From contig JAUXOF010000012.1 of assembly GCA_030682405.1 (NCBI GenBank), positions 1 through 34,474 on the forward strand: a stretch of 34,474 nt of DNA. The letters are read 5' to 3'. The position numbers and the translations under genes are program-made. Origin of the DNA: Thermodesulfovibrionales bacterium (GTDB lineage Bacteria > Nitrospirota > Thermodesulfovibrionia > Thermodesulfovibrionales > JdFR-86). The notes under the pieces are model-generated. The model was not told the origin of the DNA, searched no databases, and was given only the letters and a program-made list of their open reading frames with translations. How positions within the stretch are numbered: the stretch's first letter is position 1; each line of letters begins with the position of its first letter. This document shows positions 1 through 34,474 of this stretch, in pieces.

Positions 1-480
1 TGAGACAAGTTCGTTTATCTTTCCCATGTTTTCACGGATGGCTACATGGCATATGAGACATGCCTCGTCCTTCCTCTCAGCCGGCAGCGCCATAATACTC
101 TGAAGCGCAGGCTTCTGCGTGCCCTCCCATAGCTCTGTCAGTTCACTAAGCATAAGGAGTGATTCCGGAGCATGTCTGGGAATGGGGTCAAAACCGAGCT
201 TTTCGCTTCCGTCCCTGAGCCCGTAGAGTATTTCCTCATACTCGGCCATCACATCCTCGGCCCTTTCCGTGTAAGGCATCTCCTCTTCAGGCTTAAGCCC
301 GATCGCTGCATGAAACAAATACGCTATGCTCATCATGCGCATCCTCTCCGAGCCTGCAAGGTTTATCTGCCTTGCCGCGCCGACCATGTGGTGTGCAAAG
401 CGGAAGTCCGCATAGATGTAGGCCGCAAAGAATGCAAGCATTACAGCTCCTATGATGACGAACTTCCGGGTGATAGACAT
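1..480 (-). CDS. membrane sensor, N-terminal part only (PilJ/NarX-like sensory domain with a CxxCH motif)
   Basis: The reading frame starts at the ATG at 480 and runs open off the left edge, so only the first 160 residues are visible. Residues about 5-24 form a hydrophobic N-terminal anchor. Then comes AARQINLAGSERMRM, which resembles the helical start of PilJ/NarX-type periplasmic sensor domains (typically a Q-[IV]-N-x-[AS]-G-x-x-R-M pattern). Near residue 145 there is CLICH, a CxxCH c-type heme attachment motif. From the family this would be the ligand-sensing end of a histidine kinase, chemoreceptor or cyclase; the output domain is outside the window. No clear Shine-Dalgarno precedes the ATG. 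It is divergent from the zinc-ribbon gene at 598. Heme binding is inferred from the motif alone. Confidence 0.6.
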   Translation of the reverse strand, partial: MSITRKFVIIGAVMLAFFAAYIYADFRFAHHMVGAARQINLAGSERMRMMSIAYLFHAAIGLKPEEEMPYTERAEDVMAEYEEILYGLRDGSEKLGFDPIPRHAPESLLMLSELTELWEGTQKPALQSIMALPAERKDEACLICHVAIRENMGKINELVS

Positions 481-562
481 ACTAAAAAATAACATAATAT
501 TCATAATAACGCTATATAGGGCATCGGGTTCGGCATGACATCTGGTTTTATGATTTGGCTCA

Positions 563-580
563 TACCGCATAATCCTGCGG
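563..580. repeat. short inverted repeat in a divergent intergenic region
   Basis: ACCGCA (563-568) and TGCGGT (575-580) form a 6-bp perfect inverted repeat with a 6-nt spacer. It lies between the divergent starts at 480 and 598. It could be an operator half-site pair or a minor hairpin; nothing else supports either. Confidence 0.3.
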
Positions 581-597
581 TCTGTTAAAATATATGC

Positions 598-852
598 ATG
601 GGCATATTAAAGGAAAGCTGTCCGGGAAGCACGGAGATACGGAATCCGTATCCTGAGGAGATAATGTGCGTCTTCTGCCGGGGCGCATGCGAGATATGGA
701 GCGACGAGGTTGAAATCGAATGCAAATCCTGCGGGAAGACCCTCAGCAGGGAGATGAAGCCAAACTGCCTCCTGTGGTGCCCTGCCGCAAAGGAGTGCGT
801 GGGAGCCGAAAAATACGAAAGGCTCATGAAGGCCAAACCCAAAGAGGACTAA
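598..852 (+). CDS. small cysteine-rich zinc-ribbon protein
   Basis: This 84-residue protein holds nine cysteines: C8, C24, C27, C31, C42, C45, C57, C61 and C67. CVFC (24-27) and CKSC (42-45) are spaced like the two knuckles of a zinc ribbon, separated by an acidic, Trp-containing strand (EIWSDE). A second cluster, C57-C61-C67, follows. The CPGS start and the ending of the Cys cluster in ECVG resemble a family of short proteins often labelled 'phosphohydrolase' in sulfate reducers and Nitrospirota. That label is probably propagated and has no support here. The function is unknown; metal binding is likely. No convincing ribosome binding site precedes the ATG. A terminator-like hairpin lies 36 bp after the stop. 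Confidence 0.65.
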   Translation: MGILKESCPGSTEIRNPYPEEIMCVFCRGACEIWSDEVEIECKSCGKTLSREMKPNCLLWCPAAKECVGAEKYERLMKAKPKED

Positions 853-888
853 GGGGCGCGGCCTTCTTATTAAAAAATCTCCCCTATC

Positions 889-911
889 CCCTCTTTTCCA
901 AAGAGGGTTTT
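889..911 (+). terminator. rho-independent terminator after the zinc-ribbon gene
   Basis: CCCTCTTT (889-896) and AAAGAGGG (900-907) form an 8-bp stem with a 3-nt loop, followed by TTTT at 908-911. It also resembles the CCCCT...AGGGG palindrome family seen at 9331-9351, so it may be a repeat recruited as a terminator. Confidence 0.6.
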
Positions 912-963
912 AAAAACCTTAATCAGCTTTACCCCACATTTATAACGCATACCCAATGGGGCA

Positions 964-1518
964 CTACTTCCGCTTGGTGATACCTTTGAGGTTCTCTATC
1001 TCTTTTTTTACCTCAAGGGCATCAGGCGCATTCGGGGCAAGCCTTAGATAGGCCTCAAACTCCTTAAGCCCGCCTGCCGAGTCGCCGAGGTCGTAGGCAA
1101 GGACAATGCCAAGGTTTTTATGCGCATAAAGGTGCTCGGGATTTATCTCGAGCGCCTTCCTGTACTCCTCCACGGCCCTGTCGGGCAGGCCCGCATATCT
1201 CAGGCATGTGCCCATGTCAACCCTGACGTCTATGTTTTTAGGGTCTATCTCAAGGGCCTTGCCGTAAGCATCCACAGCCTCCTTAAACCTCTTTGAGTCC
1301 ATGTAGGCGTTTCCCATTTTTATCAGCGCATTGAGGTTTTTCGGGTCTTCCTTAAGCACGTCCTTAAGGAGCTTTATTTCATGCTCACCCGTTATGGGCG
1401 AGGTAAACCCTCCCTGCGGGTATGCCGCCTGCTCCTCTTTTTTCTTACAGCCCGCTCCCGCCGCAAGCAGAAAAATCATTACCGCAAGCATCGCCGCATA
1501 TAAAGCCTTTTTTGACAT
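964..1518 (-). CDS. TPR-repeat lipoprotein
   Basis: The 184-residue protein has a lipoprotein signal: hydrophobic residues 5-22 ending in the lipobox AGAGC, with C24 as the lipidated cysteine. Then come Lys/Glu-rich residues and about three tetratricopeptide repeats (roughly 60-165), seen as A..Y.KALEIDP and A.EEYRKALEINP patterns. TPR lipoproteins act as scaffolds at the inner or outer membrane; the partner is unknown. An AGGGGTG-type ribosome binding site sits just before the ATG. It is the last gene of the minus-strand run that begins with hisC, 46 bp after the preceding gene. Confidence 0.75.
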   Translation of the reverse strand: MSKKALYAAMLAVMIFLLAAGAGCKKKEEQAAYPQGGFTSPITGEHEIKLLKDVLKEDPKNLNALIKMGNAYMDSKRFKEAVDAYGKALEIDPKNIDVRVDMGTCLRYAGLPDRAVEEYRKALEINPEHLYAHKNLGIVLAYDLGDSAGGLKEFEAYLRLAPNAPDALEVKKEIENLKGITKRK

Positions 1519-1564
1519 CTCACACCCCTTTTCGGTTTATAATCCGCCGTTAGGCCGGCGGCTG

Positions 1565-2284
1565 TTAGGTTTTCTCTTCGCTCAGATACGAACTTAAAGA
1601 TTCCTCTATCTCGTCCATCGTGTCCGTGATGACGAAGGGCACGAGCGAGGCGAGTTTGTTAAGGGTCGAAATGGCGGTCATGTTGGCGTCGCTTTTGGCC
1701 GCATTCTTAAACCTCAGCGACATGCCGGCGTTGACCTTCATGACCCCCTCGTAGATTGCCTCAAGCTTTTTCAATTCCCAGTCCGGCTTCTTCCCCCTTC
1801 TTTTGAGGAAGTACTGGATGAGGAGGTACATCGAGGTGACCCTCACCACGGTCTCATGCAGCGTGGCAAACGGAAGATGATACCTCACGAGCGGCTTCAG
1901 CTTCTCCATCACAGGGCATCCGCTTGTGACCATGTATATGCCCAGAAGCGAGCTGAGGCCCTCTTCAACAGTCGTATTCTTGGATATATCCCTCTGTGCC
2001 GTCATGACGAGGACGTAGGCGTTCTCATAGGACAAATGGTCTTTGAATGCGTCAACGATGCCTGATACTGCGACCGCTATAGGACAGAATTCATGCTGCC
2101 GGGCGTCAAGGGGGCAGTTCTCGCACCGGCTGAAGGCAAGCGCCGTCCATTCCGGATAGGTCTGCGCCTCCGGGCCTATCCGGTTAAGAGTCCGCGGGTC
2201 AAGAGAAACCTCAAAGCCCCTGGATGTGCCGTCTATGAACTTGAATATGTAATGGAAACTGAGGGGCTTGTCATGTCCTATCAT
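1565..2284 (-). CDS. conserved protein with CxxC...C motif (resembles DUF6901)
   Basis: The protein of about 239 residues has no signal peptide or membrane segment. Its N-terminal 60 residues look like a beta domain, followed by PEWTALAF and the cluster CENCPL...HEFCP, which may bind metal or iron-sulfur. The remainder is predicted helical with the segment GIYMVTSGCPVMEKLKPLVRYHLP in two parts: TSGCP (about 124-128) and RYHLPF (about 138-143). These motifs recall the uncharacterised DUF6901 family, recognised from memory. Two in-frame ATGs lie 6 nt apart (2290 and 2284). The AAGGG directly abuts the first and is well spaced from the second, so 2284 is chosen. Function unknown. It follows the nucleotide cyclase by about 40 bp. 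Confidence 0.65.
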   Translation of the reverse strand: MIGHDKPLSFHYIFKFIDGTSRGFEVSLDPRTLNRIGPEAQTYPEWTALAFSRCENCPLDARQHEFCPIAVAVSGIVDAFKDHLSYENAYVLVMTAQRDISKNTTVEEGLSSLLGIYMVTSGCPVMEKLKPLVRYHLPFATLHETVVRVTSMYLLIQYFLKRRGKKPDWELKKLEAIYEGVMKVNAGMSLRFKNAAKSDANMTAISTLNKLASLVPFVITDTMDEIEESLSSYLSEEKT

Positions 2285-2322
2285 CCGCATACCCTTATAT
2301 TATTTTATAACGGCCATAGAGG

Positions 2323-4149
2323 TCAACTGCCGGACCGGGATTTCAAGCCCCTCAGGGCGAAAATCTTTACTGTGGCATGCCTGCCCTTAACCGCAACCTC
2401 TCCCAGCGGCTCGACCTCGACCTTATCCTTCACCCTCTCATAAAGGGTTTCCGATATCACCGGGCTTTTTGCCTCCCTGCTCATTACCTGAAGCCTGTGG
2501 GTGATATTCACATTGTCGCCTATGACGGTATAATCCAGTTTCTTGCCCTCAACGCCTATATTGCCGACTATCACCTCGCCGGTGTTAAGCCCTATGCCGC
2601 ACTCAAGGCTCTCCTTTCCCTCGGCGAGCCACTTCCCCTGCAGCCACTGCATCTTCTTCACCATGCCCATGGCGCACCTTACCGCGAGTTCGGGGTGGTT
2701 TTCCTGTTCAAGGGGCGCACCCCAGAAGGCCATTATCCCGTCTCCGAGAAACTTATCGAGCGTGCCGTCGTGCTCCATTATCACGTCCGTCATCGCGGCA
2801 AGGAACTCGTTCAATGTGCCGACAACCTCCTCCGGCCCGTGCCTTTCGCTGAACGACGTATATCCCCTCACATCGGCAAACAGGATGGTCAGGGTCTTTC
2901 TCTCTCCCCCGACCTTTGCCCGCTCGGGATGCCTTACAAGCTCGTCCACCACCTTCTTGGACACATAGCTTGAAAACATCGCCCTTACCTCTTTTGCCTT
3001 CTTCTCAACAATAAAGAACCGCAGCGACGAGGCAATGGAGAAAGAGACGATTATGCTCAGCACGGGGTAGACCATGCTCAGCCAGTGTCCCCTCAGGAAC
3101 ATCACATAGGCGAAGTAGGAATATCCTGCCGTAAGTGCGATAACAAAGGGAAAGGCCACAAGCGCCCTCACCCGCAAAAGCACGGCGAAAACGGAAAAGG
3201 CCAGAACGGCTATGAAGGCAATGTCAAGAAGCGCCTCTCCCGCCCCGGCCTTGATGAAATTGCCCTTTACGATGTTCTCTATTATATTTGCATTGACTTC
3301 CACCCCTGGCATGTTATTGGAAAACGGCGTCACCCTCAGGTCGTAAATCCCCATTGCCGTGGAGCCTAAGAGAAGTACCCTGTCCTTAAGCTCGGCCCTG
3401 CCGACCTTTCCGCTGAGGACGTCGGAAAAAGAATACATCTGGAATGTGCGCTCAGGCCCTGTGTAGTTTATCAGCATCCGTAACTGCCTGCCCGGTCCGC
3501 TTCCTCCTATGGGGTTTACCGGTATCTCCCTATTGCCGAGCATTATCTTAAAGTCGGTAGTTGAAACCGTTTCCGCCCCAAGCGCCTCTTTTGCTCCTAT
3601 AAGCCCGATTGCGGGATAGGACTTGTCCTTGCCTGTTATGACAAGCGGGGTCCATCTTATGACCCCGTCCTCGTCAGGGACTATGTTTATAGTGCATTCG
3701 TTCTTTGAGGCGGACTGAAGCTCAGGGATATTTTCCGTTATGCGGGCTATGCCCCCGCCGGCTGAAAACTCGACCACAAGAGGAAGCGTTGTTATGCCTG
3801 AGCGCCTCATGGCAGCGGCAAATGCGCCGTCCGCCTCCGGCGATTCGCTCTCAGGGAAAAACACATCGAAAAGAAGCGCCTTTGCGCCGGCATCAGATAC
3901 GGCATTGATAAACCCTGCGTAATACTTCCTTGACCACGGGAACCTGCCGAGCTGCCCTATGCTGGTTTCATCTATGGCGATAACCGCTACTCCGCCGCTC
4001 GGAGGCAGGCCTCCCCTCAGTTTGAACCTCAGGTCGTAGGTATTGCGCTCCACTCCCTCAAAGAAACCCAACTGCGCGTAATAAAGCGCTATGACCGCAA
4101 CCGCCACAAGAAAGGCCAGAGAAAGGTTTATAAATAAATATTTCTTCAT
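2323..4149 (-). CDS. CHASE2 domain-containing class III adenylate/guanylate cyclase
   Basis: The 608-residue protein has an N-terminal membrane anchor (about 5-24), an extracytoplasmic CHASE2 sensory domain (about 28-300, with DLRFKLRGG and AVIAIDETSIGQLGRFPWSR as typical strands), three transmembrane helices (about 308-385), then a class III cyclase catalytic domain (about 415-600). Catalytic landmarks are visible: the first metal-binding aspartate in ILFADVRGYTSFSE, the second in FLGDGIMAFWGAP, the substrate lysine region TLDKFLGDG, and a C-terminal NVNITHRLQ transition-state motif. The expected reaction is ATP to cAMP, or GTP to cGMP, in response to a periplasmic signal. It starts 25 bp after hisB and is probably cotranscribed with the histidine genes, an unusual partnership. 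Confidence 0.9.
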   Translation of the reverse strand: MKKYLFINLSLAFLVAVAVIALYYAQLGFFEGVERNTYDLRFKLRGGLPPSGGVAVIAIDETSIGQLGRFPWSRKYYAGFINAVSDAGAKALLFDVFFPESESPEADGAFAAAMRRSGITTLPLVVEFSAGGGIARITENIPELQSASKNECTINIVPDEDGVIRWTPLVITGKDKSYPAIGLIGAKEALGAETVSTTDFKIMLGNREIPVNPIGGSGPGRQLRMLINYTGPERTFQMYSFSDVLSGKVGRAELKDRVLLLGSTAMGIYDLRVTPFSNNMPGVEVNANIIENIVKGNFIKAGAGEALLDIAFIAVLAFSVFAVLLRVRALVAFPFVIALTAGYSYFAYVMFLRGHWLSMVYPVLSIIVSFSIASSLRFFIVEKKAKEVRAMFSSYVSKKVVDELVRHPERAKVGGERKTLTILFADVRGYTSFSERHGPEEVVGTLNEFLAAMTDVIMEHDGTLDKFLGDGIMAFWGAPLEQENHPELAVRCAMGMVKKMQWLQGKWLAEGKESLECGIGLNTGEVIVGNIGVEGKKLDYTVIGDNVNITHRLQVMSREAKSPVISETLYERVKDKVEVEPLGEVAVKGRHATVKIFALRGLKSRSGS

Positions 4150-4174
4150 ACCCTATCCTGCCCGTATTATATCC

Positions 4175-4756
4175 TTAAATCCTTCCCTTTGTGGAAGGAA
4201 CCCCTTTTGAGCGGGGGTCTATCTCCACCGCCTCCCTCAATGCCCTTCCGAGGGCCTTGAATACAGCCTCTATCATATGGTGGGTGTTTCTTCCATACTG
4301 AACATTTACGTGAAGCGTGATGCCTCCGCTTGAGGTAAGCGCTTGAAAAAAATCCTGCACAAGGTCGGTATCAAAATCATTAATCTTCCGTTTAACCATG
4401 GCATTATAAACGAGATAGGGCCTTCCGCTTATGTCGAGGCTCACCGTGGCGAGGGCCTCATCCATCGGCACCGAGGCCGAGCCGTATCTTTTGATGCCCT
4501 TCATGTCCTTTAGGGCGTCTTTGACGCATTTTCCCAAAACTATTCCGATGTCCTCGACCGTGTGGTGCTGGTCTATCTCCAAGTCTCCCCTCGCCTTGAG
4601 CTTCATGTCTATCAGTCCGTGCTTGCACATCAAAGAGAGCATATGGTCAAAAAACGGGATGGAGGTGCTGATTTTGTAATCCCCCCTTCCGTCAAGGTTA
4701 AGGTCAATGGCTATGTCAGTCTCCTTTGTCTTTCTCTTAACCGCTGATTTTCTCAT
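4175..4756 (-). CDS. hisB: imidazoleglycerol-phosphate dehydratase
   Basis: This 193-residue protein is full length for a monofunctional HisB, which removes water from imidazole glycerol phosphate to give imidazole-acetol phosphate in histidine synthesis. The two metal-binding histidine motifs of the family are present: DQHHTVEDIG (about 61-70) and HHMIEAVFKALGRALREAV near residue 163. So are the N-terminal FFDHMLSLMCKHG and the C-terminal KGVPSTKG. No HisB-N phosphatase domain is fused. The start overlaps the end of hisC by 4 bp (ATGA), indicating translational coupling. Other his genes are not in the window. Confidence 0.95.
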   Translation of the reverse strand: MRKSAVKRKTKETDIAIDLNLDGRGDYKISTSIPFFDHMLSLMCKHGLIDMKLKARGDLEIDQHHTVEDIGIVLGKCVKDALKDMKGIKRYGSASVPMDEALATVSLDISGRPYLVYNAMVKRKINDFDTDLVQDFFQALTSSGGITLHVNVQYGRNTHHMIEAVFKALGRALREAVEIDPRSKGVPSTKGRI

Positions 4757-5793
4757 CTCGCCACCTCTTTTAAAGCCTTAAGGAAAAAATTGTTTTCAGC
4801 TTTCGTGCCTACTGTAACCCTGAGGCATCCGTCAACCGCTCCACTCATGTCTCTTAGCAGCACGCCCTGCTTAAGGAGCTTATTATAAACCCTCCGGGAG
4901 TTTTTAACCTTAAAGAGTATGAAATTGGCCTCGGACGGATACGGGGTCGCAGCCTTAATCCCTTCAAGCGCCTCAAAGAGCCTCTCCCTTTCGGAGACCA
5001 CGGCCTTTATCGCCGAGCGCATCGCCTTCCGGTCTTCTATCGCGCTTACCGCGATTGCCTGCGAATAGGAGTTCAGGTTGAAAGGGAGCCGCACTTTATT
5101 CACTTCGTTTATTATTGCCTCATCGCCTATGAGATAGCCTGTCCTCAGTCCTGCAAGCCCCACCTTGCTCAGTGTCCTTAAGATTAGAAGGTTTTTGTAA
5201 TCCTTAAGCATAGGCAGAAAGCCCTTGTCCGACGAGAACGGCTGGTATGCCTCGTCAACGACTACGAGAGCGCTTGAGGACTCTATGACCTTAAGCATCC
5301 TGTCCGAAGAAAAGCAGTTTCCGGTCGGGTTGTTCGGGGAGCTTAGAAACGTGAGCTTCGGCCTCGCGGTCTTAAGCGCCCCGAGCATGAGCGGCAGGTC
5401 GAGGTCAAAGGAGCCGTCAAGGGGCAAGCCTATGATGCTTTCTCCGAGGGCCTTTCCGATTATCCCGTACATGGAGAACGTGGGGACAGGGAAAAGAACC
5501 GGGCCTCCGAATGTCGTTATCAGGTAATAGATAATCTCGTCAGAGCCGTTTCCGACGAGGATATTAGGGGGCTTTACTTCTAACTGTTTTGCAAGCGCTC
5601 CCCTGAGGGCCCTTGCCTCAGGGTCAGGGTATCTGTTGGTGGAAATCCTTTTGATTACGGACTGCCTGACTTTAAATCCGAAGGGGCTTTCGTTTGCGTC
5701 GAGCTTTACGCGGCAGGGCATCTCCTTTGCCTCATAAGCCCTAAGGCTGCGGATGTTCGGCCTTGCGAGGGATTTTGCATCAAACTTCTTCAA
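4753..5793 (-). CDS. hisC: histidinol-phosphate aminotransferase
   Basis: This PLP-dependent class I/II aminotransferase converts imidazole-acetol phosphate and glutamate to histidinol phosphate and 2-oxoglutarate. Visible motifs are LDANESPFG near the N-terminus, SSPNNPTGN, VVDEAYQPF and LRTLSKVGLAGLRTGY, which holds the PLP lysine. The start chosen is TTG at 5793, giving 346 residues. It has AAAGGAGG 5 nt upstream (5799-5806), and a perfect TATAAT lies further upstream at 5815-5820. An in-frame ATG at 5871 would add 26 residues with no family similarity and would sit upstream of that promoter element. It is the first gene of the minus-strand operon and overlaps hisB by 4 bp. Confidence 0.92.
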   Translation of the reverse strand: MKKFDAKSLARPNIRSLRAYEAKEMPCRVKLDANESPFGFKVRQSVIKRISTNRYPDPEARALRGALAKQLEVKPPNILVGNGSDEIIYYLITTFGGPVLFPVPTFSMYGIIGKALGESIIGLPLDGSFDLDLPLMLGALKTARPKLTFLSSPNNPTGNCFSSDRMLKVIESSSALVVVDEAYQPFSSDKGFLPMLKDYKNLLILRTLSKVGLAGLRTGYLIGDEAIINEVNKVRLPFNLNSYSQAIAVSAIEDRKAMRSAIKAVVSERERLFEALEGIKAATPYPSEANFILFKVKNSRRVYNKLLKQGVLLRDMSGAVDGCLRVTVGTKAENNFFLKALKEVAR

Positions 5794-5798
5794 GAAAG

Positions 5799-5820
5799 CC
5801 TCCTTTACGGCAAGATTATA
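5799..5820 (-). promoter_or_regulatory. hisC -10 element and Shine-Dalgarno
   Basis: On the minus strand TATAAT (5815-5820) is followed by a short leader and AAAGGAGG (5799-5806), 5 nt before the TTG at 5793. No good -35 hexamer lies at the usual distance, so the promoter is tentative. The ribosome binding site is strong and decides the hisC start. Confidence 0.55.
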
Positions 5821-5946
5821 ACATATCGCTTCCCCCTTTGTTTCAGGAACAAAATTGTAGTCTCCTGACATTTTTGTAGAGGCCCGATGCCCGTAAACCC
5901 TTGAATATCAAGCATTTCCGGCATGGCACGGTTCGTGTATTTATAA

Positions 5947-7238
<1,292 letters not shown>

Positions 7239-8593
7239 GGCAGGTCGCTTTTTGAGACGGCCTCGCCTTCGGCCATTATGACGAGCCTTTCTAAGGTATT
7301 TGCAAGCTCCCTCACATTGCCCGGCCAATTGTATGAACAGAGGGCCTCAAGCGCCTCTCCCTCAATCACCGGGTTCTTCCTGTACATTACCCCGAACCTC
7401 TTTATGTAATGGCTCACAAGGAGCGGTATGTCTTTCTTCCTGTCCCTCAAAGAAGGGAGCACTATCGGAACGACATTGAGCCTCCAGTAGAGGTCCTCCC
7501 TGAACATTCCCATCCTTGCCTCGGCCTCAAGATTCCTGTTGGTTGCCGCTATTATCCTTACATCCGCCTTCTTTGACATTGAAGAGCCGAGCGGCTCGAA
7601 GGTGCGCTCCTGAAGCACGCGAAGGAGCTTGGGCTGAAGCGCAAGCGGAAGCTCCGCCACCTCGTCCAGAAAAACAGTTCCCCCTTCCGCAAGCTCGAAC
7701 CTGCCTGCCCTTCTGGATGTCGCGCCTGTGAATGCGCCCTTTTCGGCTCCGAAAAGCTCTACCTCAAGAAGGTTTTCGGGAAGGGCCGCACAGTTCACCG
7801 CGACAAAAGGCCCCTTTGCCCTCCTGCTCTGGAAATGAAGGGTGCTTGCTATGAGTTCCTTGCCTGTGCCGCTTTCCCCTAAAAGAAGCACAGTGGCGTC
7901 AGTGCCTGCCACCTTGTGGACGGTCTTCAGCACGGCCTGAAACCGTTCGGACTCTCCGATAATGTTGGGAAAGCTGTAGCGGTCCTTAAGCTGAGACCTC
8001 AGGACCTCGCTCTCCTCCTCAGCCCGCCTGTAGTTTTCCCAGAGCTTTACGAATTGGGCGATGAGGGAGGCCACTATGCTTAAAACACGGAGGTCGTCGT
8101 CAACCCCTCCGTGCTCTTCCGAATATATCCTGTCCGCGCTGATAACCCCCAGCACCTCGCCCTTAAGCCCTATGGGGATTGAAAGGAAGGAGACGCCTGA
8201 TTTTTCCGGCCTTGAGCCTGTCCTGTTTAAAAACCTCGGCTCCTCCCCGATGTCCGGCACGAACATGGGAGTTCGGCTCTCCATGACCCGGCCGACTATT
8301 CCCTCGCCTATCTTGTATTTCCCCCTCCGTATCTCCTCGCTGCTGAGGCCGTGGGCCGCCGCTATCCACAGTCCCTTTGTGCCGGGGTCAAGGAGAAATA
8401 CGCACCCCCTCTGCATCTCAAGCCGGGTGGCAAGTATGTTCATGACCGAGGTGAGGTTGTCCTCAAGGTCAAAAGAAGAGGTGAGCACCCTGCTTACCTC
8501 CAGTATGGCCTCAAGCTCCCTGTTCTTTCTGAGTATAAGCCCTTTGTCGTGCATACAGTTAATCCTACATGGCAATCGGTTGCCGTTTACCTT

Positions 8594-8622
8594 ATGATAA
8601 TACAAAATTGTCGGAAGGTCAA
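8594..8622 (-). promoter_or_regulatory. sigma-70-type promoter of the NifA-like gene
   Basis: On the minus strand TTGACC (8617-8622), a 17-nt spacer and TATCAT (8594-8599) match the -35/-10 consensus at 5 of 6 positions each. The predicted start of transcription near 8587 leaves a leader of about 33 nt to the ATG at 8554. The -35 box overlaps the last codons of the upstream gene. Confidence 0.6.
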
Positions 8623-9071
8623 GCCCGCGGGGTTCTGACTTCTTCTTCGGCCATATCCAAAAGCCTTAAGCCGTAATCCACATTGAGTATCTCGCGCGCC
8701 TCTTGCCCCGTCTCCTTGGGGTCAAAGCCCCTCGGGCACTTTCTTGAGAGTTCGCAGGCGGCCTTAAGCATATTTACGTAGGCATAGACCGTCTGAGGGT
8801 CGGCCTTTCCCTTTATCTCCATCTCGCGCTCGAACTTATTAATCATCCGGCTGAGCCTGATTAGCATGTCTTCATGCACTGATGCGGCCCTGCCCATGCG
8901 TCTGTGCCAATCCCCATCCCTCTTCCACTCATATAATGTCCGGGCGGATATTTTTAGGCCGAACTCGGCCTCAAGCCTCTTTAGAATCTCCTTTACGTTC
9001 CTGCCTCCGGCCTCTGCGTATGCCCTGAAGGCCCTCTCCATGTTCTCTGCCGTTGCCGCCCCTTTTTTCAT
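8619..9071 (-). CDS. small helix-turn-helix protein of unknown function
   Basis: The 150-residue, mostly helical protein is highly charged. Residues about 12-58 ([13 protein letters not shown], then [18 protein letters not shown]) read like the N-terminal helix-turn-helix of phage terminase small subunits and related DNA-binding proteins, with the YEWKRDGDW recognition-helix signature. The rest is a helical tail without a motif I recognise. No phage genes surround it. It ends inside the promoter of the NifA-like gene. A gene-specific function cannot be assigned. Confidence 0.6.
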
Positions 9072-9434
9072 TATCCTCCTTTTATTCCGCTTTTTAGGGG
9101 GGAGGGGGGGGTATCCAGCCCTTTCTTCCCTTGATTTAATTCAATTCCTGCTTCCGAATTTGCCGAAATGCCTCCTCATCCTGCATCACCGCACCCTATG
9201 GGTAATCCTGTTCATGTCTAACTATAGTTCATTTAAGGCGGGCTTGTCAAGAGGTGTTTTTAACTAAAGTTGCGGCATAATGAAGCTACTTGCAACGGGC
9301 TTCCGCCCCGCCTTAAAACCTCCCCTCAATCCCCTCCTTGGCAAGGAGGGGACGGGGTGGTCAAATCATCAAATTACCGAATCACTGTCCTCAACGCACG
9401 CAGGGGACATCGTTGTTTTAGATGTCAGGTTATG
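9072..9434. other. 363-bp spacer without a supported gene
   Basis: Between the helix-turn-helix gene and the toxin gene no frame has coding character. It holds a G-rich tract near 9098-9110, an AT-rich stretch near 9220-9260, and the CCCCT/AGGGG palindrome at 9331-9351. Confidence 0.5.
9331..9351. repeat. palindromic repeat of the CCCCTCCTT family
   Basis: CCCCTCCTT (9331-9339) and AAGGAGGGG (9343-9351) form a 9-bp stem with a 3-nt loop, flanked by further CCCCT and GGGGTGG half-repeats. A weaker relative lies at 889-907. This looks like a dispersed intergenic palindrome; the copy number in the genome is unknown. Confidence 0.6.
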
Positions 9435-9683
9435 TTATTGGTAATGATCGTTTACGTCGATAATCTCTACAACATCTTTCTTATGGAAGATAAACAACGC
9501 TCTGAATTTTCTGTCGATTCTGAAACTCCAGATTTTCATTTTTCTCGGCTCAAGCAATTCGGTTTTCAAGCCGGGATGAAAAGGATTCTCTTTGAATAAA
9601 TTTATCTGTTTTTCGAATTTCTTTTCAAGGTTTCTTGTTTTAAGATAGTTCTTTATTTCCTGATGGACGGGTAAGACTTTCAT
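9435..9683 (-). CDS. RelE/ParE-superfamily toxin
   Basis: The 82-residue basic protein fits the RelE/YoeB fold in length and pattern: an N-terminal helix pair, LKTELLEPRKMKIWSFRIDRKFRALF as the central strands (MKIWSFRID, about 49-57, with basic R55 and R58), and a C-terminal VVEIIDVNDHY typical of RelE-type mRNA interferases, which end in a catalytic His/Tyr. It would cleave ribosome-bound mRNA when freed from its antitoxin. It overlaps the antitoxin gene upstream by 4 bp (ATGA). Base composition is more AT-rich than the neighbours, consistent with a mobile module. Confidence 0.8.
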   Translation of the reverse strand: MKVLPVHQEIKNYLKTRNLEKKFEKQINLFKENPFHPGLKTELLEPRKMKIWSFRIDRKFRALFIFHKKDVVEIIDVNDHYQ

Positions 9684-9901
9684 TTAAAATACGAGGAGCG
9701 TTTAAGTCCTTTTTTAAGGCTGTCAATAAACCTCTGATTGTAAAGGCCGGTCGCTTTAAAAGAGGAGATTACTTCTTCAATGTCTTTTGACTGTGGAGGA
9801 GAGAATATATCTCCCTCAATTATCTGGTGAAGGTATTCATAGCGGAGTTTCTTATCGAGCAACTCGTTATATTCTTTTTGCGATATCGTAACCGTCTGCA
9901 T
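9680..9901 (-). CDS. antitoxin of the RelE-type pair
   Basis: The 73-residue protein starts MQTVTISQKEYNELLDKKLRYEYL, read as a short strand followed by a helix like the dimerisation part of small antitoxins. The tail is flexible and basic, suited to wrapping the toxin. Identification rests mainly on its position directly upstream of, and 4-bp overlapping, the toxin gene. No Shine-Dalgarno precedes the ATG, and a candidate promoter (9908-9936) would start transcription at about the ATG itself. Confidence 0.7.
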   Translation of the reverse strand: MQTVTISQKEYNELLDKKLRYEYLHQIIEGDIFSPPQSKDIEEVISSFKATGLYNQRFIDSLKKGLKRSSYFK

Positions 9902-9907
9902 GTGTTT

Positions 9908-9936
9908 AATTTATCATACCCGACAAGGCAAGTCAA
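9908..9936 (-). promoter_or_regulatory. candidate promoter of the toxin-antitoxin pair
   Basis: On the minus strand TTGACT (9931-9936), a 17-nt spacer and TAAATT (9908-9913) give a good -35 and a weak -10. Initiation would fall near 9901, making the antitoxin mRNA nearly leaderless. Confidence 0.4.
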
Positions 9937-9953
9937 ACAATATACCTGACAAA

Positions 9954-9981
9954 AAAGAGGGCGCCGACAGGCGCCCTCTTT
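9954..9981. terminator. strong bidirectional hairpin
   Basis: A perfect 12-bp stem joins AAAGAGGGCGCC (9954-9965) and GGCGCCCTCTTT (9970-9981) around a 4-nt loop. The run of A at 9951-9956 gives a T-tract for minus-strand transcripts. It separates the toxin-antitoxin pair from the repeat cluster. Confidence 0.6.
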
Positions 9982-9990
9982 ACGCTTCTA

Positions 9991-10031
9991 TACGGGTTCA
10001 ATCCCGTAGGGGCAACCCCCCGTGGTTGCCC
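9991..10031. repeat. two adjacent palindromes (TACGGG and GGGCAACC types)
   Basis: TACGGG/CCCGTA (9991-9996 and 10003-10008) is followed at once by GGGCAACC/GGTTGCCC (10010-10017 and 10024-10031, 6-nt loop). These are short GC-rich stem-loops typical of dispersed intergenic repeats. No gene is visible from 9902 to 10315. Confidence 0.6.
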
Positions 10032-10056
10032 GTTGATATTCGGTCGTTTTTTATCA

Positions 10057-10078
10057 GGGCAGGCGCAGGGGCCTGCCC
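10057..10078. repeat. palindromic repeat of the GGGCAGGC type
   Basis: GGGCAGGC (10057-10064) and GCCTGCCC (10071-10078) form an 8-bp stem with a 6-nt loop, followed by CTAC. It is a different family from the neighbouring palindromes. Confidence 0.6.
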
Positions 10079-10209
10079 CTACAAGGACGATGATGCCGTG
10101 GAAAATAAAAAATTTTACTACCCCCCTGTCCTCATTTGACCGAACCAGTTCGGGTTGACCAGTTCCTTAAGGCCATAGCACATTAACCGCAGAGGCAAAG
10201 GATTTGTAG

Positions 10210-10230
10210 GGGCGGGTTTAAAACCCGCCC
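10210..10230. repeat. palindromic repeat of the GGGCGGGTTT type
   Basis: GGGCGGGTTT (10210-10219) and AAACCCGCCC (10221-10230) are perfect complements around a single A, preceded by TAG. It is a third palindrome type within 250 bp. Confidence 0.6.
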
Positions 10231-10293
10231 TGTTCACTTTTATGACGCACACCCCGGCAGATTTGGGGCATAGTTAATTCTTGAAAAAAGAGG

Positions 10294-10299
10294 TATAAT
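10294..10299 (+). promoter_or_regulatory. -10 element of the cytochrome gene
   Basis: TATAAT at 10294-10299 lies 16 nt before the ATG at 10316. The upstream -35 region (TAGTTA) is weak. Transcription from here would begin just before the AAGGTGAG ribosome binding site. Confidence 0.45.
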
Positions 10300-10315
10300 A
10301 AGCAAGGTGAGACGC

Positions 10316-10678
10316 ATGAAGAACCTTGTAATCGTATCGGCGATTGTCCTTGCAGCAAGCGTTGTCTTTGCGGATGACCGTGCGGTTCCTCCGATAAAGA
10401 AGGACTGCGGTTCCTGTCATGTCTCTCACAAAATGGCGACGGAAGTGCTGCTTAAGTCTCCGCTTTCAGAGTTGTGCGCAGGCTGCCATCCCGACAGGCA
10501 GGCCCCCAACGAGCATGTGGTGGATATTGTGCCGTCAATGCCGGTTTCAAACCTGCCCCTTAGCGACAGCGGCAAGATGACGTGCATCACATGCCATGAC
10601 CCTCACGGCAAGGGGGACTTCCCGAAGATGCTCAGGGCAAGGCCAAGCCGCATCTGCGCATACTGCCACAGGATGTAA
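10316..10678 (+). CDS. periplasmic tetraheme cytochrome c
   Basis: The 120-residue protein has a Sec signal peptide (MKNLVIVSAIVLAASVVFA, cut before DDRA) and four CxxCH heme sites: CGSCH, CAGCH, CITCH and CAYCH. The layout is that of doubled-CxxCH proteins: CGSCHVSH opens the first pair and CITCHDPHG opens the second. Such proteins shuttle electrons in the periplasm in respiratory chains. The start is the ATG at 10316 with AAGGTGAG upstream; the in-frame GTG at 10307 lies inside that binding site. tRNA-Ala follows 64 bp downstream and could be read through. Confidence 0.88.
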   Translation: MKNLVIVSAIVLAASVVFADDRAVPPIKKDCGSCHVSHKMATEVLLKSPLSELCAGCHPDRQAPNEHVVDIVPSMPVSNLPLSDSGKMTCITCHDPHGKGDFPKMLRARPSRICAYCHRM

Positions 10679-10742
10679 TGCAGGCAGTTTCTGGCTGCTT
10701 CAAAAACCGGACATTTAGAGCCTTAAAAGACGGATTTCAAAA

Positions 10743-10815
10743 GGGCGGTTAGCTCAGCTGGGAGAGCACCACGTTCGCAACGTGGGGGTCGAGGGTTCGA
10801 ATCCCTTACCGTCCA
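10743..10815 (+). tRNA. tRNA-Ala (anticodon CGC)
   Basis: A complete cloverleaf can be folded: acceptor GGGCGGT/ACCGTCC, D-stem GCTC/GAGC, anticodon stem CCACG/CGTGG with loop TTCGCAA, variable GGGTC, and T-arm GAGGG-TTCGAAT-CCCTT. The G3-U70 wobble pair that marks alanine tRNA is present. The 3' CCA is not encoded. Confidence 0.96.
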
Positions 10816-10887
10816 CTTTTTCCGGTCGGTAAAAGTTTAATCAATGCAGGCCAAAAAACAGTATCACGCGTAAATTGAAGGCGACTG

Positions 10888-10921
10888 ATAAGGGGTTGGC
10901 GGCTTCCCGCCAACCCCTTAT
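10888..10921. terminator. long hairpin between the two convergent tRNA genes
   Basis: A perfect 15-bp stem runs from 10888 to 10902 and pairs with 10907-10921 around the loop CTTC. The core arms are AAGGGGTTGGCGG and CCGCCAACCCCTT. It is placed to stop transcription from either side. T-tracts are short, so it may equally be a dispersed palindrome. Confidence 0.55.
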
Positions 10922-10930
10922 ATTTCCAAA

Positions 10931-11005
10931 TGGTAGGCACGCGGGGTTTCGAACCCCGGACCTCTACCGTGTCAAGGTAGCGCTCTCCCACTGAGCTACG
11001 CGCCT
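10931..11005 (-). tRNA. tRNA-Val (anticodon GAC)
   Basis: On the minus strand: acceptor AGGCGCG/CGTGCCT, D-stem GCTC/GAGC, anticodon stem CTACC/GGTAG with loop TTGACAC, T-arm CGGGG-TTCGAAA-CCCCG, discriminator A and an encoded CCA. All stems pair, with one G-U in the acceptor. Confidence 0.96.
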
Positions 11006-11026
11006 TTTTTAAGGCCTCAATTTAAA

Positions 11027-11056
11027 ATTAAACCCCAAAAGCAATATCTTTGTCAA
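11027..11056 (-). promoter_or_regulatory. promoter of tRNA-Val
   Basis: On the minus strand TTGACA (11051-11056), an 18-nt spacer and TTTAAT (11027-11032) give a near-consensus promoter. Its start point near 11019 is about 14 nt before the mature tRNA. Confidence 0.7.
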
Positions 11057-11082
11057 GATTGGGTCAAGATTTTCCGGCCTTC

Positions 11083-12426
11083 TTAGCGGTCTTTCACGTC
11101 CGCCTTCTTCTGGTCTGCGACCACTACGAGGACGCAGTTTTCAAGGTCAAGGTATTTGGCGGCAACGCGCTTTATGTCGCCGGGTGTAACCGAGTTTATG
11201 TACGCGGGATACCTGTCCATATAGTCAGTGCCGAGGCCGTAGAACTCTACCGTGCTTATGAAATCCGCTATCTTCCTCATGGTGTCTATTTTGCCGGGGA
11301 AGCTGCCTGTAAGAAACGCCTTTGCGTCCTCAAGTTCCCCTGAGGCAACCCCTTCGGCCTTCATGCTTTTTATCTGGGCTGTTATCTCCTCTATGACCGT
11401 ATTGGCCGAGGCGTTTTTTGTCTGAACCCCGACCTGAAAATAACCGGGCTCTTTGTTTGAGGTAAAAAAGCTGTGGACGTCGTAGGCAAGCCCCATCTCA
11501 TCCCGTATCCTCCGCATAAGCCTTGAGGAAAAACCGCCTCCGCCGAGTATATAGTTCATTACGGAAACGGCATAGAAGTCCGGGTTGTCCCTTTTTATCC
11601 CAATGCCCCCGAAAAGTATATTTGCCTGCGTAAGGTCCTTGTCTATCCTGACAAGCCGGCTTCCCTTCATCGCCTCAAACCCATGCCCGGACTCCGGCAC
11701 GCCTGCCTTCTCCCATCCCCTGAAGAACTTCTTTATAAGGCCGTCAAGCTCCTCCCCGGATACGTCGCCCACCACGGCAAGTATTGCGTTATTGGGCGCA
11801 TAGTAGTCTTTATGGAAATTAACTATCTCTTTCCTATTGATTTTATCGAGAGTTTCGCCCGAGCCTTCCACAACCCGGCCATAGGGGTGGCTTCCGTAAA
11901 GCTCTCTCTTAAACGCCCGGTCGGCAACATAGGACGGCTCCTCCTCCCTCTGCCTGAGGGAGCCTTTGATAAGTTCCCTCTTGCGCTCTATCTCCTCATT
12001 GGAAAATTTCGGGTTGAGCAGGACGTCGGAGAAAAGTTCAAACCCTTTGTTAATGTCCTTTTTCAGAACTGAAAGCCTGACTATCGTATAATCCTGATTC
12101 GTCCCGGCATCAAGGGAGGCGCCGATGAACTCCGTCTCCTCGCTTATTTCCGAGGAGGTGCGGGATTTCGTGCCCTCCGTAAGCAGCGTTGCCGTAAGAT
12201 ATGCAAGCCCCGCCCTGTCCGCAGGCTCGTCAAGCGGGCTTGCCTTTAAAAGAAGCGTCACCATGACAACGGGAAGGTTATCCCTCTTTACATGAAGGAG
12301 GGTGAGGCCGTCTGCGAGCGTCTTTCTTTTGATTTCAAGCGCAGCCGAGGGAGAACCGAAGATTAAAAAAGCAATGCTTAAGATTAATGCGGCCTTGACC
12401 GTTTTTCTTGCGCGCATGAGGTTCAT
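11083..12426 (-). CDS. M16-family peptidase subunit, non-catalytic partner
   Basis: The 447-residue protein has a signal peptide (hydrophobic about 12-26, cut near SPSAA). Its two M16 halves are like those of pitrilysin/processing-peptidase subunits. The zinc motif HxxEH is replaced by AYLTAT in GLAYLTATLLTEGT, so it cannot bind catalytic zinc. It keeps the C-terminal substrate-binding Arg/Tyr pair in RRIRDEMGLAYDV. Established M16 heterodimers split exactly this way, one subunit carrying zinc and the other the R/Y pair. It overlaps the catalytic subunit gene by 4 bp. A periplasmic or surface location is inferred from the signal peptide. Confidence 0.9.
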   Translation of the reverse strand: MNLMRARKTVKAALILSIAFLIFGSPSAALEIKRKTLADGLTLLHVKRDNLPVVMVTLLLKASPLDEPADRAGLAYLTATLLTEGTKSRTSSEISEETEFIGASLDAGTNQDYTIVRLSVLKKDINKGFELFSDVLLNPKFSNEEIERKRELIKGSLRQREEEPSYVADRAFKRELYGSHPYGRVVEGSGETLDKINRKEIVNFHKDYYAPNNAILAVVGDVSGEELDGLIKKFFRGWEKAGVPESGHGFEAMKGSRLVRIDKDLTQANILFGGIGIKRDNPDFYAVSVMNYILGGGGFSSRLMRRIRDEMGLAYDVHSFFTSNKEPGYFQVGVQTKNASANTVIEEITAQIKSMKAEGVASGELEDAKAFLTGSFPGKIDTMRKIADFISTVEFYGLGTDYMDRYPAYINSVTPGDIKRVAAKYLDLENCVLVVVADQKKADVKDR

Positions 12427-13733
12427 TTGTTCTCCTTAACAGGCATTAGTATCCCCACAGTGCCTGCGTCCTCTATGAGGTATTTCCGCGCGACCCTCTG
12501 AATGTCCTCAGGCGTGACCTTTCGTATCCCTTGGAGGTAACTGTCCTTGAGCCTCCAGCCGCCTGCCATCTCATACATCCCGGTCAGTTGAGCCTGAAAA
12601 TATATGGAGTCCTGAGACATAAGAAACGACGCCTCTATCTGGTTCCTGGCCTTCTGCACCTCGATGCCGGACGGCGGCCCGGCCTTAATCTTATCTATCT
12701 CCTCATGAAAAGCCCTCTCCACCTCCCCGATGTCCCTTCCGGGCGATGCCGTGCCCCCAAGGTAAAAGAGCGCGGGGCCGGATGTAAGGCCGCTATAATC
12801 CGCAAATGCGCTGATGGCAATCTTCTTTTCGTATATGAGGGATTTATAAACCCTTCCGCTTTTGCCGCCTGAAAGCACCATTGCGAGAACCTCAAGGCTG
12901 TAAGCATCCTCATCGGGAAACGCGGGTGCATGGTATACGGCCAGCATGTAAGGGAGTTCCGCCTCCCTCTTAAGATAAACCCTCCTCTGCCCCTTTTGGG
13001 GCGGCTCCTCAGAGGTTATCTCAGGCCGCGGCACGGGCGAGGGTTTGATGCCGGAGAACCCGGCCTCTATCTTTTTTATCAATTCATCCGGGTTTATGTC
13101 CCCGGAGACAACGATTACGGCATTGTCAGGGGAATAGTATTTCTTATAATAATCATACAGGTCGTCCCTCCCTATGCCCTTAAGGTCGGACATCCAGCCT
13201 ATGACCGGCCAGCGGTAGGGATAAACCTTGAATGCCGCAGCCATGACCTCCTCATAAAGCGAGGTCTGCGGGTCGTCCTCATACCTGAGCCTCCGCTCCT
13301 CCATGACCACGTCGCGCTCGGCAAGGGTCTCCTTCTCATCCATAAGCAGGTTCTTCATCCTGTCCGCCTCAAGCTCTATAGAGAGGTCTATTTTACCGGA
13401 CGGCAGGCGCTGGTAATACATCGTGTAGTCCTTGGTCGTGTATGCGTTGTCCGTGCCGCCGTATTTCTGCACCAGGTTGGAGAACGCCTTTGAGCCGTAC
13501 TTCGGGGTGCCTTTGAACATCATGTGCTCAAGGAGATGGCTCAGGCCGGTCTTTCCGGCAGGCTCGTTACGGGAGCCCACACGGTACCATATCTGGAACA
13601 CGGCAAGCGGGGCCTTGTGGTCCTCTATCATCAGGACATTCAGGCCGTTGGGGAGACGGTACTCCTTAACCTCCGCATATGAAGGGGCGGCGATAAGTAA
13701 AATTATTGCGAAACAAACAATGAGCTTGCGCAC
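12423..13733 (-). CDS. M16-family zinc metallopeptidase, catalytic subunit
   Basis: The 436-residue protein has a signal peptide (cut after APSYA) and an N-terminal M16 domain with the inverted zinc motif HLLEH (H66, E69, H70) in GLSHLLEHMMFKGT. The third ligand is at E145 or E146 in DVVMEERR. The C-terminal half lacks the R/Y substrate pair (GKSGRVYKSLIYEKKIAISA), which the partner supplies. The start is GTG at 13733 with no Shine-Dalgarno. The -10 of a candidate promoter ends 7 nt upstream, so a leaderless mRNA is possible. The likely job is degradation or processing of peptides in the envelope. Confidence 0.92.
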   Translation of the reverse strand: MRKLIVCFAIILLIAAPSYAEVKEYRLPNGLNVLMIEDHKAPLAVFQIWYRVGSRNEPAGKTGLSHLLEHMMFKGTPKYGSKAFSNLVQKYGGTDNAYTTKDYTMYYQRLPSGKIDLSIELEADRMKNLLMDEKETLAERDVVMEERRLRYEDDPQTSLYEEVMAAAFKVYPYRWPVIGWMSDLKGIGRDDLYDYYKKYYSPDNAVIVVSGDINPDELIKKIEAGFSGIKPSPVPRPEITSEEPPQKGQRRVYLKREAELPYMLAVYHAPAFPDEDAYSLEVLAMVLSGGKSGRVYKSLIYEKKIAISAFADYSGLTSGPALFYLGGTASPGRDIGEVERAFHEEIDKIKAGPPSGIEVQKARNQIEASFLMSQDSIYFQAQLTGMYEMAGGWRLKDSYLQGIRKVTPEDIQRVARKYLIEDAGTVGILMPVKENK

Positions 13734-13739
13734 GGGTAA

Positions 13740-13768
13740 ATTCTACCAGAAAGCCCTGATACAGTAAA
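13740..13768 (-). promoter_or_regulatory. candidate promoter of the M16 operon
   Basis: On the minus strand TTTACT (13763-13768), a 17-nt spacer and TAGAAT (13740-13745) are followed 6 nt later by the GTG start at 13733. Initiation would coincide with the first codon. Confidence 0.5.
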
Positions 13769-13791
13769 GAAGAGGCACAGAAATAAGGCAA

Positions 13792-13812
13792 CCCCGTGGC
13801 AAGACCACGGGG
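13792..13812. repeat. hairpin between divergent M16 and era genes
   Basis: CCCCGTGG (13792-13799) and CCACGGGG (13805-13812) form an 8-bp stem with a 5-nt loop. It is probably another dispersed palindrome; a regulatory role between divergent promoters is possible. Confidence 0.5.
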
Positions 13813-13864
13813 AATTATAAGTTCATGTTAAAATAGAGCCTATTAAAAATAAGAAAGGAATCCA

Positions 13865-14776
13865 TTGGCTGCTGATAGTAATAAGAAATCCGACATGCCT
13901 ACGTTCCGCTCGGGTTATGCTGCAATATTCGGAAGGCCCAATGTCGGCAAATCCACGTTCTTAAATTCCGTCCTCGGCCAGAAGGTCTCAATCGTAACGC
14001 CCAAGCCCCAGACAACCCGCAACAGGATAATCGGGATTAAGACCGCGCACGACTGTCAAATCATATTCATAGACACGCCCGGCATCCACAGGCCGAGGCA
14101 CAGTCTTGGCGCGCTCATGGTAAAAAGGGCCAAGGAGGCTATCAGGGATGCGGACGTCATACTCCTTATGGTGGAGGCCGTCCCGCCCACACAAGGGGAG
14201 TTGCACATAATAAAGCTGCTACAGGGGGTGCCGGTCCCTGTGTTTCTGCTGATTAATAAAATAGATATGGTCAAAAAGCCCTCGGTGCTTCCGGTGATAG
14301 AGGCCTATCAGGGGCTTTACCCGTTCAGGGAGATAATCCCCATATCCGCGCTCAAAGGAGACGGCATTGATATCGTGCTTGGGAAAATCGCAGGGCTTCT
14401 GCCCGAAGGACCTAAGTACTATCCCGATGACCTCGTAACCGACCAGTTAGAGAGGTTCATGGTCTCGGAGATAATAAGGGAGAAGATCATGAAGGCAACG
14501 GAGGAGGAGATACCGCATTCCGCAGCAGTTGAAATAATAGGGTGGGAGGAGAAACAAAACGGGGTTGTCCTCATCAGCGCGAATATTTATGTTGAAAAAG
14601 AGGGGCAGAAAGCTATTATAATAGGAAAGAAGGGATTGCGGCTTAAGGCCGTAGGCTCGTCCGCAAGGGCGGACATAGAAAGGCTTCTGGGTGCAAAGGT
14701 ATTCCTTGAGTTATGGGTGAAGGTCAAAAAACTCTGGAGAAGCAACAAGGCGGCTTTAACGGAACTTGGGTTTTAG
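13865..14776 (+). CDS. era: ribosome-assembly GTPase Era
   Basis: The 303-residue protein shows the full Era pattern: G1 GRPNVGKST, G2 region PQTTRN, G3 DTPGIH, G4 NKID and G5 ISALKG. A C-terminal KH domain carries IIIGKKGLRLKAVGSSAR. Era binds 16S rRNA near the 3' end and couples 30S maturation to growth at the membrane. The start is TTG at 13865, preceded by AAAGGAA at a normal distance. It leads a plus-strand group with the nuclease-family gene 4 bp downstream and recO further on. era-recO neighbourhood is common in bacteria. Confidence 0.96.
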   Translation: MAADSNKKSDMPTFRSGYAAIFGRPNVGKSTFLNSVLGQKVSIVTPKPQTTRNRIIGIKTAHDCQIIFIDTPGIHRPRHSLGALMVKRAKEAIRDADVILLMVEAVPPTQGELHIIKLLQGVPVPVFLLINKIDMVKKPSVLPVIEAYQGLYPFREIIPISALKGDGIDIVLGKIAGLLPEGPKYYPDDLVTDQLERFMVSEIIREKIMKATEEEIPHSAAVEIIGWEEKQNGVVLISANIYVEKEGQKAIIIGKKGLRLKAVGSSARADIERLLGAKVFLELWVKVKKLWRSNKAALTELGF

Positions 14777-14780
14777 GTAA

Positions 14781-15233
14781 ATGCATATCCGAATGACAGT
14801 CGAGGGGCTTCTTTTCGACCCCCGCAGCAACATGTACATCCTGCTCCTTAAAGAAGTGGACGGCGCAGACACGCTCCCCATCTGGATAGGAAAGCCGGAG
14901 GCGGATTCCATAGCCCTTGCCATCGGGAAAGTGATGACACCGAGGCCGCTTACGCACGACCTCATTAAAAACCTCATTGACAACCTGAGGGTAAGGGTGA
15001 CAAAGATAGTCGTCACCGAGATACTGGAAAACACATACTACGCCATCATATACCTTACGGACGGCAAAAAGGAGATATCGGTTGACTCAAGGCCCTCGGA
15101 TGCCGTGGCCGTAGCCCTAAGGACGAACGCCCCGATATTCGTAGACGACGAGGTGCTCGATAAAAAGAACACGGACGAGCTGGTTGAGTGGCTCAAAAAC
15201 CTCAAGCCCGAAGACTTCGGCAACATCATGTGA
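14781..15233 (+). CDS. bifunctional nuclease family protein (DUF151/BFN)
   Basis: The 150-residue protein matches the BFN/DUF151 family: VEGLLFDPRSNMYILLLKE, LPIWIGKPEADSIALAIG, TPRPLTHDLIKNLI and SVDSRPSDAVAVALRTNAPIFV (about 94-115) are the conserved blocks. A plant relative has RNase/DNase activity; the bacterial role is unsettled. It starts 4 bp after the era stop and is presumably cotranslated with it. A C-terminal acidic helix replaces the UVR domain seen in some members. Confidence 0.88.
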   Translation: MHIRMTVEGLLFDPRSNMYILLLKEVDGADTLPIWIGKPEADSIALAIGKVMTPRPLTHDLIKNLIDNLRVRVTKIVVTEILENTYYAIIYLTDGKKEISVDSRPSDAVAVALRTNAPIFVDDEVLDKKNTDELVEWLKNLKPEDFGNIM

Positions 15234-15333
15234 CCCCGTATCAGGGGCAACCCCTTAAGCGCGGCTGCTTTATAAATGCCGCTTATGAAAATTCCGAGAC
15301 GGATTTCCTTGTCTATCTCTATTTTAGGGCTTC

Positions 15334-16065
15334 ATGCTCCGCAGAACCGAAGGCATAGTCCTTAAAACCTTTCCCTTGGGCGAGGCGGACCTCATAGTCT
15401 CATTCCTTACGCCTGACCACGGCCTCATAAGCGCGTTCGCAAAAAGCCCCCGCAAGACCAAAAGCCGCTTCGGAAGCTCGCTTGAGCCTTTTACATACTC
15501 CAATATCTCGTTCTGGGGCAAGGAGGACTCTAAACTGCCACGGCTTACGCAGGCCGACATAATAGAACCGTTTCAGGAACTCAGGGAGGACATCGCCACT
15601 TTCACGGCAGCCTCCGAAGCCGCATTGTTTACCCTGAGGCTCCTTGCCGAAGGCGAGGCCAATAAAAAGGCGTTTTACCTCTTAAGGGGCGTCCTCCGCA
15701 TGATGCTCAGGCCGTCCGACCGCTCTTTCGTCATTGTCCTCTATAAGATACGGCTCCTTGACATAGCAGGCTACTCCCCGTCCCTTAAAGGGTGCGCAAG
15801 ATGCGGGAAAACAGGATACGGGTTTTATACGCCTGACGGCTCGATAATATGCGACTCCTGCATAGGGGGTGCGGCCACGCGCGGCCTCAGGGGCGCAACC
15901 CCTCATCACATAAGACTCTCTCCTGGATGCGTAAAGCTCTACGAGAGCCTTAGGACGTGGGACATGGAGAAGGTTTTTAGGATAAAGCCCTCTTTAGGCA
16001 TGATGAAGGAGCTTCAGAGCCTCCTCGGCGCGCACGTGGAGTATCTGCACCCGGAGAAGAGGTAA
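15334..16065 (+). CDS. recO: DNA repair protein RecO
   Basis: This 243-residue protein is of normal RecO length. The N-terminal OB fold begins RRTEGIVLKTFPLGEADLIVSFLTPDHG; a helical middle follows; and a zinc-finger pair CARC (near 150) and CDSC (near 173) marks the C-terminal domain. RecO anneals single strands and loads RecA with RecR in gap repair. An AGGG lies upstream of the ATG. It is separated from the preceding gene by 100 bp with no recognised feature. Confidence 0.94.
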   Translation: MLRRTEGIVLKTFPLGEADLIVSFLTPDHGLISAFAKSPRKTKSRFGSSLEPFTYSNISFWGKEDSKLPRLTQADIIEPFQELREDIATFTAASEAALFTLRLLAEGEANKKAFYLLRGVLRMMLRPSDRSFVIVLYKIRLLDIAGYSPSLKGCARCGKTGYGFYTPDGSIICDSCIGGAATRGLRGATPHHIRLSPGCVKLYESLRTWDMEKVFRIKPSLGMMKELQSLLGAHVEYLHPEKR

Positions 16066-16093
16066 AGGCTCTTCTACCTTAACATTTCCCAAT

Positions 16094-16183
16094 TGGCGGA
16101 GAGGGGGGGATTTGAACCCCCGGTGGAGTTACCCCCACAACGGTTTTCGAGACCGCCGCTTTCAACCGCTCAGCCACCTCTCC
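16094..16183 (-). tRNA. tRNA-Ser (anticodon CGA)
   Basis: On the minus strand the 90-nt gene has acceptor GGAGAGG/CCTCTCC, the long variable arm of class II tRNAs, anticodon stem GCGGT/ACCGT with loop CTCGAAA, T-loop TTCAAAT, and an encoded CCA after discriminator G. Its first 14 nt are also the last codons and stop of tadA on the same strand. Confidence 0.96.
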
Positions 16184-16643
16184 TAAGCTTGAAAAACATT
16201 TTCAAGGCCCCGGCGCATTCCTCTTCCAAAACACCGGATACGACCTCAACCCTATGGTTAAGCCTTTTGTCCTCAAGTATATTATACAGGCTTCCGGCAG
16301 CCCCTGCCTTTGAGTCACGGCAGCCAAAGACAAGCCTCTTGACCCTCGAATTGACTATAGCGCCCGCGCACATGACGCACGGCTCTTTGGTCACATACAG
16401 GGTTGCGTCTGAAAGCCGCCAACCAGCCGTCCTTTTGGCGGCATTCCTGATTGCAATCAGCTCGGCATGGGCCGTGGGGTCGTTTGACGCCTCGCGCGCG
16501 TTTCGGGCCTTGGCTATGACCGAGCCGTCTTTTACGAGCACCGCGCCCACCGGCACTTCCCCTTCCAAAAAAGCAAGGCCGGCTTCTTCCAGCGCCAGCT
16601 TCATATAGCGTATGTCTTCGGGGTCAAAAACCTTTTCAATCAC
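16170..16643 (-). CDS. tadA: tRNA-specific adenosine deaminase TadA
   Basis: The 157-residue zinc deaminase has the catalytic HAE motif in DPTAHAELIAIRNAA and the zinc cysteines in TKEPCVMCAGAIVNSRV. VPVGAVLVKDG and RNAREASNDP are also typical. TadA converts A34 to inosine in tRNA-Arg(ACG). The last codons (L-R-R-G-G-stop) read straight into the 5' end of tRNA-Ser, so the TGA stop lies in the tRNA D-arm and the two genes share 14 nt. It overlaps the end of the upstream regulator gene by 8 bp. Confidence 0.95.
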   Translation of the reverse strand: MIEKVFDPEDIRYMKLALEEAGLAFLEGEVPVGAVLVKDGSVIAKARNAREASNDPTAHAELIAIRNAAKRTAGWRLSDATLYVTKEPCVMCAGAIVNSRVKRLVFGCRDSKAGAAGSLYNILEDKRLNHRVEVVSGVLEEECAGALKMFFKLRRGG

Positions 16644-18069
16644 GCAGACCCATCCCGTACTTCTTCATCTTCAAAAAGAGACTTTTCCTGCTGATGCCCA
16701 AGATATCGGCAGCCTCCTGCCTCCTCCATCTGGCGCGGACAAGGGCGTCCTCTATGAGCCTTTTTTCCTCCGCCTCCTTAGCCGCCTGCATAGCGCCTCC
16801 GGTTGCCTCAGGCCCGGTTTCCGTCCTGTCCTCTATTATCCCGGCTATCGTGTCTTCGCCGATGAGATTGCCCTCTTCAACTATTATGGCCCTCTGAAAG
16901 AGGTTTTCCATCTCCCTGACATTCCCCTGCCACCTGTAGCCCAGAAGAAGCCTCATAGCAGGCCCTGAGATGCCTTTTATGTCTTTGCCTATTTCAGCGG
17001 AGTATTTCCTGAGGAAAAAGGCCGAAAGAAGCGGGATGTCCTCTTTCCTTTCCCTCAGCGGAGGGACGTCTATCTCAAAAACCTTTATCCTGTAAAAAAG
17101 GTCCTCCCTGAAAAGGCCTTCTTTTACGAGGCCTGAGATGTTCTTGTTCGTGGCGGATATGACCCTGATGTCAACCTTGACCATGGCTTTTCCGCCGAGC
17201 CTCTCTATCTGCCTGTCCTGAAGGACGCGGAGGAGCTTTGCCTGAAGGTTCAGGGTGAGGTCCCCTATCTCGTCAAGGAATATCGTGCCGCCCCCTGCCC
17301 GCTCAAACTTCCCGATATGCCGGTGCCGGGCGCCTGTGAATGCGCCTTTTTCATACCCGAATAGCTCGGACTCAAGCAGTCCCTCCGGTATGGCGGCACA
17401 GTTTACGCTTACAAAAGGCGCATCATGCCTTGTGCTTAACCTGTGAACTGCCCGCGCTATAATCTCCTTGCCTGAGCCGGACTCTCCAGAGACAAAGACC
17501 GTCACATCCGTCTGGGCAACCTTCCTTGCAAGCTCAAGCGCCTTCCTCATGCTCGGGCTTTCAGCGATAATCTCATGCCTTAGCGCACTTTCCTCAAGGT
17601 CGTATCTCAGTCCCTCCAGTTCCACCTGAAGCTCGTACTTCTCTAAGGCCCTCTTTATCACCGTCCTTACGACCTCGATGTCAACCGGCTTTGTGAAAAA
17701 GTCATAAGCGCCTTCTTCCATCGCCTTTAAGGCAAGCCCCCTTGAGCCGTATGCCGTTATCATTATCACAGGCATCCTCATGCCCCCGGCCCTCATCTCC
17801 TTAAGCACATCAATCCCGCTCATCCCCGGCATCTTCTCGTCAAGGAGCACAAGGCTGTAGTCGGCAGCCTTTAAGAGTTCAATTGCCTCAGCGCCGCTTC
17901 CTGCTATGTCAAAACCGAACCCCTCTTTTTTCAGAAATTCCGCCATGAAAAACCGGATGCTCGCATCGTCATCAACAACAAGTATCCTGTGGGGGGCACT
18001 GCCCCCTGCGGGATTGGGGGCACGACCCCCTGCGGAAGTTTTTTCTTTCTTTTTATTTATAAAAGCCAT
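16636..18069 (-). CDS. NtrC-family response regulator (REC, sigma-54 AAA+, Fis HTH)
   Basis: The 477-residue protein has, in order, a 27-residue Pro/Gly/Ala linker, a receiver domain (about 28-145) with the DDD acidic pocket, phospho-acceptor in [10 protein letters not shown] and the lysine in FFTKPVD, an AAA+ sigma-54 domain (about 170-395) with [14 protein letters not shown] and [10 protein letters not shown], and a Fis-type helix-turn-helix at the end ([20 protein letters not shown]). All catalytic parts are intact. It lies 31 bp after a membrane histidine kinase and downstream of pilB-pilC, so a PilS/PilR-like pilus control pair is a reasonable inference. The linker is encoded by two copies of a 20-nt palindromic repeat. 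Confidence 0.93.
17992..18035. repeat. two 20-bp palindromic repeats inside the regulator coding region
   Basis: The units 17992-18011 and 18016-18035 differ at 2 of 20 positions and are spaced 24 bp apart, keeping frame. Each has a GGGGG...CCCCC core followed by TGCGG. They encode the N-terminal linker of the response regulator. Confidence 0.7.
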
Positions 18070-18100
18070 CGCAATTCATTTATCCGCCGGTCTTACAGCC

Positions 18101-19450
18101 CTAAGGAAGCCATATCCTGAACACGGTTTTGCCGTTCTCCATACGGGCATCTATGTCTCCGCCCGCCTGCCTGAGGGCGTCTCTGGCGATTTTAAGCCCT
18201 GCGCCCCTGCCCTTGCCCTTGGTGGTGACGTCCGGCAAAAATATCCTCTCCATCATCCCATCCTTGAGCACGGAGCTGCTTGCAACATCAACCACAGCGC
18301 CACTGCCGGATGAGGCTGCGGTTATATCAACGCTCCCGCCCTCGGTGACCGCTTCATAGGCATTCAGGACTACATTATAGATTCCGTTAAATATCCCTTC
18401 GTCTTTGACCTCGTAAGAGGCTGCCTGCTCATCGTAATGCTCAGTAGCGCGGACATTTTTCTCCTTCATGGCTTGGTCGCAAAGAAGCCTTGCCCTCCTG
18501 AGCGTCTCGCCGAGCGTTTCACCCTCAAACCGGGAGTCTCTCATCTCATAGAGGTTGTCCACGACCCGGTTGAGCCTGTCAGCCTCTTTAAGTATTGTGT
18601 CCAGATAGAGCCTCCGAGGGTCGTCCTCCTTCATGTCCTCGGCTATAAGCTGGGCAAACCCCTTTATGGAAGTCAGGGGGTTCCTCACCTCATGGGCCAC
18701 GCTCATGGCAAGGCTGCCGATGCCGGCAAGCCTCCCTGTGCGCGCAAGCTCCTCGTGCATCTCCCTGATTTTAGATATATCCCTGAAATTAAACACCGCG
18801 CCCTCCACGCCTCTTTTACCCCTGATGGGAGATATTGTGCATTCCATCGGCCGCAGGCCGCTCGATGTTAGGGCATCCACTTCGGAAGTCACCGCAGCCG
18901 CCCCGGCAAGCACCTTGCCAAGCTTGTCGCCAAGGAGGAAAAGCTCCCGGATGTCGGTTGAGGGAAGCTCCTTGCCGCCGGAGCTTAACATCTCAAATGC
19001 CTGCCTGTTGGCCATGGTTATCACTCCGTCCTTGTTTGCGGTGATAACGCCGCCGGTAATGCTCTCAAGAGCGGCCACATGCTGCCTTAAGGAGGCGGCC
19101 ATATCCCTGAACTCGTTCCCAAGAGAGCCGAACTCATCCACATCCGCCCTCTGCTCCTTTAGCATCCTCTTGGCCGGCCTCAGGAGCGCATAAGCTACGA
19201 TAATCCCGGCAAACAGGGCGACCGCCGTAAATGCGTACGCCCAGTTCTCCAATAGGCCGTACACGGCGCGGAAGCGGCCTCCGTCTATCACAGTAAGACT
19301 CCTTAGCGGCTCTAACTTTGCAAAGACCAGAAAGAACGCGCCCAAGGAAAACAGGCAGAAAAATGCAGGCAGGAGAATAAAAAGCCCCAGATAGAACCTC
19401 TTTTTTAGAAAGAGGAATCTTACCTTTTCATAACGCTTATTATGTCCCAT
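18101..19450 (-). CDS. membrane PAS histidine kinase
   Basis: The 449-residue protein has two transmembrane helices (about 18-42 and 72-92) with a short outer loop, then a PAS domain (about 128-235), a HisKA dimerisation domain with the phospho-accepting histidine in VAHEVRNPLTSIKGF, and an ATPase domain with N-box NVVLNAYEAV and G2 box TTKGKGRGAGLKIA. The usual G1 box (D-x-G-x-G) is not recognisable; its place reads DVASSSVLKDG. It pairs with the response regulator 31 bp downstream. Its start overlaps the end of pilC by 31 bp, which suggests translational coupling or a slightly later true start. Confidence 0.88.
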   Translation of the reverse strand: MGHNKRYEKVRFLFLKKRFYLGLFILLPAFFCLFSLGAFFLVFAKLEPLRSLTVIDGGRFRAVYGLLENWAYAFTAVALFAGIIVAYALLRPAKRMLKEQRADVDEFGSLGNEFRDMAASLRQHVAALESITGGVITANKDGVITMANRQAFEMLSSGGKELPSTDIRELFLLGDKLGKVLAGAAAVTSEVDALTSSGLRPMECTISPIRGKRGVEGAVFNFRDISKIREMHEELARTGRLAGIGSLAMSVAHEVRNPLTSIKGFAQLIAEDMKEDDPRRLYLDTILKEADRLNRVVDNLYEMRDSRFEGETLGETLRRARLLCDQAMKEKNVRATEHYDEQAASYEVKDEGIFNGIYNVVLNAYEAVTEGGSVDITAASSGSGAVVDVASSSVLKDGMMERIFLPDVTTKGKGRGAGLKIARDALRQAGGDIDARMENGKTVFRIWLP

Positions 19451-20628
19451 ATCGGAAGAAAGATGCCCAGAGCCAGAAAAAGCACCGCGCCGGCAAGTAT
19501 GAACACAAGGATAGGTTCGATTGTGGTCGAGAGGTTTTTGATTGCGTACTCCACCTCAAGGTCGTAGTAGTCGGACACCTTTATCAGCATTTCATCGAGC
19601 GCCCCGGTCTCCTCGCCCACCGCCACCATCTGAACCACTATCGGGGGGAATGCCCCGGTCTTTGCCATCGGCTGGGAAAGCCCCTTGCCTTCCCTGACAT
19701 CCTCTTTTATTATATCCACCGCCCTTCCTATTGTGACATTGCCCAATGTGCCGGAGACTATGTCAAGGGAATGCAGCATCGGTATGCCGCTCCGGTAGAG
19801 TGTGGAGAAGATTCGCGCAAACCTCGACATGACCGCACGCTCCACAATGGGGCCGAGAATCGGGGCCTTAAGCTTGAGCTTGTCCCAGTTCCACCTGCCG
19901 GACGGGGTCTTTATATACCCCCGCGCGAGAAAGACCGTGCCCGCGACAACCCCGATGATAACCATCCAGTAGCGGGTAAGGGCTATGTTTAGGAAAATCA
20001 AAACCCTTGTGGCAAGGGGAAGCTCAACCTTTGCCGAGCCGTAAATGCCTGCAAATTTCGGCACAACGAATGCAGTCAGAAAGACAAACGCTATCAGGAG
20101 CACCGCCAGCACCAGCATCGGGTATCTCGTTGCAGTCTTGATTCTTGCCCTTGTGACCGCCTCATGCTCAAGAAGGCTGGCAAGCCTCTCCAGTATGTCG
20201 TCAAGCACTCCGGCCTCCTCTCCCACCTTCACCATGCTTATATAAAGCGGAGAAAATACCCTTGGGTGAATAGAAAGGGCCTCTGAAAACGAGGTGCCGG
20301 CCTCGACATCCCTTCTGATGGCGGTTATCACTTCCTTGAGCCTTCTGCTTTTTGTCTGCTCATGAAGGGTGTCAAGGCATCTCATGAAGGATATGCCCGC
20401 CTTTATGAGGGTTGCAAACTGGCGGCTGAAGACTATCAGGTCCTCCGGCGTGAGCCTTCCGAAAAGCTCGGCCCTTCCGGCCTTTGCCTCCTTCTCAAGC
20501 TTTACCTCGACAGGGGTGTATCCCCGGCCGAAGAGTTCCGAGGCAACGGACTCCTGATTGTCGCCGTGGGCAATACCGGTCACAAGCTCGCCGTTTTTGT
20601 CCCTGACCTTATATAAAAAGGCAGGCAA
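19420..20628 (-). CDS. pilC: type IV pilus / type II secretion inner-membrane platform protein
   Basis: This 402-residue protein is full length for PilC/GspF. It has two cytoplasmic four-helix GspF domains (about 65-190 and 270-395), seen in FSRQFATLIKAGISFMRCLDTL and FARIFSTLYRSGIPMLHSLDIV (part of each shown), and three transmembrane segments (about 168-190, 213-235 and 373-398). VGEEAGVLDDIL and VGEETGALDEML are the paired family motifs. The platform couples the PilB motor to pilin assembly. It is directly downstream of the motor gene by 36 bp. Confidence 0.93.
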   Translation of the reverse strand: MPAFLYKVRDKNGELVTGIAHGDNQESVASELFGRGYTPVEVKLEKEAKAGRAELFGRLTPEDLIVFSRQFATLIKAGISFMRCLDTLHEQTKSRRLKEVITAIRRDVEAGTSFSEALSIHPRVFSPLYISMVKVGEEAGVLDDILERLASLLEHEAVTRARIKTATRYPMLVLAVLLIAFVFLTAFVVPKFAGIYGSAKVELPLATRVLIFLNIALTRYWMVIIGVVAGTVFLARGYIKTPSGRWNWDKLKLKAPILGPIVERAVMSRFARIFSTLYRSGIPMLHSLDIVSGTLGNVTIGRAVDIIKEDVREGKGLSQPMAKTGAFPPIVVQMVAVGEETGALDEMLIKVSDYYDLEVEYAIKNLSTTIEPILVFILAGAVLFLALGIFLPIWDIISVMKR

Positions 20629-20664
20629 CCCGTTCCGCCTCCTTTATTTCCCCGCAAGCCGCGC

Positions 20665-22347
20665 TCATCTTCCGTGCCGCATGTGAGGGGTGACCCTCAT
20701 TACTTCTTCCAGCGCGGTTACGCCATTGAGGGCTTTCCTTATGCCTTCCTGCCTCAGGGTCTTGAAGCCTTCCCTTATCGCCTCTTCCTTTATGTTGCTT
20801 GCAGTCGCCTTCTCCACTATCAGCCTCTTTACGCCCTCCGAGATTAGAAGGAGTTCAAACAGCCCCTCCCTGCCCAGATAGCCTGTGTTGCGGCACTCCT
20901 CGCACCCCCCGCCCCTGTAAAGAACCGCTCCGGCCGCGATGCCCAGTTCCTTCAGCATCTCGGGCTCGGCAGCGTAGCTTTCCCTGCAATGAGGACATAT
21001 CTTCCTTATGAGCCTCTGCCCCAGAACCCCCATAAGGGAGGATGTGATTAGGAAGGGTTCCACCCCCATGTCCATCAGCCGGGCGATTGCCCCTATGGAC
21101 TCGTTCGTGTGCAGGGTGCTTAAGACGAGATGGCCGGTGAGCGCGGCATGGGTTGCTATGGCCGCGGTCTCAAGGTCCCGTATCTCGCCTATCATAATAA
21201 TGTCAGGGTCCTGCCTCAAAATAGACCTGAGGCCTGATGCGAACGTCAGCCCTGCCTTCGGGTTGACCTGCACCTGATTTATGCCCTTGAGGTTATACTC
21301 TATGGGGTCTTCAACTGTGATGATGTTCTTTTCAAGGGTGCTGATGTTGTTGAGGGACGAATACATCGTAGTCGTTTTGCCGCAGCCCGTGGGGCCGGTG
21401 GCCAGTATGAAGCCGTAAGGCTCGCTGATAATCCCGTGGTATTGGCGGAGCATCTCATCTTCAAGCCCCAGTTCGCTTAAAGAGGGAAGGCCCGATGTCT
21501 TCTCAAGGAGCCTCATCACCACCTTTTCTCCATAGAGGGTCGGAAGGGTCGAGGACCTTACGTCAAACTGTCTGCCCTCTATGTTTATGGGGAACCTGCC
21601 GTCCTGAGGCACCCGTTTTTCGGCTATGTCCATGCCCGAAAGTATCTTCACCCTTGAGATGACTCCGGCATGAAGATGCTTGGGCGGGGTCATGACCTCA
21701 TGCAGCATTCCGTCAATCCTGAACCTCACCCTGAGGACATCCGCATGCGGCTCTATGTGTATGTCGCTGGCCCTGTCCTTTACGGCCTGCGAAATCGTCG
21801 TGTTTACAAGCCTCACTACCGGGGTGTCTTCCGCAGCGGCTTCGGCCAGAGGAGCGGCCCTTTCCTCCTCTGCGTAATAACCGGCCTCAACGGCCCTGAA
21901 AGCCTCCTGCATCTCGCCCTTGTAATATTTATCGAGCGTCTTGAGTATCTCGGATTCCGTCGCAACGGCAGTATCCACTGGCATTTTGGCAAGCCGCTTT
22001 ATCTCGTCCGCGGCAAAGATGTCAAGGGGGTCTGCCATGGCCAGCACAAGCCTCCCGTCCTTTATCTCCACGGGCAACACCCTGTGCTTGCGGGCGAGGG
22101 CCTCAGGCACCATGTCTATGAGCGCCGAATCTATGCGGGCGGACTTAAGCTCCATAAACGGGACATGCAGTTGGCGGCTCAGGGCCTGTACTATCCCGTC
22201 CTCTGTAAGGATGCCCATTGCCACAAGCACCTCGCCGAGCCTTTTGCCGAGCCTTTTTTGTTCCTTAAGAGCCTTGTCCCTCTGCTCCTTGGTTATTGCC
22301 CCGGCCTCTATTAGGAGTTCGCCGAGGAATTTCTTTTTTAATGCCAT
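20665..22347 (-). CDS. pilB: type IV pilus assembly ATPase (PilB/GspE family)
   Basis: The 560-residue AAA-like motor carries an N-terminal MshEN domain (about 1-150), which binds c-di-GMP in several relatives. Next come the GspE N2 linker and the catalytic core with Walker A GPTGCGKTTT, the Asp box around ITVEDPIEY, Walker B IMIGEIRD and the His box THAALTGHLVLSTLHTN. The zinc tetracysteine (CPHC and CEEC) is intact. It powers pilin polymerisation. A c-di-GMP link is worth noting because a PilZ protein lies in the same gene cluster. Confidence 0.94.
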   Translation of the reverse strand: MALKKKFLGELLIEAGAITKEQRDKALKEQKRLGKRLGEVLVAMGILTEDGIVQALSRQLHVPFMELKSARIDSALIDMVPEALARKHRVLPVEIKDGRLVLAMADPLDIFAADEIKRLAKMPVDTAVATESEILKTLDKYYKGEMQEAFRAVEAGYYAEEERAAPLAEAAAEDTPVVRLVNTTISQAVKDRASDIHIEPHADVLRVRFRIDGMLHEVMTPPKHLHAGVISRVKILSGMDIAEKRVPQDGRFPINIEGRQFDVRSSTLPTLYGEKVVMRLLEKTSGLPSLSELGLEDEMLRQYHGIISEPYGFILATGPTGCGKTTTMYSSLNNISTLEKNIITVEDPIEYNLKGINQVQVNPKAGLTFASGLRSILRQDPDIIMIGEIRDLETAAIATHAALTGHLVLSTLHTNESIGAIARLMDMGVEPFLITSSLMGVLGQRLIRKICPHCRESYAAEPEMLKELGIAAGAVLYRGGGCEECRNTGYLGREGLFELLLISEGVKRLIVEKATASNIKEEAIREGFKTLRQEGIRKALNGVTALEEVMRVTPHMRHGR

Positions 22348-22357
22348 GCCAAAACCC

Positions 22358-24292
22358 TCACAGTACGCCGAAGGCGCCGAGCCCCTTCAGGTCTATCGTT
22401 AAAAACACGCTGTAGTCGTGAGGCCTCCTTGCCAAAGAGGCGCTCAATCCCCAGCACTGCCTTGTGTATTTTATGTCTCCTGTCAGATTGCTCAACTGTC
22501 CTTCCTTAGAATCATACCAAAGCTTAGCCCCAAGAAACAATGCCTTGGAGTAGTCATAGCCTATCCCGAAGGTATGGACAAAGACATCGCTGTCTCTTGA
22601 ATACTGCTGGCCCAAAGAGACCGACGCCTTTGAAACGCTTGCGCTTGCCTCCGCGCTTGAGTCCTTGAATGCGCCCTCCCTGAGGTCGTATGAGGAGTTG
22701 AGCCTGAGGGTAAGCAGCCGCCTGAGCGCAAGAGACAGTTTCAGGTTATTGCCGTCTTCGGAGTCTATGACCTCTGAAAGCCGTGCGACGGCAAACTCCC
22801 CGTCGCGGTCTCTGAGGCGGTTCGTAAGGGAAAGCTCAACCGTGCCCTGAGGCGGCCTCAGCTCCGCGGAGTCAAAAAGCGGCGGCTCCTCTCCGTTCTG
22901 AACTATATACCTGTATGAGACCGCGGGGACGAGGGCGTGGCTGAAACTCCGGTAGCCTTTTATGAACCTGCCCTGAAGCGCTGCATCATAACGGCCGGTC
23001 GTGCGGCCTATGCCCCTTTCATCCGTGCCGTCGAGGTCATAGAGCGCCTCCTCTATAGACACGGACTGAAAGAGCGTGACCGAGCTTCCTATTGTGTGGC
23101 CTGCGGACGCATCCATTACGAGCCTCCGGCCCTGAGCCCCCTCTTTTCTTGAGAAGTTTGCGATGGAGGAGCCAAAGGCAAAGGAAAACGACCCTGCACC
23201 CTGCGGGTTTAAGACAAAGCCCGCCTCAGGCATCCTCTGGGCAACCGTCCCCTGCCTTACGCCCTCCTTAAGCTCTATCCAATGGTTGCCTCTCAGATAG
23301 AGCCTCCCCTGCTTGAGGAAATTTTCAGCCTCAAATGACGACTCAAGAAACCTCTTTGACCGCTCCTCTATATAAGGTTTATGCAGCCTCAGAAACTCCC
23401 GCCTGTTTACTATGTTCAGATTAAGCCGTACACCCGCGTTTGAGCCCCTTATGCTGTGGCCGCCCCTTATGTCGTAGAAGTCCGTATTAAGGGCAGTGTC
23501 TCTCAGGTGGTAGACATACTGGGTTCCCTCAACCCCCTTGCCCTCTATGTACCGGTATTCAACCCCCTCGCCCAAACCCCTCCGGGCGTACACGTCGAGA
23601 AAGAAAGTGGCATCCCTGTTGTCGCTCATCGCCCAGAAAAAGGGCTGCTTCCAGTAAAACCCCTTTGAGTCCGCATAGCCGAATGTGGGCATAAGCAGCC
23701 CTGTCTTTCTGTCCGTGAGTATAGGCGCCCAGAGATAGGGTGTGTACATGACCGGAACGCCCTTGACCCTGAAGGAGACGCCCCTGCCCGTAAGCCTGTC
23801 TCCGAGAACCACATCTATTTCCCTGCCCTTAAGACACCATGCGGGAACCGGCGCATCGCAGGTGGTAATAGAGGCGTCCCTGAGGCTGTACCTCTGTCCC
23901 TGCGCCTTTTCCACCTCCCTGCTCCTGAAGTGATAATTGTCCTTTTTAATAAAAACCTCTACATCGTAAAGCAGCCCTGTCTCCGTCTCTATGTTCAGAT
24001 TCGCCCTCTTTGCCTTCATGCTTGCCTGAGGGGAATCGAACGTGACATTGCCCTGAAGAGATGCCTCCGAAGTCACTGCATCGTAGGTAAGCTCATCCGC
24101 CTCCACCACCATGCCGGCCTTCTGAATCCTCACCGAGCCTATTGCCCTGTAGCCGGAGCCTTCCTGCTCTATGGTGTCTGCCGTGATGACCGTATCCTCG
24201 GCACACGCGGGCCGCGGCTGAAGGAGGCACGCTGCGGCATGCACAAACAGGGGCAGTAAAAGCAGAAGGAATGCCCTTGCCTGAGGTCTCAT
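22358..24292 (-). CDS. lptD: LPS-assembly outer-membrane protein LptD
   Basis: The 644-residue protein has a signal peptide (cut near RPACA), an N-terminal periplasmic OstA-type jellyroll (about 35-150: ADTIEQEGSGYRAIGSVRI, VEADELTYD, LQGNVTFDSP), the SITTCDAPVPAWCLKG hinge, then a C-terminal beta-barrel (about 200-644) rich in alternating aromatic strands. LptD with LptE inserts lipopolysaccharide into the outer leaflet. It is shorter than the roughly 780-residue E. coli protein, but within range for this lineage. Its start overlaps the folC stop by 4 bp, and pilB follows 10 bp downstream. Confidence 0.9.
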   Translation of the reverse strand: MRPQARAFLLLLLPLFVHAAACLLQPRPACAEDTVITADTIEQEGSGYRAIGSVRIQKAGMVVEADELTYDAVTSEASLQGNVTFDSPQASMKAKRANLNIETETGLLYDVEVFIKKDNYHFRSREVEKAQGQRYSLRDASITTCDAPVPAWCLKGREIDVVLGDRLTGRGVSFRVKGVPVMYTPYLWAPILTDRKTGLLMPTFGYADSKGFYWKQPFFWAMSDNRDATFFLDVYARRGLGEGVEYRYIEGKGVEGTQYVYHLRDTALNTDFYDIRGGHSIRGSNAGVRLNLNIVNRREFLRLHKPYIEERSKRFLESSFEAENFLKQGRLYLRGNHWIELKEGVRQGTVAQRMPEAGFVLNPQGAGSFSFAFGSSIANFSRKEGAQGRRLVMDASAGHTIGSSVTLFQSVSIEEALYDLDGTDERGIGRTTGRYDAALQGRFIKGYRSFSHALVPAVSYRYIVQNGEEPPLFDSAELRPPQGTVELSLTNRLRDRDGEFAVARLSEVIDSEDGNNLKLSLALRRLLTLRLNSSYDLREGAFKDSSAEASASVSKASVSLGQQYSRDSDVFVHTFGIGYDYSKALFLGAKLWYDSKEGQLSNLTGDIKYTRQCWGLSASLARRPHDYSVFLTIDLKGLGAFGVL

Positions 24293-25593
24293 TCCCTCAG
24301 CCCTGTCAGCACGCCTTTTACGCCCATAGCCTCCATCGCCTCGCCCGCCGTATAGAAAGAGCCTGTGATTACGACCGGGCCGCCAAGGGCAGCAGCGGCA
24401 TCTATCGCCCCTTTTACAGAGTCTGCCGTCCTGGATTCATATCCCATGGAGGCCGCCTGCCTTTTCAGTTCCTCAGGCCTCGCCGCCCTTTCATAGGCAG
24501 GGGCCGCAAATATGATATGGGAGGCAAGCGGAAGCAGGGGCTCCATTATGCCGGCGGCGTCCTTGTCCGCCATTATGCCCATAACAAGGACTATCCGCCT
24601 GCCCTTAATGACGAACTCCTCTTTCAGGGTCTCTGAAAGGGCGCGGGCAGCCGCAGGGTTATGCGCGCCGTCTATGAATATCTCCGGAGAGGCGGAGATG
24701 CGCTGAAGCCTGCCAGGCCACAAGACAGCGCTTAGCCCCTCTTTTATTTTATCCCCTGCCTCCGCGCCCAAGACAAGCTCTGCGGCCTTTATCGCAAGCC
24801 CTGCATTATGCGCCTGATGCGCGCCTGCGAGCGGAAGGCCAATGCCGGATAGATTAAGAGATGAAGACGAATAGTCAAGATAAATCCCTGAGATGCCGTG
24901 CCCTTTAAGCTCCACCCTGAAGTCCCTCCCCTCAAGGTGCAAGGGCGCACCCATCCTGTCAGCCATCCTCTCTATGACATCAATGGCATCAGGCTCCTGA
25001 GCCGCAGAGACGATTGGAACACCCTGTTTTATTATCCCCGCTTTCTCGGCTGCTATCTCTTTTAAGCTCCCGCCTAAAAACTCCCTGTGGTCAAGGGCCA
25101 CAGGCGTTATGACCGAGACCTCAGGCAGTATGATATTCGTGGCGTCAAGCCTCCCTCCCATCCCGGTCTCCACAACAGCCCAGTCCGCTTCCTGCCGCTT
25201 GAAATAAACAAACCCCATGGCAGTCACGAACTCAAAAAACGTGGGGCTGAAATCAGGGTCTTTGACTCCTCCCCTTATCTTTTCTCTTATCTCATCGGTG
25301 AGGGAGACGACCTCTTCCTCCTTTATCTCCCTGCCGTTTACCCTGATTCTCTCGGTAAAGCTCACAAGGTGGGGAGACGTGAAAAGCCCGGCCCTCTTTC
25401 CCGATGCCTTGAGAACCGAGGCTGTGATTGCGGATGTCGAGCCTTTGCCGTTTGTGCCTGCAACGTGTATTTTTCGGAAAGAGTCCTGCGGGTTTCCGAG
25501 CAGGACGGAAAGTTTCAATGCGTTGTCAAGCCCGAGCTTGATTCCATGCTTTTGCAGGCCGTAGAGGTAGCTGATTGCGTTGCCGTACGCCAT
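24289..25593 (-). CDS. folC: folylpolyglutamate synthase / dihydrofolate synthase
   Basis: The 434-residue Mur-ligase-family enzyme adds glutamate to dihydropteroate and folates. Visible are the P-loop HVAGTNGKGSTSA, LFTSPHLVSFTERIRVNG, VVETGMGGRLDATN, TPVALDHREFLGG, the ADP-contact ISASPEIFIDGAHNPAA, and a C-terminal domain with VLVMGIMADKD. Length and order are normal. No ribosome binding site is obvious at the ATG. It is followed with 4-bp overlap by lptD, and preceded by an 86-bp gap after the lipoprotein gene. Confidence 0.95.
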   Translation of the reverse strand: MAYGNAISYLYGLQKHGIKLGLDNALKLSVLLGNPQDSFRKIHVAGTNGKGSTSAITASVLKASGKRAGLFTSPHLVSFTERIRVNGREIKEEEVVSLTDEIREKIRGGVKDPDFSPTFFEFVTAMGFVYFKRQEADWAVVETGMGGRLDATNIILPEVSVITPVALDHREFLGGSLKEIAAEKAGIIKQGVPIVSAAQEPDAIDVIERMADRMGAPLHLEGRDFRVELKGHGISGIYLDYSSSSLNLSGIGLPLAGAHQAHNAGLAIKAAELVLGAEAGDKIKEGLSAVLWPGRLQRISASPEIFIDGAHNPAAARALSETLKEEFVIKGRRIVLVMGIMADKDAAGIMEPLLPLASHIIFAAPAYERAARPEELKRQAASMGYESRTADSVKGAIDAAAALGGPVVITGSFYTAGEAMEAMGVKGVLTGLRE

Positions 25594-25679
25594 TGGAGAG
25601 ATTTTAACATGAATGCCCTTTTTAATCAGAACGCTACGGCGCTTAAACCTTACGGAAAAACAGGCAGGGTGTCAGCCCT

Positions 25680-26648
25680 CTAAAATTCAAGGCGAAAGGT
25701 CTTGGGGATGTTTTTCATGTTGCGGTAGGCATTTCCTTTTATGAAGGCGTCGGCTGTATCCGAATTCAGCCCGCCGTCTGAGAGCAGGAGCTTCAGTGCG
25801 GTTTCCTGTTTTATATCATAGGGCGATACAGCGGAAAGCTCGGGCACAAGGAAAACGCCCATATTGCCGTAATCGTTCGTAAAGTTGTTATAGAAGTCCT
25901 CAAGGCACCTGCCTATATAGCTTCCGCCGAGCAGTATATTTTTGGCATCCACGTTCAGGAGAAACTCCGTAAGATGAACCCTGTCCTCTTCGTTAAGCGC
26001 GCCGCCGTTGCGCCTTGATTCCATGTATATTACGCTCTCAGACTCGTTGGTCGCCTCGTTGAGAAACCTTTTATACTCATCCGGGCCTTTTCTGTAGAGA
26101 TAGATAGGGTTTTCTTCGTAATCCGTCTCGATAATTATTATCACCAGCCTTTTCTGTGCGGACTTAAGCTCGAGGAAATCCCGTATCTGCCTCTCCTGTG
26201 CCTGAATGAGCGCGGTCTTTGCGGTTTCGGCAGGCGTATCAAGGAATTTCTCAACCGCGTTGCGCTTGGAAATCCCTTCCTCCACTCCGGCGCCGGTAAG
26301 AGAGCGCGGGAGATTGAAAAAGGACGTATAGGCAGGATGCACTATTATGTATATCGAGCCGTTGTCAAGATGCTCGCGGTATTTGCCGTAATCGCGTCCG
26401 CCAATGTTCCGGATGTTTTTTATCCTCAGGGCCTTGTATGACTCCTCTATCCAATCAGGGTCGTCCTCTACAGTCGTATTCCTTTCGGCAATCTCCTTTA
26501 ACTCAGCCTCATACCCCGCGGAGTTTGAGGCCGGAGTCCCCGCAGGCATGCGTATGATGTCCGAAGGGAGCCGCTTCGCGGCAACGAACTTTCCGCCGCA
26601 TCCGGCCAAAAGCAAAGTGAACGCGGCAAGAAAAAACAGTCTCTTCAT
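25680..26648 (-). CDS. lipoprotein of unknown function
   Basis: The 322-residue protein has a lipoprotein signal with lipobox LLAGC (C17). The mature part is mixed alpha/beta with segments SIYIIVHPAYTSFF, RLVIIIIETDYEENP, KNILLGGSYIGRCLEDFY and GVFLVPELSAVSPYD, which look like strands of a Rossmann-like fold, but no family was recognised. In the likely ancestral arrangement it followed leuA directly: the leuA 3' duplicate at 26655-26769 stops just 6 nt before this ATG. It is presumably expressed as part of the leuA-folC transcript. Confidence 0.7.
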   Translation of the reverse strand: MKRLFFLAAFTLLLAGCGGKFVAAKRLPSDIIRMPAGTPASNSAGYEAELKEIAERNTTVEDDPDWIEESYKALRIKNIRNIGGRDYGKYREHLDNGSIYIIVHPAYTSFFNLPRSLTGAGVEEGISKRNAVEKFLDTPAETAKTALIQAQERQIRDFLELKSAQKRLVIIIIETDYEENPIYLYRKGPDEYKRFLNEATNESESVIYMESRRNGGALNEEDRVHLTEFLLNVDAKNILLGGSYIGRCLEDFYNNFTNDYGNMGVFLVPELSAVSPYDIKQETALKLLLSDGGLNSDTADAFIKGNAYRNMKNIPKTFRLEF

Positions 26649-26654
26649 CCTGCA

Positions 26655-26769
26655 TTACCTCTTCCACGCAAGTTTGTTAAGCGCGTTTATGTACGCCTTT
26701 GCCGCCGCAACTATTATGTCCGTGTCCGCGCCGTGCCCGCGCACCGTGCGCCCGTCCTCCTCCGAGGAG
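26655..26769 (-). pseudogene. detached duplicate of the leuA 3' end
   Basis: Read on the minus strand, this fragment encodes [18 protein letters not shown] and on through [11 protein letters not shown]-stop (TAA 26655-26657). That is the last 38 codons of LeuA without a start. Positions 26668-26769 match 27961-28062 of the intact leuA at 97 of 102 bases, the first 77 of them (26668-26744) without a mismatch. Four of the five mismatches are silent, so the copy diverged as coding sequence. It begins right after the MNT stop codon and ends 6 nt before the lipoprotein ATG. Confidence 0.9.
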
Positions 26770-27099
26770 TTACCCGCCGTAAATGACAATGCCTTTTTTC
26801 TTAATCTCGGTCAATATGAAATCGTCCGAATCAGAGTCGTAGTCCTTCAGATTAAAAGCAACGGGCTGTATGTCAAGCCTGTATTTCAGTATATGTTTAA
26901 GGAATATGGACATATATTCATGGCGGTTCGAGTTGTTAATTTCCCTTGAAAATACGGCGATATCTATGTCGCTTTCCTTGGCCTGAGTGCCTTTTGCGTA
27001 AGAGCCGAACAGCACGACTTTGTCTATCCGGCAAACTTCGCTGATATCGGAGGCGTAAGCTCTTAATTTCTTAATTACCGAAGGCCGGACTTTAGCCAT
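26770..27099 (-). CDS. MNT-type nucleotidyltransferase (antitoxin of the HEPN pair)
   Basis: The 109-residue minimal nucleotidyltransferase has [22 protein letters not shown], containing the GSY...G helix turn and the D-x-D metal pair; a third acidic strand follows in LDIQPVAF. In HepT/MntA systems the MNT protein neutralises the HEPN toxin by AMPylating it. It overlaps the HEPN gene by 25 bp. Its TAA stop (26770-26772) is directly against the leuA duplicate, so it is the last gene of the inserted cassette. Confidence 0.87.
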
Positions 27100-27464
27100 T
27101 TCATAAACCCCTTGGTCTCATCGAGAATGGATTCTGCTTTACTCTTGCTGAGCGTCATTGAAACCTTTTGCTTATAAGTAGGGTAGCGCCCCTCGATATA
27201 ATAACTCGTGAGGTCGGTGAGCAGTTTCATCAGCTCATCATCTACCTCAAGCTCAAGCAGTCCAACGAGATAGACGAGGTTGTGGGTGCGGGGAGCTTCC
27301 CTTGAGGTTTTCCTGAGATGAAGGGCCTTAAGATATTTTTCTATGGCCTGCTGGCAGAGAAATGCCGTATAGACATAGCGGCCTGATTCCTGCATGAACT
27401 CCGCCGTTTTCAGGTCATAGCTGCCCGCATCCAGCCAGAAAGAGATTTTGTCTGAGGTTTTCAT
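27075..27464 (-). CDS. HEPN-domain toxin (HepT-like)
   Basis: The 129-residue helical protein has the HEPN pattern: FWLDAGSYDLKTAEFM, then AFLCQQAIEKYLKALHL, and the RNase-type motif in SREAPRTHNLVYL, where R-x5-H is the spacing expected for HEPN ribonucleases (Rx4-6H). It pairs with the MNT gene, overlapping it by 25 bp, and its own start overlaps the stop of the upstream repeat-domain gene by 4 bp. That makes a tightly coupled three-gene operon. Confidence 0.87.
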   Translation of the reverse strand: MKTSDKISFWLDAGSYDLKTAEFMQESGRYVYTAFLCQQAIEKYLKALHLRKTSREAPRTHNLVYLVGLLELEVDDELMKLLTDLTSYYIEGRYPTYKQKVSMTLSKSKAESILDETKGFMKWLKSGLR

Positions 27465-27811
27465 CGGTGTATTAAATTATTAGCCTTGCGATAATTATAA
27501 ACAGCATTTTTTGCTTGCCCATGACTGAAACCTAAACTTTCCAAATAATGTATACATTCCATATTGCTGAGTAAATATCCTTTAAACTTATCTAAAACTA
27601 TATTGTATTTCTCTTGCGACCCTCTTTGTTTCTTTATTAAATGTGCACCGTGGTGTAAATAGATATATGCACCGTTATTGGCTTGACTGTAGGATGCACA
27701 ATGTTCCATTAATAACCTAACGCATTTAGCATTGCTCAACTGACTACCATTATGGTTATCCAATACACGAGTATATTCAGACTGAGAAAAACTTCTGAGG
27801 TTCTCACACAT
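27461..27811 (-). CDS. small protein with two tandem copies of an unrecognised ~46-residue domain
   Basis: The 116-residue protein is unusual. Residues 13-59 and 69-114 are two copies of one unit: both have Y..VLD, LSN..C, QA.N and Y.Y (about 20 identical positions). The pattern LSNxxC ... LGFSHGQAKNAVYNY suggests a helical helix-turn-helix-like unit. The start is the ATG at 27811 with AGGAGG 6 nt upstream; the GTG at 27817 abuts that site. The DNA is clearly AT-richer than its surroundings. It is the first gene of the HEPN-MNT cassette and overlaps the HEPN gene by 4 bp. It could be a DNA-binding regulator or a third toxin-antitoxin component; no family was recognised. Confidence 0.72.
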   Translation of the reverse strand: MCENLRSFSQSEYTRVLDNHNGSQLSNAKCVRLLMEHCASYSQANNGAYIYLHHGAHLIKKQRGSQEKYNIVLDKFKGYLLSNMECIHYLESLGFSHGQAKNAVYNYRKANNLIHR

Positions 27812-27836
27812 AAACACCCTCCTGTTATGTTGGAAT

Positions 27837-27927
27837 TCAATTCGTTAATCTCCGAGTTAGGCAATAGCCGAAATACCTTAAATATCCCATCTTCTAAAAG
27901 ATACCTCCTCGTTTATCTCTTATTATA
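27837..27927 (-). promoter_or_regulatory. cassette leader: -10 element, orphan Shine-Dalgarno and 17-codon ORF
   Basis: On the minus strand TATAAT (27922-27927) is followed by GAGGAGGT (27903-27910) and, 12 nt later, a 17-codon frame 27890-27837 (MGYLRYFGYCLTRRLTN). The ribosome binding site belongs to no recognised gene. It may drive a leader peptide ahead of the three-gene cassette; the -35 is poor. Confidence 0.35.
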
Positions 27928-27947
27928 CACTCTCAGCCAATGCTCCT

Positions 27948-29462
27948 TTATCTCCTTGCCGCAAGTTTGTTAAGCGCGTTTATGTACGCCTTTGCCGCCG
28001 CAACTATTATGTCCGTGTCCGCGCCGTGCCCGCGCACAGTCCTGCCGTCCTCCTCCAAGGAGACCGTGACCTCGCCCAAGGCATCCGTACCTCCGGTTAT
28101 GCTTTTAACCTCGAACTTAAGGAGGCTGCTCTTTGTGCCGGTAAGCTCGGCTATCGCCTTATAGCAGGCGTCCACAGGGCCGTCCCCGTGCTCCGTCCGG
28201 TCGAGCACGCCTTCGCCAACCCTGAGCTTTACGGTCGCAGTCGGCTTCTGGCTCATGCCGCTTGAGACGGAGAGGTCAACGAGGCTGTATGTCTCAGGCG
28301 TCTTTGCAACCTCCTCGGATACGAGGGTCTCTATGTCCTCGTCGTATATCTCTTTTTTCTGGTCGGAAAGATGCTTGAACTTTTCAAATGCGCTTTCCGC
28401 TTCCATATCCGAGATGTCATAGCCCATCTCCTTGAGCCTTGTTTTGAAGGCGTGCCTTCCGGAGTGTTTGCCGAGCACTAATTTTGCGCTCCTTAGGCCG
28501 ATGCTTTCGGGCCTGATTATCTCGTACGTGGTCTTCTCCTTCAGGAGGCCGTCCTGATGTATCCCTGCCTCGTGCGCGAATGCGTTTGCGCCCACTATCG
28601 CCTTGTTGGGCTGAACCGGAATGCCGGTTATCTTCGTCACAAGCCTGCTTGAGCGGGTTATCTCCTCTGTGGTTATATTCGTGTCCGCACCGAAGAAGTC
28701 CATGCGGGTCCTCAAGGCCATGACTACCTCTTCCATAGAGCAGTTGCCCGCCCGCTCGCCTATGCCGTTTATGGTGCACTCCACCTGCCCGGCTCCGTTT
28801 ACCACTGCCGAAAGAGAGTTTGAAACCGCAAGACCGAGGTCGTTATGGCAGTGAACCGAGATTACGGCCCTGTCGCCTATTCTTTCCTTTATCGCCTTTA
28901 TGAGCCTCCCGAACTCCTCCGGGATGGCGTAGCCCACTGTATCCGGGATGTTGACCGTTCCGGCGCCGGCCTCTATGACTGCCTCCACAACGTCAATGAG
29001 ATAGCCCGTTTCCGTCCTCGTTGCATCCATCGGCGAGAACTCCACGTCATCCACAAGGCTCTTTGCGAGTGCCACCATCTCAACAGACCTTTTCAGGGCC
29101 TCCTCCCGGCTCACCCTGAACTGGTATTTAAGATGGATGTCGGATGTGGAGTGAAACGTGTGGATGCGCCTCCGTGGGGCGTCCTTCAGGGCCTCCCATG
29201 CCCGTTTTATATCCGCCTCCTTCGCCCTTGCCAGAGAGCATATGATAGGGCCTTCAACCTCTGCGCCTATCCGCCTTATGGCCTCGAAGTCCCCGTGAGA
29301 GCTTATGGCAAAACCCGCCTCTATTACGTCTACGCCGAGACGGGCAAGCTGGCGGGCCACCTGAAGCTTTTCCTCTACAGTCATGGACGCCCCTGGGGAC
29401 TGCTCGCCGTCCCTGAGGGTCGTATCGAATATCCTTATTGTCCGCATTGTCTTTCCATTCAT
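27948..29462 (-). CDS. leuA: 2-isopropylmalate synthase
   Basis: The 504-residue enzyme condenses acetyl-CoA with 2-oxoisovalerate, the first step of leucine synthesis. The N-terminal TIM barrel has FDTTLRDGEQSPGASM, VEFSPMDATRTE and the metal histidines in SVHCHNDLGLAVSNS; GIGERAGNCS and HEAGIHQDG follow. The C-terminal leucine-sensing dimer domain is present (about 385-500). The start is the ATG at 29462 with AAAAGGAG upstream; an earlier in-frame ATG at 29516 lacks one and overlaps thpR. The last ~100 bp are repeated at 26668-26769 on the far side of the HEPN-MNT cassette; this copy ends AARR instead of AWKR. Confidence 0.95.
   Translation of the reverse strand: MNGKTMRTIRIFDTTLRDGEQSPGASMTVEEKLQVARQLARLGVDVIEAGFAISSHGDFEAIRRIGAEVEGPIICSLARAKEADIKRAWEALKDAPRRRIHTFHSTSDIHLKYQFRVSREEALKRSVEMVALAKSLVDDVEFSPMDATRTETGYLIDVVEAVIEAGAGTVNIPDTVGYAIPEEFGRLIKAIKERIGDRAVISVHCHNDLGLAVSNSLSAVVNGAGQVECTINGIGERAGNCSMEEVVMALRTRMDFFGADTNITTEEITRSSRLVTKITGIPVQPNKAIVGANAFAHEAGIHQDGLLKEKTTYEIIRPESIGLRSAKLVLGKHSGRHAFKTRLKEMGYDISDMEAESAFEKFKHLSDQKKEIYDEDIETLVSEEVAKTPETYSLVDLSVSSGMSQKPTATVKLRVGEGVLDRTEHGDGPVDACYKAIAELTGTKSSLLKFEVKSITGGTDALGEVTVSLEEDGRTVRGHGADTDIIVAAAKAYINALNKLAARR
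27961..28062. repeat. leuA 3'-end direct repeat, copy within the intact gene
   Basis: This 102-bp stretch is the partner of 26668-26769 (97 of 102 identical, 77 without a mismatch), in the same orientation and 1,293 bp apart. The three cassette genes lie between the copies. Confidence 0.92.
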
Positions 29463-29496
29463 CTTAGCACTCCTTTTATAACACAAAACCCGGTCA

Positions 29497-30057
29497 TCAG
29501 CCCAGAGGGATGTCATATAGCACGGAGTACTTCGGCCCCTTGGGGCTAAGCTCGCTCTTCATAAGCGATACGCTTCTTACTTCAACAAAGCCGAAAGACA
29601 CCCCTTCGAGGGAGACAATCCCTTTTGAGAGAGCGTCTTTGCCCCTTTCGCTCCTTACCCTGCCGACTGTGAGATGCGGCACGAATCGCTTTTCCTCCGG
29701 GTCAAAACCGAGCCCGGACATCGCGGCCTCAACAGCGGCCTGAAGCCCCTTGAGGGAATCCGCATCCTTAACCCCTATCCATACGACCTTGGGATGCCTT
29801 GCCGTTGGGAATGCGCCCGCGCCCCTGAGCTCTACACTGAAGGGTTTAAAGGCCGATGCGGCCTCAAGGAGTTTTCCTCGTATCTCAGGCAAAAGCGCAT
29901 CAGGGGTATCTCCAAGGAACTTAAGAGTGAGGTGGAGGTTTTCAGGCCTGACCCATCTGACGTCTGCGCCCGCGGCATTAAGCCTCTCTACTGTCCCTGA
30001 GATATTGTCTCTCACCCCGGCGGGCAGCTCAAGAGAGATAAAGCACCTCAGGTCCAT
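29497..30057 (-). CDS. thpR: RNA 2',3'-cyclic phosphodiesterase
   Basis: The 186-residue protein of the 2H phosphoesterase (LigT-like) family has both catalytic H-x-T motifs: HLTLKFLG (about 42) and HLTVGRV (about 128). Both sit in the two-lobed family frame that opens RCFISLELP. It hydrolyses 2',3'-cyclic ends of RNA. Operon neighbour of the cinA-type gene (7 bp) and leuA (34 bp); the link to either pathway is unclear. Confidence 0.92.
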   Translation of the reverse strand: MDLRCFISLELPAGVRDNISGTVERLNAAGADVRWVRPENLHLTLKFLGDTPDALLPEIRGKLLEAASAFKPFSVELRGAGAFPTARHPKVVWIGVKDADSLKGLQAAVEAAMSGLGFDPEEKRFVPHLTVGRVRSERGKDALSKGIVSLEGVSFGFVEVRSVSLMKSELSPKGPKYSVLYDIPLG

Positions 30058-30064
30058 AGTATTG

Positions 30065-30538
30065 TTACGAGTAGGCTTCTACGGCCTCATAAAGGAACTC
30101 AATAGCCGCAACCGCAGCGAGCCGCCTCACCTCATCCCTTGAGCCGCTGAAGATAAAACCCCTCGATGTGGTCACTTCCCTGTGGGAGACGGATATGAAT
30201 ATGAGCCCGACCCTTTTGTCCTCCATGGCGACGGGCCCGGTGTTGCCGGTTACGGCAAGGGAAAAATCGCTTCCAGTCTTATCCCTTACGGCCTCGGACA
30301 TGGCCCGTGCGGTCTCCTCGCTTATGACGCCGTGCTTTTCTATGAAGGATTTTTTAATGCCGAGCAGGTTTTTTTTGGACTCGGCGGAATATGCGACCAC
30401 TGAGGAATCAAAGAAAGCGGATGCGCCGGGGAGGCTCGTCAGCATGTGGCTCAGCAGCCCGGCTGTTGCAGACTCGGCAACCGAAAGCCTCAGGCCTTTC
30501 GATGTGAAGGCTTCCTGTATCTTCTCTATAAGCTCCAT
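30065..30538 (-). CDS. pncC: nicotinamide-nucleotide amidohydrolase (CinA C-terminal domain, PncC)
   Basis: The protein of about 157 residues corresponds to the stand-alone CinA C-terminal domain: LRLSVAESATAGLLSHMLTSLPGAS, FFDSSVVAYSAESK, ISEETARAMSEAVRD and LAVTGNTGPV. It deamidates NMN to nicotinic acid mononucleotide. The N-terminal MoeA-like half of CinA is absent. The start is placed at the ATG at 30538, preceded by TGGAGA at 8 nt; the ATG at 30553 has no binding site. It overlaps the end of pgpA by 13 bp. Confidence 0.9.
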   Translation of the reverse strand: MELIEKIQEAFTSKGLRLSVAESATAGLLSHMLTSLPGASAFFDSSVVAYSAESKKNLLGIKKSFIEKHGVISEETARAMSEAVRDKTGSDFSLAVTGNTGPVAMEDKRVGLIFISVSHREVTTSRGFIFSGSRDEVRRLAAVAAIEFLYEAVEAYS

Positions 30539-30981
30539 ACCGAAAGTCTCCATATCTGAAGTATCAGGTTTGTGTACACCCCGGCCATGAGGTCGTCCAT
30601 CATGACCCCTGCGCCGCCACGGAGGCGCTCAAGCCGCCTCAAGGGCGGTGGTTTAAGTATATCGAAAAACCTGAATAAAATAAAGGACGAAATGAAGTAG
30701 CCTGTAGTATGCGGAAGAAAGGCCATTGAGACCAAATATCCTGCGAATTCGTCTATCACTATGTGGCCTGAGTCCTTGGCCCCGAGTATCTTCTCCGCCT
30801 CCCCGGAAGCGGCGATGCCCAATAGAACAACAGCGAGGGTGATTGCGATGTGCCAAAGCGGCGAAGGCTTTAAAGCAAAGAGAAATATTGCGGCGGTAAG
30901 GGTGCCGAATGTGCCCGGGGCAACAGGGAAATAGCCCACAGGGCCTAAGGTCGAGAAGTTTTTAATGAGCCATCTGGTCAC
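30526..30981 (-). CDS. pgpA: phosphatidylglycerophosphatase A
   Basis: The 151-residue membrane enzyme dephosphorylates phosphatidylglycerol phosphate. Family landmarks are GPVGYFPVAPGTFGTL, the acidic GHIVIDEFAGYLVS, FRFFDILKPPP and GGAGVMMDDLMAGVYTN, between hydrophobic helices. Length is normal. The start overlaps the PilZ gene stop by 4 bp. PgpA next to the cinA-type domain is a common bacterial arrangement. Confidence 0.94.
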   Translation of the reverse strand: MTRWLIKNFSTLGPVGYFPVAPGTFGTLTAAIFLFALKPSPLWHIAITLAVVLLGIAASGEAEKILGAKDSGHIVIDEFAGYLVSMAFLPHTTGYFISSFILFRFFDILKPPPLRRLERLRGGAGVMMDDLMAGVYTNLILQIWRLSVWSL

Positions 30982-31601
30982 CTGCCCTTGCCCACAAAGC
31001 CGGAAAGTATCTCCTTGTCCTTATGCGTAAGGTTTATAAACCTTGCGCCGTAGTAGGCCGAGCCGTCATCAGGGTCCACACCGCTCCTTGCCACCTCGGC
31101 CTCAAGGCTCACCCTTTTGTCTATGCCCATGACATAGAAAGAGACGAGCACCGTATCGCCTGCCTTCAGAGCCGTGTCCACCTTAAACGCAAGCCCGGTC
31201 TCGCTGAAGTTCTCAGACCTCCCCATGTACATTGCCTTTTCGCCTTTACGCTCAATGCCTATTACAGCCTTAAAGAGCCTTCTTTCCGAGACGTGAAGCA
31301 TCTGCGAGGTTATCTCAAGCATGTGTTCCTTGTCCTCCGGCCACATCAGGTAGCGGACGTTCTTCAGCCTTTCTTCAGGCGGCTTCCCATCAACTATGAC
31401 TATCCTTGGGATGTCTTTAGCCTCTCCTGAAAGCCCTCTGAAGGCGGCCTCCCCGGTTATCACGATGTCCGGCTTTGAGCGGAGGACCGCCGCGCCTTCG
31501 TTTTGCTCAAGCGCAACTACCTTGGCATTGGCGTCCCTCAGGTGCCCTGCTATTTCATTCCAAAAAGGCCTTTTGTCTTTGATTAAGCATATCGTCTTCA
31601 A
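30978..31601 (-). CDS. PilZ-domain protein with an N-terminal receiver-like region
   Basis: The 207-residue protein has an N-terminal alpha/beta part (about 1-95: ICLIKDKRPFW, PDIVITGEAAF, PRIVIVDGK) that looks like a degenerate receiver lacking the phospho-aspartate context. The C-terminal PilZ domain (about 105-200) has NFSETGLAF, the N-x-S-x-x-G part of the c-di-GMP motif, and YYGARFINL. The arginine part is imperfect (SERRLFKAVIG), so c-di-GMP binding is likely but not certain. With the MshEN-bearing PilB nearby, a role in surface motility is plausible. Confidence 0.82.
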   Translation of the reverse strand: MKTICLIKDKRPFWNEIAGHLRDANAKVVALEQNEGAAVLRSKPDIVITGEAAFRGLSGEAKDIPRIVIVDGKPPEERLKNVRYLMWPEDKEHMLEITSQMLHVSERRLFKAVIGIERKGEKAMYMGRSENFSETGLAFKVDTALKAGDTVLVSFYVMGIDKRVSLEAEVARSGVDPDDGSAYYGARFINLTHKDKEILSGFVGKGR

Positions 31602-31618
31602 TGCCTTCTATAAACTCC

Positions 31619-32035
31619 CTATTCCTCCAGTATCCTATAACTCCAGTTCACCTTCGCCGTGCCCTCAAGTGTAGCCTTTACAGAGCAGTACTTTTCCATG
31701 GAAAGCTCAACAGCCCTCTTTACCGACTCCTCCTTCAGTCCCCTGCCTTTTACGACGAACTCTATCTCTATGGCCGTGTATTTCTTAGGGTGCTCGTCCG
31801 CCTTCTGCCCCTTGAGGTTTATCTCAAAGCTGGTGACATGCTCCTTTTTCTTTTTGAGGATGGATGCCACATCCATGCCCGAACATCCTCCCAGCGCGAC
31901 CAGCAAAAGCTCCATCGGCCTCATGCCGGTATCGTTCCCGCCCACCTCCGGCGTTCCGTCCATCACGATTGCATGGCCGGAGTGAGACTCTCCAACGAAC
32001 TGGAGACCGTCTATGTACTTGACCTTAACGCTCAT
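31619..32035 (-). CDS. OsmC-family peroxiredoxin-like protein
   Basis: The 138-residue protein has the two redox cysteines of the family, in LVALGGCSGMDV and MEKYCSVKATL, separated by the usual spacing, and the conserved arginine region GMRPMELLL. OsmC/Ohr proteins reduce organic hydroperoxides with thiol. It overlaps the end of the aldolase gene by 4 bp. Other members have unknown roles, so substrate is not assigned. Confidence 0.92.
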   Translation of the reverse strand: MSVKVKYIDGLQFVGESHSGHAIVMDGTPEVGGNDTGMRPMELLLVALGGCSGMDVASILKKKKEHVTSFEINLKGQKADEHPKKYTAIEIEFVVKGRGLKEESVKRAVELSMEKYCSVKATLEGTAKVNWSYRILEE

Positions 32036-32844
32036 TTCTTCCCCTTCTTTTTAGCTTGTCCGCTTTTTATGCTCAGATAAAGCTCGTATGCCTTCTTCGG
32101 CTTTTCCCCTTTATGCACCACTGCCCTTACGGCCTGTATCATTGCCAAGGGGGATTCCGCCTGAAAGATGTTCCTTCCCATGTCCACGCCCGCCGCCCCC
32201 CGGCTTATCGCATCATAGGTGAGTTGAAGGGCCTCGGGTTCCGGGAGCTTCTTCCCCCCTGCCATCACAAGGGGCACAGGGCAGGTCCTGACCACACGCT
32301 CGAAGTCCTCGCAGTAGTATGTCTTTACGAAGTGCGCGCCAAGTTCAGCGGCTATCCTGCATGCAAGCGAGAGGTATCTGGCGTCCCTTGCCATGTCCTT
32401 CCCCACTGCGGTCACAGCAAGCACAGGGATGCCGTATCTTTCGCCCTCGTCAACGAGCCTTGAGAGGTTGATGAGCGTCCGGTGCTGGTTGGCCGCGCCC
32501 ACATAGATTGAAATGGCAACGGCAGAGACGTTGAGCCTTATGGCGTCTTCCATGGAAACGGTTAAGCCCTCGTCCGAAAGCTCTCCGAGGATGCTGTTTC
32601 CGCCCGACACCCTTAGCGCTATCGGAGTGCCTGCGGCCTCGGCAGGGTCAACGCATGCGCGGAGAACGCCTCTTGTCGGCATGAGGGCGTCGGCGTACTG
32701 GAGAAGCGGAGAAAGGAGCGCTCCCGGATCCTCAAGCCCGGTAGTCGGGCCAAGGAAATACCCGTGGTCAACCGCAAGCATCACCGTCCTTCCCGTATCC
32801 GGCTTGATTATCCTTGAAAGCCTGTTTCTAAGTCCCCATTGCAT
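32032..32844 (-). CDS. LsrF-like class I aldolase/thiolase
   Basis: The 270-residue TIM barrel is very close to E. coli LsrF, the last enzyme of autoinducer-2 breakdown. Shared strings include TGRTVMLAVDHGYF, GPTTGLE, GNSILGELS, VTAVGKDMARD, VKTYY with the Schiff-base lysine K174, AGGKKLPE and GVDMGRNIFQ. It is about 30 residues shorter at the N-terminus. LsrF uses 3-hydroxy-5-phosphonooxypentane-2,4-dione. No other lsr gene is in the window, so a related sugar-phosphate substrate is possible. AAGGAGGA precedes the ATG. It starts 15 bp after the restriction gene and may be cotranscribed with it. Confidence 0.85.
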   Translation of the reverse strand: MQWGLRNRLSRIIKPDTGRTVMLAVDHGYFLGPTTGLEDPGALLSPLLQYADALMPTRGVLRACVDPAEAAGTPIALRVSGGNSILGELSDEGLTVSMEDAIRLNVSAVAISIYVGAANQHRTLINLSRLVDEGERYGIPVLAVTAVGKDMARDARYLSLACRIAAELGAHFVKTYYCEDFERVVRTCPVPLVMAGGKKLPEPEALQLTYDAISRGAAGVDMGRNIFQAESPLAMIQAVRAVVHKGEKPKKAYELYLSIKSGQAKKKGKK

Positions 32845-32859
32845 AGAATCCTCCTTAAT

Positions 32860-33561
32860 TTACCGTAATTTTAGCCTTGCGACTTCTGCTTCTATCGCTC
32901 GTAGGACTTCTTCGTTTTTGATTTTCTTTTCTTCACAAAAAATGATGAAACCTTTGCCGCAGAATCGTTCTGTAAATTCCTCAAAACTTGCTTTCATTCT
33001 TTCGCTTACAGAGTAATTCCCGAAGCTCGACTGTGCAGTGATTGGTTTTATTTGAATCCCAAAGGCTCTTTCGCCAACCCATCCAAGATAATCAATATCT
33101 CCAGCATGATCAAGTTCTGGGTCACTTTCTTCAAATTTAATAGCAGGAAACTTTTTAGCAAGATAATCATTAACAACAGATTTTTCTCTTATGAATCCGT
33201 CATAGGTTCTATGGATTGTTACTTCATAAACAAAATCAATGCAATCTTGTAAGGTAATCTGACTAAATGCTTCTGTCCATTCAGGAACAACTACTTGAGT
33301 AATTTTTTCATAAAGCCTTATTCCAAGTTCTGTCAGAATTTCTTTCGTAACCTTTATTGGCGTTTTGGTCTTTGTGAAGGCTTTTTCAAAATAGAAAGAT
33401 TCCCATTCTTCAAATGTTTTCGGCTGACATTCACGCATTAAAGCCATAACAGCATCAACTTTTTTAGGTCTGGTCAAGTGGTAAGTGTTGCTCGTATAGT
33501 TTAACACCTTCTCTTTTTTGCCGAAGGCTTTGGCAACTTTCTTAATTTTGAGTTTGGACAT
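32860..33561 (-). CDS. MjaI-family type II restriction endonuclease
   Basis: The 233-residue protein begins with a basic N-terminus and YTSNTYHLTRPKKVDAVMAL, followed by ECQPKTFEEWESFYF. These resemble the RE_MjaI family, recognised from memory. The likely PD-(D/E)xK catalytic centre is DPELDHAGDIDYLGW followed by FGIQIKP (about residues 140-170), where the Q-x-K replaces E-x-K. MjaI cuts CTAG. The gene overlaps the methyltransferase by 20 bp on the same strand, the normal order for a type II system. The DNA is distinctly AT-rich compared with the core genes, a sign of transfer. Confidence 0.75.
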   Translation of the reverse strand: MSKLKIKKVAKAFGKKEKVLNYTSNTYHLTRPKKVDAVMALMRECQPKTFEEWESFYFEKAFTKTKTPIKVTKEILTELGIRLYEKITQVVVPEWTEAFSQITLQDCIDFVYEVTIHRTYDGFIREKSVVNDYLAKKFPAIKFEESDPELDHAGDIDYLGWVGERAFGIQIKPITAQSSFGNYSVSERMKASFEEFTERFCGKGFIIFCEEKKIKNEEVLRAIEAEVARLKLR

Positions 33562-34474
33562 TGGTGTTTTCTCTTAAAATAGATATAAATTTCTGTTTAT
33601 ACTTAAAGTCAGCTTCAACGGCAACTTGCGCCAAACCGTGTTTGATTAAATGAGCATTTATAAAGGTCTTATTTTTCAAATACAGATAACACAATAAATT
33701 CCCTTCATTATCATATTTGGTGCCGTCATATTTCATAAAGACCTTTTGCCCCTTAAGTTTTTCCGAAAGGAATCGCAAGGCTTCTCCATTTATTTCTTTT
33801 TTTTCTTTTATGCCAATAAGTCTGACTCTCAGGCCGTTATTAAGCACCAGAAGCTCAGGACTAATAATTTGTTTTACGGAGTGGTAGGTCTCGCAGCTAT
33901 AGTCTGAATTGTCTATCCTTGAACCAAACTTTAACTTTTTTGGATCAATCTTTTTGTCAAACTTAACAGGGTCTCTAAAGGTATAAGGCAACTTATTAAT
34001 TTCTTTTTTGAAATCAATGTTAAGTTTTTCTTGTTTAATAATTACCATATCGGCGGCATTCAGTTTAGACTTTATCGCCGGAAGAAATTCTTTATTTATT
34101 TCATAGCCGACTGAGTTCCTATTAAGATTTTCAGCCGCCAAACAAGTCGTGCCGCTTCCCAAAAAAGGGTCGAGGACAATATCTCCGACAAAACTAAACA
34201 TCTTAATCAATCTTCTCGGCAGTTCTTCAGGAAACACCGCAAGGTGCTTGTCCTGTCTTTCGCCGGGGAAATACCAGTGGCCCGAAAAATACTCGTTCCA
34301 TTCCTCGGTAGTCAATTTTGATTTCTCTTTTATCTCTTTACTCACCTTTGGCGGGTCGCCGAGTTTCTTAAAGACAAGTATAAACTCGTAATCGAGCTTT
34401 AGTATTCCGTTTCTCGGATACGGGAATGAACCCATTATAGTTGCCCCGCCGGTTGTGTTGCAGGTTGTCACTTT
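33542..34474 (-). CDS. DNA (N4/N6) methyltransferase with SNase-like C-terminal domain, 5' end outside window
   Basis: Only the last 310 residues are visible; the frame is open to the right edge. They contain MGSFPYPRNGILKLDYEFIL and then motif I DPFLGSGTTCLAAE (SAM binding, about 102-115), the order used when the catalytic motif IV (S/DPPY) comes earlier, here beyond the edge. A C-terminal part (about 215-300) reads VRLIGIKEKKEINGEALRFL, DNEGNLLCYLYL, FINAHLIKHGLAQV, which matches the staphylococcal-nuclease fold. The nuclease glutamate and second arginine (usual D-x-x-GR) are not in place (D-N-E-G-N), so it is probably non-catalytic. It partners the MjaI-type endonuclease. Confidence 0.85.
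   Translation of the reverse strand, partial: KVTTCNTTGGATIMGSFPYPRNGILKLDYEFILVFKKLGDPPKVSKEIKEKSKLTTEEWNEYFSGHWYFPGERQDKHLAVFPEELPRRLIKMFSFVGDIVLDPFLGSGTTCLAAENLNRNSVGYEINKEFLPAIKSKLNAADMVIIKQEKLNIDFKKEINKLPYTFRDPVKFDKKIDPKKLKFGSRIDNSDYSCETYHSVKQIISPELLVLNNGLRVRLIGIKEKKEINGEALRFLSEKLKGQKVFMKYDGTKYDNEGNLLCYLYLKNKTFINAHLIKHGLAQVAVEADFKYKQKFISILRENTNVQTQN

What the first reader, a model, noticed from the sequence alone, without database searches (positions are those of the whole stretch)
33542..34474. DNA methyltransferase fused to a SNase-like domain
The C-terminal ~90 residues of the methyltransferase match the staphylococcal nuclease fold, yet the catalytic Glu and the GR arginine are absent. 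A dead nuclease fold as the tail of a modification enzyme could serve as an accessory DNA-recognition module for the CTAG-type target.
Basis: partly seen in the sequence, partly recalled or inferred. Interest (0 to 1): 0.52.

Follow-up and report, generated by a model that had tools for sequence, protein, structure and literature searches.

The report
Methyltransferase with inactivated nuclease-fold tail
A bacterial DNA-marking enzyme carries a built-in copy of a DNA-cutting fold that has lost its cutting residues, and the same arrangement recurs across many bacteria and some archaea, probably as an extra grip on DNA.

Summary
The ORF at 33542-34471 (minus; its N-terminus lies beyond the contig end) is a beta-class N4/N6 DNA methyltransferase whose last ~115 residues form a staphylococcal-nuclease (SNase) fold: Pfam SNase 36.6 bits, AlphaFold pLDDT mostly 92-97, best solved match Z 16.5 over 114 residues. 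The catalytic site is gone: D21 to E, D40 to K, R87 to N; R35 remains; E43 is ambiguous by one column. SNase controls keep the motifs. The fusion is not peculiar to this window: 94 distinct proteins from many bacterial phyla and archaea share it; none has the full active site. A MjaI-type endonuclease gene lies near 84 of 94. The tail is under purifying selection, accompanies three very divergent endonuclease clades and persists in methyltransferases without an endonuclease. The presumed M.MjaI lacks it, so it is not needed for CTAG recognition as such. Best reading: a non-catalytic DNA clamp working like CcrM's C-terminal domain. CTAG is absent from the window (0 versus 36 expected), consistent with a CTAG target. 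DNA binding by the tail is untested.

The parts
34067..34471 (-). C-terminal half of the methyltransferase domain (residues 1-135 of the visible ORF; SAM motif DPFLGSGTT just below 34177)
   Evidence: Pfam N6_N4_Mtase residues 18-134; best solved relative TTHA0409, 2zie, E 1e-24; N-terminus beyond the contig end
33908..33988 (-). Near-invariant basic linker (residues 162-188, PYTFRDPVKFDKKIDPKKLKFGSRID...)
   Evidence: Mean entropy 0.72 bits over 26 columns, as low as the methyltransferase core (0.76), against 1.22 for the tail; pLDDT under 50 at residues 289-309 of the full-length homologue
33545..33904 (-). SNase-fold tail without the catalytic residues (E206, K222, N258 in place of D21, D40, R87)
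32860..33561 (-). MjaI-type restriction endonuclease, 233 aa, overlapping the methyltransferase end by 20 bases
   Evidence: Pfam RE_MjaI 84.8 bits, cut-off 22.7; PADLOC REase_II 276 bits

Best explanation
A type II restriction-modification pair whose beta-class methyltransferase carries a C-terminal SNase-fold domain that has been disarmed and kept as a non-catalytic DNA grip. Shown: the fusion, the fold (by prediction), loss of at least three catalytic residues family-wide, purifying selection, wide spread, the neighbouring MjaI-type endonuclease. Inferred: the tail binds the DNA backbone near the target (perhaps the non-target strand, perhaps from the other subunit of a dimer, as CcrM's C-terminal domain does), with the conserved basic linker ordering on DNA; the methylated site is CTAG.
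For: Fold and residues. Re-used rather than decaying: replacement residues are themselves conserved (S 87, P 89, E 78, K 88, N 83 of 94 at the D19, G20, D21, D40, R87 columns) and dN/dS of the tail is 0.04-0.21 in the 8 of 12 pairs where dS could be estimated. Charge: tail median +5 (range +1 to +15), linker median +3, methyltransferase part -1. Not an endonuclease dock: the same tail goes with three deeply separated endonuclease clades and stays in six methyltransferases of one family (f6) that have no MjaI-type endonuclease beside them and sit by unrelated, mostly housekeeping genes. Precedent: CcrM's C-terminal domain, on a 10-residue linker that is disordered when unused, binds the non-target strand; deleting it abolishes activity (PMC6787082, passages). 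CTAG: 0 in the window against 36.4 expected.
Against: No binding data. The pocket columns are not significantly more conserved than the rest of the tail (permutation p 0.08). The linker's low pLDDT means the model does not place the tail relative to DNA. CTAG is also depleted in genomes of the phylum without the endonuclease (pooled O/E 0.15 against 0.04; p 0.026, not corrected for 16 palindromes nor for kinship). Active SNases bind DNA and are basic too (recalled), so charge does not discriminate. Untailed relatives exist, so the tail is dispensable in some lineages.
Confidence: 0.6

Rival explanations
1. The tail is a protein-interaction or dimerisation module, for example holding the endonuclease or a second methyltransferase subunit.
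For: Adjacent, often overlapping endonuclease gene in 82 of 94. SNase-derived eTudor domains with mutated catalytic residues serve as binding modules for methylated arginines (PMC7641849, passages).
Against: Three very divergent endonuclease clades and endonuclease-less methyltransferases keep the same tail; endonucleases of the MjaI clade also work with untailed partners. Methyltransferase dimerisation is not excluded.
Confidence: 0.2
2. The tail is a mere structural cap or solubility domain inherited from one ancient fusion, with no specific DNA role.
For: Many of the most conserved tail positions are hydrophobic or glycine, as a folded core alone would give; untailed homologues exist.
Against: The linker and several polar replacement residues are conserved too, which a passive cap does not require.
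Confidence: 0.13
3. The tail is an active nuclease with a rearranged site, so that the methyltransferase also cuts.
For: R35 is R or K in 93 of 94; a glutamate one column after E43 in 34 of 94.
Against: D40 absent in 94 of 94, D21 present in 3, R87 in 2; at most 3 of 5 catalytic residues in any protein even with the offset.
Confidence: 0.03

Closest known systems
CcrM (beta-class N6A methyltransferase with C-terminal DNA-binding domain; PDB 6PBD)
   Same: Beta-class methyltransferase core, flexible linker, separate C-terminal domain
   Different: CcrM's tail is described as SAND/PWWP-like; here it is an SNase fold. DNA binding shown for CcrM, not here
M.MjaI / M.MthZI / M.BfaI CTAG N4C methyltransferases
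   Same: Methyltransferase core of L009 39% identical to the presumed M.MjaI; partner endonuclease of the same Pfam family for MjaI
   Different: 303-364 aa; no tail on the presumed M.MjaI, which is also convergent to its endonuclease
PADLOC MTase_II model PDLC03259 (423 positions)
   Same: Matches the full-length homologue L009 over model positions 5-420, tail included, 597 bits: the family is already catalogued as a type II methyltransferase
   Different: The catalogue entry as shown says nothing about an SNase tail
eTudor / Tudor-SN SNase-like domains
   Same: SNase fold with mutated catalytic residues kept as a binding module
   Different: Eukaryotic, Tudor domain inserted, methylarginine partners

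Membership tests
Beta-class N4/N6 DNA methyltransferase (PF01555) | Pfam match with catalytic [TS]PPY motif before the SAM FxGxG-like motif | tested here: met
   Window half 100 bits; full-length homologue L009 156 bits, TSPPYW then DPFLGSGTT. The window itself lacks motif IV (contig end)
Staphylococcal nuclease (PF00565) | SNase OB fold | tested here: met
   By sequence profile and predicted model:
Staphylococcal nuclease as an active enzyme | Catalytic D21, R35, D40, E43, R87 | tested here: not met
   Window keeps R35 only, E43 ambiguous; D40 0 of 94, R87 2 of 94, D21 3 of 94
MjaI-type type II restriction-modification system | RE_MjaI endonuclease next to the methyltransferase | tested here: met
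   PF09568 84.8 bits at 32860-33561
MjaI-type type II restriction-modification system | CTAG specificity | tested here: inconclusive
   0 CTAG in window against 36.4; CTAG depletion is phylum-wide
CcrM-like methyltransferase with DNA-clamping tail | Tail contacts DNA, in trans | not testable with these tools
   No complex structure or binding assay
CcrM (NCBIfam NF050803) | Equivalog cut-off of 830 bits | tested here: not met
   41.5 bits for the truncated window protein

The most novel reading that the evidence does not exclude
The disarmed SNase pocket, with its conserved S-P-E / K / N replacements, reads a modified or flipped base or the non-target strand at neighbouring sites, making this a methyltransferase that senses methylation state through a converted nuclease site.
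Probability: 0.08. Interest if true: 0.7.

Novelty: new variant of a known kind. Interest (0 to 1): 0.4.

Why it matters
It is a clear bacterial and archaeal case of a nuclease fold disarmed and kept under selection inside a DNA-modifying enzyme, with natural tail-less relatives for comparison. It would add another fold, beside CcrM's, to the C-terminal accessory domains of beta-class methyltransferases. Four searches aimed at the fusion found no paper describing it, though domain libraries detect both halves.

Tried and rejected
Endonuclease docking as the main role: judged unlikely after the endonuclease tree and the endonuclease-less loci. Active nuclease: rejected on residue counts. Offset alignment rescuing the site: only E43 is touched. 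Relatives on viral contigs: no pattern match. Plasmid and phage records: 281 and 344 records match, none covering 80% of the query; the rows shown stop before the tail. Upstream gene conservation: 88 of 110 loci had an upstream ORF by my rule, largest cluster 4, so no third gene. Neighbours of loci without a MjaI endonuclease: no type II endonuclease family called in Pfam or PADLOC. NCBIfam gave no family above its cut-off.

Row handling: the 94 distinct proteins come from 110 loci above 300 bits, identical copies merged, and include the window; genome contigs returned only the best 80 of 168. A1 uses 71 rows and A2 63, after dropping rows 88% or more identical or under 380 residues. In the endonuclease tree only sequences of 165-270 aa were used, and L126 is labelled 'tailed' by default although its methyltransferase lies beyond a contig end. 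In the word counts, samples under 7 kb were dropped. The dN/dS pairs were hand-picked; in 4 of 12 the tail's dS was saturated. The methyltransferase and tail HMMs were built from the family itself, so their scores on members are not independent.

Full report
What is there. The window ends at the end of its contig (G000:C54), so the methyltransferase gene on the minus strand, 34471 down to 33542, is cut at its N-terminus; the GTG start of the listed ORF is an artefact of the cut. The visible 309 residues hold the C-terminal half of a beta-class N4/N6 methyltransferase (Pfam 100 bits) and an SNase domain (36.6 bits, cut-off 21). The next gene, 32860-33561, overlaps by 20 bases and is a MjaI-family endonuclease (84.8 bits).

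Fold. I folded the window's tail (144 residues, 63-row alignment): mean pLDDT 88.5, and block means of 92-97 from residue 31 to 140. All 50 Foldseek rows shown are staphylococcal nuclease variants and the VIA-align best is Z 16.5, rmsd 2.0 A, 114 aligned residues, 20% identity. By sequence profile alone one PDB chain, staphylococcal nuclease, reaches E 0.0026. The full-length homologue L009 (82% identical in the tail) folds as methyltransferase plus SNase fold; its best solved relatives are TTHA0409, a rotifer N4C methyltransferase and CcrM. Two stretches have pLDDT under 50, residues 120-141 and the linker 289-309, so the relative placement of the domains is not determined.

Active site. Residue numbers are those of the 309-aa frame; the tables are one higher. 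Nuclease D19, G20, D21 read S204, P205, E206; R35 is R217; D40 is K222; E43 is K225 with E226 one column on; R87 is N258. Over 94 distinct family members the canonical residue is present at D21 in 3, R35 in 49 (K in 44), D40 in 0, E43 in 5 (34 one column later), R87 in 2; 43 proteins have none of the five, 44 one, 6 two, 1 three, and with the E43 offset allowed at most three. Eight SNase domains from standalone or otherwise fused proteins of related genomes, aligned together with the tails, keep DGDT in 8 of 8, DTPE in 7, YGR in 7 and R35 in 6. Replacement residues are conserved: S 87, P 89, E 78, K 88, N 83 of 94; the pocket as a set is not significantly more conserved than the tail at large (p 0.08). 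A more divergent set of tails (G075, G205, G109, and the split G154) also lacks D21 and D40.

Spread. One scan of 84,980 species genomes gave 168 relatives, of which the best 80 loci were kept, from Nitrospirota, Bacteroidota, Ignavibacteriota, Planctomycetota, Myxococcota, Verrucomicrobiota, Thermotogota, Synergistota, Chlamydiota and archaea among others (titles, tree labels). With the loci and the window this makes 110 loci and 94 distinct proteins. A MjaI-type endonuclease is detected in the loci of 84 of 94, and within 500 bases on the same strand in 82 of 94; two of the ten misses (L074, L081) end at or near the contig end. From the other side, 45 of 395 genomes of the window's phylum hold a MjaI-family endonuclease; comparing coordinates by eye, 41 of the 45 have the tailed methyltransferase (or, in G154, a split one) directly beside it. 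The four others are G305 (endonuclease at a contig end), G327 and G357 (a different, untailed methyltransferase nearby) and G079 (broken endonuclease some distance away).

Natural tail-less cases. In the order of L112's genome, 9 of 36 genomes hold the endonuclease family. In G401, whose contig of 1,664,970 bases fits my recollection of M. jannaschii, and in G409 and G403, the neighbouring methyltransferase is 303-311 residues, has no linker or tail, and runs convergently to the endonuclease; G399 and G398 have untailed copies that look partial or damaged, G407 an untailed fragment at a contig end. G420 and G395 in the same order have the tailed type. In passages of PMC5867850, the CTAG methyltransferases M.MthZI, M.BfaI and M.MjaI are said to be similar in size to HVO_0794, 303-364 residues. 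So the tail is not required to recognise CTAG. In G323 a methyltransferase ends just after the linker and both tail and endonuclease are gone.

Does the tail serve the endonuclease? The endonuclease tree has 96 rows. Tailed partners occur in three groups separated by very long branches (5.6, 3.3 and 1.75 changes per column), and the group nearest to the presumed R.MjaI contains both tailed and untailed partners. Six methyltransferases of one family of the phylum (G099, G132, G148, G152, G309, G381) have complete tails but no MjaI-type endonuclease beside them; their neighbours include malate dehydrogenase, recA, tilS, a radical-SAM protein and other genes not called as endonucleases. None of these six tails has D40 or R87. 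This argues that the tail works for the methyltransferase.

Selection. In 12 hand-picked pairs the tail's dN/dS is 0.04-0.21 in the 8 where dS could be estimated, including 0.15 in an endonuclease-less pair; the methyltransferase part gives 0.02-0.12 in 11.

Target. The window has no CTAG, with 36.4 expected from its shorter words; the enlarged sample of its genome has 0 against 64. Among the 16 palindromic tetranucleotides CTAG shows the smallest p between 26 genomes with and 20 without the endonuclease (pooled O/E 0.04 and 0.15, p 0.026), but the test is uncorrected for multiple words and kinship, and depletion in the 'without' set shows a wider cause. CTAG is therefore likely, not shown.

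Mechanism. CcrM is the nearest working model: its C-terminal domain sits on a linker that is disordered when unused, and in a dimer binds the non-target strand while the other subunit's catalytic domain works on the target strand; its removal abolishes activity (PMC6787082, passages). Here the tail is a different fold. A basic, disarmed nucleic-acid-binding fold with a conserved basic linker could do the same job. The steps beyond predicted fold, residue loss and selection are inference.

Literature. Searches with SNase, staphylococcal or micrococcal nuclease and methyltransferase terms found no description of the fusion (search listings, and passages of PMC7641849); the library lacks most subscription papers. 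PADLOC already has a full-length model covering the tail, so the family is catalogued though the tail is not named there.

Noticed in passing
window 1-34474: GATC is strongly depleted (6 against 96.6 expected; 10 against 157 in the enlarged own-genome sample), which suggests another restriction pressure.
   Followed up: no
L247-L252: Tailed methyltransferases without an endonuclease beside them in six genomes of one family: candidate orphan, possibly regulatory methyltransferases.
   Followed up: partly
L095:4950-5666: The endonuclease slot holds a 239-aa protein with no Pfam or PADLOC match; by eye it has GIY-YIG-like motifs (recalled, untested): possibly another endonuclease partner.
   Followed up: partly
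L153:1434-2786, L154:819-2153: NERD-SNase fusion with a weak Ada zinc-binding match at the C-terminus; SNase motifs kept apart from R35.
   Followed up: no
L155:1351-2256: WYL-SNase fusion with intact SNase motifs.
   Followed up: no
L246:2527-3519: Methyltransferase that ends right after the conserved linker, with tail and endonuclease both missing.
   Followed up: partly
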